A DNA stretch of 64,000 nt. It comes from an uncultured Cohaesibacter sp. (GTDB taxonomy: Bacteria > Pseudomonadota > Alphaproteobacteria > Rhizobiales > Cohaesibacteraceae). A program made the position numbers and the translations under genes. Positions 1 through 64,000 of this stretch are shown here, piece after piece. The notes beneath the pieces are model-generated. The model saw nothing but the letters and a program-made list of their open reading frames with translations, ran no database searches and had not been told where the DNA came from. The stretch is from the NCBI RefSeq assembly GCF_963676485.1, contig NZ_OY781114.1, positions 2,074,501 through 2,138,500 of the forward strand, written 5' to 3'. How positions within the stretch are numbered: position 1 is the first letter of the stretch; the number at the start of each line of letters is the position of its first letter.

Positions 1-168
1 CTCTATTTCTATTCCATGACCTTCATTCTGGTCAGGGACGGGCTGACCGGGGATTTCAAGCCCGGCTCCTATCTCTTCATGCCCTTTACGCTGTTTGCCT
101 TCTGGGTCGTGTGGGCGCTCTGGAGCCGGCGTCATCTTTTCTTCGAGCCTAGCTCTCCACGACCTTGA
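1..168 (+). CDS. C-terminal end of a membrane protein (5' truncated)
   Basis: Frame 1 is open from the window edge to a TGA at 166-168, giving 55 residues. The segment is hydrophobic and aromatic, with one clear membrane span (about residues 24-43, rich in Phe, Leu and Trp) followed by a basic RR pair and a short polar tail. This is what the cytoplasmic end of an inner-membrane protein looks like. Its last 20 bp overlap tail-to-tail with the DUF2794 gene on the other strand. The family cannot be recognised from this tail alone. Confidence 0.6.
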   Translation, partial: LYFYSMTFILVRDGLTGDFKPGSYLFMPFTLFAFWVVWALWSRRHLFFEPSSPRP

Positions 169-544
169 GCAGTTTCTGATTGAGCAGCTTGAGGATGGAA
201 TCCAGCTCGTGACCACGTTTGAGAATCTGGCCTTGCTGCGAGATGAGGCTGTAGGCGCCTTGACGCCGGGCCAGCTTGGGGTTTTTCTCGATGCGGTAGA
301 TAGGCATTTCGCTTGATCGTCGGAAGATGGAAAAGACCGCCCGGTCTTTCAGTGTGTCAATGGCATAATCGCGCCACTCGCCTGCTGCCACCATGCGTCC
401 GTAAACATTGAGAATATTCATCAGCTCCATGCGATGGAAACAAACCTGCTGGGGTGGCTTTGGTTGTTGGTTCGAATGGCCAGTCGTGGTCGCCGGACGT
501 AGACTTGCCAGTGAGGTCACACTTTCATCTGAATTATCGAGCAA
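149..544 (-). CDS. DUF2794 domain-containing protein
   Basis: A small cytoplasmic protein of the alphaproteobacterial DUF2794 family, function unknown. The conserved core runs from a MELMNILNVYGRMVAAGEWR-type segment through an AVFSIFRRSSEMPIYRIEKN-like stretch to a C-terminal LLNQKLLKVVES tail. I placed the start at TTG 544 because AAAGGAGG lies 5-6 nt before it. An in-frame ATG at 571 would add nine residues but has no comparable ribosome binding site. The gene overlaps the converging membrane-protein gene by 20 bp, so the two transcripts share their 3' ends. Family assignment is firm; the start is less so. Confidence 0.85.
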   Translation of the reverse strand: MLDNSDESVTSLASLRPATTTGHSNQQPKPPQQVCFHRMELMNILNVYGRMVAAGEWRDYAIDTLKDRAVFSIFRRSSEMPIYRIEKNPKLARRQGAYSLISQQGQILKRGHELDSILKLLNQKLLKVVES

Positions 545-1349
545 GCGATCCTCCTTTATGTTCGCGATCATGCAAGGACATGATCCCTATGTGGCGCCGA
601 TCTTCGAAAACTCAAGGGATATGATTGCTGTAAATTGCCCACTTGGCAAGGGCCGAGAGCTGGGGCCGCAAGGGGCGTGTCTCAAAGCGTGGGCAGGGCT
701 GTCAATTATTGTGCTTTAAGGCAAGATATGGGCCGAGGTCCATTCGGTTTCTTTCGCCGCGCCTTGCTTCTCTAGGCGGCTTTTGATGCAGACGTGTCTT
801 GATGGGCTTAAGGCGCAGTATCTGATTGAACGATAATGGAAAATCACATAATTGCCTTATTTCGGCCCTTGGAAAGTCGCAGCGGCAGACCAATATAAGA
901 TCTGTTGCATCGTGGTACGGTTCATTGATTGGGTGCGAGGCTCTGCCCCCTCTGACTTGTGCCCAAGGAACCTGATTGTTCGGCGGGTCCGTTTGAGCCG
1001 CGACAGCAATGACTCGGCGGCCTGCTCGACAAGCATTCGATATAGGCAATTTGTCTTTCGGATTCCCGATAGCGGTCAACATCCCAACAGCTCCTTAACG
1101 GGATGCCCTAGCGCATCCCGTTTTTTTTGGGCTTTGCTTTGCTCTTCTCATCTTGAAACTCACCGGTAGCATTGCTAGATCCTGTGCTGAAAACCGTCTT
1201 TCTTGCAGTTTTCCCGGATATCCTTTTGCTCTTCTCGTGCTTGCGAGGCGGGGAGGCGGATGATCCTTGCAAGAAGGCACTCTCTCTGGTTGCCGGATTT
1301 GGGCCAAAGCGGCTGCTTCCGGCGATGCTGATAAGGAAGGACATCTGTC
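545..1349. other. 800 bp divergent gap before htpG, possibly holding a non-coding RNA
   Basis: The gap separates DUF2794 (reverse) from htpG (forward). No open frame here resembles a known family. What it does hold is a strong forward-strand terminator hairpin at 1098-1128 with no recognisable gene in front of it. A weak promoter-like pair lies upstream (TTGGAA near 870 and AATATA about 17 nt further on). A second copy of CATCCC at 1080-1085 could compete for the terminator stem. A 126-codon reverse frame at 702-1082 has AAGGAG 8 nt before its ATG but reads like no known protein. Either a roughly 220-nt RNA or an attenuated htpG leader would fit. Confidence 0.4.
1098..1128 (+). terminator. 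Rho-independent terminator with no known upstream gene
   Basis: A perfect 9-bp stem, ACGGGATGC at 1098-1106 and GCATCCCGT at 1113-1121, closes a 6-nt loop and runs into eight T residues (1121-1128). It acts only on the forward strand, because the reverse side has no T tract. No recognisable gene ends before it, which implies a transcript starting in the gap. CATCCC at 1080-1085 can pair with GGGATG at 1100-1105 instead, which would break the terminator. Confidence 0.8.
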
Positions 1350-3281
1350 ATGACTGATGAAGCGCAAACTGCTGCAGCTGGCGCTGAAACCCATTCATTT
1401 GAAGCCGAGGTTTCTCGACTGCTTCACCTGATGGTGCATGCTGTTTATTCCAACAAGGACATTTTCCTGCGTGAGCTGATTTCCAACGCGGCGGATGCCT
1501 GCGAGAAATTGCGCCACGAAGCGCTGACCAATTCCGATCTGACACGCAATGATCCCACTTTCAAGATCACGCTGTCTTCTGATGGCAAGGCCGGAACTCT
1601 GAAAGTCGTCGATAACGGCGTTGGCATGAGCAAGGAAGAGTTGATCGACAATCTTGGTACGATCGCCCGCTCCGGCACCCGCGCTTTTCTCGATCAGCTT
1701 GCCAGCAGCTCGAACGGCGAAGATGGCTCAGCGCTGATCGGTCAGTTCGGTATCGGCTTCTATTCTGCTTTCATGGTGGCGGATAATGTGGAAGTGGTTT
1801 CCCGCCGCGCCGGGTCTGATGAAGCATGGCGCTGGTCGTCCGATGGCATGGGGTCTTATGAAATTGCTCCGGCAAGCGATGAAGATGCGCCTGTCCGGGG
1901 TACCAAGATCACGCTCTATCTGAAAGAAGACGAAAAGAGCTTTGCCGATCCGGTGACCATTCGCCGTGTCGTGCGCGAATATTCCTCCCATGTGCCTGTG
2001 CCGATCCGCCTGATGAGCTACAATGAAGAAGCCAAGGCGATTGATGAGGAAGAGTTGACCGACGGGTCTGCACTCTGGATCAAGCCGAAGTCGGAAATCA
2101 CCGAAGAGCAATATACCGAGTTTTATCAGCATACGGCTGGCCAGTTCGATAATCCGGCTCTGACGATCCATTATCGTGCTGAAGGGCGCACGGAATATAA
2201 CGTGCTGGCCTTTGTGCCAGAGCATAAGCCGTTTGATCTGTTCGACCCAAACCGCAAGGGGCGCATGAAGCTCTATGTGCGCCGCGTCTTCATCACCGAT
2301 GATGCGGATGTGTTGCCAGCTTACCTGCGCTTTGTGCGCGGTGTCGTGGACAGCGAAGATATTCCGCTCAACATCTCCCGCGAAATGCTGCAGGACAATC
2401 CGATCCTCAATGCCATTTCCAAGGGCGTGACCAATCGTGTGCTCAGTGAGCTGGAAAAGCTGGCCAACAAGGAAGAAGACAAGTTTGCGTCTGTCTGGGA
2501 AGCTTTCGGTCCGGTCATCAAGGAAGGTCTTTATGAAGATCCGGAGCGGCGCGATCAACTGTTCAAGCTGGTGCGCTTCAACACCACCAAGGGCGACAAC
2601 CGCACCTTGGCGCAATATGTCGAGGATCTGAAGGAAAACCAGACCGCGATCTATTATGCGCTGGGTGATAGCAAGGAAGCCATTCTGGCCAGCCCGCAGC
2701 TAGAAGGCTATCAGGCACGGGATGTCGAGGTTCTGTTGCTCTCCGATGCGGTGGATGCTTTCTGGGTGCAAACCGCTCTTGGCTTTGATGGCAAGAGCTT
2801 CAAGTCCATTTCCCAGGGCGGAGCCGATCTGGATCAGATCGAGAAGCCGGAAAAGGAAGAAGACAAGGACAAGAGCGAGGAAGACAAGGCCAAGGAACAG
2901 GGTGATGTGGCCGAACTGGTGACCTTCGTCAAGGAAACCCTCGGGGATGCCGTTTCCGACGTGCGGATTTCTGCCCGTCTGGCAACAAGCCCGGTTTGCA
3001 TCGTGGCGCCTGATTATGGTCCCGACCGCCAGCTGGAAAAACTGATGCGCAGCCAGAAGGGGGCTGATGCCGCTCTCAAGCCTGTGCTGGAGATCAACCC
3101 CGATCACAGCCTTATCCGTATGCTGGCTGATCAATATAAGGCGGCCAGTGACAAGGCCAGCGTGGAAGACGGGGCGCATCTGCTGCTGGATCAGGCCCTC
3201 ATTCTGGATGGCGAACATCCGACCAATCCGGCTGACTTTGCCACGCGCCTTTCCAAGGTGATGATGGCGGGCCTCAAGTAA
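1350..3281 (+). CDS. htpG: Molecular chaperone HtpG (Hsp90)
   Basis: Cytosolic ATP-dependent Hsp90 chaperone acting as a homodimer late in protein folding and in stress. The 643 residues match the family length. The GHKL nucleotide pocket is intact: ELISNAADA at residues 42-50, DNGVGMS at 88-94 and GQFGIGF at 131-137. The middle domain follows with the conserved NISREML segment. A highly charged Glu/Lys linker lies near residues 497-517, and the dimerisation domain ends the protein. The start ATG is preceded by AAGGAAGG about 9 nt upstream. The gene is monocistronic, with its own terminator at 3326-3358. A leader of more than 200 nt may lie between the hairpin at 1098-1128 and this start. Confidence 0.97.
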   Translation: MTDEAQTAAAGAETHSFEAEVSRLLHLMVHAVYSNKDIFLRELISNAADACEKLRHEALTNSDLTRNDPTFKITLSSDGKAGTLKVVDNGVGMSKEELIDNLGTIARSGTRAFLDQLASSSNGEDGSALIGQFGIGFYSAFMVADNVEVVSRRAGSDEAWRWSSDGMGSYEIAPASDEDAPVRGTKITLYLKEDEKSFADPVTIRRVVREYSSHVPVPIRLMSYNEEAKAIDEEELTDGSALWIKPKSEITEEQYTEFYQHTAGQFDNPALTIHYRAEGRTEYNVLAFVPEHKPFDLFDPNRKGRMKLYVRRVFITDDADVLPAYLRFVRGVVDSEDIPLNISREMLQDNPILNAISKGVTNRVLSELEKLANKEEDKFASVWEAFGPVIKEGLYEDPERRDQLFKLVRFNTTKGDNRTLAQYVEDLKENQTAIYYALGDSKEAILASPQLEGYQARDVEVLLLSDAVDAFWVQTALGFDGKSFKSISQGGADLDQIEKPEKEEDKDKSEEDKAKEQGDVAELVTFVKETLGDAVSDVRISARLATSPVCIVAPDYGPDRQLEKLMRSQKGADAALKPVLEINPDHSLIRMLADQYKAASDKASVEDGAHLLLDQALILDGEHPTNPADFATRLSKVMMAGLK

Positions 3282-3325
3282 AGGGCCATCCGCATAAACC
3301 AATAGCTGCTATTGGGTGATATGAG

Positions 3326-3358
3326 GCCGCGAAGGAGGGTATCTTTCGCGGCTTTTTT
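3326..3358 (+). terminator. Rho-independent terminator of htpG
   Basis: Stem GCCGCGAA (3326-3333) pairs with TTCGCGGC (3345-3352) and is followed by six T residues. It lies 45 bp after the htpG stop and isolates htpG from the dapF operon. Confidence 0.85.
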
Positions 3359-3518
3359 GCTGTAATAGCAGCAATCTTGTGAAGGTGAAGGGGTGCCTCC
3401 CGGTTTCGGGGGTGGTAATTTGCGCCCAGTTTCGCCATATAGAACGAGAAAACCGAGAGCCCTGATACGCATCGAGCCCTCTTTCCCATCACAACGATCA
3501 AGCAGGAACGGCTAAGAA

Positions 3519-4409
3519 ATGGCCCCGCACGTGCACTTTTTGAAGATGAATGGTCTTGGCAACGAATTCATAGTGATCGATGCCCGAAAGACCAAGCCCC
3601 AGCTTGGGGCCGAAGCCGTGCGCGCGCTTGCCAACCATGAGACCGGACCTGGCTGCGATCAGTTCATCACGCTTGAAAATTCCCCCGCTGGCGGGGATGT
3701 CTTCATGCGCATCCACAATGCCGATGGTGGCGAAGTGGAAGCCTGTGGCAATGCGACCCGCTGTGTCGGGCGGCTGATGATGGCCGAGAGCGGTGCAAAC
3801 CGTGCGCTGATCGAAACGGTGGTCGGAAAGCTGATCGGCTATCGATGCGATGACGATTCCATGGTGACGGTGGATATGGGCGTTCCGAAATTCGGCTGGC
3901 AGGATATCCCCCTGTCCGAACCTTTCGAGGATACCCGTGCCATTGAATTGCAGATCGGGCCTATTGATGCGCCTGTTCTTCATTCTCCCTCGGTGGTCAA
4001 TGTGGGCAATCCGCATGCCATCTTCTGGGTGGACAAGGATGTCGAGAGTTATGGGTTGGAAGTGAACGGACCGCTTCTGGAAAATCACATGATCTTTCCG
4101 GAACGGGCCAACATCTCTCTTGCCAAGGTGCATAATCGCGGCGAGATGACCCTCAAGGTCTGGGAACGCGGCGTGGGGCTTACGCGGGCTTGCGGTACGG
4201 CTGCCTGTGCGGCCACGGTGGCGGCCATTCGCAACAATATGACCGATCGCACCGTGCTGGTGCATTTGCCCGGTGGCGACCTCACGATCGAGTGGCGCGC
4301 AGCGGATGATCACATCATGATGTCCGGTGGGACTGAACTGGAATATGCCGGTGAGATTGATCTTGCAGATCTCTCCTGGCACAAGCTGCCATCGGGCAGC
4401 GTGGAGTAG
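3519..4409 (+). CDS. dapF: Diaminopimelate epimerase
   Basis: Interconverts LL- and meso-diaminopimelate, the penultimate step to lysine and the source of the meso-DAP used in peptidoglycan; a cytosolic, cofactor-free enzyme. The 296 residues carry both catalytic cysteines: Cys76 in EACGNATR and Cys225 in RACGTAAC. The N-terminal family signature KMNGLGNEF lies at residues 9-17. The ATG at 3519 has AGGA about 12 nt upstream. The gene heads a forward operon: mtaB starts 6 nt after its stop, then ftsY and yciB follow. The same dapF-mtaB-ftsY order is common in alphaproteobacteria. Confidence 0.97.
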   Translation: MAPHVHFLKMNGLGNEFIVIDARKTKPQLGAEAVRALANHETGPGCDQFITLENSPAGGDVFMRIHNADGGEVEACGNATRCVGRLMMAESGANRALIETVVGKLIGYRCDDDSMVTVDMGVPKFGWQDIPLSEPFEDTRAIELQIGPIDAPVLHSPSVVNVGNPHAIFWVDKDVESYGLEVNGPLLENHMIFPERANISLAKVHNRGEMTLKVWERGVGLTRACGTAACAATVAAIRNNMTDRTVLVHLPGGDLTIEWRAADDHIMMSGGTELEYAGEIDLADLSWHKLPSGSVE

Positions 4410-4415
4410 CCTTAC

Positions 4416-5672
4416 ATGACAATCAAGGTTCTTACCTTCGGATGTCGCTTGAACACCTATGAATCCGAAGTGATGAAACAGCAGGCAGACGAAGCCGGGC
4501 TGGAGAATGCCATTCTTGTGAATACCTGCGCGGTGACCAGCGAGGCTGTGCGTCAGGCCCGCCAACAGATTCGCAAGGCCAAACGGGACAACCCAAATGC
4601 TCGCATCATCGTGACCGGCTGCGCCGCGCAGACCGAGAGCGAGCGCTTTGCCGCCATGGAAGAAGTGGATCTGGTGCTTGGCAATGACGAGAAGTTGAGG
4701 GCCGAGAGCTATAGAGCCGTGCCTGATTTCGGCGTGCCTTTGCCGGAAAAGATCCGCGTGAATGACATCATGAGTGTGCGCGAAACTGCGCTGCATCTGA
4801 TTGACGGGCTGGAGGGACGCACGCGCGCCTTCGTGCAGATCCAGAATGGGTGCGATCATCGCTGCACCTTCTGCATCATTCCCTTCGGGCGCGGCAATTC
4901 CCGTTCTGTGGCCATGGGACCGGTGGTTGATCAGGTCGCAAAGCTGGTGGACAATGGCTATGCAGAAGTGGTGCTCACGGGTGTGGACATCACCTCTTAC
5001 GGGGCCGATCTGCCCGGCCAGCCCAAATTGGGCACGCTGGTCAAGTCCATCCTCAAGCATGTGCCGGATTTGCCGCGCCTGCGCATTTCTTCGATTGATT
5101 CCATCGAGGCCGATCCGGACCTGATGGATTGCATCGCCAATGAAGAGCGCCTGATGCCGCATTTGCATCTCTCGTTGCAGTCGGGGGACAATATGATCCT
5201 CAAACGCATGAAGCGGCGGCATAATCGCGAGCATACGATTGCCTTTTGCAAAGATGTCCGCGCCTTGCGGCCGGATATGGTGTTTGGAGCGGATATCATT
5301 GTCGGCTTCCCCACCGAGACCGAGGAGATGTTCCAGCGCAGCCTTGATATCGTTGAGGAATGCGACTTGACACATCTGCATGTGTTCCCCTATTCCGCAC
5401 GCCCCGGAACGCCAGCGGCGCGGATGCCGCAGATGCGGGGCCCGGTCATTCGTGAAAGGGCTGCCCGGCTGCGCGAAGCGGGAGAAGCGGCCTTGCAACG
5501 CCATCTTCAGAGCCAGATCGGGCGAGAGGTCCGCTTGCTTGTGGAGGGAAAAGGTCTTGCCCGTACAGAGCAATTTACGCTCACGGAGATTGCAGAAGGC
5601 GATTCAGGTGATATTGTGGCAGCGCGCATTGTGGATGCCAGCCAACGCCATTTGATGGCGGTCGGGCTCTAG
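4416..5672 (+). CDS. mtaB: tRNA N6-threonylcarbamoyladenosine methylthiotransferase MtaB
   Basis: Radical-SAM enzyme that adds a methylthio group to t6A37 of ANN-decoding tRNAs, giving ms2t6A. The 418 residues show the full MTTase layout. The N-terminal UPF0004 domain has cluster cysteines Cys10, Cys38 and Cys69. The radical-SAM motif is CDHRCTFC, with Cys146, Cys150 and Cys153. A C-terminal TRAM-like segment ends the protein. GCRLNTYES at the N-terminus is typical of MtaB rather than MiaB or RimO. It starts 6 nt after dapF, so translation is probably coupled, and it precedes ftsY by 66 nt. Confidence 0.93.
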   Translation: MTIKVLTFGCRLNTYESEVMKQQADEAGLENAILVNTCAVTSEAVRQARQQIRKAKRDNPNARIIVTGCAAQTESERFAAMEEVDLVLGNDEKLRAESYRAVPDFGVPLPEKIRVNDIMSVRETALHLIDGLEGRTRAFVQIQNGCDHRCTFCIIPFGRGNSRSVAMGPVVDQVAKLVDNGYAEVVLTGVDITSYGADLPGQPKLGTLVKSILKHVPDLPRLRISSIDSIEADPDLMDCIANEERLMPHLHLSLQSGDNMILKRMKRRHNREHTIAFCKDVRALRPDMVFGADIIVGFPTETEEMFQRSLDIVEECDLTHLHVFPYSARPGTPAARMPQMRGPVIRERAARLREAGEAALQRHLQSQIGREVRLLVEGKGLARTEQFTLTEIAEGDSGDIVAARIVDASQRHLMAVGL

Positions 5673-5738
5673 GAGCCGCCTCCAGCTTGTGTGCCAGCTT
5701 GCGCTTTCGGGCGCGTTTTTCGATCAGGGAGTAGGATC

Positions 5739-7283
5739 GTGGCCAAAAAAGGATTTTTCTCGCGTTTGTTCGGCTCGTCCGAGGAGAGTACGCCTGAAGA
5801 GCAAGTCAAGGACAAGGCTCTGGAGGCGGAAGGCGAGGATGCTGCTTATCCTGCCCGTGAGACGCCTGAGGTGACACCTGTCGAGGTTGAGGCCGAAGCG
5901 CCGGTCACGCTTGCTGATGACGATGATGTCGATGTGGCTATCATGGGCGGAGATATTCCCGCCGGTGTTATTCCCTCCGACGCCGCTGAGGAGGCCGAAG
6001 ACAAGCTGGGAGAGAAAGCCGGACAAGCGGTTTCCGAAGCTGATCTGGCTGCGCTTGAAGCCGAAGAAGTCGTTGTTCTGGAAGAGGATGCTTCGGTTGA
6101 TGAGAGCGTGGCGCGTGAGGCTGCCGCTTCTTCCGATGCTGCTTCCTTGGAAGACAATGCTGCATCTATAGAAGCGCTGGAAGCACCAGAAGCGGAGACA
6201 GAAGCGGTCGAGCTGGAAGAGGTGGTTGAGACGGCAGCTGAAGCGTCTGAACGCGTTGAGGCTTCTGCCGAAAGTGAGCCGGAAGAAGTCCTTCCGGTTT
6301 CCGAGCCTGTTGCAGACACGGCTCCTGTCGCTGAGGAGGCCGAAAAGCCTGCAAAAAAGCTCTCGTGGTTCGAGCGGCTGAAACAGGGGCTTTCGCGCTC
6401 GTCCGGTGCGTTGGGCGAGGGGATCAGCGCGATCTTTACCAAGCGTAAGCTTGATGATGACACTCTGCAGGATCTCGAAGATATTCTCATTCAGGCCGAC
6501 CTTGGCGTGGAAACTGCGATGACGATCACGGATCGTCTCTCTGACGGGCGCTATAACAAGGAAGTGTCTGACAAGGAAGTGCAGGAAATTCTCGCCGATG
6601 AGGTAGACAAGGTGCTTGAGCCGGTGGCCAGGCCGTTGAATATCACCAAGCCGGCCAGCGGCCCGCATGTGATCCTCATGATCGGGGTCAACGGGGCTGG
6701 CAAGACCACCACGATCGGCAAACTGGCGCAGAAATTCCGCGCCGATGGTAAAAAGGTCATGATGGCCGCTGGCGATACTTTCCGCGCTGCTGCCATTGAT
6801 CAGCTGAAAATCTGGGGTGAGCGCACCGGGGCGCCTGTGATTGCTCGCGAGGTTGGGTCTGACGCGGCAGGGTTGGCTTATGATGCCATGCTGGAAGCCA
6901 AGGAGAAGGACATGGATGTCCTTCTTATCGATACAGCCGGGCGGCTCCAGAACCGCAAGGAGCTGATGGCCGAGCTGGAAAAGATCGTGCGCGTAATCAA
7001 GAAACATGATGAAGCGGCGCCGCATTCGGTGTTGCTGGTGCTGGATGCGACCACGGGGCAGAATGCGCTCAATCAGGTTGAGGTCTTTACCAAGATGGCT
7101 GGCGTGACAGGCCTAGTCATGACCAAGCTGGATGGGACGGCACGGGGTGGTATTCTCGTGGCCATTTCAGCCAAGCACAAGGTGCCGGTGCACTATATCG
7201 GTGTGGGCGAGGGCGTTGATGATCTGGAGCCGTTCGCTTCGCGTGACTTTGCACGGGCAATCGCCGGGTTGGCGGACAATTGA
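5739..7283 (+). CDS. ftsY: Signal recognition particle receptor FtsY
   Basis: GTPase that docks SRP-ribosome complexes at the inner membrane and SecYEG. I chose GTG 5739, which gives an [11 protein letters not shown]-type membrane-targeting helix and has AGGGAG 7 nt upstream. An earlier in-frame GTG at 5691 lacks a well-spaced site. Of the 514 residues, about 20-220 form a very acidic, Glu/Ala-rich A domain, followed by the N domain and the GTPase G domain. G motifs are clear: GVNGAGKT (316-323, Lys322), DTAGR (398-402) and TKLD (462-465). The acidic region is long compared with many rhizobial homologues. The yciB gene follows within 50 nt. Confidence 0.95.
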
Positions 7284-7330
7284 GGACAGGCCTGTTCGCA
7301 GGCATTTTGAACAGGCAGATAAGGCATAGC

Positions 7331-7999
7331 ATGAGCAATTCCGAATATCCCGGGAAGGACGCTTCCAAGGAAGCCTCTCAAAAGGGGGACGAGCCTCAAT
7401 TGGACAAAGCCCAGATTCTCAAGCTGGTTCTGGAGCTGGGGCCGCTTGGCATTTTCTTTTTTGCCAATGCCAAAGGGGACATGTTGGCAGACTGGATACC
7501 GGCCCTCGCTGGCATGAAGCCGATTTTCATCGCCACGGCCTGCTTCATGGTTGCCACAGTGGTGGCGCTCGTCGTCTCGCGTGTCAAGCTTGGCAAACTG
7601 CCTGTGATGCCCATGGTCACCGGCGTGGTGGTGTTTATTTTCGGAGGCCTGACGCTCTATTTGCAGGATGATACCTTCATCAAGATGAAGCCGACCATCG
7701 TGAATGTGCTGTTCGGATCTGTCTTGCTGGGTGGGCTGCTATTTGGCAAGAGTCTGCTGGGCTATGTGTTTGATTCCGTTTTTGAACTCAATGCCGAAGG
7801 CTGGCGCATCCTGACGATCCGCTGGGGTATTTTCTTCTTTGTGCTGGCGCTGCTCAATGAGGTGGTCTGGCGCAATTTCTCCACCGATATCTGGGTGGAC
7901 TTCAAGGTCTTTGGCGTCATGCCGCTGACGATGGTCTTCGGGGCCTTCCAGATGCCGCTGCTTAATCGCTATGCGCCGGGCAAGGAAGAGGAAGTCTGA
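7331..7999 (+). CDS. yciB: Inner membrane-spanning protein YciB / septation protein A family
   Basis: Multi-pass inner-membrane protein of the YciB/IspZ family, linked to cell division and envelope upkeep; no catalytic activity is established. About five or six hydrophobic segments are seen after a polar N-terminal tail of roughly 35 residues. The typical motifs [13 protein letters not shown], near residue 37, and NEVVWR in the C-terminal third are present. I used ATG 7331 (222 aa), preceded by TAAGG 6-7 nt upstream. A TTG at 7280 overlapping the ftsY stop would add 17 atypical residues. It is the last gene of the dapF-mtaB-ftsY-yciB run and converges on ccmG 43 bp away. Confidence 0.9.
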
Positions 8000-8042
8000 G
8001 CAGGCTGCCTCTTGCGACTGGGTAGGGGGGGCTTTATTCTGA

Positions 8043-8705
8043 TCAGTTCGCCTCGGCCAGAATCTTTTCCAGTTTGGGCATGAAATTCTCAGAGATCGAG
8101 CGTTGGGTCAGGGCACCGATATGCTTGTAGCGGATGATGCCCTTTTTATCGACAATGAAGGTTTCCGGTGCGCCATAGACGCCCCAGTCGATACCGACCC
8201 GTCCTGAAACATCCATGCCGATCTTGTCGAACGGGTTGCCGTGATTTTTAAGAAAGCGGGCCGAATTGGCCGGTTCATCCTTGTAGGCAAGGCCAATGAG
8301 ATCGAAGCGATTATCGTTGGTCAGTTCGATGAGCAGCGGATGTTCATCGCGGCATGTGGGGCACCAGGATGCCCAGACATTGACCACTGAAACCTTTTGT
8401 TTGAAATCCTCTGTCTTGAAGCCAGGAACGACGCCACCCTCAGGGCTGCGAATGCCGAAGCTGGCATCCAATGCAGGCAGATCAAACTCCGGCGCGGGCT
8501 TGTTGATCAGCACGCTGGGCACTTCATTGGGGTTGCGCCCGAATTGCATCTGATAGCCAAACAGCAATGCCATGCCGACAAAGATGAGCAACGGCAGCAA
8601 AACAAAGATATTGAATCTGCGCTTGCTGGGGGGCGTCTCTTCGCTTGCTGCTTGTTGTTTCGTCTGGGTATCAGGCGTTTGGTTGTCTTGGCTCATGCTG
8701 ATCAT
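8043..8705 (-). CDS. ccmG: Thiol:disulfide interchange protein CcmG/DsbE
   Basis: Membrane-anchored periplasmic thioredoxin-like protein that reduces the apocytochrome c haem-binding cysteines. The 220 residues comprise a polar cytoplasmic tail, one signal-anchor span at about residues 32-50 and a thioredoxin domain. The active site is WCPTC at 114-118 (Cys115, Cys118). GVYGAPETF, the cis-proline region typical of DsbE, follows. Two ATGs (8705 and 8696) are possible and neither has a strong ribosome binding site. It is the last gene of the reverse ccmABCDG operon and starts 27 nt after the ccmD stop. Confidence 0.94.
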   Translation of the reverse strand: MISMSQDNQTPDTQTKQQAASEETPPSKRRFNIFVLLPLLIFVGMALLFGYQMQFGRNPNEVPSVLINKPAPEFDLPALDASFGIRSPEGGVVPGFKTEDFKQKVSVVNVWASWCPTCRDEHPLLIELTNDNRFDLIGLAYKDEPANSARFLKNHGNPFDKIGMDVSGRVGIDWGVYGAPETFIVDKKGIIRYKHIGALTQRSISENFMPKLEKILAEAN

Positions 8706-8732
8706 TCTGCTCGCAGGATGTGACGGGTCGGA

Positions 8733-8912
8733 TTAGGAATTGGAGGCCGCTTTTGCGCGCTCGGAGCGGCGGTGAATACCCCTCTCATGCAATTGGGCCA
8801 AAATTTTGGTCTGCTTGTGCCCGTCCAGCATGACCCACAGGATCAACACAAGGATCGTGGCGGCGGTGACGCCATAGGAGGCGATAATGAAACCGGCGTA
8901 ATTTCCAAACAT
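8733..8912 (-). CDS. ccmD: Haem exporter protein CcmD (59 aa)
   Basis: Tiny single-pass membrane protein that, in the known System I pathway, helps release holo-CcmE from the CcmABC complex. The frame encodes 59 residues. An aromatic N-terminus (MFGNYAGFI) leads into one span (about residues 8-29), and a basic cytoplasmic tail carries several Arg and Lys residues. The ATG at 8912 is preceded by AGGAG about 7 nt upstream. Length, topology and position exactly between ccmC and ccmG identify it. Sequence conservation in this family is low, so context carries much of the call. Confidence 0.9.
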   Translation of the reverse strand: MFGNYAGFIIASYGVTAATILVLILWVMLDGHKQTKILAQLHERGIHRRSERAKAASNS

Positions 8913-8948
8913 GGATTGTTCTCCTCGCTCCGCTTTTGCTCTTGGTTG

Positions 8949-9767
8949 TCAGTGGGGTGTTGAATGGCCGGTTGTTGGGCTTGCAGTCTGGGTGGCGGTG
9001 GCCCGGTTGCCCGAGGCGACCTGTCGGGCGGCCTGCATCTGCATTGAGCGGATGCGTCGCCGTAGGATCTCGTTCTTCATGGCCTTGAGATGCAAGGCAG
9101 TGAAGAGCAGCGTGAAGCCGATTGCCATCACCATCAACGGAATCAACATGGAATTGGCCATCTTGGGGCCATTGAGCGTAAAGACGCTGGCTGGCTGATG
9201 CAGGGTGCTCCACCAATCGACAGAGAATTTGATGATCGGAATGATGACAAAGCCCACAAGGGTCAGAATGGCAACGGCCTTGCCTGCCTTGATTGGATCT
9301 TCGATGGCATGCCAGAGCGCGATGAGACCCAGATAGATGATCAGCAGAATGAGCATGGAAGTGAGCCGTGCATCCCAGACCCACCATGTGCCCCACATGG
9401 GTTTACCCCAGAAACTGCCAGTGGTCAGGCATACAAAGGTGAAGGCTGCGCCCAGAGGGGCGGCGGCCTTAGCCGAAACGTCGGCCAGCGGATGCTTCCA
9501 GACCAGTGTGCCCAGTGCGGAAATGGTCATCATTGTATAGGCGAACATAGCCAGCCAGGCGGCGGGCACATGGATATACATGATTCGGACCGTGGCACCT
9601 TGCTGATAGTCTTCCGGGGAGTCAAACAACGCCATATAGATGCCGATGCCGACGACGATCACCGTGAGAATAATGAGTGGGATCATGATCTTGTCAAGCA
9701 ACGCGAGAAAGCGTGTTGGATTGGCCAAGTCTCTCATCTGGAAAGATCTTTGTTTGGTCTCAGTCAT
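8949..9767 (-). CDS. ccmC: Cytochrome c maturation haem transporter CcmC
   Basis: Inner-membrane haem-handling protein that presents haem to CcmE at the periplasmic face. With start ATG 9767 it has 272 residues and six predicted spans. The tryptophan-rich haem motif WGTWWVWD is at 125-132. Candidate axial histidines are His66 (in YIHVP) and His190 (in LHQP). I chose 9767 because AGGA lies 8 nt upstream; a TTG at 9848 would add 27 residues unlike the family. The C-terminal tail is longer than in E. coli and rich in Arg, Gln and Thr. ccmD begins 36 nt downstream. Confidence 0.94.
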   Translation of the reverse strand: MTETKQRSFQMRDLANPTRFLALLDKIMIPLIILTVIVVGIGIYMALFDSPEDYQQGATVRIMYIHVPAAWLAMFAYTMMTISALGTLVWKHPLADVSAKAAAPLGAAFTFVCLTTGSFWGKPMWGTWWVWDARLTSMLILLIIYLGLIALWHAIEDPIKAGKAVAILTLVGFVIIPIIKFSVDWWSTLHQPASVFTLNGPKMANSMLIPLMVMAIGFTLLFTALHLKAMKNEILRRRIRSMQMQAARQVASGNRATATQTASPTTGHSTPH

Positions 9768-9917
9768 CAAGCGTCCTGCGGTCTGGTCGAGCCCCAAAGG
9801 GGGCGGCTTGTCCGGTTCGGTGGCCGGATAGGCCGGGTTTCTAGACAAATATCACGAGATGGAAGGCACGCGAATTACGATTTTGTAACATAGTGGCTTT
9901 TGCGCGCCGACTTTTAC

Positions 9918-10586
9918 CTACTCCTGCGAACTTCTCAAGGCTGCCGCCGCCGCCACCGGGCCAATCACCAGATAGAGCAGCGAAAGTCCGCACAGGATAT
10001 AGAATGGCGTGTCGAAAGGTGCCGGATCTGTGACGGCCCCAAGGGATGCGCTGACGCCGAAAATCAGCACGGGGATCGTGAGCGGTAGAATGAGGATCGA
10101 GAGCAGCAATCCGCCCCGGCGCAAGATCACCGTAAGAGCGGCCCCGACAGCGCCAATGAGCGTAAGCGCTGGTGTGCCTATGAGCAAGGTGGCTGTAACG
10201 GCGGCAATGCCAATCGGCTCGATGTTGAGAAACAGCGATAGAAGGGGCGTGGCGACCACCAGAGGCAGGCCTGTGGAAAGCCATTGGGCGGCACATTTGA
10301 CCAGCACCACCAGCTCCAGCGGATGCTCGCCAAGCAGCAACAGATCAAGCGTGCCGTCTTCCTGATCGGCCTGAAACAGGCGGTCAAGGCTCAACAGCGT
10401 CGCCAGCAAGGCTCCGATCCAGAGAATAGCCGGGCCGATGCGCGCAAGGAGATTAAGATCCGGCCCCACGGCAAAAGGAAAAATGGTGACGACGATCAGA
10501 AAGAACAGTACGCCCATGAGCGCACCGCCGCCGATACGGATGGATAATTTCAGATCCCGCACAAAGAGGGCACCCATTGCTGACAT
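9918..10586 (-). CDS. ccmB: Haem ABC exporter permease CcmB
   Basis: Integral membrane subunit of the CcmABCD complex, which uses CcmA-driven ATP hydrolysis to release holo-CcmE. The 222 residues contain six hydrophobic segments and the family hallmark LFQADQEDGTLDLLLL at roughly residues 70-85, a cytoplasmic loop that contacts CcmA. It starts 11 nt after ccmA, so the two are probably co-translated, and it is followed by ccmC after a 150-nt gap. Start ATG 10586 has AGGAGAGCAGAAC upstream. Confidence 0.95.
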   Translation of the reverse strand: MSAMGALFVRDLKLSIRIGGGALMGVLFFLIVVTIFPFAVGPDLNLLARIGPAILWIGALLATLLSLDRLFQADQEDGTLDLLLLGEHPLELVVLVKCAAQWLSTGLPLVVATPLLSLFLNIEPIGIAAVTATLLIGTPALTLIGAVGAALTVILRRGGLLLSILILPLTIPVLIFGVSASLGAVTDPAPFDTPFYILCGLSLLYLVIGPVAAAAALRSSQE

Positions 10587-10597
10587 GTTCTGCTCTC

Positions 10598-11311
10598 CTA
10601 GTGGGCGGTTGGGTCGCTCGGGGTTTCGTCATGCACCCCATCGCTGATCTGGTTGCGGTCAAGATGCAGGCGCAAAGGGTCGACCAATCCCAACGGCGCA
10701 TGGGTGGCCGCGATGATGAGTCCTCCCTCGCCCATATGCTCGGCCATCAGAACCTCCAGCTTGTGTTCTGAGGCCTTGTCGAGCGCTGAGGTCGGTTCAT
10801 CAAGCAGCCAGATCGGGCGGTGACTGACAAGCAGGCGCGCCAGCGATAGACGGCGGCGCTGGCCAGCAGAGAGATAGGCTGCCGGCAGATCGATCAGGTC
10901 TTCGATCCCCACCTCGATCATCGCCTGAAAGGGGCTGCGGGCCGGATGGCCATAATAAGTCTGCCAGAATTTTAGATTTTCATGGCATGACAAGGCCGGC
11001 TTGATGGCATCGGCATGGCCGAAATAGTGAGCCTGCTGGCCTACGGAAAGATCCTCGTCTCCGCCTTCAAGAAACATGGAACCGGCATGGGCCTTGATGA
11101 GGCCTGCCAATGTGCGCAATAGCGATGATTTTCCGATGCCGTTCGGGCCTGTCACCACAAGCGCCTTGCCGCCTTGCAGCTCGAAGGAAATATTCTCGAT
11201 GACAGGGCGGCCTCCGCGGATACATCCCAAATTCTGAACGCTTAAAAGCTTTGTATTTTCTTGAAGGGTCAATGGTTGGTTACTCACCGCTGGATCTGTA
11301 TTCGGGACCAA
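10598..11311 (-). CDS. ccmA: Haem ABC exporter ATP-binding protein CcmA
   Basis: Cytoplasmic ATPase of the CcmABCD complex in cytochrome c maturation. The 237 residues form one ABC domain: Walker A GPNGIGKSS at 55-63 (Lys61), signature LSAGQ at 147-151 and Walker B LLDEP at 169-173. The short length is typical of CcmA. The start is uncertain. TTG 11311 gives the longest frame, with AAGG about 12 nt before it; GTG 11287 would remove eight residues but has no visible ribosome binding site. It is the first gene of the reverse ccm operon and is divergent from acnB. Confidence 0.93.
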   Translation of the reverse strand: MVPNTDPAVSNQPLTLQENTKLLSVQNLGCIRGGRPVIENISFELQGGKALVVTGPNGIGKSSLLRTLAGLIKAHAGSMFLEGGDEDLSVGQQAHYFGHADAIKPALSCHENLKFWQTYYGHPARSPFQAMIEVGIEDLIDLPAAYLSAGQRRRLSLARLLVSHRPIWLLDEPTSALDKASEHKLEVLMAEHMGEGGLIIAATHAPLGLVDPLRLHLDRNQISDGVHDETPSDPTAH

Positions 11312-11758
11312 ATCTTGCCTTGAATTTCATTATTTTATCTGGATTTTCCTGCTTGAGGCTGACTGGTCTTGGTTTTGTATATTTCAGCTATAAAAAAGAA
11401 CAGTCAAGACCAACGGTTATCTAGCAATCAGTGGGAAAAGATCTTAAAAATGCCTTGTTCGATGCCTGCGGTTCTCGCGAGGTCGTGTGATGTTGCGTCC
11501 TTTTGAAGCGGAAACCCGATTCCTTGCGCTTTCTCCGTGAGCATTTTCTTTCACTCATTGCACTGCATGTGCCCTTTTGTTGGCTCGGGCGCATGATCTG
11601 CACAAATAGGTGATGATCGACGTCGGAGCAATGTTCTTTTGTCGAAGCATTGCAAGTTGATCTCATTGATTCAGGACGGCAGTTGAAATGCCCTTTTCTT
11701 CTCACCACGTTAGAGGGAAGAAAATGGTTGAGCGTTAAACGAATAAGCTGGGACCGAT
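11312..11758. other. Divergent ccmA/acnB intergenic region
   Basis: 447 bp separate two divergently transcribed loci, both tied to iron (haem handling and an Fe-S enzyme), so promoters for both must lie here. I see no convincing ORF. An 8-bp inverted repeat, TGGTCTTG at 11364-11371 and CAAGACCA at 11405-11412, lies near ccmA with an AT-rich spacer. It could be an operator or a leader hairpin. I did not recognise an Irr- or RirA-type box. Confidence 0.4.
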
Positions 11759-14551
11759 ATGACCTTATATACAGACTATCTAGACGAAATCGAAACTCGC
11801 AAGATTCAAGGGTTGCACCCCAAGCCTATTGATGATGCCGCCCTCTTGAATGAGATTATCGCGCAGATCAAGGACACCGGCAACGAGCATCGGGCCGATT
11901 CGCTTCATCACTTCATCTATAACACGCTGCCCGGGACCACGAGCGCAGCTGGTGCAAAAGCTGCTTTCCTGAAAGAGATTATTCTGGGCAACGAAGTCGT
12001 TGAGGAAATCACTCCGACTTATGCCTTCGAGCTTCTCTCCCACATGAAGGGCGGACCATCGATCGAAGTTCTGCTTGATCTGGCATTGGGTGAGGATGCA
12101 GCCATTGCCAAAGAGGCCGCCGAGGTGCTGAAAACGCAGTTCTTCCTCTATGAAGCCGATATGGAACGGCTCCAGAGCGCCTACAAGGCAGGGGACGCAA
12201 TCGCCAAAGACATCCTTGAGAGCTATGCAAAGGCAGAATTCTTTACAAAGCTGCCTGATGTGGACGAAGAAGTCGAAGTGGTCACCTATGTGGCTGCTGA
12301 AGGTGATATTTCCACTGACCTTCTGTCTCCGGGTAATCAGGCCCACTCGCGTGCCGATCGTGAGCTGCATGGCAAATGCATGATCTCTGAAAAGGCACAG
12401 AAGGAAATCGAGGCGCTGAAGCTGCAGCATCCGGGCAAGCGCGTGATGCTGGTGGCGGAAAAAGGCACCATGGGTGTGGGCTCTTCGCGCATGTCCGGCG
12501 TCAACAATGTGGCGCTGTGGACCGGTAAACCTGCCAGCCCCTATGTGCCTTTTGTCAATGTGGCTCCGGTGGTTGCCGGCACCAATGGCATTTCCCCGAT
12601 CTTCCTGACCACGGTTGATGTGACCGGTGGTATTGGCCTTGATTTGAAAAACTGGGTCAAGAAAGTGGATGCGGATGGCAAGCCGATTCTCAACAATGAT
12701 GGCAATCCTGTTCTCGAGCAGAAATATTCCGTTGAGACGGGAACCGTTCTGAAGATCAACACCAAGGAAAAGAAGCTTTACAATGAGGACGGGTCCGAGG
12801 AACTGACCGATGTTTCCCGATCCTTTACGCCGCAGAAGCTTGAATTCATGAAAGCTGGCAGCTCCTATGCGATTGTCTTTGGCAAGAAGCTGCAGACATT
12901 TGCCGCTGAAACCCTTGGCATCGAAGCGCCGACTGTGTTTGCTCCGCCCAAGGAAGTGACCAATGAAGGGCAGGGCCTGACAGCGGTTGAAAAGATCTTC
13001 AACAAAAATGCTGTAGGCGTGAGTTCAGAATTGCCTCTGCTTGCCGGATCGGATGTGCGCGTTAAAGTGAACATCGTTGGGTCTCAGGATACCACGGGCC
13101 TGATGACGGCACAGGAACTGGAGGCCATGGCGGCCACCGTTATTTCGCCAACGCTTGATGGGGCCTATCAGTCCGGTTGTCACACTGCATCTGTGTGGGA
13201 TCTCAAGGCGCAGGCGAATATTCCAAAGCTCATGAAATTCATGAATGACTTTGGCCTCATCACCGGTCGCGATCCGAAAGGGGTCTATCCGCCTCTGACA
13301 GACGTGATCCACAAGATGCTGAACGATCTTACCGTGGATGACTGGGATATCATTATCGGTGGCGACAGTCACACCCGCATGTCCAAGGGCGTGGCCTTCG
13401 GGGCTGACTCCGGCACCGTGGCCCTTGCACTGGCGACCGGTGAAGCCACCATGCCAATTCCGGATTCAGTCAAGGTGACCTTCAAGGGCGCGATGGCCGA
13501 TCACATGGACTTCCGCGATGTTGTGCATGCGACGCAGGCCCAGATGCTCAAGCAGCATGGGGACAATGTGTTCCAGGGTCGCGTGATCGAAGTGCATATC
13601 GGCACGTTGCTGTCTGACCAGGCCTTCACCTTCACCGATTGGACTGCAGAAATGAAAGCCAAGGCTTCCATCTGTATCTCCAACGATGAAACCCTGATCG
13701 GCTCGCTTGAACTGGCCAAGAGCCGCATTCAGGTGATGATCGACAAGGGCATGGACAATGAGAAACAGGTCCTGCAGGGTCTGATCGACAAGGCGAACAA
13801 GCGCATTGACGAAATCAAGTCTGGCGAAAGACCTGCTCTGCGCCCTGATGACAATGCAAAATATTTTGCTGAAGTCGTGGTTGATCTGGATGAAATCGTC
13901 GAACCGATGATTGCCGATCCGGATGTGAATAACGCTGATGTTTCCAAGCGTTATACCCATGATACGATCCGTCCTATCTCCTATTATCATGCAGACAAGA
14001 AGGTCGATCTCGGCTTTGTCGGCTCTTGCATGGTGCATAAGGGTGATATCAAGATCGTTGCCAAAATGCTGCGCAACCTTGAGGCTGCCAAAGGCAAGGT
14101 CGAGTTCAAGGCTCCGCTGGTTGTTGCCGCGCCGACCTACAACATCATTGATGAACTGAAGGAAGAAGGCGACTGGGAAGTTCTGCAGAAATATTCCGGC
14201 TTCGAGTTCGACGATTTGGCGCCAAAGAGCACCGCGCGAACCGAGTATGAGAATATTCTCTATCTGGAACGTCCGGGCTGTAACCTCTGCATGGGCAACC
14301 AGGAAAAAGCCGAGAAGGGCGATACCGTTCTGGCCACCTCCACGCGACTCTTCCAGGGGCGTGTTGTGGAAGATAGCGAAGAGAAAAGGGGTGAATCCCT
14401 GCTGGCGTCCACGCCGGTCGTCGTTCTCTCTGCCATCCTTGGCCGCACTCCGACACTGGAAGAATATAAGACAGCCGTGGAAGGCATTGACCTGACCAAG
14501 TTTGCCCCTCCGATGGAGATTCCGGGCACTTCACGGTCTGTGCATTTCTAG
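11759..14551 (+). CDS. acnB: Aconitate hydratase B (bifunctional 2-methylisocitrate dehydratase type)
   Basis: Interconverts citrate and isocitrate in the TCA cycle and can act on 2-methylisocitrate; cytosolic, with a [4Fe-4S] cluster. The N-terminus has the HEAT-like domain unique to AcnB (about residues 1-160). The likely cluster ligands are Cys757 (in GSCMVH), Cys841 and Cys844 (in GCNLCMG). At 930 residues it is about 65 longer than E. coli AcnB. The extra length appears as an Asp/Asn/Lys-rich insert around residues 295-345. The start is ATG 11759, with only a weak GGGACC upstream. A strong terminator follows at 14605-14635. Finding AcnB rather than AcnA beside ccm is noteworthy. Confidence 0.95.
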   Translation: MTLYTDYLDEIETRKIQGLHPKPIDDAALLNEIIAQIKDTGNEHRADSLHHFIYNTLPGTTSAAGAKAAFLKEIILGNEVVEEITPTYAFELLSHMKGGPSIEVLLDLALGEDAAIAKEAAEVLKTQFFLYEADMERLQSAYKAGDAIAKDILESYAKAEFFTKLPDVDEEVEVVTYVAAEGDISTDLLSPGNQAHSRADRELHGKCMISEKAQKEIEALKLQHPGKRVMLVAEKGTMGVGSSRMSGVNNVALWTGKPASPYVPFVNVAPVVAGTNGISPIFLTTVDVTGGIGLDLKNWVKKVDADGKPILNNDGNPVLEQKYSVETGTVLKINTKEKKLYNEDGSEELTDVSRSFTPQKLEFMKAGSSYAIVFGKKLQTFAAETLGIEAPTVFAPPKEVTNEGQGLTAVEKIFNKNAVGVSSELPLLAGSDVRVKVNIVGSQDTTGLMTAQELEAMAATVISPTLDGAYQSGCHTASVWDLKAQANIPKLMKFMNDFGLITGRDPKGVYPPLTDVIHKMLNDLTVDDWDIIIGGDSHTRMSKGVAFGADSGTVALALATGEATMPIPDSVKVTFKGAMADHMDFRDVVHATQAQMLKQHGDNVFQGRVIEVHIGTLLSDQAFTFTDWTAEMKAKASICISNDETLIGSLELAKSRIQVMIDKGMDNEKQVLQGLIDKANKRIDEIKSGERPALRPDDNAKYFAEVVVDLDEIVEPMIADPDVNNADVSKRYTHDTIRPISYYHADKKVDLGFVGSCMVHKGDIKIVAKMLRNLEAAKGKVEFKAPLVVAAPTYNIIDELKEEGDWEVLQKYSGFEFDDLAPKSTARTEYENILYLERPGCNLCMGNQEKAEKGDTVLATSTRLFQGRVVEDSEEKRGESLLASTPVVVLSAILGRTPTLEEYKTAVEGIDLTKFAPPMEIPGTSRSVHF

Positions 14552-14604
14552 GAGCATCGCTCACTTTGGTCGGTTGAGCGCTGCTCAGCCTGACATGGAA
14601 TATA

Positions 14605-14635
14605 AACCCGGCGTTCGAAAGAGCGCCGGGTTTTT
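14605..14635 (+). terminator. Rho-independent terminator of acnB
   Basis: Perfect stem AACCCGGCG (14605-14613) and CGCCGGGTT (14624-14632) with a 10-nt loop and a T tract, 53 bp past the acnB stop. The rest of the 306-bp gap up to the acetyltransferase gene shows nothing further. Confidence 0.88.
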
Positions 14636-14857
14636 GCTTGCTTGACTGTCAATAGGGACAGGCGTATTCAAGGATTGTTGATAGATACAGGAGTTTTGAT
14701 GTCCCGCTGAGAAGGGAAGCCACAGGCGCTTCCAATTGCACGAACCATATGACAGCTGCGGCGCATTGCGTCAGTGGTGTTGGTTTGTGTTATCTTTTTT
14801 CGAAGCAATGAAGCCGGACGGGCTGATGCCTCTCCGAGCATAACTGGATATCAAATC

Positions 14858-15289
14858 ATGATCCGGACATTCAAATCCGAAGACACAGACGCTGTGATTG
14901 CGATCTGGCGTTCCGCTAGTGAATTGGCGCACGCATTCCTTCCCGCCGCTTTTATGGATGAAGCTGAAAAACTGACCCGGGAGGTTTACCTCCAGCAAGC
15001 CGAGACGTGGGTTTTCATTCGTGGCGGCAAGATTGCCGGCTTTATCGGATTGATCGACGACTATATCGGTGGCCTGTTTGTTGACCCCTCTCATCATGGA
15101 GAGGGCATTGGCCGGGCGCTTGTCGATAAGGCAGTCGAGGAAAAGGGGTCTCTGGTGGTGGAGGTCTTTGTGGACAATGCCATCGGGCGACGCTTTTATG
15201 CTTCCTATGGCTTTACTGGCGAAAAGCAAGTGATGGACCCGCATTCGGGTTTCTCTTTGCTACAACTCACCTATAAGACAAACGCTTAA
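14858..15289 (+). CDS. GNAT family N-acetyltransferase (YjaB-like)
   Basis: Cytosolic acetyl-CoA-dependent N-acetyltransferase of unknown substrate. The 143 residues show a single GNAT fold. The acetyl-CoA-binding motif HHGEGIGRALV sits centrally after a LFVDPSHHG strand-turn. A C-terminal RRFYASYGF segment is characteristic of this superfamily and of the YjaB/YpeA-like branch. The start is taken at ATG 14858 (MIRTFKSED), which matches family N-termini; the upstream TTG/GTG extension does not. The ribosome binding site is weak (GGA about 9 nt upstream). It is a single gene bounded by terminators on both sides. Confidence 0.85.
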   Translation: MIRTFKSEDTDAVIAIWRSASELAHAFLPAAFMDEAEKLTREVYLQQAETWVFIRGGKIAGFIGLIDDYIGGLFVDPSHHGEGIGRALVDKAVEEKGSLVVEVFVDNAIGRRFYASYGFTGEKQVMDPHSGFSLLQLTYKTNA

Positions 15290-15297
15290 TGAAAGAG

Positions 15298-15324
15298 CCT
15301 GGCGCCATTGTGCGCCGGGTTTTT
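15298..15324 (+). terminator. Rho-independent terminator after the acetyltransferase gene
   Basis: Stem GGCGC (15301-15305) and GCGCC (15312-15316), extended by CCT/GGG with one wobble pair, then five T residues. It lies 8 bp past the acetyltransferase stop. Confidence 0.75.
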
Positions 15325-15392
15325 ACTTGCGCAGTTTGCCCCATATCTGTCAGACTGACAAAAAAGCAAAGCCTTCCAAATTGAGTTTTCCG

Positions 15393-16244
15393 ATGTCCAA
15401 GATTGTCCCTCCTGCCGACGCGGATGCACGTCGCGCTATCAAGCCGGTGATCTGTTATCCGACAGAGACCTTGCCCAAGCCGGATATTGCGCTTTATCAG
15501 GCTGTCTTTGAGGGGGCAAAGAAAGTCGACGAGGTTATCATTTCACCGCGGGATGCAGCCAGCATAGAGGTGCCCGCCGGGCATCTGTTGCGCATCATCT
15601 GTCCGGAAGGGCCGCAGGTGGGGGATCTTGATCTTTTCAATAGTGCCAATCTTGACGAGCGCTTCTATTCGGGCAAGACCCGCGCCCTGCATGGGACCCA
15701 CGTGAGCATTGGCGACCAGCTCTGGTCGAACTTTCCCTATATGCGCCCGATGGCCACCGTCATCGAGGATACGCTGGCATGGTATGGCATCGATCCGTAT
15801 GGCGGCTCGGTGCATGACGTGATCGGGACGCGCTGCGATCCCTATACCGGCCGTGTGCTCAATGGGGTTGATTATCACTATTGCTGCCATTCAAACCTGA
15901 CGCGCGCCTTGGCGCGTGCGCGCGGGCTCAGCTTGGCTGAGGCAGAGAAATGTATCCACGATGTGCTCAATGTTTTCATGTGCACCGGCTTTACCCGGGA
16001 TACGGGGCAATATTTCATGAAGGCAAGTCCGGTGCGAGCCGGTGACACTCTGGGGCTGTTTGCCGAGATCGATCTGCTGGCGGTGCAGAGCGCCTGTCCG
16101 GGTGGGGATTGTTCAGCGGAGCATTCCAGTGATACCGCGCAATGTTATCCATTGAAGATGGAAGTCTACAAGCCACAAGAGGGCCGTTTGCAGGGTTGGC
16201 AAAGCCCTTGTGTGAACGCTTATGATTGCAGCCACGGAGAATAG
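15393..16244 (+). CDS. DUF1989 domain protein (urea carboxylase-associated family)
   Basis: Belongs to the DUF1989 family, often encoded with urea carboxylase or allophanate hydrolase; its role is unproven. I see the family signature in GDLDLFNSANLDERF and SNFPYMRPMATVIEDT. Cysteine-rich motifs follow that could bind a metal or cofactor: DYHYCCHSNLTRAL, DVLNVFMCTG and SACPGGDCSAE. The start is placed at ATG 15393 (283 aa), since an upstream TTG frame adds 22 residues with no resemblance. No urea carboxylase or allophanate gene is nearby, so this is a stand-alone copy. It converges on the EamA-type gene, with only 10 bp between the stops. Confidence 0.85.
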   Translation: MSKIVPPADADARRAIKPVICYPTETLPKPDIALYQAVFEGAKKVDEVIISPRDAASIEVPAGHLLRIICPEGPQVGDLDLFNSANLDERFYSGKTRALHGTHVSIGDQLWSNFPYMRPMATVIEDTLAWYGIDPYGGSVHDVIGTRCDPYTGRVLNGVDYHYCCHSNLTRALARARGLSLAEAEKCIHDVLNVFMCTGFTRDTGQYFMKASPVRAGDTLGLFAEIDLLAVQSACPGGDCSAEHSSDTAQCYPLKMEVYKPQEGRLQGWQSPCVNAYDCSHGE

Positions 16245-16254
16245 GGGGGAGCGC

Positions 16255-16689
16255 CTAAAAAAGCGCAACGAGCGTTGCGCCTATGGCGATGAAGCCAACA
16301 CCGAGCCATCCTCCCAGAGAGAGATGTTCGCCAAGGAAGAGCGCTCCGAAGATGGCGACGAGCACAACGCTCATTTTGTCTATGGGGGCAACCTGAGAGG
16401 CCTGCCCGATCTTGAGCGCACGGAAATAGCAGATCCATGATGCGCCTGTTGCCAGACCAGAGAGGATCAGAAAGAGGGTTGATTTTGTTGACAGGCTCGA
16501 AAAGCTTTCCCAGCCGCCGGTGGCGCTGAGCATGATCGCGAGGGCCAGAAGAATCACAATTGTTCGCACGAAGGTGGCGAAATCCGATCCGATACCGGAT
16601 ACGCCTACCTTGGCAAAAACGGCAGTCAATGCAGCAAAGCAGGCCGAAAGAATGGCCCAGAACTGCCAGGAAAATATCATATTTCGCAT
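16255..16689 (-). CDS. EamA-type half-size transporter (about 144 aa)
   Basis: Small inner-membrane protein of the drug/metabolite transporter superfamily, single EamA repeat. About five spans are packed into 144 residues. The last pair follows the motif VAPIDKMSVVLVAIFGALFL, typical of 140-residue EamA proteins thought to work as dimers. The substrate is unknown. The start is ATG 16689, preceded by AAGAGAA. Longer in-frame starts at 16842 or 16996 would add polar residues not seen in the family. The gene is divergent from the aldo/keto reductase, with 130 bp between them. Confidence 0.82.
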   Translation of the reverse strand: MRNMIFSWQFWAILSACFAALTAVFAKVGVSGIGSDFATFVRTIVILLALAIMLSATGGWESFSSLSTKSTLFLILSGLATGASWICYFRALKIGQASQVAPIDKMSVVLVAIFGALFLGEHLSLGGWLGVGFIAIGATLVALF

Positions 16690-16819
16690 TGTTTTCTCTT
16701 GCTTGCTGGAGGGCGAACGGCTTCGAAATTGAGAGACTGGAATTTTGTGAGCTCTTGGGTGCTTTGACAAGCGCCAATCTGTTAGGGTCGCAATGAATAT
16801 GAACGTTAGAGGTACCACT

Positions 16820-17848
16820 ATGACATATATTGCATCGGACAAACGCTACGACACCATGCCTTATCGCCGGTGTGGCCAGTCGGGTCTGAAATTGCCTGCG
16901 GTTTCGCTCGGGCTGTGGCATAATTTCGGCCACGATACGCCGCATTTTACCAAGCAGGACATGTGTCGGACAGCGTTTGATCTGGGGATCACCCATTTCG
17001 ATCTTGCCAACAATTATGGCCCTCCCAAGGGCGCGGCCGAAGAAGCCTTTGGTGAAATCCTCAGAACCGACTTCAAACCCTACCGCGATGAACTGATCAT
17101 CTCCTCAAAGGCCGGCTATGACATGTGGACGGGGCCTTATGGGGAATGGGGAAGCCGGAAATATATGATTGCGTCCTGTGATCAATCCCTGCAGCGCATG
17201 GGGCTTGATTATGTCGATATTTTCTATTCCCATCGCTTTGACCCCAATACACCGTTGGAAGAAACGATGGGCGCGCTCGATACGTTGGTGCGTCAGGGCA
17301 AGGCGCTCTATGTGGGCATCTCATCCTACAATTCTCAGCGCACGCGAGAAGCAGTCCGGATTCTGAACGAGCTTGGTACCCCTTGTCTCATCCATCAGCC
17401 AAGCTACAATATGCTCAACCGTTGGGTCGAACGCGATGGTTTGAAAGATACGCTCAAAGAGCTTGGTGTCGGGTCGATTGCCTTTACGCCGCTGGCGCAA
17501 GGCATGTTGTCCAACAAATATCTCAATGGCATTCCTGACGATTCTCGGGCCGCTTCCGGGCGCTTCCTCAAAAAGGAAATGATCACCGAACGGGCCGTCG
17601 AGCATCTCAAGAAACTCAACGATATTGCCGCTCGCCGCGGCCAGACTCTGGCGCAAATGGCTATCGCGTGGGTATTGCGTGATGAGGGCATCACCACCGC
17701 ATTGATCGGAGCGTCTCGTGCCTCGCAGATTGTTGACTGCGCTGGCGCCATCAACAATCTTGATTTTACGCCCGAAGAGCTGGCCGAAATCGATCTTTAC
17801 GCACAAGACGAAGACATCAATATCTGGAAGAAATCGTCCGATCTCTGA
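16820..17848 (+). CDS. Aldo/keto reductase, YghZ/Gpr-like
   Basis: NADPH-dependent aldo/keto reductase closest to the E. coli YghZ type, which reduces glyceraldehyde 3-phosphate and methylglyoxal. The opening YDTMPYRRCGQSGLKLPAVS and WHNFG are diagnostic. The catalytic tetrad can be placed on Asp and Tyr of FDLANNYGPP, Lys of ISSKAGYDM and His of FYSHRFDP. The length is 342 residues, as expected. Start ATG 16820 has AGAGGT 7 nt upstream, better than the ATG at 16793. A monocistronic gene ending in a bidirectional terminator at 17880-17912. Confidence 0.92.
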   Translation: MTYIASDKRYDTMPYRRCGQSGLKLPAVSLGLWHNFGHDTPHFTKQDMCRTAFDLGITHFDLANNYGPPKGAAEEAFGEILRTDFKPYRDELIISSKAGYDMWTGPYGEWGSRKYMIASCDQSLQRMGLDYVDIFYSHRFDPNTPLEETMGALDTLVRQGKALYVGISSYNSQRTREAVRILNELGTPCLIHQPSYNMLNRWVERDGLKDTLKELGVGSIAFTPLAQGMLSNKYLNGIPDDSRAASGRFLKKEMITERAVEHLKKLNDIAARRGQTLAQMAIAWVLRDEGITTALIGASRASQIVDCAGAINNLDFTPEELAEIDLYAQDEDINIWKKSSDL

Positions 17849-17879
17849 GCGGTTCGGCTTGGTGATTCCACAATGATGA

Positions 17880-17912
17880 AAAAGGGCGAGCGGCCAAGCC
17901 GTTCGCCCTTTT
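17880..17912. terminator. Bidirectional terminator between aldo/keto reductase and DUF1674 genes
   Basis: A 15-bp stem with one wobble pair, arms at 17880-17894 and 17898-17912, has A residues on the left and T residues on the right. It can therefore stop transcripts of both converging genes. Confidence 0.85.
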
Positions 17913-17933
17913 GTCTATCTCTTTGTGTCCGCT

Positions 17934-18230
17934 TCAAAAATCAATAGCGCGACCGTCGATTTCATAGTCGTCATAGCGCGAGGGATCCAGACCCCCGCGG
18001 CCATTGAGTTCCTTTGGTCGGTCTGCACTCACCTTCAGCGCATCGCGCTCCTTGCGGCGCTGTTCCGCTTCCATGAGCGCCCGCTGGGCTGCGGGGGGCA
18101 GATCCTCGAATTTGCGGCGCGGTGTTGGTTCTTCTATCGGCTTTGCGGTATCGGCAACGCGTTCTTCCGTGCTCTTGAACTGAGGGGAGTCGACGTCAAC
18201 CGTCTGTCTTTTCGGGGCTTCGTCTGTCAT
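17934..18230 (-). CDS. DUF1674 protein (SDHAF4-like)
   Basis: Short soluble protein (98 aa) of the DUF1674 family, homologous to the mitochondrial succinate dehydrogenase assembly factor SDHAF4. The diagnostic C-terminus is present: [18 protein letters not shown] with an RAIDF tail. The N-terminal two thirds are charged and probably disordered. In this class the gene usually sits beside htpX, and here it is divergent from htpX, 109 bp apart. Assembly-factor activity is inferred from the family only. Confidence 0.88.
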
Positions 18231-18339
18231 AAAAATGCTCCCTTGCTTTCCTATCTTGAAAATGGGTCTCGTGCGGCACCATATAGGATATTATAAAGCG
18301 ATCCAATCGCTGTGCGCCATAAAGAAGGATAGATTTGGC

Positions 18340-19344
18340 ATGAATTTCTTCCGTACCACATTGTTGCTTGCCGCCATGACTGGCCTTTTCATGGCCATCG
18401 GCTATTTGCTCGGTGGCTCGGGAGGCATGATGATTGCCTTCATCTTTGCGCTGGGCATGAATGTGTTCAGTTATTGGAATTCGGATAAAATGGTGCTGCG
18501 CATGCATAACGCCATGGAGGTGGATGCACGCACGGCCCCTGAATATTACGAGATTGTTCAAAAGCTGGCCCAGTCGGCCGGGCTGCCCATGCCCAAGGTG
18601 TATGTGATCAATTCTGATCAGCCCAATGCTTTTGCCACAGGGCGCAATCCGCAGCATGCCGCAGTTGCCGCTTCGACTGGCCTGCTCAACCGGCTGACCT
18701 ATGAAGAAGTGGCTGGCGTCATGGCCCATGAGCTGGCCCATATCAAGAATTACGATATTCTGACCATGACCGTAACGGCAACCTTTGCCGGTGCCATTTC
18801 CATGCTTGCCAACTTTGCGCTGTTCTTTGGCGGAAGCAGGGAAAGAGGGGGGATCATCGGCACGATTGCCATCATGATTCTGGCACCGCTGGCGGCGTCC
18901 ATCGTGCAGATGGCCATAAGCCGGACGCGGGAATACTCCGCCGACAAGACCGGGGCAGAAATCTGCGGTCAGCCCATGTGGTTGGCCTCAGCGCTGGCAA
19001 AGATTGCCAATGCTGCGGGGCGCACAGCCAACGTAACCGCCGAACGGCATCCTGAAACGGCGCATATGTTCATTATTAATCCGCTTTCGGGGCAGAAGAT
19101 GGATAGTCTTTTCTCCACGCATCCGGATACGCAAAACCGTATCGACGCGTTGCAGTCTCTGCAGGCTGAATGGTATGGCGCACAGAGCCCGCTCAAGGTG
19201 AGCGGTGGCGGCTCGCTTGGGGCTAGTCAGCGCCGCAGCCAGATGCAGCAGGATATGGGCGCAGATGGACCGTGGGGGCGTAGCGCAGGGCGTCAGCGGG
19301 ATGATCAGGATCAGTCGGACCAACAGCCAGGCCCATGGGGCTAG
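18340..19344 (+). CDS. htpX: Membrane zinc metalloprotease HtpX
   Basis: Inner-membrane M48 protease for quality control of misfolded membrane proteins, usually stress induced. The 334 residues show two N-terminal spans (about 5-23 and 29-46) and the zinc motif HELAH at 130-134. Two more spans (about 147-190) precede the third ligand region [15 protein letters not shown] Gly/Gln/Asp-rich tail follows. Start ATG 18340 has AAGGAT about 9 nt upstream and gives the usual [10 protein letters not shown]-terminus; an earlier frame from 18235 does not fit. A terminator follows at 19395-19419. Confidence 0.95.
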
Positions 19345-19394
19345 GTCTGACAGCGGTGCGGCACCACCAGCCGAATCAGACAAGGCATTTTTTT

Positions 19395-19419
19395 AAGCCC
19401 GGCTTAGCCGGGCTTTTTT
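19395..19419 (+). terminator. Rho-independent terminator of htpX
   Basis: Perfect 9-bp stem AAGCCCGGC (19395-19403) and GCCGGGCTT (19407-19415) with a 3-nt loop and a run of T residues, 50 bp after the htpX stop. Confidence 0.88.
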
Positions 19420-19608
19420 GTTTCACCAGTAAAGGCTGTGTCTTCAATGCCACTTACTGGTGTTGTGCCACAAGCGGTTTTCCCGTGCTGGACGATAGGA
19501 GTTTTCCATAATTCATTGAGACTTGCTATTTCGCTTTCCTTGTCCCTTTTTTGCCTTTATTGGCATGTTCTAAACAGAGTCTCTACGCAAAAGAAAAAGG
19601 AATATTCG

Positions 19609-19950
19609 ATGTTTTTGATCTGGAGAGGCTGGGGCCTTCTGCTTCCTCTTGGTGTCTTCGCCGGTGCATTTATCGGTTTTATGGTGTCCAGTAGCCTTCT
19701 TGGTCCTCAGTCTGGTTTTAGTGCGGTCATTATCTCGCTGTTTGCGACCATCGGGGCTTATGGCGTTGTCACATTGCTAGGGCGCACGGATAAAGGCAAA
19801 GTGGTTATCGACAAGGAAAGTGGAGAAGAAATGCTTTTGAAGCGGGGCGACAGCCTGTTCTTCATTCCAGTTCGGTTCTGGTTCTATCTGCTTGCCATTA
19901 TCACTGTTGTGGCTTTCGGTATCAGCATCTTTTCACTGTTTGCTGGCTAA
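19609..19950 (+). CDS. Small inner-membrane protein of unknown function
   Basis: 113 residues starting MFLIWRGWGLL. Three hydrophobic spans (roughly residues 8-27, 34-52 and 88-110) are split by a soluble loop with KGKVVIDKESGEEMLL. The WRGWG opening recurs in uncharacterised proteobacterial membrane proteins, but I know no function for it. Start ATG 19609 is backed by AAAGGAA 7 nt upstream; the longer frame from 19438 has no ribosome binding site. A clear terminator follows at 20007-20032, so it is transcribed alone. Confidence 0.75.
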   Translation: MFLIWRGWGLLLPLGVFAGAFIGFMVSSSLLGPQSGFSAVIISLFATIGAYGVVTLLGRTDKGKVVIDKESGEEMLLKRGDSLFFIPVRFWFYLLAIITVVAFGISIFSLFAG

Positions 19951-20006
19951 AGAGATTGTCTGCTTTGGTTTTGTGAATATAGATCGCGCAGACCATGTAA
20001 CTTTCA

Positions 20007-20032
20007 AACCCGGATCAAGGTCCGGGTTTTTT
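20007..20032 (+). terminator. Rho-independent terminator
   Basis: Perfect stem AACCCGGA (20007-20014) and TCCGGGTT (20021-20028) followed by T residues to 20032. It ends the transcript of the small membrane-protein gene at 19609-19950. Confidence 0.88.
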
Positions 20033-20104
20033 ATTGGCGGTTTTCTCGATCTATGGTTGATAGAGCGCCTGTAAAGGCAGGAAAGGCTTGTCTACTCAAG
20101 CTGA

Positions 20105-20497
<393 letters not shown>

Positions 20498-20524
20498 GCT
20501 CAGTCTTCCGATCACGCAGTCATG

Positions 20525-20561
20525 AAAAAGCCGCCTTCGGGATGGTCCGAGGCGGCTTTTT
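20525..20561. terminator. Bidirectional terminator between DUF6122 and typA
   Basis: Arms AAAAAGCCGCC (20525-20535) and GGCGGCTTTTT (20551-20561), with additional inner pairing, form a stem ending in A and T runs. It serves both converging genes. Confidence 0.88.
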
Positions 20562-20583
20562 GATTGCTTTGAAGGTCAGCCTA

Positions 20584-22404
20584 TCAGCTAGCCTTTTTGG
20601 AGGCGCGCATGGCCCGCTTGCGATCATTCGGGTCCAGCAGGATCTTGCGCAGGCGGATCGACTTTGGCGTCACTTCTACCAGTTCATCATCGGAGATGTA
20701 GCTCAACGCAGCTTCAAGGCTCAATCTCAAAGGTGTGGTCAGCTTGATGGCATCATCCTTGCCCGAGGAGCGGATGTTGGTCAGCTGCTTGCCCTTGAGC
20801 ACGTTGATGTCCAGATCGTTGCCGCGCGTATGCTCGCCCACAATCATGCCTTCATAGACCTTGGTGCCCGGATCGATCATCATCGGTCCGCGATCTTCCA
20901 GCTGCCAGAGGGCGTAAGCCACAGCTTCGCCATTGCCGTTGGAAAGCAGCACGCCGGTGTTGCGGGATGCGATCTCGCCCTTGTGCGGCTGATATTCATG
21001 GAAGATACGGTTCATGATGGCTGTGCCGCGCGTGTCGCTGAGCAGCTCGGACTGGTAGCCGATGAGGCCGCGGGTCGGAGCATGGAACATAAGCCGGGTA
21101 CGACCGCCGCCAGATGGGCGCATTTCGACCATGTCGGCTTTGCGTTCCTGCATCTTCTGCACAACGATGCCGGAGAATTCGTCATCCACGTCGATGGTGA
21201 CTTCTTCGATCGGCTCAAGGCGCTTGCCGTTTTCATCCTGCTGCATGACAACCTGCGGACGACCAACGCCAAGCTCGAAGCCTTCGCGGCGCATATTCTC
21301 GATGAGGATGGAGAGCATCAACTCGCCACGGCCCGACACGATGAAGGCATCTGTGCCCTGAGCTTCTTCCACTTTCAGGGCAACGTTGCCCTCGGCTTCA
21401 GACAGCAGGCGGGAACGGATGACGCGGCTTTGTACCTTGTCGCCTTCCTGTCCGGCCAGCGGGCTGTCGTTGACGCGGAAGGTCATGGACAGGGTTGGCG
21501 GGTCAATCGGCTGGGCCTGAATGGCTTCGGTCACGGCTGGTGCGCAGATGGTGTCGGCAACGGTGGCCTTCTGCAGACCGGCGATGGAGACGATGTCGCC
21601 TGCTTCGCCCTTTTCGATGGAGGCGCGTTCAAGGCCACGGAAAGCCAGAACCTTGGAAATGCGGCCCTGTTCGATCAGTGAGCCATCACGGGACAGAGCC
21701 TTGACGGCCATGTTCGGCGTGACTTCGCCTGCAATGATGCGACCGGTCAGGATGCGGCCAAGAAAGTTGTCAGCCTGGATGGTGGTTGCCAGCAGGCGGA
21801 ATTCGCCTTCTTCCACCTTGGGAGCTGGCACATGCTTGATGACCATGTCAAACAGGGGTTCCAGGCTATCCTTGGGGCCGTCCGGATCGGTTGCCATCCA
21901 GCCGTTCTTGGCAGAGCCGTAAAGAACAGGGAAGTCGAGCTGATGCTCGTCGGCGTCAAGGTTGGCGAACAGGTCAAAGACCTCGTCAAGGACTTCGTCG
22001 GCGCGCTGCTCTGGCTTGTCGATCTTGTTGATTGCCACGATCGGGCGCAGGCCGAGATTCAATGCCTTGGAAACCACGAATTTGGTCTGGGGCATTGGGC
22101 CTTCAGCCGCGTCTACCAACACGATAACGCCATCGACCATGTTGAGAATACGTTCCACTTCGCCGCCAAAATCGGCGTGGCCCGGGGTGTCAACAATGTT
22201 GATGCGTGTGCCGTCATGCTCCAGTGAAGTCACTTTGGCCAGAATGGTGATACCGCGCTCACGTTCGATATCGTTGGAATCCATCATCCGTTCTTCAGTT
22301 TGCTGGTTGGCCCGGAACATACCGGAAGCCTTGAGCAGCTCGTCGATCAGAGTGGTTTTGCCGTGGTCAACGTGCGCGATAATCGCAATGTTGCGCAGAT
22401 TCAT
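20584..22404 (-). CDS. typA: Ribosome-associated translational GTPase TypA/BipA
   Basis: EF-G-like GTPase that binds 70S ribosomes and assists 50S assembly and stress adaptation. The 606 residues match the family. The P-loop AHVDHGKTTL is at residues 10-19, switch II DTPGHADFGGE lies near 72, and the NKIDKP nucleotide specificity motif is near 126. The C-terminal BipA-specific domain ends in a basic RKRAMRASKK tail. It is transcribed alone, from a promoter presumably inside the unusually large gap upstream (22405-23531). Confidence 0.96.
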   Translation of the reverse strand: MNLRNIAIIAHVDHGKTTLIDELLKASGMFRANQQTEERMMDSNDIERERGITILAKVTSLEHDGTRINIVDTPGHADFGGEVERILNMVDGVIVLVDAAEGPMPQTKFVVSKALNLGLRPIVAINKIDKPEQRADEVLDEVFDLFANLDADEHQLDFPVLYGSAKNGWMATDPDGPKDSLEPLFDMVIKHVPAPKVEEGEFRLLATTIQADNFLGRILTGRIIAGEVTPNMAVKALSRDGSLIEQGRISKVLAFRGLERASIEKGEAGDIVSIAGLQKATVADTICAPAVTEAIQAQPIDPPTLSMTFRVNDSPLAGQEGDKVQSRVIRSRLLSEAEGNVALKVEEAQGTDAFIVSGRGELMLSILIENMRREGFELGVGRPQVVMQQDENGKRLEPIEEVTIDVDDEFSGIVVQKMQERKADMVEMRPSGGGRTRLMFHAPTRGLIGYQSELLSDTRGTAIMNRIFHEYQPHKGEIASRNTGVLLSNGNGEAVAYALWQLEDRGPMMIDPGTKVYEGMIVGEHTRGNDLDINVLKGKQLTNIRSSGKDDAIKLTTPLRLSLEAALSYISDDELVEVTPKSIRLRKILLDPNDRKRAMRASKKAS

Positions 22405-23531
22405 GTCTGTTTCTCATGTTGTTCGGGCATAGCAAACGGGCTCGGCAACCGCCGACGCACCCTTTTGGCCCGACTTATTCAGGAAGTTGGCGCAAGCTCT
22501 ATACGAAATTTCCCCAGTTGAAAAGCCTTGTTGGTACGGAAAAACGGCGTATTGGCTGGGTTGCACTATTGCATAGCTCCCTAACGGCTCCTTGTGACAA
22601 GGGAATGACCGGCATTGCCATGCCTCAAAAGGGGGCATGCTAGGGATATAATTATATACGGTATTATACCTATTAATGTGCCAAAGTCGACCTGTTGGGC
22701 GCAAAAGTCAGCCAGATGGGAATGCGTGACGCCCCGATGCAATGGGCAAGGACAGCCGGTCGGGCAGGGGCGAGCGATCGTTGATTTCAAACAAGACGGA
22801 GCGCAAAGCTGATGTTGAGAATTTCATAGGGGCTCCGTCTGTCAGCGACAGCCGCAAAGGGGCTCGAAGGACGACTGCAACATGCTCCGCTTTCCTGCTC
22901 AACAGGATGCATTTGCAGATTTCCCTTTCCCACTCGGACTGGCCCGAAAGCCTGATTTGTATTTCATTTTTCGGGTTTTTCCGGTGTTATTTCAATATTT
23001 TGTAGGGTCGAGTGCCTCAATAAATGAAGCCTCCTATCTTCGAATTCGGGCAAGACAGTAGGGGGAGATGGAGCTAAATGAACAGGTGAAGGCCGGGGAC
23101 TGCGGTCAGGATTGGCATGTGATTGGCACGACATAATTCGAGAGGCTTGTCCTGAAACGGGGAGTGGAAAGACTGGTTAAAATCTTGGTAATTCTGGGAA
23201 CAAGCATCTTTGATGTGATGGCAAAACTGGATTTCCTGCGCAGTTGGCGTCAGCGCTCTGACGTGTTTATAGAGCGGATTTTGCTTCTACCGGCCGGTAA
23301 GAGAAATGGCAGTGACCGCCAAGCTGGCAAGGCTGGCTTTCAGATTGTGCGAGAGCCGGAGTTTGGGGCGATCCGGTCGGCAGGCAAAAGATGGTTGATT
23401 GCTCTGCACTGATTTTTTTACCAACTTGAGAGAATTGTCGATAAATACGGGTTGCCAAAGGTGAGAGACATTGTTCATCCAGTTTCGGATGGCGGCAAAC
23501 TCTATGCCGTCAAGCACAAGAGTGTGCCGTG
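22405..23531. other. 1.1 kb gene-free region upstream of typA
   Basis: I find no ORF here with both a plausible ribosome binding site and a recognisable product, and no tRNA, rnpB, tmRNA or SRP RNA signature. Notable items are a 12-bp perfect palindrome ATATAATTATAT at 22646-22657 and an 11-nt palindrome GGTATTATACC at 22660-22670. A hairpin at about 22619-22639 (CATGCCTC against GGGGGCATG) lies just before them. The AT-rich palindromes stand out from their GC-richer surroundings and could mark a promoter or operator. The rest may be decayed sequence. Confidence 0.35.
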
Positions 23532-24080
23532 TTATTCTGAGGCTGCATCTTGTTGCAAGGCAGTGCTCCAGAGAATGGGTTTGCTCTTGTAGGCCAGATA
23601 CAGGGGATGCTTTGGGTAGCCATTTTGGGAAAGCCCCAGATGATAAAGGCTGTGCCCTTCTGCAAGAAGCAGCGTTTTTACGGCATCTCCCATTCCCATA
23701 TGGACGCCGTGGGTTCCCCAGGCACACAGGATGGTGTCAGCCCAGCGGGCTGAAGCCATCAGAAAGGCGAGGTTGTGCGGTCCGATCGGCTGTTTGGCGC
23801 GCTTGAGGGTCTTTGGGTCCGTGGCGCGAAAGGCAAACAGGTTGCAGGCCCGAAAGCCGCCATAACCGAGCGCCTTGCTTCTCTGCTCACAGCGCTCGAT
23901 GGTTGGGTCATTCTTAAGTTCGGTTGCCGTTGACGGGTTGAGCATGATGAATAACAGCTTGGGTGCCGCTTCATTCCAGATCCGCGTCAGGTCATAGCGA
24001 TAGAGCTCACATGGTGAATAATGCGCCGTGGAGATCTTGCCCTCTTCGATATGTTGTCTGATCAAAAGGTCTTTGGTCAT
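23532..24080 (-). CDS. DUF1643 domain-containing protein
   Basis: 182-residue cytosolic protein of the DUF1643 family, function unknown. Conserved motifs are LLFIMLNPSTA near residue 43, DPTIERCEQRSKALGYGG near 59-76, NLFAFRATDP near 81, IGPHN, WG and a C-terminal GLSQNGYPKHPLYLAYK. These are the expected order and spacing. Start ATG 24080 follows GGAAAGG, and a TTG 12 nt earlier is less likely. It sits 42 bp downstream of the RbsD/FucU gene on the same strand, so the two may share a transcript. Confidence 0.85.
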   Translation of the reverse strand: MTKDLLIRQHIEEGKISTAHYSPCELYRYDLTRIWNEAAPKLLFIMLNPSTATELKNDPTIERCEQRSKALGYGGFRACNLFAFRATDPKTLKRAKQPIGPHNLAFLMASARWADTILCAWGTHGVHMGMGDAVKTLLLAEGHSLYHLGLSQNGYPKHPLYLAYKSKPILWSTALQQDAASE

Positions 24081-24122
24081 GTGCCTTTCCAAGAGGGCAA
24101 TCTGTTATGACGAAGTGACTGC

Positions 24123-24566
24123 CTAGAGGCGCACGACGCCCTTCTTGACGATGATATTGCCATAAAGCCGCCGCTCACCGGACTGGATGATGGCGTAAGC
24201 CTTCTGCGACCGTTCATAGAAGGCAAAGCGGTTCATTGCGGCAATTGTCGCCGGATTATCGGCCACGTCATTGATCACGGTCTGGAATTCACTCACCACA
24301 GGAGGAGTCTGGGCGGCATCACCGACCACTTCCATCACATAGGCCGGATCTTCCACGAAATCGTCCAGCGGCATCAGCTCCAGCACGGCCTTCAAGATGT
24401 CTGTGGCGAGGATGCCATCAAGGCGAATATAGCGGCAGCCATTGGCGCGGGCGATCTGCTCGCCGGGATAGTTGGCATCGGCAATGACCAGATCATCGCC
24501 ATGTCCCATGGCGGCGAGGCTGTAAAGAAGATCCGGAGAAAGAAGCGGGTTTATATTTCTAAGCAT
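24123..24566 (-). CDS. RbsD/FucU family protein (sugar mutarotase)
   Basis: Cytosolic enzyme family that interconverts sugar anomers: D-ribose pyranase and L-fucose mutarotase. The 147 residues have the hallmark GHGD with catalytic-type His22 and the acidic Asp30 in VIADANYP. The C-terminal region runs through FYERSQKAYAIIQSGE to YGNIIVKKGV, the FucU-like ending. Start ATG 24566 gives the standard LRNINPLLSPDLL opening with GGAACC upstream; a start at 24659 adds 31 foreign residues. No fucose or ribose transport or catabolic gene is adjacent, so the substrate is open. Confidence 0.88.
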   Translation of the reverse strand: MLRNINPLLSPDLLYSLAAMGHGDDLVIADANYPGEQIARANGCRYIRLDGILATDILKAVLELMPLDDFVEDPAYVMEVVGDAAQTPPVVSEFQTVINDVADNPATIAAMNRFAFYERSQKAYAIIQSGERRLYGNIIVKKGVVRL

Positions 24567-24716
24567 TGGATGGTTCCAATCACATAAAGGCCTTATGGAG
24601 AAGGGATCGCGGAAGGTTTGCGGGTGCAAATCGAAAATGGCGCAATCTGTCTCATCCATAAAAAATGGCGAGGATTTAACCCCGCCACTTTGTCATTCCA
24701 GATTGGAAGCTTCAAC

Positions 24717-25946
24717 TTAGCCTTTTGCCTTGCGGTTGCGATAGCCAATGGTTCTGAGGCGCAATCCCTGCAGCTCGATGAAGCCGGCAGCGTCATTGTG
24801 ATCATAGTCGATCGCGCCTTCTTCGAAGGTCACCAGATCTTCGCTGTAGAGGCTATAGGCGCTGTCACGGGCGATGACGTCGACATTGCCCTTGTAGAGC
24901 TTCAGTTTGACAGTGCCGGTGACATATTCCTGGCTCTTGTCGATCAGAGCCTGCAGCATTTCGCGTTCCGGGCTGTACCAGAAGCCGTTATAGATCAGCT
25001 CTGCATAGCGCGGCATGATGGAATCTTTGAGGTGCGCCGATCCGCCATCAAGGGTGATGGATTCGATGCCGCGGTGGGCTGCAATCAGGATTGTGCCGCC
25101 CGGGGTTTCATAGATGCCGCGGGATTTCATGCCAACGAAGCGGTTTTCCACCAGATCCAGACGGCCGATGCCATTGTCATGGCCCAACTCGTTGAGCTTG
25201 GTGAGGATTTCCGCCGGGGTCATCTTGACGCCATCGATAGAAACCGCGTCGCCCTTTTCAAAGCCGATTTCGATGATGGTGGCCTTGTCCGGAGCGGCTT
25301 CAGGGCTGATGGTGCGCGAATAGACATATTCCTCGGCCGGGATTGCCGGATCTTCTAGAACACGCCCTTCAGAGGAGGTGTGCAGCAGGTTGGCATCGAC
25401 AGAGAAGGGGGCTTCGCCGCGCTTGTCCTTGGTGATGGGGATCTGGTTCTGTTCGGCGAACTCAAGCAGCTTGGTGCGCGACGTCAAATCCCATTCACGC
25501 CAAGGAGCAATGACCTTGATGTCCGGGTTGAGGGCACGAGCGGCCAGCTCAAAACGAACCTGATCGTTGCCTTTGCCGGTCGCGCCATGGGCTACGGCAT
25601 CGGCGCCGGTTTCCTTGGCGATCTCGACAAGACGCTTGGAGATCAGCGGACGGGCAATCGAGGTGCCGAGCAGATAGACGCCTTCATAAAGGGCGTTGGC
25701 GCGGAACATCGGGAAAACGAAGTCACGCACAAATTCTTCGCGGACATCTTCGATATAGATGTCCTTGATGCCGAGCATTTCGGCCTTCTTGCGGGCTGGT
25801 TCCAGCTCTTCGCCTTGGCCGAGATCTGCGGTGAAGGTGACCACTTCGCAGCCATATTCGGTCTGCAGCCATTTGAGAATGATGGATGTATCCAGGCCCC
25901 CTGAATAGGCCAATACGACTTTTTTGATATCGCCTTTTTTCGCCAT
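24717..25946 (-). CDS. argG: Argininosuccinate synthase
   Basis: Cytosolic, ATP-dependent condensation of citrulline and aspartate, the seventh step of arginine synthesis. The 409 residues match the family. The ATP pyrophosphatase P-loop AYSGGLDTS is at 13-21, [14 protein letters not shown] follows near 119, and the family's conserved central blocks are intact. Start ATG 25946 has AGGTGA 7 nt upstream. The AT-rich segment at about 26015-26055 is the likely promoter region. It is a single-gene unit; argC lies 31 kb away in the same window. Confidence 0.97.
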
Positions 25947-26142
25947 GCGATTTCACCTGATTGTCTGCAGGCGCGTAATGCAATGTCCGCGCCATAGTCA
26001 TAGGGAAGAGACTGCTCTCTATAATATATCTGGCGGCACTATAGGCGCTATATAATTCTGCGCAAGAGGGAGAGGGGAGAATTTCCTCCCGAAGGGGACG
26101 AGTTATCCGCCGCGTTTTGTGCAATTGAAGGGACAGGCGGGG

Positions 26143-26925
26143 TCATTGCCTTAAAATGCGCCAGAGCGCAGCAAGGCGTGCACGCAGGAGATGGCCTGCT
26201 GCGTCCCACTTCTCCTCGATCTGCTGTGCCCTTTGACCGAACCATCCGGCTTGCTCCATGAGGCGGTAGAGAATGAGCATGACCCAGCCTGTAAGCGCCC
26301 AAGAAAGGAGAATGTCGGAGAGAAAATGCCCGCCAAAGGCGATGCGGTTGAGTGATATCAGGCAGCAGAGCGTTGCGAGGAGCCAACCGGATGCCTTGCG
26401 CCAGCCAATGGGCAGAAGCAGCACCAGCCCCAATAGCCAGAAGCCCATGGATGCTTCTCCGGACACGAAAGAGCAGTTGCTCTGGCAGTGGTCAGTCATC
26501 ACCCAGACCTCAGAGAAAGGCCAAGCGCCGCCGAACAAATCTGTCTGAATCGGACGGGCACGTCCCCAGTTGGTCTTCAGCAGGCCATTGACCAGAAGGC
26601 CCGGCCCCAGAAGGGCGCTTGCTCCCAGAAAAAGCACGGTCGGGAGCGGAAATAGCTTTTTAAGAGAAGACCAGAAGAGACGGGCAAGGGCAAAGCCAAG
26701 CAACAGCAGGATGGCTGCGCGAGGCAGAAATAGGCCCAGTTTGCGCAATCGAACAGGCACATAATAGGTCTTGAGCCAGAAGCCTCCTGTGTCACTGAAA
26801 AAGAGCTGGCTTGTCCAGAGGTCCAGTTCCGGCAGAATCAGAAAAAGGGCTGATAGCAGCAAAATCGCCATACTCACCCAATAGACAGGATGGCGACATG
26901 CTTCATTTACAAGGGTCTTGCGCAT
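26143..26925 (-). CDS. PAP2 family lipid phosphatase
   Basis: Integral membrane type 2 phosphatidic acid phosphatase. The 260 residues hold about six spans and the three PAP2 motifs: KTNWGRARP near residues 117-125, CSFVSGEAS near 150 (an SGE variant of the usual SGH) and NRIAFGGHFLSD near 193-204. The variant resembles lipid A 4'-phosphatase/LpxE-like and other bacterial PAP2 enzymes with outer-leaflet substrates, but the substrate cannot be read from sequence. It lies 196 bp upstream of argG on the same strand. Confidence 0.85.
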   Translation of the reverse strand: MRKTLVNEACRHPVYWVSMAILLLSALFLILPELDLWTSQLFFSDTGGFWLKTYYVPVRLRKLGLFLPRAAILLLLGFALARLFWSSLKKLFPLPTVLFLGASALLGPGLLVNGLLKTNWGRARPIQTDLFGGAWPFSEVWVMTDHCQSNCSFVSGEASMGFWLLGLVLLLPIGWRKASGWLLATLCCLISLNRIAFGGHFLSDILLSWALTGWVMLILYRLMEQAGWFGQRAQQIEEKWDAAGHLLRARLAALWRILRQ

Positions 26926-27048
26926 ATGACGGGTCCTGATCGCTTGCCTTTGCCTGCTCTACCCTATTTTGCTGGCGAAGAAAAGGGACTGCGCACGGTT
27001 GCATCATGGTGGCGGTTTGTGCCCTTCTGAGGGTAAAGGATTGATTCG

Positions 27049-27399
27049 ATGAAGAGTTTTTATACAGGCCTGATGCGATTGGCTCTTGTTGCCAGTCTTG
27101 GTGTGGGATTCTTTAGCGCCAGCAGCATGTCCGGTATGGCCGAAAGCAACGGGGAAAGGTGCAAAGCGCTTCCTAGGGTGCAGTGTGATGCGGCCTCAAA
27201 ATGTATCTGGCTTAAGAGTTACAAGACCAAGGCGGGGACGCCCATTCGCGCCCATTGCCTGGCCAAGAACCAGAGCAAAAGCTCGGTCATGAACAAGCTG
27301 TTCAATGGAAATGGATCCTCTGCCATGCGCACGCGGATACTCAGCAAGAAGCGTATCAATATCATGCGCAATCCCAAGCCGACGGAAAAGCTCAAATAA
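27049..27399 (+). CDS. Small secreted orphan protein with conserved-looking cysteines
   Basis: 116 residues with a probable Sec signal peptide: basic MKSFY, hydrophobic core at about 9-26 and a cleavage site near AESNG at 31. The mature part begins with a four-cysteine unit, C-x7-C-x6-C-x15-C between residues 38 and 70. It ends in a basic Arg/Lys/Asn-rich tail. The Cys spacing suggests two disulfides in the periplasm. AAAGGA precedes the ATG by about 8 nt. I recognise no family. Two hairpins follow, at 27440-27474 and 27483-27498, neither with a T tract. Confidence 0.65.
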   Translation: MKSFYTGLMRLALVASLGVGFFSASSMSGMAESNGERCKALPRVQCDAASKCIWLKSYKTKAGTPIRAHCLAKNQSKSSVMNKLFNGNGSSAMRTRILSKKRINIMRNPKPTEKLK

Positions 27400-27439
27400 G
27401 GCAGTTTGCGGGTCTATCGATTTATCATTGAAATGGACA

Positions 27440-27474
27440 AGCCGATGCAAGGGCTGTGATCGCTTGCATCGGCT
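27440..27474. repeat. 12-bp perfect inverted repeat
   Basis: AGCCGATGCAAG at 27440-27451 and CTTGCATCGGCT at 27463-27474 enclose an 11-nt loop. There is no T tract on either side. A second perfect palindrome, TATCCTT and AAGGATA around GG at 27483-27498, follows directly. They may end or stabilise the mRNA of the secreted orphan. The remainder of the 27400-28005 stretch holds one small reverse ORF and nothing else I can support. Confidence 0.6.
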
Positions 27475-27594
27475 CGTGCACTCTATCCTTGGAAGGATAG
27501 GGCTGCTATGAACAGGTCAGCAACCCAGGTGATAGATGGGGACTGCTTGTATCACTTTGGTCATACTCGGATGGTCGATTGACCGAACATGGGT

Positions 27595-27747
27595 CTAGTG
27601 CTTGCGGGAAAGGGCCTGAAGCATATTGACCCATGGCATGAAAGGTTGCCATTCAGGGCGTTCAAACGGATCCTGAAAGGCGTCCTGTTTGCCGTGGCTG
27701 GCCTTTGTTGCAGAATCCCACATGAGCAGTGTTTGCATATGTGTCAT
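27595..27747 (-). CDS. 50-residue microprotein of unknown function
   Basis: ATG at 27747 is preceded by AGGAG with a 5-nt spacer, one of the best ribosome binding sites in the window, and the frame closes with TAG at 27595. The product is Met- and aromatic-rich with charged turns. It starts MTHMQTLLMWD and continues through DAFQDPFERPEWQPFMPWV to a basic SRKH end. It has no signal peptide or membrane span. Acidic and aromatic residues with several Pro suggest a short soluble or protein-binding peptide. It is divergent from the LysR gene 258 bp away, so it may be that regulator's target. I know no family for it. Confidence 0.6.
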   Translation of the reverse strand: MTHMQTLLMWDSATKASHGKQDAFQDPFERPEWQPFMPWVNMLQALSRKH

Positions 27748-28005
27748 TTTCTACTCCTGCATTTTGCGCATAAAAATCCCTGCCGTTGGTCTGCTGGGGG
27801 CAGCAACAGTTGTCTTTATGCATTGATCGAGACTGGTGGTTCCCTTGGAGTGTCTCGGTGCAAATCCATTGAAAAGTCAAGCACCGGTCCTTGGGGACAG
27901 CAACAGATATAGCATCCTCCAAGCCGGCTCTGTAGATTAGAGTATGAAAGTCATTTTTCATTCTTGTGCGTTGCGCTCGCTCGCGCTCCGTAGGAAATAA
28001 GTGTC

Positions 28006-28869
28006 ATGGAAGCAAGTTGGGATGATCTGAAATTGTTTTTGATTGTTGCCGAGGGCGGTGGCCTGTCGGCGGCGTCAGTGCGCACGGGCATTTCCGCCCC
28101 GACCATCGGGCGGCGGATGTTGGCACTTGAGCGGACGATGAACCGCATCCTGTTTGAGCGCAGCAGGCGCGGTTATGTGCTCGCAGCCGACGGGATCTGC
28201 CTGCTTGAGCGCGTGCGCGAGATGTCGAAGATTTCCGGAGAGATCACCGATTGGCACAGTGGTGCCTTTGCCGATCCCTTTGTCGGTATGGCCGGGGATT
28301 CCTGGATGGCAATGTTTCTGGCGCAGAATAACAAGTCCCTTTCAAAGGGACCGGGGGATATCCGCTTTTGCTGCTTTGATGCGCAGGATGGCCTCAGCAT
28401 GATCAATCGGGATAGTGACATTGCGATCCTCTGCAATCCGCCGCAAACAGGCAATTTTGCGGTGCGCCCTACGGTCTGCGCGGCCTATGCAGTCTATCAG
28501 TCACCCGAGCTTGGTTGGGAGGAGGATCGACCGTGGGTCTCATTGGGCAAGGAAGACGCTCATTTCCCGCCCGAACGTTGGGTGTTCGAGCATCATGATC
28601 TGGGGATCTATGGCTGGACCAACAGTCCGCATGTGCTGCTTCAGATGATCCGCTTTGGGCAGGGGCGCAGCGTGCTGCCCTGTTTCATCGGGGATGCTGC
28701 GCCGGATCTGGTGCGGGCGAGCGACGTAATCGAAGACTTGACCGTCCGGCTTCATCTCGTGGTCAACGATGATGACCGGCGTCGCCCCGAGGTGCGTATG
28801 ATAATGGACCGTGTGGCTGGATTGCTCAGCGATCATGCAGGGCTTTTTGCTGGTCACTGCGACAGCTGA
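28006..28869 (+). CDS. LysR family transcriptional regulator
   Basis: 287 residues. The N-terminal winged HTH (about 1-62) shows DLKLFLIVAEGGGLSAAS, the recognition helix region ISAPTIGRRMLALE and RSRRGYVLAADG. The C-terminal part is an effector-binding domain of the LysR substrate-binding type, weaker than usual and with HWG-free aromatic motifs. It belongs to the branch whose opening is WDDLKLFLIVAE, common among alphaproteobacterial LysR orphans. No neighbouring metabolic operon reveals a ligand. The only divergent ORF is the 50-residue microprotein, the natural first candidate target. Confidence 0.88.
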   Translation: MEASWDDLKLFLIVAEGGGLSAASVRTGISAPTIGRRMLALERTMNRILFERSRRGYVLAADGICLLERVREMSKISGEITDWHSGAFADPFVGMAGDSWMAMFLAQNNKSLSKGPGDIRFCCFDAQDGLSMINRDSDIAILCNPPQTGNFAVRPTVCAAYAVYQSPELGWEEDRPWVSLGKEDAHFPPERWVFEHHDLGIYGWTNSPHVLLQMIRFGQGRSVLPCFIGDAAPDLVRASDVIEDLTVRLHLVVNDDDRRRPEVRMIMDRVAGLLSDHAGLFAGHCDS

Positions 28870-29051
28870 AGCGGTTTCGTTTTTCTACCTGTGGCTGCGC
28901 CGTGCCGCATCTTTGCCATGATTCCTTCATACCGCTGTTTTCGGCATATATGCCCATTATTAGAAGCTCTCAAAAAGAGATGCCTGCCCGGCAGATTTGC
29001 CTTGTTTTTGGGCGAGTCGGGCGATCAGTTTTGTAAGGAAGAAAGAAGAAA

Positions 29052-29294
29052 ATGTCCGTAAAACCGTTTGTTATCGGAGCGTTGGTATTTGCTGTTTGTG
29101 AATATCTCGCCTATGTCGCCTATACCGGCGAAACTCTGGGCGTGAGTGGTCGGCGCGGTCGCGCTATTGCCGATCTGGTCAACTGGCTCGTTGCCAAGGT
29201 GGGCACCATGCCTGCTGCTGGTATCCTTGCCGTGGTTGGGGTGGTGCTGGCCACGATTGCTTTCAAGGTGGCAGCGCGCAAATCTGCGGCCTGA
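29052..29294 (+). CDS. Small two-span membrane protein of unknown function
   Basis: 80 residues with hydrophobic segments at about 5-26 and 55-74, separated by a basic loop (GRRGRAIADLVNWLVAK) and ending in a basic KVAARKSAA tail. An AAGGAAGAAAGAAG purine run lies just before ATG 29052. A bidirectional terminator at 29320-29351 closes the unit. It appears monocistronic and belongs to no family I recognise. Confidence 0.65.
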   Translation: MSVKPFVIGALVFAVCEYLAYVAYTGETLGVSGRRGRAIADLVNWLVAKVGTMPAAGILAVVGVVLATIAFKVAARKSAA

Positions 29295-29319
29295 TCGGCT
29301 GCCAGTGCATTGAATTTGG

Positions 29320-29351
29320 AAAGGTGCGATCTGATGGATCGCGCCTTTTTT
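29320..29351. terminator. Terminator between two converging small membrane-protein genes
   Basis: Stem arms AAAGGTGCGATC (29320-29331) and GATCGCGCCTTT (29337-29348) carry one G-T wobble and continue into T residues to 29351. The A run on the left allows it to work in both directions. Confidence 0.82.
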
Positions 29352-29378
29352 GTGCGCCAGAGGGGCTTTTTTCAAGGA

Positions 29379-29837
29379 TCAGAGGGATTTGGGCTTGTTG
29401 TCGAGCGAGCGCTTGACGACACCTGCGCCTCTTCCTGCAATCAGCCAATAGACAAAACCGCCGATAAGGCCCGCCGCCATGGCGCGAATATCTATGGCGA
29501 TGGTCATGGCATCGACCGGCTCTCCCGGCGAATGGGTAATGAAGAAGGACAGAACCAGTCCGTAAGCGAGATAGACCCAGATGCTGCGCCAGGAGAAGAT
29601 CTCTGCGATGATCAGGCCCAGAATTGCCGGATAGAAGGCAAAATGCCCCAGCGGAAAAGCCAGCACAAAGCCGGAAAAAATCGCGAACATATTTTCCGCT
29701 GCCGGGTCATGATACATGCCGGGGCTCGGGGCCATGGAATTGAGGGCAAAACCCAAAAAGATGCTGGCTGCCATGATGGCCAGAAACAGACCGATCGGCA
29801 CCATGACGATGCGGGCAATCAGGCGGGACAGGCTCAT
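29379..29837 (-). CDS. Four-span inner-membrane protein of unknown function
   Basis: 152 residues with hydrophobic segments at about 8-33, 49-80, 84-103 and 118-138, and a short basic C-terminus (VVKRSLDNKPKS). AAGGAG sits 7 nt upstream of ATG 29837, a strong site. It follows rlmN on the same strand after 65 nt and may be read through from it. No catalytic motif is visible and I cannot name a family. Confidence 0.7.
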   Translation of the reverse strand: MSLSRLIARIVMVPIGLFLAIMAASIFLGFALNSMAPSPGMYHDPAAENMFAIFSGFVLAFPLGHFAFYPAILGLIIAEIFSWRSIWVYLAYGLVLSFFITHSPGEPVDAMTIAIDIRAMAAGLIGGFVYWLIAGRGAGVVKRSLDNKPKSL

Positions 29838-29902
29838 AGCAGGCTCCTTGGGCTTACGGGCATTTTGAATTGGGTGAGGGAGGGGAAGTGCTGGGGCCTT
29901 CC

Positions 29903-31219
29903 CTATTCCTCTTCTTCCATATCGTCGTTGCTGCCGTCCCCTACAAGGTTTGCCATGCGCATTCTTTCAAGGGCGGCCAGCTCGGCTTCCAGTTTCTCGC
30001 GCTCAACCTTGCGCAAGCGCTCGGATTCGGATTTCAACTGACCACAGGCGGCATAGATATCGCGCCCGCGGGGGGTGCGAACCGGAGACGCATAACCGGC
30101 GCGGTTGATGAAATCAGCGAATTCTTCGATCTGGTCCCAATCGGAGCATTCATACTGGCTGCCCGGCCACGGGTTGAAGGGGATCAGGTTGATCTTGGCC
30201 GGAATGCCGCGCAGCAGTTTTACAAGCTTGCGGGCGTCCTCAATGGAATCATTCACACCCTTCAGCATCACATATTCGAAGGTGATGCGCTTGGCATTGG
30301 AAACACCGGGATAGGTGCGGCAGGCTTCCAGCAGATCCTTGAGGTTCCATTTCTTGTTGATGGGCACGATTTCATCGCGCAGCTCATCATTGGTGGCGTG
30401 CAGGGAGATGGCCAACATGCAGCCGACTTCTTCGCCAGCGCGCTGGATGTTTGGCACATGGCCCGAGGTCGACAGCGTGATGCGGCGCTTGGAGATGGAA
30501 AGGCCCTCGCCATCTGCCATGATCAACATGGCGGTTTTCACATTGTCATAGTTGAACAGCGGTTCGCCCATGCCCATCATGACGACGTTGGAAACAAACC
30601 GGCCCAGTTTTGGCACGATGGTGCCGGTTTCCGGCTCACGTTCCGGATAGTCGTTGAGAATTTCACGAGCAACGCGCAGCTGGGCGACGATTTCTTCAGC
30701 CGTTAGGTTGCGCACCAGTTTCTGGGTGCCCGTGTGGCAGAAGGTGCAGTTGAGGGTGCAGCCAACCTGAGAGGAAACACAAAGCGTACCCCGGTTTTCA
30801 TCGGGAATATAAACGGTTTCCACTTCCACCGGACGGCCTGCGCCCCTTGGCGGAAAGCGCAGCAGCCATTTGCGGGTGCCGTCGACGGAAATTTGCTCGG
30901 CGACCAGTTCGGGATGGGTAATGGTATAGACCAGATCCATCTTGGCGCGCAGGTCCTTTGAGACGTTGGTCATCTGATCAAAGGAAGTGGCGCCGCGCAC
31001 ATAGATCCAGTGCCAGAGCTGGTTGACGCGCATGCGGATCTGCTTTTCCGCCACGCCAACCCGGCGCATCGCCTCGGAGAGGTCTTCGCGGTTCATGCCA
31101 ACAAGGTTGAGCTTGTCCGGATCAAGCGCAGGCCAGCTGTAATTGTGGCTTGTTTCAATGGCGACGGTGTCCAGCACAGGGCTTTCCTGCGCTGTATCAA
31201 GAGCGGATGCATGCGTCAT
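29903..31219 (-). CDS. rlmN: Dual-specificity 23S rRNA/tRNA adenine-C2 methyltransferase RlmN
   Basis: Radical-SAM enzyme that makes m2A2503 in 23S rRNA and m2A37 in some tRNAs by a ping-pong mechanism. With start ATG 31219 it has 438 residues. The cluster motif CTLNCTFC supplies Cys154, Cys158 and Cys161. Cys147 (in TLCVSSQVG) and the late AACGQL cysteine match the two family-specific catalytic cysteines. A charged coiled-coil-like tail ([19 protein letters not shown]) is appended. The ribosome binding site is odd: GAGGAA lies about 29 nt upstream with a small GC hairpin between. A TTG at 31261 is the alternative. Confidence 0.95.
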
Positions 31220-31456
31220 GTAATTATCAAAGCCGCGCTTTGTCGCGGTTCCTCTTTTCAAGGCCGATCACACCTATCCCCTCGCTTGCCGATTGACAAA
31301 GGCGCAAGGGTGGAGCGCGATCCTTAAAGACTGCCATTCCAGAACGACCTCCGCACTTTGACTATGGGAGGCCCGATCCTTGCCCTTTTTTCAGCAAATG
31401 CTGTCCATCAGGGTGCAATCCGGTTGAATGCTGTTCGAATTGGCGGGTGTATAAAG

Positions 31457-31484
31457 CAAAAAAGCGGCCTTGTCAGCCGCTTTT
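31457..31484 (-). terminator. Terminator of the IalB-family gene
   Basis: Stem AAAAGCGGC (31460-31468) and GCCGCTTTT (31476-31484) with a T tract on the reverse strand, 25 bp after the stop of the IalB-family gene. The adjoining 31262-31456 segment is the rlmN upstream region and shows no gene. Confidence 0.85.
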
Positions 31485-31508
31485 GTTGGATTTCTTGGCA
31501 GTTTTTTC

Positions 31509-32021
31509 TTACTGGCACTCGGCCAGAGCCTTGCGGGTTGCAGCCGTAACGCCCGAGAGGGAGTAGGTGTCAACCGTCAGGGTGCCGCGTGAAGATGTGC
31601 CTTTGACGACCATGCTTGCACCAGCTCGCATCGCATTGACCAAACGGGCTTCTTCTGCCGCATTCTCAAGCCAGGCTCCATCGCCGGACGTATATAAGGA
31701 GAATGTATCCGACCCGACCTGAATGGAGGTCTTGGACCCTTCTTTATAAGGATAGCCGGTGATCACATTGACTTCTTCACGAACACCTTCGCGCGGGCGC
31801 GTGGTGATGAAGAAGTAAACCGGATCGCGGTTTACATTCTTTGGTTCCATGTCTTTGGGTTGGCTGACCGCAAAGCACATTTTGCCACGTTGAGGATCGT
31901 TAAAAACATAAGCACCCCAATCTTTGAATTGTTCGACGCGAGTGGCCGCGCCCTGAGCATATGCTGCAGTGGCGGAAAGTGCGAGAAGGGTGGCTGCTCC
32001 GAGGATTTTTACGCTTTTCAT
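31509..32021 (-). CDS. Invasion-associated locus B (IalB) family periplasmic protein
   Basis: 170 residues with a clear Sec signal peptide: KSVKILGAATLLALSATAAY, cleavage after AYAQ near residue 22-23. The mature IalB domain carries the DWGAYVFNDPQRGKMCFAVS opening and a central PVYFFITTRP strand. It ends with a conserved-looking LAECQ, whose Cys may pair with the Cys in KMCFA. IalB-type proteins are widespread in free-living alphaproteobacteria and are not evidence of pathogenicity. AGGTAGAG precedes ATG 32021. Confidence 0.88.
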   Translation of the reverse strand: MKSVKILGAATLLALSATAAYAQGAATRVEQFKDWGAYVFNDPQRGKMCFAVSQPKDMEPKNVNRDPVYFFITTRPREGVREEVNVITGYPYKEGSKTSIQVGSDTFSLYTSGDGAWLENAAEEARLVNAMRAGASMVVKGTSSRGTLTVDTYSLSGVTAATRKALAECQ

Positions 32022-32288
32022 CTCTACCTGTCGCTTTCGACTGGATGCCAACAGGAGCCTCAGGCTCCAATTCATTCATTTAACATTTACCAAAGTCAGG
32101 GTTACCAAACAGTGAAGTTGCAGCAAATTTTGAATTTTTTTACGCGTTTGCCGCTCTTTGTCCGGATTTCCGCGATTCTGATGTGATTGCAGGCAAGATT
32201 CACCGCAAATGCGGCAAGAGATAGGCAGATGCCTTCTTGTCTGTTGCTGAAAGCCCTTACCTTGAGCGTCAGGGCCTTCGGGCCATTT

Positions 32289-32831
32289 TTAGCCCTTGAG
32301 TGCATCCGGTATGCCGGACCGGAATCTTGGCTGGCCATGCTGATGCACGCGGGGTTCTCGAGGGCCGCCAGCACGAACCGGACGATCGGTGAAGCCGCCC
32401 ATGGATTGCACCCGATCATACATGATGATGGCGCCTGCGGTTGCCACATTCAGGCAGAAGCGCGTGGGTATCTTGACGATGAAGTCGCACTTGTCCTGCA
32501 TGGCTTTGGTCAGGTTACCCCGCTCTGGCCCCAAAATATAGGCTGCCTTGGTCGGGTGTCTGAAGCTGGGCAGGTCTATTGCGTCATCGGTCAGTTCAAC
32601 CCCGACAAGGCGGCAATCCTTGGGCAGAATGAGTTCGTCTTCGTTGGCCCATGGATAATAGGGTATGTGGTCGCCGCTATTGGAGGTGTCTGTTCCCGGT
32701 TTGGCGAATGTTCTTTCCGCCGCAATCGTGAAAAAGAAGCTGGCGCCGAAGGCGTGGGCCGTTCTGACCAGATTTCCGAAGTTACCTTCCTTGGATAGCC
32801 CTTGTACGCCGACTGCGAAATATCCGCGCAT
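32289..32831 (-). CDS. TrmH/SpoU family RNA methyltransferase
   Basis: SPOUT-class 2'-O-ribose methyltransferase acting on tRNA or rRNA, target unknown. The 180 residues show the three SpoU motifs: NFGNLVRTAHAFGA near residue 17, YILGPERGNLT near 98 and LNVATAGAIIMYDR near 126-139. It lacks the N-terminal substrate-binding domain of RlmB. The basic C-terminal tail has several Arg, Pro and His residues. Start ATG 32831 has AGGA 6 nt upstream; an ATG at 32864 adds 11 residues without a site. It is a single gene, divergent from the quinone oxidoreductase. Confidence 0.9.
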   Translation of the reverse strand: MRGYFAVGVQGLSKEGNFGNLVRTAHAFGASFFFTIAAERTFAKPGTDTSNSGDHIPYYPWANEDELILPKDCRLVGVELTDDAIDLPSFRHPTKAAYILGPERGNLTKAMQDKCDFIVKIPTRFCLNVATAGAIIMYDRVQSMGGFTDRPVRAGGPREPRVHQHGQPRFRSGIPDALKG

Positions 32832-33126
32832 ATGTTTCCTGTCTTCCGATTTGTGGTTCTTCATTCTTGTTGTTGCGGGAATTGGTTCTGGTCTTCAGCC
32901 CGAGTGCAATTCCCGCAGATGCGCCTTTCTAGACCAGAATTTGACAAAATGGAACCATGGGCAAGTGGCAGCGATTTTACCGCCGGTTGGCGGGCAGGAT
33001 TATCGCAAATGGACATGGTTCGGGAGCATTCCCTGTCGCCTTTTTTTCTATTGCGGTTGTTTGCGCCTTTGTAACGCCGGTTTCTCATGCTAGGGCTTGA
33101 GTGCAATTTGTAGAGGGGAGCTTAAG

Positions 33127-34101
33127 ATGCGGGCCATTGTGTGCGATGCCTTTGAGGGCGTTGAGAATCTGAAGCTGATCGAGATGACAAAGCCGACGGC
33201 AGGGCCGGGGGAGGTCCTGATCCGGGTGAAGGCGGCTGCGCTCAATTTCTTCGACACGCTGATCCTGCATGATAAATATCAGTTCACACCTGAATTGCCC
33301 TTTTCCCCTGCAGGAGAGATTGCAGGGGTGATCGAAGCTGTCGGAGACGGGGTGGATCCGGAACGCGTTGGCGAGAAGGCTCTGGCTTATATCCGCTGGG
33401 GTGGCGCTCGCGATTATGTCGTGGTCAACCAAGATGAAGCGATCACGATGCCCTCCAAGCTCGGCTTCGATCATGCCGCCGGTCTGATGATCACCTATGG
33501 CACGACCATCTATGGCCTGCGGAGCCGTGCCCGTATGCAGCCAGGGGAGACCCTTGCTGTGTTGGGAGCTGCCGGGGGTGTCGGGCTTGCCGCTGTGGAG
33601 GTCGGTAAATTGATGGGAGCCCGGGTCATTGCCTGTGCGTCATCCGATGAAAAGCTTCAGCTTTGCAAGGCCTTTGGTGCGGACGATCTTCTCAATTACA
33701 AGGAGGATGACCTCAAGCAGACTCTAAAAGACATGACCTATGGTCATGGCGTCGATGTGGTCTATGATCCGGTTGGCGGAGATCTGTCTGAGGCAGCCCT
33801 GAGGGCCACTGGCTGGTATGGGCGGTTTCTGGTGATCGGTTTTGCCTCGGGCACCATTCCCAAAATGCCGCTCAATCTGGTGATGCTGAAGGGTATCGAT
33901 CTGCTTGGCGTCTTCTGGGGAGAAGCGGTCGGGCGCGAACCGGCCGATCATGCAGAAAATATGAAGCAGATCATGGCGTGGGTGGCGAGTGGTCAGCTCA
34001 AGCCACATATCGATCGGCGCTATTCTCTTGAAGAAACGGCAGAGGCCATCAAGGCCATCGCCAACAGGGAGGTCAAGGGCAAGGTCGTGATTACCCTTTG
34101 A
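33127..34101 (+). CDS. NADPH:quinone oxidoreductase family protein
   Basis: 324-residue cytosolic medium-chain dehydrogenase/reductase of the zinc-free quinone oxidoreductase (QOR) type. The GroES-like N-terminal domain includes AALNFFDTLI and PFSPAGEIAGV. The Rossmann nucleotide-binding motif VLGAAGGVGLAAVEVGKLMG is near residues 143-162, and DVVYDPVGGD follows. The catalytic-zinc cysteine and histidine of alcohol dehydrogenases are absent. GGGGAG lies 7 nt before ATG 33127. It is monocistronic and ends only 27 bp from the converging YkvA gene. The substrate is unknown. Confidence 0.9.
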   Translation: MRAIVCDAFEGVENLKLIEMTKPTAGPGEVLIRVKAAALNFFDTLILHDKYQFTPELPFSPAGEIAGVIEAVGDGVDPERVGEKALAYIRWGGARDYVVVNQDEAITMPSKLGFDHAAGLMITYGTTIYGLRSRARMQPGETLAVLGAAGGVGLAAVEVGKLMGARVIACASSDEKLQLCKAFGADDLLNYKEDDLKQTLKDMTYGHGVDVVYDPVGGDLSEAALRATGWYGRFLVIGFASGTIPKMPLNLVMLKGIDLLGVFWGEAVGREPADHAENMKQIMAWVASGQLKPHIDRRYSLEETAEAIKAIANREVKGKVVITL

Positions 34102-34128
34102 GCCTTCGGGCTCATGGACTCCTTGGAT

Positions 34129-34554
34129 CTAGCGCTCTACATGTACATCATGCTCGGCCATTGCCTGTTTGGCGCGCAAGCGGTGTTTGTCGGTGATGCT
34201 GCTATGCACCGTCTTGATGACATAGGTGAGCAATGCGATATCATCGGCAAAGCCGAGACCAAAAATCATGTCGGGAATGGCGTCGAGCGGCAACACGAAA
34301 TAGGCAAGTGCCCCGATCAGTGTCAGGCGCACCTTGACCGGCGTTTCCGGATCAAAAGCACAATAATAGGCGGCTACCACATCTTCAATGATGGGCATCT
34401 GTTTGGCTGCCTTTCTGACCACAGACCAGAATTTTTTGCGTACATTGGCAGCCTTCTTTGCCATGGAGGAATCGCGATGGCCCTCTTCATCCTCGGCGGC
34501 CTTCTCCGGCGGAAGCAGTTCGATTTCATCTTCGGAATAGTGTCTGTCAGCCAT
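34129..34554 (-). CDS. YkvA family protein (DUF1232)
   Basis: 141 residues. The DUF1232 core occupies the second half: PVKVRLTLIGALAYFVLPLD, IPDMIFGLGFADDIALL and a following amphipathic helix. These give one or two short membrane-associated segments. The N-terminal half is acidic and probably disordered. Start ATG 34554 has AAGGACGC immediately upstream, whereas a frame from 34722 adds 56 residues through the sRNA terminator. The function of the family is not established. It lies 120 bp downstream of the sRNA array terminator and so likely has its own promoter. Confidence 0.88.
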   Translation of the reverse strand: MADRHYSEDEIELLPPEKAAEDEEGHRDSSMAKKAANVRKKFWSVVRKAAKQMPIIEDVVAAYYCAFDPETPVKVRLTLIGALAYFVLPLDAIPDMIFGLGFADDIALLTYVIKTVHSSITDKHRLRAKQAMAEHDVHVER

Positions 34555-34674
34555 GCGTCCTTCCCCCGGGGTGGTTATGCATCCTTGATATGGGGAAAAA
34601 AGAAGGGAAAGCAAGCGTCGAGGGACTGGAATCTCGGGGGGAGCTTTGGCGATTTGAAAGGGAAGCAGATAACA

Positions 34675-34708
34675 AAAACCCTCCGGGGGAGGAGGTCCGG
34701 AGGGTTTT
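34675..34708 (-). terminator. Terminator closing the DUF1127-sRNA transcript
   Basis: A 12-bp perfect stem (34675-34686 with 34697-34708) is followed on the reverse strand by TTTTTGTT. It doubles as the third loop-bearing hairpin of the sRNA array. Confidence 0.85.
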
Positions 34709-34768
34709 GTTAGAAGATTCAAAACTGGGAGGAGGTAGTTTTGAATCGATCAGGCTTTGGGAGGAGGT
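34687..34768 (-). repeat. Three copies of a 10-nt anti-SD loop motif
   Basis: The sequence GGGAGGAGGT on the plus strand (ACCTCCTCCC on the transcribed strand) occurs at 34687-34696, 34727-34736 and 34759-34768. Each copy is exactly the unpaired loop of a perfect stem. Spacing is 40 and 32 nt. Confidence 0.95.
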
Positions 34769-34833
34769 AAAGCCTGAATTCCTAAGAAACTCGTGGCTTT
34801 CGCTAGGACATTTTCTGTCAGCGAAAGACTTTT

Positions 34834-34989
34834 TTATTTTGCAGTAGCAGCTTCACGTGCGATTTCGGTGATGTCGCCGCGGGAAATTCCCAGTTCGCCA
34901 AGATCGCGATTGCTCAGGCGGGCAAGTTCATCAACCGTGTCACGGTAGTTGCGCCACTGACGGTAGTTTTCAACAACAGTATTGATCAT
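34834..34989 (-). CDS. DUF1127 microprotein, CcaF1/YjiS-like (51 aa)
   Basis: 51 residues, MINTVVENYRQWRNYRDTVD followed by ELARLSNRDLGELGISRGDI and a short EIAREAATAK end. This is the standard DUF1127 fold: an Arg-rich amphipathic N-terminal helix and the LxxLSxRDLxDIGI signature. The ATG at 34989 is 9 nt after AAAGGA; an ATG 9 nt earlier would sit directly on that site. In Rhodobacter the homologue CcaF1 is an RNA-binding protein involved in sRNA maturation, and its gene is co-transcribed with CcsR sRNAs. Here the stop codon is followed within 6 nt by the hairpin array. The upstream AT-rich region should contain a stress promoter, but I could not define one. Confidence 0.92.
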   Translation of the reverse strand: MINTVVENYRQWRNYRDTVDELARLSNRDLGELGISRGDITEIAREAATAK

Positions 34990-35504
34990 CGGTGTCATTC
35001 CTTTGTTGCTATGTGGCTATTCATCTTCAACTGCATTTCAAAAGCGCTTGTTTGATTTTGTCTTTCAAACCCTTCATCGCTTTCTTGATTATGAATATAG
35101 TTCATGGCTGGCGATTTTACATCGCACAAAATTGCATGGCTGTTTTGTTAGATATGCATAAATTGAGTATAATCCATTTTTGATTGTTTAATTTTGCATG
35201 CCAAATCAGTTAAGCCATATTATTCAATATCTTGAAAATTTGTTGAATTTTCCAAAAAGCGAAAAATATCTCTATTCCTGTCTCAGAAAGCGCTCGCCGA
35301 TTTGAGCCCAACCAGTGGATACGTGTTTTTACGTCAAAAATCCTCCCTATTTAGGCATCTCTCACCCAATGAAAAAGCCCGAAGCGGTTGCCGCGGGCTT
35401 TGCTTGCTGGTCAGGCTAGTGCTTCGGGGCGAAAAGAACGCCTACCGTAGCGATGCCCTGCATCTGTGGCGTGGCTGGAAGGTGGCTGACCTTTCCAAGC
35501 CCTG
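34990..35504. other. AT-rich intergenic region upstream of the DUF1127 gene
   Basis: 515 bp with no supported ORF. The segment at about 35030-35280 is clearly more AT-rich than its surroundings and should hold the DUF1127 promoter. It contains a 7-bp dyad GAAAATT/AATTTTC near 35233-35251. The distal end has the purH-side terminator at 35373-35401. No convincing -35/-10 pair or RpoH element could be fixed by eye. Confidence 0.45.
35373..35404 (-). terminator. Probable purH terminator
   Basis: Arms AAAGCCCG and CGGGCTTT pair around a 12-nt loop and are followed on the reverse strand by a short T run. It lies about 100 nt after the purH stop, with no gene between. Confidence 0.7.
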
Positions 35505-37118
35505 TTAGTGGCGGAAATGGCGCATGCCGGTCATGACCATGGCAAGGCCAGCTTCGTTGGCCGCGTCAATCACTTCCTGATCGCGCATAGAACCGCCCGG
35601 TTGGATAACGGCGGTTGCTCCGGCTTCGGCGGCTGCCAGAAGGCCATCGGCGAAGGGGAAGAAGGCATCGGAGGCCACGACACATCCCTTTGTGAGCGGC
35701 TCGGCCATGCCTGCTGCTTCAGCTGCGTCTTCAGCCTTGCGGGCTGCGATGCGGGCTGAATCCACACGGCTCATCTGGCCTGCGCCGATGCCGACGGTTG
35801 CGCCGTCCTTGACATAGATGATGGCGTTGGATTTGACATGTTTGCAGACCTGGAAGGCGAATTTGAGGTCTGCCATTTCCTGCTCTGATGGCTGGCGTTC
35901 GGTGGCAACCTTGAGATCGAGATCAGCGATATTGCCGTTATCGCGATTCTGCACCAGCAAGCCGCCGGAGACGGATTTGACCGTGGTGCCTTCTTCGCGT
36001 GGATCAGCAAGGCCTCCGGTGAGCAGCAGGCGCAGATTTTTCTTTTTGGAAACCAGCGCCTTGGCGCCTTCCGTGGCATCCGGGGCGATGATCACTTCAA
36101 CGAAGATCTTGGTGATTTCCTCTGCAGCCGCTTCGTCCAGCGTACCATTCAGAGCCACAATGCCGCCGAAAGCGGAAACCGGATCGCAGGCCAGAGCCTT
36201 GACATAGGCGTCCTTGAGTGTGGCGCCCATTGCAACACCACAAGGGTTGGCATGTTTGATGATGGCCACGGCCGGAGAGATGGCCGGATCAAACTCGCAT
36301 ACCAGCTCGAAGGCGGCGTCCGTGTCGTTGATATTGTTGTAGGAGAGCTGCTTGCCCTGCACCTGGGTAGCCGTGGCAACGCCGGGGCGGGACGAGGCGG
36401 TCTTGTAGAAACCCGCTTTCTGATGCGGGTTTTCGCCATAGCGCATCACCTCGGCCAGCTCGCCACCAAAGGCGCGGAAGGTCGGGGATTCGATTTTCAG
36501 CTCGGCGGCAAACCAACCGGAGATAGCCGCATCATAGGCTGCCGTGCGGGCATAGGCCTTGGCGGCGAATTTCTTGCGCACGTCATAGGAGATACCACCC
36601 TTTTCCTCGATCTGGGCAAGGATTTCAGCATAATCAGCCGGATCAACCAATGTTGTGACGAAGGCATGGTTTTTTGCTGCCGCGCGGATCATGGCCGGGC
36701 CGCCGATGTCGATATTCTCAACCGTGGTGGCATAATCTGCGCCCTTCAGAATGGTTTCCTCGAAAGGATAGAGATTGACGACCAGCAGATCGATTTCCGG
36801 AATGCCATGCTCTTTCATCGCTGCGCTGTGGGCTTCAACCGAGCGTGCGCCCAACAGGCCGCCATGCACACGCGGGTGCAGGGTCTTGACGCGGCCATCC
36901 ATGATTTCGGGAAATTCGGTAACCTCGGAAATGTCTTTGACCGGAATGCCCGCGTCAGCAATGGCCTTGCAGGTGCCGCCGGTAGAGACAAGCTCTACGC
37001 CCTTGTCGGCGAGGGCTTTGGCAAAGTCGACAATGCCGGATTTATCGGAAACGGAGATGAGAGCGCGCTTGACGGAAACAACTTCCGGCGCGGTTACGGA
37101 AAGAGGAGCTACGGACAT
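35505..37118 (-). CDS. purH: Bifunctional AICAR transformylase/IMP cyclohydrolase
   Basis: Catalyses the last two steps of IMP synthesis: formyl transfer from 10-formyl-THF to AICAR, then ring closure. The 537 residues are normal for the family. The N-terminal MGS-like cyclohydrolase domain (about 1-200) has [11 protein letters not shown] and ELVSTGGT, with HPRVHGGLL near 81. The transformylase domain follows, with [12 protein letters not shown] near residue 277 and the C-terminal [19 protein letters not shown]. Start ATG 37118 has GCAGGAT upstream. In this class it usually follows the heparinase and rsmB genes, as here. Confidence 0.97.
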
Positions 37119-37248
37119 CGGTCATCCTGCTGCGTTTGATATGGGAAATTTCGCCATTCCGATAGCATGAATCGAGCCCGAGGGAAACAACCCATTTAGC
37201 ACAAAACGGCATCACTGTGTTGCCTATTTGGCATCAATTGGGTTGATT

Positions 37249-38937
37249 TCATAGCGGTGCAATGGCGACGCGCTCAAAGTGCCAATTGACGGTGGGTACA
37301 TGGCTGGCATGGCCATAGATCACCAATTGCGTGGTCGGGCGGATGCCATGAATGTCGGAAAGATATACGCTCTCTTCAATGCCGGGGTCGATTTCCTGAG
37401 AGACGAATTTCCAGATTTCTCCATTGGCAAGGCCCAGATAGGCAATATCCCTGTCTTCAGACATTTCCACCTGAACGGATGGGTGAAGATGAAAACGGAT
37501 GGCGAAGCTGTCCTGTCCCTTGGTTATCCCCTTGCCGATGGCGTCCATTTCATCGCGCCCATCCAGACGGCGTCCGTCTATGGCCAGCCAGATCTGGCGC
37601 GTGTGTCGAATACCGAATCTTGAGCCATAGGCATCGTGGCTGGCGTGGATGGTTTCCTGCCCGCGTTCCAGAAAACGCTCATATCTCACCTGTCCTTCGT
37701 GGCAGATCAACGGGCGACCGCCAAGGTCGAAGCTTTTGGGAGCGATTTTGCAGGTCGAATGATCCTGAACGATCAGGGTGGAATGGGCTGCGGTGCTGCG
37801 GGCCAGCTCGCGCCAGCCTTCATGTTGCGGGGCGGGGGTGCCGCAGTTGACCACCATCGGGGCTGTACCTGAACAGATTTCGAAGGAAAGCGTACCCGCA
37901 TGGGCCAGGGTGGATTGCTCCATAGGAGGCGGAGCGCCAGCATCCATGATCAGGATCGACTGACCCGCTTCCATGCGCTGATAGCCCGAGAAGGACGCAT
38001 CCGAGACGGGAGTGCCGCGGGTGTCATCGTAAGCCAGAATGGTGGCCAGAGAATCGGCCGGTGTGGCGCCGGTGCCATTGAAATGGGCAAAGCTGCCGCT
38101 CGGATGGCGGAAAAAGCGCAGCATGGGCATCATGCGCTCAATGGCCAGATTCATGCCTTCAGGGGGCACCATGTCGCGTGACATGAAAGTCTGGCGCAAG
38201 GGCAACAGCTCCAGCAATATGGAGATGATGGCCAGCGGATTGCGCGATACATGGCCGCCATCTGGCAGGATCTGGTCGTTGAGTTCATTGACCAGCCGTT
38301 TGGATACAGAGCGCACGAGGCGTTCCTTGCCAGAGAAGCAAAGCCAGCCAGCCAGCTCGGCGATCAGAAGATGCAATCTGTCCAGATTGTTGGGCATGCC
38401 TGAATAGGTTGCACGCAAATAACGCACTTGCAAATAGAGCGCGCGCAAAAAGGCGCGATAGAATATATGGTCCGCATCTTGAAGGATCAGCGGGGAGTTG
38501 TTGAGCCATGCCAAAACCCTGTTGGCTACTACGGGAGCGGACCATGCTTCATAATCCAGCCTGCCGGAATGCTTGATCCAGTCTTCCACCAATATGCGGG
38601 CATTTGAGCGGGGCAAAGTGGCGTTGGAGGCACGGAGATGGCGTAACCAGCGGAAGCCATGCAGCTCACGCGCCCATTCCTTGCTAGGGGCGGCATGCAC
38701 AAATGGCGAATGGCCCTGACAATTCTCGACTTGCCCTGCGAAAATGAAGAGGCCCGAATAGATATCTTCGGCTATCGTTGGATCCGATGTGCGTAAATCT
38801 TGCGGCGCGATGAGCAATCGATCCGGGCAGCGCGGAACATAACGCGTGTTGCAGGCTGGCCGCCTAACCGGGATGCGCTTGGCACGACGAAACAGGGTCG
38901 CCATGGAGATTCGCAGTTTTTGCCAGTGCTGTGACAC
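37249..38937 (-). CDS. Heparinase II/III family protein
   Basis: 562 residues. The N-terminal half is an alpha-toroid lyase-like domain, with LPRSNARILVEDWIKHSGRL and an RYLRATYSGMPNNLDRLHLL segment. The C-terminal half is the heparinase II/III beta-sandwich, with TLSFEICSGTAPMVVNCGTP, AAHSTLIVQDHS and HASHDAYGSRFGIRHTRQI. No signal peptide is evident. The family member next to purH is conserved in rhizobia but its substrate is unknown. The start is uncertain: GTG 38937 (used) and ATG 38904 both lack a strong ribosome binding site. The 268-bp gap before it holds no gene. Confidence 0.88.
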   Translation of the reverse strand: MSQHWQKLRISMATLFRRAKRIPVRRPACNTRYVPRCPDRLLIAPQDLRTSDPTIAEDIYSGLFIFAGQVENCQGHSPFVHAAPSKEWARELHGFRWLRHLRASNATLPRSNARILVEDWIKHSGRLDYEAWSAPVVANRVLAWLNNSPLILQDADHIFYRAFLRALYLQVRYLRATYSGMPNNLDRLHLLIAELAGWLCFSGKERLVRSVSKRLVNELNDQILPDGGHVSRNPLAIISILLELLPLRQTFMSRDMVPPEGMNLAIERMMPMLRFFRHPSGSFAHFNGTGATPADSLATILAYDDTRGTPVSDASFSGYQRMEAGQSILIMDAGAPPPMEQSTLAHAGTLSFEICSGTAPMVVNCGTPAPQHEGWRELARSTAAHSTLIVQDHSTCKIAPKSFDLGGRPLICHEGQVRYERFLERGQETIHASHDAYGSRFGIRHTRQIWLAIDGRRLDGRDEMDAIGKGITKGQDSFAIRFHLHPSVQVEMSEDRDIAYLGLANGEIWKFVSQEIDPGIEESVYLSDIHGIRPTTQLVIYGHASHVPTVNWHFERVAIAPL

Positions 38938-39205
38938 GCAATAGTCGTCCGTGTTAGGTGCTCCATTCGAGCAGGGATTCTGTCAAAAGGAGCGGATGGC
39001 CAGAATTATGCGGGCGTCAAACCATGGGGCTTCTCGCCGCGCGTCATTCGATTCATGAATGGTCCAAGCGACCTGTCATCCGATCATGGCGAATCATCGA
39101 ACGTGGTCACTTTTGGGTAATCGATTGGTTACGATTTTATCAAGCTATGGTTAACAAGGTCTATCCGAGTGCATCCGGTCTCGTTTTCACAGAGCTCTAT
39201 CATTG

Positions 39206-40546
39206 TCAGGAGGAGGCGTGGTTGCGCAGCCTGATTGCAAAGAACCCATCCATGCCACCGGCTTCTGGCCAATAGTCGGGTCTGGTTCTCAAGCTGCCAT
39301 CAGGTTGGATGAAGGGGGCAAGAGCGGGTGTTTCCTCTTGCGTCAATGGCTCAATGCCGAAAGTCGGGTTTTGCATAAGGAAATCCGCGATCAGTTCCGG
39401 CCCTTCTTCGGGCTGCAGGGAGCAGGTGCAGAAGACCATCAAACCGTCCGGCGCCAGCATGTCGGCGACATGATTGAGCATTTTGGCCTGAAGTTTGGCG
39501 AAATGGGCGATGTCTGCAGGTGTTCGCTGATGAATGAGTTCCGGGTGGCGGCGCATGGTGCCGGTGGCCGAGCAGGGAGCATCAAGCAGGATGAAGGGCC
39601 ACTTTTCCTCAAAATTCTTTTTGAGAAGATCCCCTTTTTCAAGATTCGCTGAGAGACCGACCCGTTTCAGATTCTGGTCTATGCGCTCAAGGCGTTTGGC
39701 CGAAATATCCAGAGCTGTGACATTGGCTCCGCCAGCTGCCAACTGCATGGTCTTGCCGCCCGGAGCGGCACAGAGATCGAGCACCTTCTGACCAGCAACA
39801 TCACCCAACATCTGGACCGGCAAGGTTGCTGCCGCATCCTGTACCCACCATGCGCCTTCGGCAAAGCCTTCCAGCGTGTCCACCTTGTCGTGGCTGGCAA
39901 GACGCAGGCTGCCCGATGGCATCTTTTCTGCGCCAAGGCGCTCGGCCCATTCATCCGCTGATGCAGGATTTTTCAAGGTCAGATCAAGCGGGATCTGTGC
40001 CTTCTGGAATTGCGCCATCATGGCATTGGTGCTGTCCTGCCCATAGGTGGCGCACAGGGATTCATACATCCAGTCTGGCAGGGTCGCCTTGGCCGGATCG
40101 ATCAAGGCCAGTTCATCGGGGCCATCGCGGCTGATGCGGCGAAGAACGGCGTTGGTCAGGCCTTTGAAACCGGCATATTTCCGCCATGTGCGATAGTGCG
40201 ATACGGCGCAATCGACAACGGCGTGGGGCGGCGTGTTCAAAAACAGAAGTTCGGCGGTGCCAATGCGCAGGATATTGCGCAAGGGTCCGGATTTCTTCGG
40301 AATACCCCGTTCCATGAAGCGGCCCAGAATGGTGTCGATTTCGCCCAGATGCTGCAAAACCGTGATCGCGATGCGTTTGGCAAAGGCGCGGTCATTACCG
40401 TTGAGTTTGCGCAAGGGACCCTCTGCCAGTTCATGGGCATAGGTTTCGTCCAGTAGAGCCCTTTCGCTGAGCACCGCATGGATAAGGCGCAGGGCGCCTG
40501 CGCGTGCAGCCATTCCGCTCTTTCCGGAGGATTGGGATTTTTCCAT
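39206..40546 (-). CDS. rsmB: 16S rRNA m5C967 methyltransferase RsmB
   Basis: SAM-dependent RNA cytosine-5 methyltransferase with an N-terminal NusB-like RNA-binding domain (about residues 10-150) and a C-terminal Rossmann domain. SAM motif LCAAPGGKT, motif IV LDAPCSATGTMRRHPE and motif VI VFCTCSLQPEEG, which holds the nucleophilic Cys, are all intact. I chose ATG 40546 (446 aa), which has TAAGG 8 nt upstream and matches usual lengths. ATG 40705 would add 53 basic residues without a site. It lies downstream of xth and upstream of the heparinase gene. Confidence 0.94.
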   Translation of the reverse strand: MEKSQSSGKSGMAARAGALRLIHAVLSERALLDETYAHELAEGPLRKLNGNDRAFAKRIAITVLQHLGEIDTILGRFMERGIPKKSGPLRNILRIGTAELLFLNTPPHAVVDCAVSHYRTWRKYAGFKGLTNAVLRRISRDGPDELALIDPAKATLPDWMYESLCATYGQDSTNAMMAQFQKAQIPLDLTLKNPASADEWAERLGAEKMPSGSLRLASHDKVDTLEGFAEGAWWVQDAAATLPVQMLGDVAGQKVLDLCAAPGGKTMQLAAGGANVTALDISAKRLERIDQNLKRVGLSANLEKGDLLKKNFEEKWPFILLDAPCSATGTMRRHPELIHQRTPADIAHFAKLQAKMLNHVADMLAPDGLMVFCTCSLQPEEGPELIADFLMQNPTFGIEPLTQEETPALAPFIQPDGSLRTRPDYWPEAGGMDGFFAIRLRNHASS

Positions 40547-40836
40547 TTTTCTGGCCTTACGGTGCATCTTGGGCAACGCCTCAAGGAAGCGTGCCGCAAA
40601 GAGCCTTGTTTGTTGCAATGTCAAACCGGTAAGAACCAAAGGGCGCAGAAGGATGCTGGCGAGCGCCTTGTAAGCGCCCGTCCGTCCCCGCTGAATGGTC
40701 CTCATGCAGACGGTTCGCGTGGATGGCTATACATCATATCAATGCTGTGGATGCAAGGAAAAGGTTGGACGCTTTCCTCCGCCTTCTCCTTGAAACGCTT
40801 AAATCGTCTGCATCCTTCAGGCGCATTATGCTTGCT

Positions 40837-41652
40837 TTATGCCAGTGGGGACATATCGAGCTTGGCGATCACCGGGGCGTGGTCGGATGGTTTTTCCCAG
40901 CTGCGTGCATCGCGATAGACTTCCACGGCGCTCACCTTGTCTGCTGCCGCATCCGTTGCCCAGATATGATCGAGGCGGCGACCCTTATCTGCCTTGGACC
41001 AATCGCGGGAGCGATAACTCCACCAGCTATAAAGGCGATGCTCCACCGGAATATGGTTCCGGACCACATCCTGCCAGGGGCCAGCTTCTTGCACCGCTGC
41101 CAGTGCTTCCACCTCGATGGGGGTGTGGCTGACGACCTTGAGGAGCTGCTTGTGGCTCCAGACATCATTTTCATGCGGAGCGATATTCAAGTCGCCCACC
41201 AGAATGGAGGCATTGTCGGTTTCAGCGCCCGTCAGCCAACTTTTCATTTCCTCAAGAAAATCCAGCTTGTGCTGGAATTTGTCATTGACCGCAGGGTCTG
41301 GAATGTCCCCTCCAGCCGGAACATAGAAATTGTGGATGCGCAAGGGCCCCTTGTCTGTATCAATGGTCACTTCCACATGGCGGGCATCGCCCTTGTCACA
41401 AAAGCCACGCATATCAACCTTGGCGAAGGGAATGCGCGACAGGATGGCCACTCCGTGATAGCTCTTCTGACCGTTGATGGCAGCATACTCATAGCCCAGT
41501 TTTTTCAGGCTTGCCATAGGGAACTGGTCGTTGATCACCTTGGTTTCCTGCAGGCACAGAATATCCGGCGCACGATCGGCGTTGAACTGTTCAACATGGT
41601 GAAGTCTGGGGCGGATGGAATTGATGTTCCAGGTGGCAAGAGTGATGGTCAC
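40837..41652 (-). CDS. xth: Exodeoxyribonuclease III
   Basis: Mg2+-dependent AP endonuclease and 3'-exonuclease of base excision repair. The 271 residues carry the EEP-family motifs: ATWNINSIRPRL at the N-terminus, LQETKV with the metal-binding Glu, GDLNIAPHENDVWSHK and the C-terminal SDHAPVIA with the catalytic Asp-His. LDHIWAT lies before it. The start codon is GTG at 41652 with AAGG 8 nt upstream. It follows lolA after a terminator, and the order ftsK-lolA-xth is conserved in alphaproteobacteria. Confidence 0.95.
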   Translation of the reverse strand: MTITLATWNINSIRPRLHHVEQFNADRAPDILCLQETKVINDQFPMASLKKLGYEYAAINGQKSYHGVAILSRIPFAKVDMRGFCDKGDARHVEVTIDTDKGPLRIHNFYVPAGGDIPDPAVNDKFQHKLDFLEEMKSWLTGAETDNASILVGDLNIAPHENDVWSHKQLLKVVSHTPIEVEALAAVQEAGPWQDVVRNHIPVEHRLYSWWSYRSRDWSKADKGRRLDHIWATDAAADKVSAVEVYRDARSWEKPSDHAPVIAKLDMSPLA

Positions 41653-41746
41653 GGGCAGCGCCTTGTAAATGAATTGGATTGGAAAAGGATGCCGATCTGC
41701 TCATCAGGGAATCGGCCTTATTCTTACTTTATAGCAGGCGTTTGGC

Positions 41747-41780
41747 ACAAAAAAAGCACTGCAATAGGCCGCAGTGCTTT
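41747..41780 (-). terminator. Terminator of lolA
   Basis: Perfect 10-bp stem AAAGCACTGC (41753-41762) and GCAGTGCTTT (41771-41780), followed on the reverse strand by seven T residues. It separates lolA from xth. Confidence 0.9.
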
Positions 41781-41831
41781 AATCATTCATTTTTGCGGAG
41801 CCTTTTATGCTCCGATCTGCCAGCAAACGGG

Positions 41832-42527
41832 TTAGTCGCTTGACGGGGACAGGTCATATTTGATTTTAAAAACAGAAGGTTTGATCGGCTTGCCGGTTTC
41901 CACATTGAAGACGGTAACGGTGGTGTCATTGCCGTTGGCATCCCGAATGGTCCACTGGCGCAGCAGAGACTTTTCCCTGTCGAATATGAGGGTTAGGATG
42001 CCGTCGCCAAACAGGCTTTCCTGTTCCACCACGACCGAGACGATATCATCGGCGATGCTGGCCTGACGGACGCGTGGATCGCGGGCCAGATCCAGTTTTT
42101 CCGACAACAGAACGCGCAATGGGGTTTTGCTCAATGGATAAATATCCTGGGTCTTGAGCTTGCGGTCTTCGATGGACAGGGTTTTGCCATCAGAAATAAT
42201 GTCCGTGTAAGACGGTTTGGAATAATAGAAGCGGATCTTGCCCGGGCGTTCCATGAAGAAATAGCCTTGCAACGTATCGCCGTTGGGTGCTGTCTGAATG
42301 AATTCGCCATTCATCGTTTTGGTCGCGTTGAAGGCCTTGGAGATGGTATCCAGTGCTTTCACAGAGTTTTTATTGAGAGCCGCATGCGCGTTGGGGGCAA
42401 AGCTGAGAGCCAGCATCATGAAAAGGCTGGCAGCAAGCAGAGCTCCCAAGTGGAAAGAACGGGCTGTCTTTGCCATCAGTCGTGCAGTATGCGAGGTGAT
42501 CGGGCCATCAGAATAGTCATAGTCCAT
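41832..42527 (-). CDS. lolA: LolA-type outer-membrane lipoprotein carrier protein
   Basis: Periplasmic chaperone that ferries lipoproteins from LolCDE to the outer membrane. The mature part has the LolA pattern: MNGEFIQTAPNGDTLQGYFF, RPGKIRFYYSKP, the DGKTLSIEDRKLKT strand and YPLSKTPLRVLL. Start ATG 42527 (231 aa) follows GAAGG by 8 nt. This makes an unusual N-terminus, about 17 acidic residues (DYDYSDGPITSHTAR) in front of a Sec signal whose core ends at NAHA. An internal ATG at 42476 would give a standard signal peptide but has no ribosome binding site. It sits 108 bp after ftsK. Confidence 0.88.
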   Translation of the reverse strand: MDYDYSDGPITSHTARLMAKTARSFHLGALLAASLFMMLALSFAPNAHAALNKNSVKALDTISKAFNATKTMNGEFIQTAPNGDTLQGYFFMERPGKIRFYYSKPSYTDIISDGKTLSIEDRKLKTQDIYPLSKTPLRVLLSEKLDLARDPRVRQASIADDIVSVVVEQESLFGDGILTLIFDREKSLLRQWTIRDANGNDTTVTVFNVETGKPIKPSVFKIKYDLSPSSD

Positions 42528-42692
42528 AAGCTTGCCTTCGTTCTTTTCATGTTTGCCGCGTCGTTGTGCGGTCTTCCCCACCACTTCACTATCAAGTCAA
42601 TGCGGCAGAATCACGAAACGAATCTGACGATTGTTTGATTTCGCAATGGCCTTGGCCATCGTTTGGTCCCTGAGGGATAAGGATAGCCAAGG

Positions 42693-45500
42693 CTACATGG
42701 TTGCGCCCTCTTCGGGAACCAGAATTTCGCGCTTTCCTGCGTGGTTTGCCGGGCTGATCACGCCCTGTTGTTCCATCTGCTCAATGAGCGTTGCTGCCCG
42801 GTTGTAACCAATGGAGAGGCGACGCTGGATGTAACTGGTCGAAGCCTTGCGATCCCTCAATACAATGTCTACAGCCTTGTCATAGAGGGTTTCGGCATCG
42901 CTGGATCCGCTTCCTGCCGCGGAGCTGTCGGTTTGATCGGTATCGCTTTCCTCGGTCACGGCTTCGAGATAATCCGGAGTGCCCTGCAGCTTGAGATGCG
43001 CAACGATTTCCTCGACTTCCTCATCGGACACAAAGGCACCGTGGACACGCTGGATACGGCCGCCACCGGCCATGTAGAGCATATCGCCCATGCCGAGCAG
43101 CTGTTCGGCACCCATTTCGCCCAGAATGGTGCGGCTGTCGATCTTGGAGGTTACCTGGAAGGACATGCGGGTCGGGAAGTTGGCCTTGATGGTACCGGTA
43201 ATCACATCCACCGATGGACGCTGGGTTGCCATGATCAAATGGATGCCGGCGGCACGGGCCATCTGGGCCAGACGCTGGATAGCGCCTTCGATGTCCTTAC
43301 CAGCAACCATCATCAGGTCGGCCATTTCGTCGACGATGATGACGATGAATGGCATCGGCTCAAGGTCGAGCGTTTCCTGTTCGTAGATCGGTTCGCCGGT
43401 GTCCGGATCAAAGCCCGTCTGAATGGTGCGGGTGACTTCGTCGCCCTTTGCCAGTGAATCACGCACGCGCTTGTTGAAGCCGTCAATATTGCGCACGCCC
43501 ATCTTGGACATATTCTTGTAGCGCTGTTCCATCTCGCGCACGGCCCATTTGAGGGCGACAACCGCCTTGGATGGGTCTGTCACAACCGGGGTCAGCAGAT
43601 GCGGAATACCATCATAGACCGAAAGCTCCAGCATTTTCGGGTCGATCATGATTAGACGGCATTCTTCAGGGCGATGCCGATAAAGCAGCGATAGAATGGT
43701 GGTGTTGATCGAGACCGATTTACCCGAACCGGTGGTACCGGCCACCAGCACATGGGGCATGCGCGCCAGATCGACGACAACCGGATCGCCCGAGATATTC
43801 TTGCCAAGACAGATTGGCAGCTTGGCCTTGGATTTCTCGAAATCCTTGGAGGCCAGCATTTCGCGCAAATAGACGGTTTCCCGACGGGCATTCGGCAATT
43901 CGATGCCGATGGCATTGCGGCCCGGAACCACGGCGACACGGGCAGAGATGGCGCTCATGGAGCGGGCGATATCGTCAGCCAGGCCGATGACGCGGGATGA
44001 TTTGATGCCCGGGGCCGGTTCCAGCTCATAGAGCGTGACCACGGGGCCGGGGCGTACCTTGATGATTTCGCCGCGGATACCGAAATCCGAGAGGACGCCT
44101 TCCAGCAGGCGGGCGTTATGCTCGAGCTGGTCGGCGGTGAGGCCTGCATTTGGGCCAAGGCTTTCTGGTTCGGAGAGGATATCCAGAGACGGGAACTGAT
44201 ATTCGTCTTTGCGGCTGAACAGGTTGCCCTGACCAGCCTTGACCATGCGTTTGCCCTTGCCGCCACGGGCTTGAGGGCCTGCGGGTTTGGTCTTGGCTCT
44301 TTCGTTGGTCTCGGCTCTGTTGCCCTCTTGGCTGGACGGTCGGTTCAGCTCCGGAGGGGCAATGCCGACAGGGGCTGACGGATAGTCTGCATCCTCGTCC
44401 CAGTCCCCTTCATCGTTATAATCATCATATCCGGCAGCAGATTGCGGCGCGAAGTCTTCCGGTCCGGAATAGCCCATATCGGGGGCGGGCCCTGGTTTTT
44501 GCGGCTGGTAGCCCGGCTGCGCCGAGCGCTCCAGGCGTGGTTCCATGCGGTCGGTCAGTGCGTCCAGACCATCATCTTCAACAGCCAGAAGGCGCGAGAA
44601 GAAGGACGGTTTTCTGGCCTTTTCCTGTTGTTCGAGTTGGCGTTCTCTTGCCTTGCGTGCCTTGTTGGCGCGGTAGGAAAGATACCAGTGGTTCAGAGCA
44701 CCAATCGGCACCGAGAAGAAGGAGCCGCGTTTGGATGCCGGGCCCTTGGTGCGATCAAGCGTGCCATCGCCATAATGGTGGTCCTGGGCATAGTCTTCGT
44801 TGTCTTCCTCGTCCCAGTCATCCTCTTCATAGTCCGCTTCGTCATAGCTTTCTGCGTCTTCTTCCTTATAGGCAGCGGTCGGTTTGCGGCGGAAGGCAAG
44901 ATCCTTGAGGCCCATATCCATTGAGGCCAGAAGAATGAGGACTCCCAGAAATGCGGCGCCAGCACCAACGAGAACGGCGCCAAGCCCATGCATGACCTCA
45001 GGGTCAAAGCGGCTGACAATCGACAGGAATGCATCGCCAACCATGCCGCCGAGGCTGAGCGGCAGTGGCCAGCTATCGGGTACAGGAATGCTCGAGCAGG
45101 CAATGGCCAGCATGCACAGTCCGGCAAACCAGCCCATGAATCGGTTGCGGCTGATTCGGGCCGGATGCATGAGCACAAGCCGCCAGAACCAGACCGTTGG
45201 CGTGATGATCAGGAAGGCAGAAGCCAGCCCCAGACCCTGAAAGCTGAGATCGGAGATGATAGCGCCAGCCAGCCCGAACGCATTGCGCGGGCTGATTTCC
45301 GTGGCGTTGGACAAGCTCGGGTCGGCAACATGCCATGTGACCAGACTGGTTGCCACGATTGCGCAGAGCAATAGCCCCAGCAGCCCAAGGCCCGCATAGG
45401 CATTGCGGCGCAAGGCGTGTTTCAAAGCTCCATCGCGATCTCGTCTTCCCATTGCTCCGCCTTCATAGGGTGCGGTTCGATAGTCGTCGAATGTGGTCAT
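42693..45500 (-). CDS. ftsK: DNA translocase FtsK/SpoIIIE
   Basis: Hexameric septal motor that pumps DNA toward dif during chromosome segregation and promotes XerCD recombination. The 935 residues comprise four N-terminal membrane spans (within about 30-215) and a charged linker rich in Asp, Glu and Pro (about 215-450). The RecA-like motor has Walker A GTTGSGKS near residue 590, Walker [10 protein letters not shown] and [12 protein letters not shown]. The C-terminal gamma winged-helix ([19 protein letters not shown]) reads KOPS. It lies between the DapC-like aminotransferase and lolA; a CtrA box upstream of the aminotransferase gene could control the pair. Confidence 0.96.
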
Positions 45501-45617
45501 GATCTGCTCTGTTCCAGTTTCATCTGCCCCATATCAACTCGTGTGGCTTTCCTGTTCACCCTGAAAAAGACGTGAGCGGTCTCTGCTTGTAGGACCGGCT
45601 CGATGATACGCGCCTGA

Positions 45618-46874
45618 CTAGCCGATCAGGCAGGCACGCAGTCTTTTCAGGGCTTCTTCTGTTTCTGCAAGGTCTCCCACCAATGCAATGCGCAGGAACC
45701 CATCGCCGGGATTGACACCGGAGCGGTCTGCGCGCGCAAGATAGGACCCTGGAATGACCTTTACCCCCACTTCCTTCCAAAGCTTTTCTGTGACCGTGAC
45801 ATCATCACCAAAGGCACTGACATCAAGCCAGAGGAAAAAGCCTGCAGGGGGCGTCTCATATGGCAACTCTTTGCCCAAAATACGGCGAGCGGCGTCGAAC
45901 TTTTCGTTATAGAGTCTGCGGTTTTCTTTCACATGCTCTTCATCCCGATAGGCCGCGGCAGCTGCTGCTTGTAGCGCCATGGATACCTGAGGAGCAACCA
46001 GATTACGGTATTTCGTCCACTGGGTCATGAAGGCCCCATCCCCTGCGGCAAAGCCACAGCGCATACCGGCAAGATTGGAGCGTTTGGAGAGTGAGTGGAA
46101 AGCCACCACGTTGGAGAAATCGCCTTCACAGGCCTGCAGAATACCGGCAGGGGGCGTCTCACGGTAGAGCTCGGAATAGCATTCGTCAGCAAAAACAAAG
46201 AACTGATGCTTGCGGGCCAGAGCGATCAGTTTTTTCCATGTGGCGATGTCGGCCACATTGCCTTGCGGATTGGCTGGCGAGGCATAATAGAAGGCAATGG
46301 TGCGGTCGAGCAGCTCGGTTTCCTTGGCCAGTTCATCAAGATCTGGCAGGAAGCCTGTTTCTGCGGTGCCATTGAGGAAAACCTGTTCGGCATCGATCGC
46401 AGCGGCTGCGCCCTTATAGGTGTGATAGAATGGGTTGGGCAGCAGGACAGCCGCATCGCTCGTGTCCTTGCCAAACTGTGAGCGAGCCCAGTCGCGCGCG
46501 CCGACGCAGGCGTGGAACAGCCCCTCGCGGGTGCCATTGAGCGGCAGGATATTTTTCTCGCCCAGCGGCAGGCCGCCCAGATCATAGCGCCAGTTCAGCC
46601 AGTCCTCTACTGCTTTGCGGAATTCGTCGGTGCCGCGCATCTGAGGATAGGGGCGAAAATTATGGGCATTCTTCATGATCACATCCGGGATGAAATCAGG
46701 AAAGGCGTGGCGTGGCTCGCCAATGGTCATGTTGATTGGCTGGGCGTCTTTTTCATTGACCGGTACAACACCATCCAGCAGATCTGCGAGTTTCTGGAAA
46801 GGGGAACGTTCGTCTTGCATTGGGAATCTGGGCCTTTCGAAAAGCCTTGGGTGTTGTGGTAAATCGGCGATCAT
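45618..46874 (-). CDS. Class I/II aminotransferase, probable N-succinyldiaminopimelate aminotransferase
   Basis: PLP-dependent aminotransferase, 418 residues. NMTIGEPRHAFPDFI opens the fold. The substrate/PLP motifs ASPANPQGN (Asn202) and FADECYSELY (Asp230, Tyr233) are followed by the Schiff-base Lys264 in SLSKRSNLAGMRCGF. Family knowledge places this ftsK-linked alphaproteobacterial subgroup with DapC, consistent with dapF and asd in the window, but specificity is inferred. Start ATG 46874 gives the longest product; ATG 46820 is possible. Neither has a strong ribosome binding site. A CtrA box lies 17-32 bp upstream. Confidence 0.85.
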   Translation of the reverse strand: MIADLPQHPRLFERPRFPMQDERSPFQKLADLLDGVVPVNEKDAQPINMTIGEPRHAFPDFIPDVIMKNAHNFRPYPQMRGTDEFRKAVEDWLNWRYDLGGLPLGEKNILPLNGTREGLFHACVGARDWARSQFGKDTSDAAVLLPNPFYHTYKGAAAAIDAEQVFLNGTAETGFLPDLDELAKETELLDRTIAFYYASPANPQGNVADIATWKKLIALARKHQFFVFADECYSELYRETPPAGILQACEGDFSNVVAFHSLSKRSNLAGMRCGFAAGDGAFMTQWTKYRNLVAPQVSMALQAAAAAAYRDEEHVKENRRLYNEKFDAARRILGKELPYETPPAGFFLWLDVSAFGDDVTVTEKLWKEVGVKVIPGSYLARADRSGVNPGDGFLRIALVGDLAETEEALKRLRACLIG

Positions 46875-46890
46875 TTTAGCTGGCTTTTGG

Positions 46891-46906
46891 TTAAGGCAGT
46901 TTTAAC
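46891..46906. promoter_or_regulatory. Candidate CtrA-binding site
   Basis: TTAA (46891-46894), a 7-nt spacer GGCAGTT and TTAAC (46902-46906) match the full TTAA-N7-TTAAC consensus of the cell-cycle regulator CtrA. The site lies 17-32 bp upstream of the aminotransferase start and so close to its promoter or transcript start. That gene is followed by ftsK, a plausible cell-cycle target. Binding is inferred from the motif alone. Confidence 0.6.
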
Positions 46907-47231
46907 TTTTACAAGCGGGAAAGAACGCAATTTGCATGCCTTGGATGGTTGTTAACCATTTCGGCTTGCCCGTTTTCATGACCGGATCGATCCATCACAG
47001 ATGTTAAAGGCACGTTGTTTGGGAAGCGATGGTGCCGGGTATGCTCCCGGGCCATCCCTCTGGCAGAGCTGTCAGAGGTTTGAGAAAACCATGGTCCAAA
47101 GTCATGCATCAGGCAAGGCTTTAGCCTTTGAGGAAATATACGATGATCATGACTTTGCGGAATGGTAAGGGCCATATGGTCTTCTCTTTGCCATAGGGAT
47201 AGCCCCGAAAGCTTCATGTGCAAAGGCCCTA

Positions 47232-47279
47232 AAAATGAAAACAGCCCGATGATTCATGTCATCGGGCTGTTTTCATTTT
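47232..47279 (-). terminator. Long palindromic terminator of the NAD-GDH gene
   Basis: A perfect 21-bp stem (47232-47252 with 47259-47279) closes a 6-nt loop. The GC-rich core CAGCCCGATGA is flanked by A and T runs on both sides, so it can act in both directions. It lies 36 bp after the NAD-GDH stop. Confidence 0.9.
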
Positions 47280-47314
47280 CGTTTGGCCTTGTGGTCTGAT
47301 CGATTCAGAGGCCG

Positions 47315-50300
47315 TCAGGCCTGTCTTGCCAGATCCTGCAGCAGACCGGCAGCAACGGACAATTTGGAAACTGTCAGATCATCGCTCTGGGTGATTGTGT
47401 TGACAGACTTGACCGTGCGTTTGATGGCATCGGCTTCCTGTTCCAGCCAGATTTCCATGCCACTCTGGTCCTTGCTTGCCAGCCCCAGAATATAAGCCGT
47501 CATCTGGTTATGGGCAGACGCGATCGAATCACGGACACGATCCAGTGCCAGACCTTCGTAATAGTCAGATACATCAAGATCCTCAGCGATTTCATCAATG
47601 CGGCCGATATTGAAGTGGCCCGCCACAGCGAAATAGGCCTCTGCGACTTCATTGAGCGAATGCTGGGATTTCTCTGCAATCAGCACCATGTCCGGAATAT
47701 CCGCGATCAGGAAGAGGCGGGCGATTCTGGCAGCCAACTCTGAGGGAATATTCTTCTGCTCGAACTTGCGGGTTTCGCTTTGCACGAGTTCCGTAAGATA
47801 GGCGGGCAGATACTTGTCCATATGGCCGGAAAGGGTGCCTATGCCTTTTTTGTAAAGGGCGACCGTTTCTGCAATCGGGGTGGCTGAGGGGATGTTGCGC
47901 ATGAACCACTGGATATTGCCCAGCAGCAGCTTCTGGATCTCTCCATATAGCTCGAGCTGAACCGCTCCGGATATCTTGTTATCCAGCGCATCGATGCTTG
48001 CGTTGAGCGCCGGCAGATCGAAGGAATCGCGTACCGTGACATAGGCTCTGGCAATGTCTTTTGCAGAAGCGCCTGTCTTGTCGGCAATGCGCGGGATGAG
48101 CGTCGCGCCCCCCCGGTTGATCATCGAGTTGGAGATAACCGTAGAGATGATTTCGCGGCGCAAGCGGTGGCTCTTGATTTCCTCGGCATAGGCCTCACGC
48201 ATTTTCTCAGGGAAATAATGCATCAGCTCATGTTCGAGATAACTCTCGTCGGGGAAGTCGCTATGGAGCAGCTCTTCATAGAGCGAATTTTTGGCATAGG
48301 CCAGCAGCAGCCCCATTTCCGCGCGACTCAGAGGCTGGCCCTTCTTGCGGGCTTCCTTGAGGGCCTCATTGTCCGGCAGGAATTCAACCGTCCGATCCAG
48401 CTCGCCTGCTTCTTCCAGCCGTTCCATCAGACGGCGCTGATAGCCGAAATCTTCCATGCCGCGCAGCTCTGTGAGCGAGATGGAGAGGGTCTGAAGATAA
48501 TTGTTGCGCAGGATCAGTTCGGAAACATTCTCCGTCATTTCAACAAGCAACTTGTTGCGGCCATCCAGATCAATCTTGTTTTCGCGAATGGCAGCACCAA
48601 AGGCAATCTTGATATTGACCTCCATGTCGGAGCTGTTGACGCCCGCGGAGTTGTCGATGGCGTCCGAGTTGCAGCGTCCGCCCAGATGGTCGAACTCGAT
48701 ACGGGCCCGCTGGGTGACACCAAGGTTCGCCCCTTCGCCGATGACCTTGACGCGCAGCTCCTTGGGCGTGACGCGAATGGCATCATTGGCGCGATCATCC
48801 GCGTCGGCATCGGTTTCCGAGCTGGCACGAATGTAGGTGCCGATACCGCCGAACCACAAAAGATCGGCAGGCGCCATCAGGATGGCCTTCATCAGCTCTT
48901 GCGGCGTGACCTTGGTTTTGGAGATGCCCAAGACCGCTTTGACTTCCTTGGAAAGGGAAATGGATTTTTCAGAGCGCGAGAAGATGCCGCCACCCTTTGA
49001 AATCAGGCTTTCGTCATAGTCGCGCCAGGAGGAGCGGCCCAGATCGAAGACGCGTTTGCGCTCCTTCCAGCTTTTGGCCGGGTCCGGATCCGGGTCGATG
49101 AAGATATCCCGGTGGTCGAAGGTGGCTATGAGGCGGGTTTCTTTTGATAGCAACATGCCATTGCCGAAGACGTCGCCGGACATGTCGCCCACCCCGACGG
49201 CGGTGAAGGGTTCGCTCTGGATATCGCGATCCATTTCGCGGAAATGCCGCTTGACTGCTTCCCATGCGCCGCGGGCAGTGATGCCCATTTTCTTGTGGTC
49301 ATAGCCAGCCGAACCACCAGAGGCAAATGCATCGCCGAGCCAGAAGCCATAGGATTCGGAAATGCCATTGGCGATGTCGGAGAAGGTGGCCGTGCCTTTG
49401 TCGGCGGCAACCACCAGATAAGGGTCATCGTCATCGTGACGGGTGACATTCTCTGGCGGCAATATGGAATGGCCTTCCAGATTGTCGGTCACATCAAGCA
49501 GTGCAGAGATGAACAGCTTATAGGTTTCAATGCCTTCGGCCATAAAGGCCTCACGTCCGCCTTCGGTCGGCAGATGCTTGGGCACGAAGCCACCCTTGGA
49601 GCCAACCGGCACGATCACTGCATTCTTGACCTGCTGGGCCTTTACAAGACCAAGCACTTCGGTGCGGAAGTCCTGCGGACGATCAGACCATCTAAGGCCC
49701 CCGCGGGCAACCTTGCCAAAGCGCAGATGCAGGCCTTCCACGCGCGGGCTGTATACGAAGATTTCGCGGAAAGGTTTCGGTTCGGGCATGTCTTCCATGG
49801 CCCGTGGATCAAGCTTGAGCGACAGGGTTGGCTTATAGGTGCCTTCAGGCGTGCGCTGGTAGAAGTTGGTGCGCAGCGTGGCCTGAATGACGCCGTGGAA
49901 TTTGCGCAGGATACGGTCATCGTCAAGGTTGGAGACTTGCTCAAGGGCCGTCAGAATGCCGTTTGACAGGCGATTGCATTCATCCGCGCGCTTGTTCTGG
50001 GCCGGATCGAATTTGGCATGGAAAAGATGCACCAGAAGCGCCGCCAGATCCGGATAGGTGTTGAGGGTTTCCCACATATAGTCCTGATCATAGGGGATGC
50101 GGACCTGTCGCAAATAGCGCGAGATGGTTCTCAACACGGTGATGTCCCGCCAAGGCAGATCGGCGGCCATGGAGAGCTTGTTGTAGCCATCATTTTCAGC
50201 CTGCCCGTTCCAGACCGCAAGGAAGCAGGATTCCAGATCATCCTGCACATCCTTGAAGGGAATCGGCTTGCCACTGGCGCGCTCCAGATCCATGTCATGC

Positions 50301-52144
50301 AGCCAGTATTTACGGTCTGAATCGAGCGGAGCAATTTCATAGGAGCGCTCATCAATGACCTGGAAACCCATATTTTCCAGAATGGGTACGCGCTGGGAAA
50401 GGGGAATCGGCATACCCTGATGGAAAATCTTCAGAGTGATGCGGTGATCCTGATCCCTTTCCTTGCGGTAAAACTGGATCGCGGTGTCATGCGTGCCATC
50501 CATGCCTTCCATGATGGCGATGTCGTCCATGGCCGTTTCCGGAGAGAATGTGTCCCGGTAGGCATCTGAGAAGGCGACGCAATAGCGATCAATCAGTCTG
50601 CTGGCCGTTCTGATGGAATTCTTGGCCTTGACGACCTTGCAAAGACTATCGACCCAGGTGCGTACGATGCTGTTGATGGCATCTTCGAGAATGGTGCGCG
50701 AGGGCGAAGGGGTCTTGCCGCCCGAACGGCCGATGATGAAATGCACGCGGGCAAGCGGTCCGTCCGGAAATTCGGGATAAACGGCCGAAAGGCGCCCCTC
50801 ATAGACGTCTTTGAGCAGCTGGCCGATTTCTATGCGGGCCTCGGTGTTGTAGCGGTCGCGAGGCACGAATACGAGGCAGGATACGAAACGGTTGAATTTA
50901 TCCACGCGGGAGAGCACCCGCACGCGCGGACGCTGATGCAGACGCAGAATTTCCTGCGAATGATAGAGCAGGGTTTCACTATCGGTCTGGAAGAGTTCAT
51001 CGCGTGGATAATTTTCCAGCACGTTGAGCATTGCTTTGCCTGAATGGCCGGACGGGTCGACCGCTGCCATGTCGATGATGCTTTCAACCTTCCGCCTCAG
51101 GAAGGGGATATTCATGACCGAGCGGTTGTAGGCGGTGTTGGTGAACAGGCCGACGATGCGTAATTCGCCCGTCAGTTTGCCTTCATCATCATAGCGCTTG
51201 ATGCCGATATAATCCATGTAGGTGCGGCGATGCACCTTGGTTTTCACATTGGCCTTGGTGATGAAGAGGGGTTCGGGGCGCATGAGGAAATCACGGATTT
51301 CCGGCGTCATCGTTACCAGTTCGTTGCCTCGGCGCAAGACGCGCACTTCGGGATTGCGCAAAAGGCCGAGCCCGTCGCGTTGGGTCCGGACGAGATCGCC
51401 CTCTTCGGTGGTGCTGTCAAAGGTATATTCGCGCATTCCCAGAAGGGTGAAGTTATTGTCGACCAGCCAGCGCAGGAATTCCACGGTCTCTGTTACATCC
51501 CCTTCGGGCAGAGGCGGCGGCGTGATCTTGAGGATTGCGATGGTTTCTTCAAGCCGCAGGAGCATCGGCTTCCAGTCGTCAACGACTGAATCGACATTAT
51601 CAAGGATGCTGTCGAGCGTCTTTTGCAGGTCTTTCTTCTTCTGACTGTCGGAAATGCGGGAGATGTGGACGTGGATGAGGCTTTCACGCTTGAGAAGCGG
51701 GTTGGTCTGCACATCCTTGCGCTCTTTGAAAGCAACGACCTCCCCGTTTGAATCGCGTTCCACATTCATGATCGGGTGTAACACCAAGTGAATGCCAAGA
51801 CCGGCCTGCTGCAATTCACCCATGATGGAATCGACCAGAAACGGCTTGTTGATGTTATGCAGCTCAATGATGGTGATCTGATTGGTGACCGCATCCTTGT
51901 CGGCCTTGAAGGCTGGCTCGGTAATATCTATCCGGTGCTTGCCATCAAAGGGGGCGTGGAATTTTTCGAAGGAACAGTGGGCAAGGAACGCGATTTCTTC
52001 AGCGCTGTAGCGGGAGAGATCTTCCATATCTCCCTGAATGAAAAATCGCTCTAGAAACTCAGCTTCCAGTGCACCGTTCTTTGCTGCCAGCGCTTTGGCT
52101 TCTGCCATGTGCTTTTTATGCTCGCGTTTTAAATCCGTTACCAT
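47315..52144 (-). CDS. NAD-specific glutamate dehydrogenase, 180-kDa type
   Basis: Catabolic, NAD-dependent oxidative deamination of glutamate to 2-oxoglutarate and ammonia. At 1609 residues it has the length of the large (L180) class found in proteobacteria. A long N-terminal region with ACT-like regulatory repeats is followed by the catalytic core. The core contains GLRWSDRPQDFRTEVLGL, the substrate-binding PVGSKGGFVPKHLP, VVAADKGTATFSDIAN and SAGYDHKKMGITARGAWEAV, plus NAD-domain segments such as GVGDMSGDVFGNGML. A long helical C-terminal domain follows. ATG 52144 is preceded by GGAGGA. Transcribed alone, ending at the 21-bp terminator. Confidence 0.96.
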   Translation of the reverse strand: MVTDLKREHKKHMAEAKALAAKNGALEAEFLERFFIQGDMEDLSRYSAEEIAFLAHCSFEKFHAPFDGKHRIDITEPAFKADKDAVTNQITIIELHNINKPFLVDSIMGELQQAGLGIHLVLHPIMNVERDSNGEVVAFKERKDVQTNPLLKRESLIHVHISRISDSQKKKDLQKTLDSILDNVDSVVDDWKPMLLRLEETIAILKITPPPLPEGDVTETVEFLRWLVDNNFTLLGMREYTFDSTTEEGDLVRTQRDGLGLLRNPEVRVLRRGNELVTMTPEIRDFLMRPEPLFITKANVKTKVHRRTYMDYIGIKRYDDEGKLTGELRIVGLFTNTAYNRSVMNIPFLRRKVESIIDMAAVDPSGHSGKAMLNVLENYPRDELFQTDSETLLYHSQEILRLHQRPRVRVLSRVDKFNRFVSCLVFVPRDRYNTEARIEIGQLLKDVYEGRLSAVYPEFPDGPLARVHFIIGRSGGKTPSPSRTILEDAINSIVRTWVDSLCKVVKAKNSIRTASRLIDRYCVAFSDAYRDTFSPETAMDDIAIMEGMDGTHDTAIQFYRKERDQDHRITLKIFHQGMPIPLSQRVPILENMGFQVIDERSYEIAPLDSDRKYWLHDMDLERASGKPIPFKDVQDDLESCFLAVWNGQAENDGYNKLSMAADLPWRDITVLRTISRYLRQVRIPYDQDYMWETLNTYPDLAALLVHLFHAKFDPAQNKRADECNRLSNGILTALEQVSNLDDDRILRKFHGVIQATLRTNFYQRTPEGTYKPTLSLKLDPRAMEDMPEPKPFREIFVYSPRVEGLHLRFGKVARGGLRWSDRPQDFRTEVLGLVKAQQVKNAVIVPVGSKGGFVPKHLPTEGGREAFMAEGIETYKLFISALLDVTDNLEGHSILPPENVTRHDDDDPYLVVAADKGTATFSDIANGISESYGFWLGDAFASGGSAGYDHKKMGITARGAWEAVKRHFREMDRDIQSEPFTAVGVGDMSGDVFGNGMLLSKETRLIATFDHRDIFIDPDPDPAKSWKERKRVFDLGRSSWRDYDESLISKGGGIFSRSEKSISLSKEVKAVLGISKTKVTPQELMKAILMAPADLLWFGGIGTYIRASSETDADADDRANDAIRVTPKELRVKVIGEGANLGVTQRARIEFDHLGGRCNSDAIDNSAGVNSSDMEVNIKIAFGAAIRENKIDLDGRNKLLVEMTENVSELILRNNYLQTLSISLTELRGMEDFGYQRRLMERLEEAGELDRTVEFLPDNEALKEARKKGQPLSRAEMGLLLAYAKNSLYEELLHSDFPDESYLEHELMHYFPEKMREAYAEEIKSHRLRREIISTVISNSMINRGGATLIPRIADKTGASAKDIARAYVTVRDSFDLPALNASIDALDNKISGAVQLELYGEIQKLLLGNIQWFMRNIPSATPIAETVALYKKGIGTLSGHMDKYLPAYLTELVQSETRKFEQKNIPSELAARIARLFLIADIPDMVLIAEKSQHSLNEVAEAYFAVAGHFNIGRIDEIAEDLDVSDYYEGLALDRVRDSIASAHNQMTAYILGLASKDQSGMEIWLEQEADAIKRTVKSVNTITQSDDLTVSKLSVAAGLLQDLARQA

Positions 52145-52349
52145 TTTTTCCTCCGGCGACCTTGTTTGTCCAAGACCTGCCTGATTTTATTGACTGCAAT
52201 TTGACATTCTGTCGTTGAATCCACCTTGTGCGACAAAGTCTTGATGTAAGACGATACGCTGATTTGCTTAAGGCAGCGTCAAACAAAGCTTTCAAACTTT
52301 GGTATAGGGGGGCTTTTGCAATCCGGGATATCGGGGCGGAGGATGGCGT

Positions 52350-53258
52350 TTAAAGAGGGGTCTGATTCTGGCTGTGGATGGTGCGCGCAAGAGCTATGAA
52401 GGCTGCGGCTGTCGGGGAAGGGGGGCTGCGCAGGATCGCGGTGGCGATCGTGGCTTTCATTGGCAGGTCTTTGAGATGCTTGTAGCTGACATTCTCAAGG
52501 GCCAGCTGACGCATGCATTCAGGCACGAGCGAAATGCCCTGTTCGGCGGAGACCATACTCATGATCGAGGTGATCTGTGGCGCAGGCTGGCCAAGACGCG
52601 GTTCAAATCCGGCCCGCCTGCAGGCTGAAATCGCTGAATCATGAAGGCTTAGCCCGATATGGCGCGGGGTTAGAACCAGCGGTTCATCCCTGAGCAGGAA
52701 CAGGTCTATCACGTCGCTGTTCGGCATCGGGTCACGGGACGTCGGGATCGCCGCAATCAGGCTTTCTGAAGAGAGCGGATAGGTTCGAATGCTCTTTGGG
52801 TCGTCATGATTGGGGCGCAGGATGGCAATGTCCAGCGTGCCATTGAGCAAGTCATCGCGCAATTCGACCGAGTTGCCTTCTTCCAGCTTGAAGCTGACAT
52901 CGGGATGATCGCGCCGAAAGGTGCGGATGAGACGGGACACCGTCGGGTTGAGCAGGGAGGCGCCGGTGAAGCCCAGATTGAGGGTGCCGGTTTCGCCACG
53001 GGCGGCCCGTCTTGCCGCTTCGCTGGCTTCCTTTGCGATGTTGGGCAGGGCGATGACCCGCTCCATGAAGGCCTGCCCGGCGGTGGTCAGTTCTGCGCCA
53101 TGGGGAACACGATGGAATAGCTGTACGCCGATTTCCTTTTCCAGATCGCGGATTTGCTGGCTCAAGGGTGGTTGGGCGATGCCGACCTTCTGTGCGGCAC
53201 GGGTGAAGTTTCCCTCTTCGGCAACGGCGAGAAAATACCGGATATGGCGCAGTTCCAT
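52350..53258 (-). CDS. LysR family regulator, YnfL-like
   Basis: 302 residues. The N-terminal HTH is canonical (ELRHIRYFLAVAEEGNFTRA, IAQPPLSQQIRDLEKEIG and LFHR). The effector domain includes GFTGASLLNPTVSRLIRTFR and ends with the usual ALARTIH. It is divergent from an MFS exporter gene with 108 bp between the starts. This mirrors the E. coli ynfL-ynfM arrangement and suggests it controls that transporter. An AT dyad (ATAT at 53262-53265 and 53273-53276) lies just upstream of its start and may be its site. Confidence 0.9.
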   Translation of the reverse strand: MELRHIRYFLAVAEEGNFTRAAQKVGIAQPPLSQQIRDLEKEIGVQLFHRVPHGAELTTAGQAFMERVIALPNIAKEASEAARRAARGETGTLNLGFTGASLLNPTVSRLIRTFRRDHPDVSFKLEEGNSVELRDDLLNGTLDIAILRPNHDDPKSIRTYPLSSESLIAAIPTSRDPMPNSDVIDLFLLRDEPLVLTPRHIGLSLHDSAISACRRAGFEPRLGQPAPQITSIMSMVSAEQGISLVPECMRQLALENVSYKHLKDLPMKATIATAILRSPPSPTAAAFIALARTIHSQNQTPL

Positions 53259-53366
53259 GCTATATCTTTTTTATATGAAAAATGACTGTGCCATATATTA
53301 GATAACTTATCCTGCCTGCGCTATACTCTTTTTCCTACCTTGATAAGAGAGTCTCAGGAAGAGTCC
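53259..53366. promoter_or_regulatory. Divergent promoter region of the LysR-MFS pair
   Basis: 108 bp between the two starts. An imperfect AT dyad, ATAT-N7-ATAT at 53262-53276, and further AT-rich half-sites around 53292-53310 lie in the middle. TATACT near 53322 could be a -10 element for the transporter. LysR regulators typically bind such dyads between divergent genes; the exact sites are inference. Confidence 0.45.
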
Positions 53367-54602
53367 ATGTCCACGACCTACTCCGATCCCGGAGAAATAA
53401 CTTCGGGATTTGAAGAGAATGCCGCTTCTCACGTTCAGTCCGGCACCAGCACCTTTCGCCGGATTTCGATTGCCTTTTTCCTTGCCGGCTTTGCGACCTT
53501 TGCGCTGCTCTATTGTGTTCAGCCGCTGTTGCCGCTTTTTGCCGAGCATTTCCATGTTCTTCCCGCCACCAGCTCGCTGCCCCTATCCCTGACATTGGGC
53601 TGCCTTGCGGTTTCCATCATGATCATGGGGGCCCTGTCCCAGCAGCTGGGGCGCAAGGGGCTTATGCTTACCTCGATGGTTTCGGCGGCTGCGCTCAACC
53701 TCTTGGCATCCATTGCGCCCGACTGGTCCACGCTTCTGATTGCGCGGGCGCTTGAAGGCGTGGCGCTCGGTGGGCTTCCTGCCGTAGCCATGGCCTATCT
53801 TGCCGAAGAGATTGACCCGAAACATCTGCCCAAGGCCATGGGCATCTATATTGCAGGCACCTCGGTTGGTGCCATGTTGGGGCGTGTCGGCATGGGCTCG
53901 CTCAGTGAGTTCATCTCCTGGCAGCAGGCCATGGAAGTGCTCGGTGTTCTCTGTCTGATGGCCGCCGGAGGCTTTGCCCTGTTGCTGCCGCCTTCAAAGA
54001 ATTTTACAAAGACCAGACATGTTGGGCTGGGGTTTCATGGGCAGACATGGTTGGGACATCTGAAAAATCCGGCCTTGCAGAAGGTCTATATGCTGGGCTT
54101 CTGCCTTACCGGTGTTTTCTCCACGGTCTATAACTATCTGTCTTTCCGTCTGTTCGAGCCACCCTACAATATGAGCCCCTTTACGGTGAGCCTCATGTTC
54201 CTGCTGTTCCTGTTCGGAACGGTGGCGTCTTCCTATACGGGCGCCCTGACATTGCGGTTTGGAGCCAAGCGGTTGCTGCTGTTCTCTTTTGCGCTGACCT
54301 TTGTCGGGGTGCTGATCACGTTGCCGGGCTCGCTATTTTTCATCTGTGTTGGCATTGCCTTCATTACGGTTGGATTCTTTATTGGTCATTCGGTGGCGAG
54401 TGGCTTGGTCGGCTTGTCTGCCAAGGGCAACAAGGGGCATGCGTCTTCGCTTTATCTGCTGTTCTACTATATGGGAGCGAGCCTTGTGGGTTATGTTGGC
54501 GGCTGGTTCTGGCATCTGGGCCAATGGCCGGGGTTGGCGGCGCTCACATGCCTTCTGGCAATGGTTGCGCTTGTGGTTTCTTCACGGCTGAAAAAGGCCT
54601 GA
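53367..54602 (+). CDS. MFS transporter, YnfM-like
   Basis: 411-residue major facilitator protein with twelve predicted spans, close to E. coli YnfM, a putative efflux permease. The first span is followed by CVQPLLPLFAEHF, and motif A appears as GALSQQLGRKGLML in the cytoplasmic loop 2-3. LIARALEGVALGGLPAVAMA and the EEIDPKHLPKAMGIYIAGTS loop are typical of this branch. Start ATG 53367 has AGGAAGAG just upstream; an upstream frame from 53340 does not. Probably regulated by the divergent LysR protein. The substrate is unknown. A bidirectional terminator follows. Confidence 0.9.
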   Translation: MSTTYSDPGEITSGFEENAASHVQSGTSTFRRISIAFFLAGFATFALLYCVQPLLPLFAEHFHVLPATSSLPLSLTLGCLAVSIMIMGALSQQLGRKGLMLTSMVSAAALNLLASIAPDWSTLLIARALEGVALGGLPAVAMAYLAEEIDPKHLPKAMGIYIAGTSVGAMLGRVGMGSLSEFISWQQAMEVLGVLCLMAAGGFALLLPPSKNFTKTRHVGLGFHGQTWLGHLKNPALQKVYMLGFCLTGVFSTVYNYLSFRLFEPPYNMSPFTVSLMFLLFLFGTVASSYTGALTLRFGAKRLLLFSFALTFVGVLITLPGSLFFICVGIAFITVGFFIGHSVASGLVGLSAKGNKGHASSLYLLFYYMGASLVGYVGGWFWHLGQWPGLAALTCLLAMVALVVSSRLKKA

Positions 54603-54627
54603 GGGTCTTACAATTGTTTGGCATGAA

Positions 54628-54657
54628 AAAAGCCGGATGGTTTCCCATCCGGCTTTT
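54628..54657. terminator. Bidirectional terminator between the MFS gene and leuB
   Basis: Stem AAAAGCCGGATGG (54628-54640) and CCATCCGGCTTTT (54645-54657), 13 bp with a 4-nt loop and A/T runs on both sides. It lies between the converging stops at 54602 and 54685. Confidence 0.9.
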
Positions 54658-54684
54658 GCTTTATCTTTTTGAGGCTGGTTCGCC

Positions 54685-55791
54685 TTATGCCAGAGCCTTG
54701 AGCTCGGCCAGAACCGCAGCGCCCATTTCAGACGTGGTTGCGACAGTGTCGCCTTCCTTGGCAATGTCGGCGGTGCGCAGTCCCTTTTCCAGCACAGTGG
54801 CGATGGCCTTGTCGATCATGTCGGCTTCCTTGCCCATTTCGAAGCTGTAGCGCAGGGCCATGGAGAAGGAGGCGATCATGGCAATCGGGTTGGCGATACC
54901 TTTGCCTGCAATGTCCGGAGCGGAGCCGTGTACTGGCTCGTACATAGCCTTGCGTTTGCCGGTTTTCGCATCCGGAGAGCCAAGAGACGCCGATGGCAGC
55001 ATGCCCAGAGAGCCGGTCAACATGGCAGCTACGTCAGACAGGATGTCGCCGAACAGGTTGTCGCACAGGATGACATCGAACTGTTTGGGGCGGCGCACCA
55101 GCTGCATGGCGCAGTTGTCGGCCAGAATATGTTCAAGCGGGGTCTCGGGATATTCCTTGGAGCCCAGCTTGGTGACGACTTCCTTCCAGAGCAGGCCGGA
55201 CTTCATGACATTGTGCTTCTCAGCCGAAGCCACGCGGTTGGAGCGGGTCTTGGCAAGGTCGAAGGCAACACGGGTGATGCGTTCGATTTCGCTTGTCGTA
55301 TAAAGCTGGGTATCGATGGCGCGTTTCTGGCCATCTTCCAGCGTCACAATTTCCTTCGGTTCACCGAAATAGACGCCGCCGGTCAATTCGCGCACGATGA
55401 GGATATCGAGGCCTTCAACCAGTTCTTTCTTGAGGGAAGAGCTGTCAGCCAGAGCAGGATAGACCAGAGCCGGACGCAGATTGGCAAACAGGCCCAGATC
55501 CTTGCGCAGGCGCAGAAGAGCTGCTTCGGGGCGGGCTTCATAAGGCACATTGGCCCATTTCGGTCCGCCAACTGCGCCGAAGATGACTGCATCGGCTGCC
55601 ATTGCCTTGGCCATGTCTTCTTCCGAGATGGCAACCCCATAGGCATCATAGGCAGAGCCGCCGACGAGCCCGTCGTCGGTTTCGAAGCTCACATCGAGAG
55701 TGGCATTCATCCAGTCGATGATTGCCTTTACTTCTTTCATGATTTCAGGGCCGATACCGTCGCCGGGCAGAAGGAAAAGTTTGTGGGACAT
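54685..55791 (-). CDS. leuB: 3-isopropylmalate dehydrogenase
   Basis: NAD-dependent oxidative decarboxylation of 3-isopropylmalate in leucine synthesis; a cytosolic dimer. The 368 residues show the N-terminal LLPGDGIGPEIMKEV and the LRKDLGLFANLRP substrate loop. The metal/substrate segment DNLFGDILSDVAAMLTGSLG and EPVHGSAPDIAGKGIANP complete the fold. GGAAG lies 6 nt before ATG 55791. It is upstream-adjacent to leuD but separated from it by a terminator and about 240 bp, so each probably has its own promoter. Confidence 0.97.
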   Translation of the reverse strand: MSHKLFLLPGDGIGPEIMKEVKAIIDWMNATLDVSFETDDGLVGGSAYDAYGVAISEEDMAKAMAADAVIFGAVGGPKWANVPYEARPEAALLRLRKDLGLFANLRPALVYPALADSSSLKKELVEGLDILIVRELTGGVYFGEPKEIVTLEDGQKRAIDTQLYTTSEIERITRVAFDLAKTRSNRVASAEKHNVMKSGLLWKEVVTKLGSKEYPETPLEHILADNCAMQLVRRPKQFDVILCDNLFGDILSDVAAMLTGSLGMLPSASLGSPDAKTGKRKAMYEPVHGSAPDIAGKGIANPIAMIASFSMALRYSFEMGKEADMIDKAIATVLEKGLRTADIAKEGDTVATTSEMGAAVLAELKALA

Positions 55792-55942
55792 GGTCTACTT
55801 CCGATTTTGGATTATCTTCGAATTTGCGTGATTGTGCGCAAGGATCGAAAAGATTGGATGGGTTGTGCATTCGATTAATACCGAATGGCGGTGAATGCAA
55901 GATCAAAGCCGAGGAGTTTCAGACGCCACCTATGATCTGATA

Positions 55943-55973
55943 CAAAAAAGCCAGACCCGTGGGGCCTGGCTTG
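55943..55973 (-). terminator. Terminator of leuD
   Basis: AAGCCAG and CTGGCTT arms with inner CCC/GGG pairing form a stem around 55949-55972, followed on the reverse strand by six T residues. It lies 60 bp after the leuD stop. Confidence 0.85.
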
Positions 55974-56032
55974 TTGATTGATCGTTGTAGGTCAAGATGC
56001 CCCAGGCTCTGGTTGTTCCAGATGCGATTGCT

Positions 56033-56638
56033 CTAGACCCAGGGACGTTCTTTGGTCATTTCAGATTCGAACTTGTCGACATTGGCGATCTTTTCCATCG
56101 TCAGGCCGATATCATCAAGGCCTTCAAGCAGACATTTCTTCTTGAAAGGATCCAGTTCAAAGCTGATTTCGCCGCCATCCGGCCCCTTGATGACCTGATT
56201 TTCAAGGTCTATGGTCAGGGTGGCGTTGGCGCCGCGTGACGCGTCGTCCATCAATTTGGCCTGATCTTCTTCGCTCACAACAATCGGCAGGATGCCGTTC
56301 TTGAAGCTGTTATTGTAGAAGATATCGGCGAAGCTGGTGGAGATGATGCATTTGATGCCGAAGTCTTTCAGTGCCCAAGGTGCGTGCTCACGGGAAGAAC
56401 CGCAGCCGAAATTGTCGCCTGCCACGATGATTTCTGCGTTGCGGTAGGCATCCTGATTGAGAATGAAATCCTTGTTCTCGGAGCCATCTTCGTTGAAGCG
56501 CATTTCATAGAAGAGATCGACGCCAAGGCCGGAGCGCTTGATTGTTTTCAGGAACTGTTTCGGGATGATCATATCCGTATCGATATTGATCAAGGGCATG
56601 GGTGCCGCTACAGCGGTCAAAGTTGTGAATTTTTCCAT
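56033..56638 (-). CDS. leuD: 3-isopropylmalate dehydratase small subunit
   Basis: Swivel subunit that, with LeuC, isomerises 2- to 3-isopropylmalate. The 201 residues contain [20 protein letters not shown] near 18-37, the [21 protein letters not shown] substrate loop near 75-95 and [17 protein letters not shown]. This is the bacterial LeuD1 type. The start is set at ATG 56638 ([11 protein letters not shown]), which fits the family, rather than 56695. It overlaps nothing and lies 19 bp downstream of argC, so argC-leuD may be co-transcribed. No leuC is present in the window. Confidence 0.95.
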
Positions 56639-56657
56639 TCTCTGGCGGTCCTTCTGA

Positions 56658-57614
56658 TTACAGATCTGCGATGGTGAGGCCGGTGGTCTCTTCAATGCCC
56701 ATCATGATGTTCATATTCTGAACGGCAGCGCCAGAGGCGCCTTTGCCCAGATTGTCGTACACAGCCAGCAAGACGGCCTGTCCGGTCTCGTCATTGCCGT
56801 GAATATGAAGATGAAGCGAGTTGGTGCCATTCAGCTTTTCCGGAGTGATCGCTTCAAGGCGTCCGGCCGCTTCCAGAGGCGCGACCTTGACGAAGGTCTC
56901 GTTTCTGTAGCGCCGTTCAAGGCAGGCATGCAGGTCGGCAAGTTTGGGAGCCGAGTCCAGCGCCCACAGATTGAGCGGTACGGCATCTATCATGCCCTGC
57001 GCGTAGCGGCCAACGGCGGGCTGGAACACGGGTGGGTGTTCAAGCCCGGCATAAAAGGTCATTTCCGGCACATGCTTGTGCGCAAGGGTCAGGCCATAGG
57101 GCCAGTAGGGCACCGTTACGGGCTCTTCCTCGCGCTCATATTCGGCGATCATGCCCTTGCCGCCGCCCGAATAGCCTGAGATGGCATTGAGCGTTGCGGG
57201 AAAGTTGGCCGGAATGATGCCTGCATCGACCAGTGGCCGCATGATGGCAATATAGCCCTGAGGATAACAGCCCGGATTGGCAACCCGCCTGGAAGCGGCA
57301 ATCTTTTCGCGCTGATCGGAATCAAGCTCGGCGAAGCCATAGGCCCAGCCTTCCGCCGTCCTGTGAGCAGTTGAGGCGTCGATGACGCGTGTTTCCTTGT
57401 CTTCGATCAGGCCAACCGCCTCGATTGCGGCTGCATCGGGCAGACAGAGGATGGCGATATCAGCCTCATTGAGCATTTGCGCTCTGGCTTCGGCATCCTT
57501 GCGTAGATTTTCAGGCAAGCGCAGGAATTTGATATCGTCGCGGCCTTCAAGGCGAGTCCGAATCTGCAATCCGGTGGTGCCTGCTTCGCCGTCGATGAAT
57601 AATTTTGTCGTCAT
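56658..57614 (-). CDS. argC: N-acetyl-gamma-glutamyl-phosphate reductase (type 2)
   Basis: NADPH-dependent third step of arginine synthesis. The 318 residues are of the shorter type 2 class: [19 protein letters not shown] at the N-terminus and the catalytic Cys116 in [24 protein letters not shown] is near 148, and [11 protein letters not shown] follows. An AGAAGACA purine stretch precedes ATG 57614. It is transcribed toward leuD with a 19-bp gap, and the small membrane-anchored gene at 57720-57992 lies upstream on the same strand. Confidence 0.95.
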
Positions 57615-57719
57615 TGTCTTCTGCCTGAATGCTAGTGAGGCTGCTTGTTTGCCTTCATGGGGATGGTTTGCTGCACCAATCCTTTGATGGATCTGATTTA
57701 CAGCACTTAAGGTCTTTTG

Positions 57720-57992
57720 TCATCGGGTGAAATGATTGACAAGCCAAAGAACGAGAAAGATCGCAAAGATGACGCCACCAATGCGGCCGATGCGCGTGCC
57801 CCAGACCTCGATCGGGTCGTTAGGGTCTGCATCATTGGCGCCCAGATGGTCCTTGGCCCGGTTTGCCGTGCGGGCAAATGCCGACGTGCCAAGAGCTTCC
57901 CCTTCGGCGTCAACACGCTGAAGCGCGCGCTCGGCTTTCATGGCCTCGTCATCCTGGCGTTGTTGCCGTAATGTGGGTTCCCGTTCTGTCAT
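57720..57992 (-). CDS. Small tail-anchored protein of unknown function
   Basis: 90 residues. The first 65 are highly charged and rich in Ala, Glu, Arg and Asp, with DDEAMKAERALQRVDAEGEA as a likely helix. The last 22 (RIGGVIFAIFLVLWLVNHF) form a C-terminal membrane span. The pattern fits a tail-anchored inner-membrane protein with a cytoplasmic helical domain. No family is recognised. It lies about 105 bp upstream of argC on the same strand. Confidence 0.7.
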   Translation of the reverse strand: MTEREPTLRQQRQDDEAMKAERALQRVDAEGEALGTSAFARTANRAKDHLGANDADPNDPIEVWGTRIGRIGGVIFAIFLVLWLVNHFTR

Positions 57993-58193
57993 ACGCTTCT
58001 TTAACCTGCTTTTTGCTCAATTTTCAAGATAATATGCTGTATTGAAGGTCCGTTTGGGGGCTCTTTTCAAGGGATTCCGTATCGCATGGGCGTTATGTGA
58101 GGTTTTTGTCTTGACTTGCGTGCACCCATAACGCAAAAGGCATGACGTGAACCGAGAGGGTTGGGCATACGCTTGCCGCGTGTGACATGTGAA

Positions 58194-58307
58194 ATGGCAT
58201 TTGTAATGAAAACAGTAATGATGAGCAAAAACACTGGCGGAATCGCTGGTGCTCTCGCTGCTGGCCAGATGACAGACACAACAACCACTACCACCACCAA
58301 GGTTTAG
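58194..58307 (+). CDS. Threonine-rich leader peptide of asd (candidate)
   Basis: A short frame ending at TAG 58305-58307 carries seven consecutive Thr codons (58278-58298: ACA ACA ACC ACT ACC ACC ACC), plus one more two codons earlier. It has several possible starts in frame (ATG 58194, 58206, 58218, 58221 and 58269) and no strong ribosome binding site. It lies 128 bp before asd, whose product feeds threonine, lysine and methionine synthesis. By analogy with thrL, ribosome stalling at the Thr run could sense charged tRNA-Thr. Downstream arms offer mutually exclusive pairings, but no T-tract terminator is seen, so the readout may be Rho or translation. Confidence 0.55.
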   Translation: MAFVMKTVMMSKNTGGIAGALAAGQMTDTTTTTTTKV

Positions 58308-58435
58308 GCCCCTCTCGCTCCCTGCTTCGGCTTCCCCCAGGGATGTGAGGGGAGCGAAACCGCCTGCCAAAGAGCGAAAGCACAGGGCAGAGCGGAAACC
58401 TTAGGGGGAGCTTGCGGATCAGGAGATCATTGAAA
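58308..58435 (+). promoter_or_regulatory. asd leader RNA with alternative hairpins
   Basis: CCCCTC (58309-58314) can pair with GAGGGG (58347-58352), while CGCTCC (58317-side) can pair with GGAGCG (58351-58356); the two are exclusive because they share the right arm. CTGCC (58364-58368) pairs with GGCAG (58386-58390). GCTTCCCCC (58330-58338) can reach GGGGGAGC (58404-58411), close to the asd ribosome binding site AGGAG near 58421. These could pass on stalling at the Thr codons. Confidence 0.4.
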
Positions 58436-59479
58436 ATGGGTTATAAAGTTGCAGTTGTCGGGGCTACGGGCAATGTGGGTCGTGAGATGCTCGACATTCT
58501 TGCCGAGCGTGGTTTTCCCGCGGATGAAGTTGTGGCTCTGGCTTCCAGCCGTTCCAAGGGCAAGGACGTGTCTTTTGGCGACAAGAATCTGAAATGCAAG
58601 GTGCTGGATCATTATGATTTCTCCGACACCGATTTCTGCCTGATGTCTGCCGGTGGCAGCCTTTCTGCCGAATGGGCACCCAAGATTGCTGCACAAGGCT
58701 GCATCGTGATCGATAACAGCTCCCAGTGGCGTTATGACGAGCGTATTCCGTTGATCGTGCCCGAAGTGAACGCCCAGGTGCTTGAAGAGTGGATCAAGAA
58801 AGATGATCGTATCAACATCATCGCCAACCCGAACTGCTCGACGGCTCAGTTGCTGGTTGCTTTGAAGCCCCTGCATGACAAGGCAACCATCAAGCGCGTC
58901 GTTGTTTCCACTTATCAGTCCGTTTCCGGGGCTGGCAAGGAAGCCATGGATGAGCTCTTCACCCAGACCCGCGCCGTATTTGTTTCCGATCCGATCGAAG
59001 TGAACAAATTCACCAAGCGCATTGCCTACAATGTGATTCCGCATATCGACAAATTCATGGATGACGGCTCCACCAAGGAAGAATGGAAGGTTGTGGCTGA
59101 AACCAAGAAAATGCTCGATCCGAAAATCAAGGTGACCTGCACCGCCGTGCGCGTTCCAGTCTTTGTTTCCCATGGTGAATCGGTGAACCTTGAATTCGAA
59201 CAGCCGATCTCCGCCGATGAGGCCCGTGATATCCTGCGTGAAGCCCCCGGGTGTCTGGTCGTCGACAAGCGTGAAGATGGTGGCTATATCACCCCGATTG
59301 ATGCTGCTGGTGAAGATGCAACCTATATCTCCCGTATCCGTGAAGATCCGACCGTTGATAACGGGCTCAACATCTGGGTGGTTTCTGATAACCTGCGCAA
59401 GGGTGCCGCACTGAACACCGTTCAGATTGCAGAAGCCCTGATCAACCGCGGTCTGGTCAAGCCACGCGCCGAGGCATAA
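58436..59479 (+). CDS. asd: Aspartate-semialdehyde dehydrogenase
   Basis: NADPH-dependent reduction of aspartyl phosphate to aspartate semialdehyde, the branch point to lysine/DAP, threonine and methionine. The 347 residues show the Rossmann motif VVGATGNVGREM at 7-18 and the catalytic Cys134 in NPNCSTAQ. The middle domain has TYQSVSGAGKEAMDEL. Start ATG 58436 has AGGAG about 10 nt upstream; a TTG at 58412 adds eight residues. A Thr-rich ORF precedes it and may regulate it. A terminator at 59511-59546 ends the unit. Confidence 0.96.
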   Translation: MGYKVAVVGATGNVGREMLDILAERGFPADEVVALASSRSKGKDVSFGDKNLKCKVLDHYDFSDTDFCLMSAGGSLSAEWAPKIAAQGCIVIDNSSQWRYDERIPLIVPEVNAQVLEEWIKKDDRINIIANPNCSTAQLLVALKPLHDKATIKRVVVSTYQSVSGAGKEAMDELFTQTRAVFVSDPIEVNKFTKRIAYNVIPHIDKFMDDGSTKEEWKVVAETKKMLDPKIKVTCTAVRVPVFVSHGESVNLEFEQPISADEARDILREAPGCLVVDKREDGGYITPIDAAGEDATYISRIREDPTVDNGLNIWVVSDNLRKGAALNTVQIAEALINRGLVKPRAEA

Positions 59480-59510
59480 GTCTGTCTCTTTCGTGTGTGA
59501 TGCTTATATT

Positions 59511-59546
59511 AAAAAACCGGTCTGGTTTGTACCAGGCCGGTTTTTT
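59511..59546. terminator. Bidirectional terminator between asd and the carbonic anhydrase gene
   Basis: AAAAAACCGG (59511-59520) pairs with CCGGTTTTTT (59537-59546), with a second CTGG/CCAG segment inside the stem. A and T runs flank it, so it serves both converging genes. Confidence 0.88.
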
Positions 59547-59607
59547 CTTGTCTTTGATCGGCAAGGCCAAGGCCTGACTAAAGCCTGGAGGGCATGCCCA
59601 AACAGGG

Positions 59608-60252
59608 TCAAACTTTCAGGAAGGTGCCCTGTTCTTCCTCATAATATTCCAACTCACCGGTCGAGATGTCAAACCATGCGCCATGTAGGGTGAGCAAGCC
59701 TTCCTGTACGCGGGTTTTGACAAATTCGTAGGAATAGAGATTCTCCAGCGAATGGATGATTGAGGCGCGTTCCAAGAGGCCGCCATGGTCAAGATCGGGA
59801 CGGTTGAGCGCCTTATAGCGGATCGGGTTGTCGGCTGCCTGCAGCTGGCCGGACCATTTGCCGATATAGTTGCTTTCAGACAGTGGCTCGGAATCGCCTG
59901 CTGAAATATAGCTTTTCACGCCACCGCAGCGCCCATGACCCATGATGACGATATGTTCGACCTTGAGGCCGTTGACGGCAAATTCCAGCGCAGCGGTGGT
60001 GCCGTGGATGCCATCATCCTGAGAGGATTTGTGCGGCACGATGTTGGCGACGTTCCGCATGACGAAGATTTCGCCCGGCCCGGAGTCGAAGATGATTTCC
60101 GGTGCTGCGCGGCTGTCGCAACAACCAACGAGCATGATGTTCGGGCTCTGGCCTTTCTCAGCCAGTTTTTCATACCGGCCCTGTTCTGTGGGGAAGCGTC
60201 CCTTTTTGAACTCGGCGTAGCCTTCGAGCAAGCGATCAGGTAACTGGGCCAT
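59608..60252 (-). CDS. Beta-class carbonic anhydrase
   Basis: Zinc enzyme for reversible CO2 hydration, probably cytosolic. The 214 residues carry the beta-class ligands: Cys44, Asp46 and Arg48 in GCCDSR, then His106 and Cys109 in GHGRCGG. The AALEFAVNGLKVEHIVIMGH strand region precedes the latter. Start ATG 60252 has AGAGG 5 nt upstream; the adjacent ATG 60255 and an ATG 39 nt earlier are less well spaced. Length and motifs are typical of the Can/CynT family. It is a single gene. Confidence 0.93.
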   Translation of the reverse strand: MAQLPDRLLEGYAEFKKGRFPTEQGRYEKLAEKGQSPNIMLVGCCDSRAAPEIIFDSGPGEIFVMRNVANIVPHKSSQDDGIHGTTAALEFAVNGLKVEHIVIMGHGRCGGVKSYISAGDSEPLSESNYIGKWSGQLQAADNPIRYKALNRPDLDHGGLLERASIIHSLENLYSYEFVKTRVQEGLLTLHGAWFDISTGELEYYEEEQGTFLKV

Positions 60253-60398
60253 CATATCCTCTCTTCGTTGCGTACTGGTATTTACGTATGACATCTCGCG
60301 TTGGGCGCATAAAAAATCAAGAGTTGTTATGCGGGTTTGCGCGAATTTTCTGCTTTGTCAAAGCGGCTATGCCGAAAATACGGGGGAAAAGGCCCGTA

Positions 60399-61367
60399 TC
60401 AGTCCTGCGGTTGCGGTTTCTTGGGTGCGCGTCTTAGCGGTGTCAGCTTGGGGCCTGCACCGATCTGGCGCATGTTGACCATGGCTATGGGGGCGTGGAA
60501 ACGGTCGGCAAAGCGCGCAATCTCCAGATCCCGATAGCCTAGGTTGGCCGAGCGGGTGACGACTTCCAACACGCCGCTTGAGGCTTTCTTGAGCGCGGTT
60601 TCATCGGAGGCTCCAGCCAGCTTGTGGCCAAGAAACAGGGAGGCCATCATGTCGCCGGTGCCATTTTGAGGATTGGGAATGGCGGGATGCTCGCACATGA
60701 TCGGCAAAGGCTGCTTTTCTGCAGAGCCCTGCTGAATGAGCAGATTGGCAATGGAATTGCGCATCAGGGCAAAGGCGCTGGTGATCAGCGTGGTTTTGCG
60801 TCCGAGCTTTTTGGCCTGTTCGATGAGGCCGACATTGTTTTCCTCGGCAGATTCGGTGAGCCAGTTGAGCTCGAAGCGGTTGGGCGAAATGATGTCGGCG
60901 CGTGGGATCAATGTATCGCGAATGGCAACCGCGATTGGTTCTGCCATGTAGAGCCCGCCCGTGTCGCCAACCACCGGATCGCAGAAATAAAGGCCTTCCG
61001 GGTTGACCTGTTTGTATTTGTCAACGAGTGCGGCAATGGCTGCGACCTGCTCCAATGAGCCCAGATAGCCCGAATAGATGGCGCTGACAGACGCGAAGTC
61101 AGGGTGGCGCGACAGATCTTCAAGGCTCCTGGCAAAGAGTTCCGGATCGATCTTCTGAACCGTGCCCGGGCCGTGGCCGGGGTGCCAGGGAAGAATGACC
61201 GTCGGGACTTCCCAAACCGGAAAGCCCAGACGCTCCAGCGTGAAGGCAACGGCGCGGTTGCCCACCGCACCTGCCATGACATGAGAGGAAATCACGATGA
61301 TCGGTTTTGCAACAAACACGGCGTCACGCGTATTTGGATTGCCGGTTTGGGTCATCAGGTCGGTCAT
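60399..61367 (-). CDS. pdxY: Pyridoxal kinase PdxY
   Basis: ATP-dependent phosphorylation of pyridoxal in the PLP salvage pathway; a cytosolic ribokinase-fold enzyme. The 322 residues include VISSHVMAGAVGNRAVAFTL near 26-45, YSGYLGSLEQ near 98, CDPVVGDTGGLYM near 130 and the anion-hole motif NGTGDMMASLFLGH with the catalytic Asp. The start is ATG 61367 with an AAGAGATG purine stretch upstream. The 3' remnant of an FAD oxidoreductase gene ends only 24 bp before it, so pdxY may once have been co-transcribed with that gene. Confidence 0.93.
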   Translation of the reverse strand: MTDLMTQTGNPNTRDAVFVAKPIIVISSHVMAGAVGNRAVAFTLERLGFPVWEVPTVILPWHPGHGPGTVQKIDPELFARSLEDLSRHPDFASVSAIYSGYLGSLEQVAAIAALVDKYKQVNPEGLYFCDPVVGDTGGLYMAEPIAVAIRDTLIPRADIISPNRFELNWLTESAEENNVGLIEQAKKLGRKTTLITSAFALMRNSIANLLIQQGSAEKQPLPIMCEHPAIPNPQNGTGDMMASLFLGHKLAGASDETALKKASSGVLEVVTRSANLGYRDLEIARFADRFHAPIAMVNMRQIGAGPKLTPLRRAPKKPQPQD

Positions 61368-61391
61368 GCGATCATCTCTTCGCCGGTTGCG

Positions 61392-61469
61392 TCAGATGAT
61401 GTTGAAGTCTCTGACGGGTTTCTTGTTCGCGATCTTTTCATAGCCGAAAAAGGGTGCCGAAATCGAGCG
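61392..61469 (-). pseudogene. 3' remnant of an FAD-dependent oxidoreductase gene
   Basis: The reverse strand reads a 25-codon tail, ending FFGYEKIANKKPVRDFNII and TGA. The intact oxidoreductase gene immediately upstream ends IFGYERIANNKPVREFNII and TGA. The match continues to RS at the left and then meets an in-frame TAA. This is the decayed end of a tandem paralogue whose body is gone, and no start remains. Confidence 0.8.
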
Positions 61470-61574
61470 TTAATCGATGCCCGGGCGGAAGACTGGCACC
61501 ATCATGGTGGATTATATGCTGCCCCGATAGACGAAATCGACTGCGAACATGATCGTCGCGCAGATCGCCAGAAA

Positions 61575-61618
61575 GACAGCCAGCAGTAAGGTCGGTACCA
61601 GTTTTACTGCTGGCTGTC
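61575..61618. repeat. 15-bp perfect inverted repeat
   Basis: GACAGCCAGCAGTAA (61575-61589) and TTACTGCTGGCTGTC (61604-61618) flank a 14-nt loop. There is no T tract on either strand. It lies 12 bp after the intact oxidoreductase stop and between that gene and the remnant tail, so it could stabilise the mRNA or mark the recombination scar. Confidence 0.75.
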
Positions 61619-61629
61619 GATTATGATGA

Positions 61630-62796
61630 TCAGATGATGTTGAATTCACGGACCGGCTTATTGTTGGCAATCCGCTCATAGCCGAAAATGGAAAGATCAA
61701 GCGAGCGATATTCGCCATAGAGGAAGAGTTCTCCAATGGCAAGTCCGGCTGCCGGTGCATGTTGAAGGCCATGGCCGGAATAGCCCGCGTTGAAATAGAA
61801 GTTGGTCAACTCGGGATGGGCGCCGATAAAGGCATTCTGATCCAGCGTGCAATATTCATAATGTCCGGCCCAGGCATTCACCATCTTGATGGCATCAAAA
61901 CCGGGCATGCGATTATAAAGGGCAGGCCAGACAACCTCTTCAAACAGATCATAATGAGGATCATGGTCGTTGATGTCTGCTGCAGGATCATCGATGGGCG
62001 GCAGACCGGAGATATAGAATTCGCCTTCCGGGCGAATATAGACGCCGGAAGTGTCTGCGATCAGCGGCATATTCGGATGCGGCTTCTTGTTGTCAATGAC
62101 AAAGACGGTGCGTTTGCGCGGCTCGACCGGCAACGCGATATCTAGCATGGAAGAGACGTGACCGGCGGCGGCACCGGCGCAGTTGACGGCAGCGCCGCAG
62201 GCGATGGTTTCGCCCGACTTGAGTTTGACTGCTGTTACCTTGTCGGCGCTTTTTTCCATGCCGACGACCTCGTCCTTGATGAATTCGGCTCCGGCTGCAA
62301 TGGCACCCTTGCGCACCAGATCAAGGAACATGTGGGCGTCGAACCAGCCTTCGCCCCTGGCGCCATAGGTTCCGGCGGCGAGATCCTCGACATTGAGCCA
62401 TGGGAACTTGTCTGCCATTTGAGCCGGGGTCATCCATTCAATGGGCGCGCCATTTTCAATTTGAATGCGATGGTTGTTTTCCAGAATAGGCAGGCCTTCT
62501 TCGCTGGCGAGCAGAAGATAGCCGCCTTCATGATAGGCAATGTCAGCGTCTGGTCCGAAGCGGTCCTTCAATTCGTCAAAGAATTTAAGGCCGAATTTGG
62601 AAAGGGCGATATTTTCCGGAGTGGAGAATTGCTGGCGGATCGAAGCCGCCGAAAGTGTGGTTGAGCTGTTGGCATAGGTGGGGTCTTTTTCGATCACAAT
62701 GACAGAGCCTTCGAAGCCGAGATCCTTTTTCAGGAAATAGGCCACAGAAGCTCCCATGATTGCGCCACCAATAATGACGAGATCTGCCTGTTTCAT
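61630..62796 (-). CDS. FAD-dependent oxidoreductase (DAO family)
   Basis: 388-residue flavoprotein of the D-amino-acid oxidase/sarcosine oxidase fold, substrate unknown. The N-terminal dinucleotide motif is VIIGGAIMGASVAYFL, followed by VIEKDPTYANSSTTLSAASI. MTPAQMADKFPWLN and the substrate-domain RPEGEFYISGLPPIDD follow. The C-terminal FAD contact region is YSGHGLQHAPAAGLAIGEL. The N-terminal glycine pattern is GGAIMG rather than the textbook GGGIxG. GGAA lies 7 nt before ATG 62796. It is divergent from the CoA-ester lyase gene. A degenerate second copy of its 3' end lies 160 bp downstream. Confidence 0.9.
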   Translation of the reverse strand: MKQADLVIIGGAIMGASVAYFLKKDLGFEGSVIVIEKDPTYANSSTTLSAASIRQQFSTPENIALSKFGLKFFDELKDRFGPDADIAYHEGGYLLLASEEGLPILENNHRIQIENGAPIEWMTPAQMADKFPWLNVEDLAAGTYGARGEGWFDAHMFLDLVRKGAIAAGAEFIKDEVVGMEKSADKVTAVKLKSGETIACGAAVNCAGAAAGHVSSMLDIALPVEPRKRTVFVIDNKKPHPNMPLIADTSGVYIRPEGEFYISGLPPIDDPAADINDHDPHYDLFEEVVWPALYNRMPGFDAIKMVNAWAGHYEYCTLDQNAFIGAHPELTNFYFNAGYSGHGLQHAPAAGLAIGELFLYGEYRSLDLSIFGYERIANNKPVREFNII

Positions 62797-62927
62797 TTGC
62801 TGTTCCGCTTTTCTTCTAGTCTTCCTTTAGGTGGAAGGTTGGCCTAAGGAAGGGGATGGCTAGGTGCGCGTTTGTGTTTTAAGTTGTCGCGCGCCAGCAT
62901 ATTGCCTCAAAGATTGGAGAAATTTCA

Positions 62928-63815
62928 ATGTCTTTCAGCCCGCGCCGAACAGCCCTGTACATGCCCGGATCGAATGCCCGTGCTCTTGAAAAAGCCCGCA
63001 GCCTTGATGTGGATGTGCTGCTGCTGGATCTGGAAGATGCGGTCGCCATCGATATGAAGGAAGTGGCCCGCAAACAGGTGTGTGAAGCAGTCAAGGCGGG
63101 GGGCTTCGGGCACCGCGAAGTGGTGATCCGTATCAATGGTCTGGAAACCCAGTGGGGGGCGGATGATCTGGCCGCTGTGATCGAGGCAAAGCCGGATGCG
63201 ATCCTTGTGCCCAAGGTCAATTGTGCTGAAGATGTCTATATGGTGGGGCGCAAGATGAATGATGCCGGCGCCGAACAGGAGATCAAGATCTGGGCCATGA
63301 TGGAAACGCCGCAGGGGATGCTGCGGGCGTTGGAAATTGCCGAGGCAACGAAGGAGTATCATGGCCGTCGCCTGAACTGTTTTGTTTTGGGAACCAATGA
63401 CTTGGTGAAGGAAACCCGCGTTGCCATGGTGCCCGGACGAGCCCCGGTCTATGGTTGGCTGATGAATTGTCAGGCCGCAGCCAGAAGCTTTGATCTGGAT
63501 ATCATCGACGGGGTGTTCAACAATTTCAACGATACGGACGGCTTCGTTGCCGAGTGTGAACAGGGCAAGGAAATGGGCATGGATGGCAAGACGCTGATCC
63601 ATCCCAAGCAGATCGCTGATTGCAACCGCATTTTCTCGCCGGACGCCGACGCCGTGGCATGGGCGCGCAAGGTGATCGAGGCTTTCGATGCGCCGGAGAA
63701 TCAGTCAAAGAATGTCATGACGATTGACGGCAAAATGGTCGAGAGACTGCATGCGGAAATGGCGCGCCGTCTGGTGGATATTGCCGAAGCCATTGCGGCG
63801 CGGGATGAGGAATAG
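62928..63815 (+). CDS. HpcH/HpaI aldolase/citrate lyase family protein (CoA-ester lyase type)
   Basis: 295 residues of the CitE-like branch. The opening PRRTALYMPGSNARALEKAR and VDVLLLDLEDAVA carry the Mg-binding acid. VVIRINGLETQWGADDL, VPKVNCAEDV and IWAMMETPQGMLRA with the second metal Glu follow. GKTLIHPKQI is the usual C-terminal motif. Members cleave malyl-CoA, citramalyl-CoA and related esters, and the exact substrate cannot be read here. GGAG lies 8 nt before ATG 62928. The DUF1737 gene begins 2 bp after its stop, so the pair is co-transcribed. Confidence 0.9.
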   Translation: MSFSPRRTALYMPGSNARALEKARSLDVDVLLLDLEDAVAIDMKEVARKQVCEAVKAGGFGHREVVIRINGLETQWGADDLAAVIEAKPDAILVPKVNCAEDVYMVGRKMNDAGAEQEIKIWAMMETPQGMLRALEIAEATKEYHGRRLNCFVLGTNDLVKETRVAMVPGRAPVYGWLMNCQAAARSFDLDIIDGVFNNFNDTDGFVAECEQGKEMGMDGKTLIHPKQIADCNRIFSPDADAVAWARKVIEAFDAPENQSKNVMTIDGKMVERLHAEMARRLVDIAEAIAARDEE

Positions 63816-63817
63816 TC

Positions 63818-64000
63818 ATGAACGAAAAACAAAGAGTATACCGGTTTCTCACAGGCGTGGATGATGCCAACTTCTGTCACCGGGTTACAGAGGCGCTCTC
63901 CAAGGGCTGGGAGCTGCATGGCTCCCCCAGCTATGCCTATGATGCCGAGGCACGGGTGATGAAATGTGGGCAGGCGGTGACCAAGCTGGTCGAACCGTTT
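63818..64000 (+). CDS. DUF1737 domain-containing protein (3' truncated by the window)
   Basis: 61 codons are visible to the window edge, starting MNEKQRVYRFLTGVDDANFC and continuing through RVTEALSKGWELHGSPSYAY to a CGQAVTKLVE segment. FLTG-DD-FC and LSKGWELHGSP are the DUF1737 hallmarks, a small domain of unknown function often encoded with lyases. AGGAA lies 6-7 nt upstream of ATG 63818. Its 2-bp gap to the lyase stop suggests translational coupling. Confidence 0.85.
   Translation, partial: MNEKQRVYRFLTGVDDANFCHRVTEALSKGWELHGSPSYAYDAEARVMKCGQAVTKLVEPF

Follow-up and report, generated by a model that had tools for sequence, protein, structure and literature searches.

The locus lies within a 64,000-nucleotide stretch of DNA, the whole of which was analysed (the window), and holds on its minus strand a short protein gene, a plain hairpin and an array of three further hairpins, with promoter-like elements upstream (Table 1). 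In a profile search, the open reading frame upstream of the array matched PF06568 (DUF1127) with 44.6 bits against a cut-off of 23.3. Its start was provisionally placed at 34989 from the AAAGGA sequence 9 nt upstream, with an in-frame ATG also present at 34998. CIN1 loci are recognized by a short DUF1127 gene immediately before the RNA and on its strand, an arrangement present here; the original paper on that locus is reportedly that of Reinkensmeier and Giegerich.

Table 1. Features of the DUF1127-array locus, in window coordinates, and the evidence for each
Feature	Coordinates	Strand	Evidence
VtlR/LsrB-like box CAAAACAGCCATGCA	35133..35147	(-)	13/15 to the Brucella motif published in PMC12595884 (accessible text)
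Putative -10 element CTATAT	35095..35100	(-)	By eye and distances in the genus; the NfeR1 -10 is CTATAT (PMC10746234, accessible text)
DUF1127 microprotein gene, 51 aa + stop	34834..34989	(-)	ORF list, PF06568 match, dN/dS in relatives
Plain hairpin, CTTTCGCT...AGCGAAAG	34797..34827	(-)	Fold, genome pattern search, comparison in relatives
ar14 small RNA array, three hairpins	34671..34782	(-)	Rfam RF02344, 88.8 bits
Hairpin 1, 9 bp, loop ACCTCCTCCC at 34759-34768	34750..34777	(-)	Motif count, stem pairing
Hairpin 2, 11 bp, loop ACCTCCTCCC at 34727-34736	34716..34747	(-)	Motif count, stem pairing
Hairpin 3, 12 bp, loop ACCTCCTCCC at 34687-34696	34675..34708	(-)	Motif count, stem pairing, terminator scan

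The earlier note had described three perfect hairpins with an identical 10-nt loop, and motif counting, stem pairing and folding all confirm them. The loop ACCUCCUCCC is common to the three hairpins, and ACCTCCTCCC occurs three times in the window, on the minus strand only, where 0.17 occurrences are expected and none of 100 shuffles held three or more. Perfect stems of 9, 11 and 12 bp, in order from 5' to 3', were returned by a script that pairs the bases around each loop. The stretch from the last DUF1127 codons to the T tract (34671-34844, minus strand), whose fold takes in the plain fourth hairpin as well, has a folding energy of -58 kcal/mol (z = -8.07), which none of 200 shuffles reached. 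The stems, described as unrelated, are so among the three hairpins of the window copy; across copies, however, corresponding stems align. Hairpin 3 and its T-rich tail likely form an intrinsic terminator: the stretch after the stem is rich in T, as had been noted, and a simple terminator scan lists the site, but four of the terminal T are paired with A in the stem and the scan returns about the same number of sites in shuffled sequence (two against a mean of 1.6).

A covariance-model search, which had been proposed as a check, gave RF02344 (ar14) as the sole Rfam match at gathering scores in the whole window, with 88.8 bits against a gathering score of 58.8 and an E-value of 9.5e-15. The window array has the three CCUCCUCCC loops and variable stems that characterize this family. 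Judged from its sequence, it is a new, well-preserved and largely ordinary example of an already known RNA family. The core of the original interpretation, an anti-Shine-Dalgarno array of the cuckoo type behind a DUF1127 gene, is supported by this match and by counterparts across the genus, which also decide for homology where homology or convergence had been offered. As for the proposed CcsR identity, the precise family is ar14/NfeR1, and the comparison with CcsR rests on the loop motif and the gene order.

In 29 distinct arrays, 97.8% of cells were paired under the common structure, compared to 27-58% when the structure was slid along the alignment. Changes on both sides of a pair were found at 12 of 33 pairs, in 65 cells compared to 25.7 in shuffles, and the covariation score was 0.224, a value not equalled in any of 500 shuffles (0.119). 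Because the arrays are related to one another and themselves supplied the structure, these figures lean somewhat in its favour. For further pair types, one of five measures, the count was 28 against 25.7 and was reached by 47 of 500 shuffles. Among the 111 loops of the 37 arrays in the genus, counted with TCCTCCC as the search criterion, 86 carry the full CCTCCTCCC and 100 carry CTCCTCCC. Stems covary and loop cores stay, so that the expectation of fixed loops and covarying stems in relatives was largely borne out. These observations bear on the possibility that CT-rich repeats fold here by accident, as a chance or repeat artefact. Seven of the 120 matches listed from a public genome collection are non-alphaproteobacterial by title, several of them regularly spaced like tandem repeats, which is what such an artefact would look like; the Rfam score, the conservation and above all the covariation of the 29 distinct arrays refute it for this family, and we give it practically no weight.

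The genome (5.08 Mb in two contigs) contains three ar14 matches above the cut-off and one weak match, as well as four DUF1127 matches, three of which lie directly before the three ar14 arrays. These three units were named type A, beside a thioredoxin-like gene (by eye), type B, the window unit, beside purH and a DUF1232 gene, and type C, and the units of relatives were assigned to the same types by eye from sequence. By tblastn, three other congeneric genomes have purH and the DUF1232 gene next to their B unit, and neither was found in the flank of a B-like unit in a fourth (L174). Across 61 genomes, the present one included, ar14 was matched in 34 and exceeded the cut-off in 23; all 18 genomes of the genus are among the latter, with 37 arrays in total, all of which were read. 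The co-linear order is nearly uniform, as 35 of the 37 arrays lie directly behind a DUF1127 gene. The other two, one unit each in genomes G008 and G013, have a box-like site and a three-loop array and no DUF1127 frame. They are located at L171:1700-2330 on the plus strand and in the matching stretch of L177 on the minus strand.

A DUF1127 search of the 18 genus genomes returned 55 matches, 34 at ar14 units and 21 elsewhere; the 35th array-linked gene (L181) was matched by a profile of our own and stands outside the 55-match list. Eighteen of the 21 array-less matches are long-frame genes of 113-210 aa, one per genome, and three are weak (19-24 bits). The long-frame gene is located at G000:C1:607515-607595 in the present genome and at one place in each of 17 congeneric genomes. 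By their sequence, the array-less matches look like a different DUF1127 gene and not like units that have lost their array. In a sister genus, one contig (L184) holds four DUF1127 genes in a row with short TCCTCCC hairpins after three of them, the loop motif being absent after the fourth. Relatives that keep the gene and lose the loops, named in the earlier note as a sign against its proposal, are therefore represented by one of the four genes of L184, while the 21 array-less matches of the genus appear to be another gene. Separately, a weak ar14-like pair of CCTCC-loop hairpins was seen in two congeneric genomes (L187, at G000:C1:4475296, and L176), behind a similar short frame (by eye) and with no DUF1127 match in the stretch.

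Selection on the protein was estimated from pairs of equal length with dS above 0.02. The type A gene gave a dN/dS of 0.12 (13 copies compared, 38 usable pairs) and the type C gene 0.02 (nine copies, 35 pairs), and DUF1127 is under purifying selection in both types. For type B, five pairs had a dN of 0, with too few differences to judge. A variant of the protein without the usual LG core (RECEVSISRADV) was observed in L003, L162, L164 and other type C units. The idea that the type C gene is decaying was rejected on its dN/dS over the nine copies.

The plain hairpin behind the stop codon had been proposed as a maturation boundary, and the comparison weakens this proposal. The hairpin is present in 19 of the 37 genus arrays, which are those of types A and B, and is missing from whole unit types that retain both gene and array. 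In 17 distinct sequences, its eight outer pairs are invariant and no pair changed on both sides. Because it occurs in only 19 of 37 units with an invariant sequence, the plain hairpin is no general processing boundary and is unlikely to be a required one. As the linker 3' of the plain hairpin is rich in U and A, the transcript might be cut there, ahead of hairpin 1. Three further ideas about this hairpin were tried and rejected. It does not behave as a covarying structure (no pair changed on both sides, eight of 11 never vary, and the score of 0.013 is below the shuffled 0.032); it is not a dispersed repeat, as a genome search found the exact stem pattern at units A and B only; and the idea that it is itself a decayed cuckoo hairpin, taken from the spacing, was dropped, as type C units begin with the counterpart of hairpin 1 shortly after the stop codon and intermediates were not observed.

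Upstream of the gene, a box resembling the published VtlR/LsrB motif scores at least 11/15 in 35 of the 37 genus units and starts 128-164 nt before the ATG. The distance from its start to that of the putative -10 element is 47 nt in 18 of the 19 units of types A and B, and the remaining unit lacks the hexamer; a sigma-70 scan did not list the CTATAT site in the window. The two DUF1127-less units of the genus reach only 10/15 and units of two sister genera only 9-11/15, scores that random windows of named genomes can also reach (at least 11/15 in 132 of 2554, at least 12/15 in 23 of 2554). With up to two mismatches, the published motif has 32 sites in the genome compared to one for a reversed control, and the box alone is therefore unspecific. 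A narrower pattern, TGCATRGCTGNNTTG, has three genome sites, which are those of all three units; it was set aside for the statistics in favour of the published motif, as it was partly fitted to the units.

Beyond the genus, a box of at least 12/15 was found, among the matches listed, in 12 of 27 named Rhizobiales-type DUF1127 units (one of the 27 is Brucella), in six of 64 Rhizobiales-type units without DUF1127 and in two of 19 Rhodobacterales DUF1127 units, with five edge units left out and taxon labels taken from record titles. Of these 12, five have the box at -105 to -131; in the other seven, which comprise six Mesorhizobium records and one MAG, it lies at -297 to -300. The place of the box is constant in the genus and not across families, and the named units are not independent. 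In 20 of the 66 named DUF1127-less arrays among the matches listed, the best box match falls 60-69 nt upstream of the reference point, a 10-nt bin for which 1.28 were expected; bins held at most 11 in 200 letter shuffles. The clustering is in keeping with the LsrB site that the NfeR1 promoter is known to have.

A gene for a candidate regulator was found in the genome: a LysR gene with trxB on one side and an AbcR-like RNA on the other. The accessible text of PMC7486931 describes this order for vtlR in Agrobacterium. Since the score of the LysR gene fell well short of the cut-off for each NCBIfam model shown, it is synteny that points to a VtlR/LsrB identity. The AbcR-like RNA (L186:6139-6275, minus strand; ar15, 33.2 bits, below the cut-off of 40) contains a CCTCCTCCC segment, and in the 12-kb stretch around it no box motif of at least 11/15 was found on the AbcR strand. 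The motif is accordingly not specific to the promoters of the regulon, that of AbcR among them, with its 32 sites in the genome and none of at least 11/15 on the AbcR strand around the AbcR-like RNA. According to the accessible texts, NfeR1 is switched on by LsrB and represses ntrB through its loops (PMC10746234), while VtlR is an activator of three DUF1127 genes in Brucella (PMC12595884) and, in Agrobacterium, of an orthologous gene for a small protein (PMC7486931).

The promoter region also bears on a Rhodobacter-like arrangement, in which the DUF1127 protein would bind the array transcript and promote its maturation by RNase E, with RpoHI/RpoHII driving the operon. Gene order and loop motif are as in ccaF1-CcsR (PMC10253847 and PMC8625941, accessible text), and the part of this explanation that concerns the protein may hold. 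The promoter footprint of the genus, however, read without an RpoH model, is a LysR-type box with CTATAT, two species have arrays without the protein, and for the DUF1127 protein YjiS no RNA binding was found according to the accessible text of PMC12501420. We regard this arrangement as improbable here.

Instead, we favour, with a probability of about two in three, a LysR-activated DUF1127-ar14 operon whose 3' RNA blocks the Shine-Dalgarno sites of several mRNAs. One promoter would be activated by a VtlR/LsrB-type LysR regulator through the box upstream of the gene, and a single transcript would then encode the DUF1127 protein and end in the three CCUCCUCCC-loop hairpins. The 3' part would be cut off or persist as the ar14 sRNA, and each loop would pair with Shine-Dalgarno sequences such as GGAGGAGG, blocking translation of several mRNAs, as NfeR1 does in Sinorhizobium. 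Candidate targets are consistent with such pairing: GGAGGAGG followed by 3-10 nt and ATG has 18 sites in the genome compared to four in the reversed control. Two of them precede whole genes, for cytochrome c oxidase subunit III (PF00510, nearly full length) and an ABC-transporter permease (PF00528); a third starts within a PLP-enzyme domain, and others open short or unmatched frames. As the candidate targets of NfeR1 are mostly ABC transporters and its pairing with ntrB covers eight nucleotides (PMC10746234, accessible text), the permease is a fair candidate for a first target. The longest exact sites (GGGAGGAGG-N3-10-ATG) were rejected as targets, being only two in the genome with no convincing gene after either.

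In the public genome collection, at least 142 clusters of at least two loops lie in named loci among the matches listed; DUF1127 is located up to 1000 nt upstream in 65 and absent from that interval in 71, and six are too near an edge, counts in which clusters may be parts of one array. In six Rhodobacterales DUF1127 loci (L131, L041, L084, L094, L115 and L137), 10 to 14 successive CCTCCTCCC motifs were observed when gaps of up to 160 nt were permitted. The array might instead serve chiefly the DUF1127 mRNA itself, as a 3' UTR element for stability and termination, with loops that are little active in trans. Its short distance from the stop codon in 35 of the 37 genus units, the terminator-like hairpin 3 and the scarcity of the longest perfect target sites would suit such a role. 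This explanation is nonetheless doubtful: loop cores stay while stems change, two congeneric arrays have no DUF1127 frame, 64 Rhizobiales-type and two Rhodobacterales arrays among the matches listed have no DUF1127 within 400 nt upstream, and NfeR1 acts in trans according to the accessible text of PMC10746234.

Beyond the single operon, we tentatively advance a broader proposal, judging it slightly short of an even chance: DUF1127-ar14 operons, duplicated in this lineage and three in number in this genome, would let one LysR regulator (VtlR/LsrB) turn on several DUF1127 microproteins together with several anti-Shine-Dalgarno arrays, with protein and RNA as separable parts and with one operon type carrying a strongly conserved DUF1127 variant that lacks the leucine-glycine core. 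The parts would be separable because some species have a box-like site and the RNA without the protein. The locus bridges work on LsrB and NfeR1 in rhizobia and on VtlR and DUF1127 in Brucella and Agrobacterium, which share few papers in the literature searched. Most units of the genus encode the DUF1127 protein, and two lack it next to an RNA of this kind. These naturally protein-less units make testable a question raised in the accessible text of PMC12501420, whether DUF1127 proteins act in RNA maturation or bind other proteins.

Finally, the locus can be set beside three known systems. With the VtlR/LsrB regulon of Brucella and Agrobacterium it shares the box before a DUF1127 gene and the row of trxB, LysR gene and AbcR-like RNA. 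Here, in contrast, an ar14 array follows the DUF1127 gene, and no such array is mentioned in the accessible parts of PMC12595884 and PMC7486931; the box motif was also not found before the AbcR-like RNA of this genome. In the literature searched, largely without subscription journals, no paper names VtlR together with CcsR or CcaF1; in their accessible text, PMC8844928 names both VtlR and NfeR1 and PMC12501420 both LsrB and CcaF1, and the link between DUF1127, ar14 and VtlR may be in print elsewhere. With ccaF1-CcsR1-4 of Rhodobacter sphaeroides, and with the DUF1127 genes linked to CcsR-like RNAs that are called the "CIN1 locus" in print, the locus shares a DUF1127 gene, then same-strand CCUCCUCCC-type hairpins and a terminator at the end (PMC10253847, accessible text; R. 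sphaeroides loop motif from the accessible text of PMC3927594). It differs from them in the 69 nt between stop codon and first loop core, compared to 19-35 nt in 36 of the 48 named DUF1127-linked loci listed, in its LysR-type box where an RpoH promoter is reported in Rhodobacter, and in a protein of 51 aa where that of Rhodobacter has 71 aa. Processing from a common precursor, dependent on RNase E and CcaF1, is published for R. sphaeroides (PMC10253847 and PMC8625941, accessible text). The closest likeness is to ar14 (RF02344), the family of NfeR1/Smr14C2 of Sinorhizobium meliloti and of the SmelA075 and SmelA099 families. The accessible texts of PMC10746234 and PMC7143759 describe three CCUCCUCCC loops of NfeR1 that pair redundantly with translation start regions, as well as a sigma-70 promoter of its own. 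Three hairpins with these loops, variable stems, several copies per genome and an upstream box similar to the LsrB site of NfeR1 are common to both, whereas the window array follows a DUF1127 gene and is preceded by an extra plain hairpin. To what is known of these systems, the present analysis adds the three units of this genome, the linkage of 35 of 37 genus arrays to DUF1127, the covariation and the near-constant place of the upstream box in the genus.
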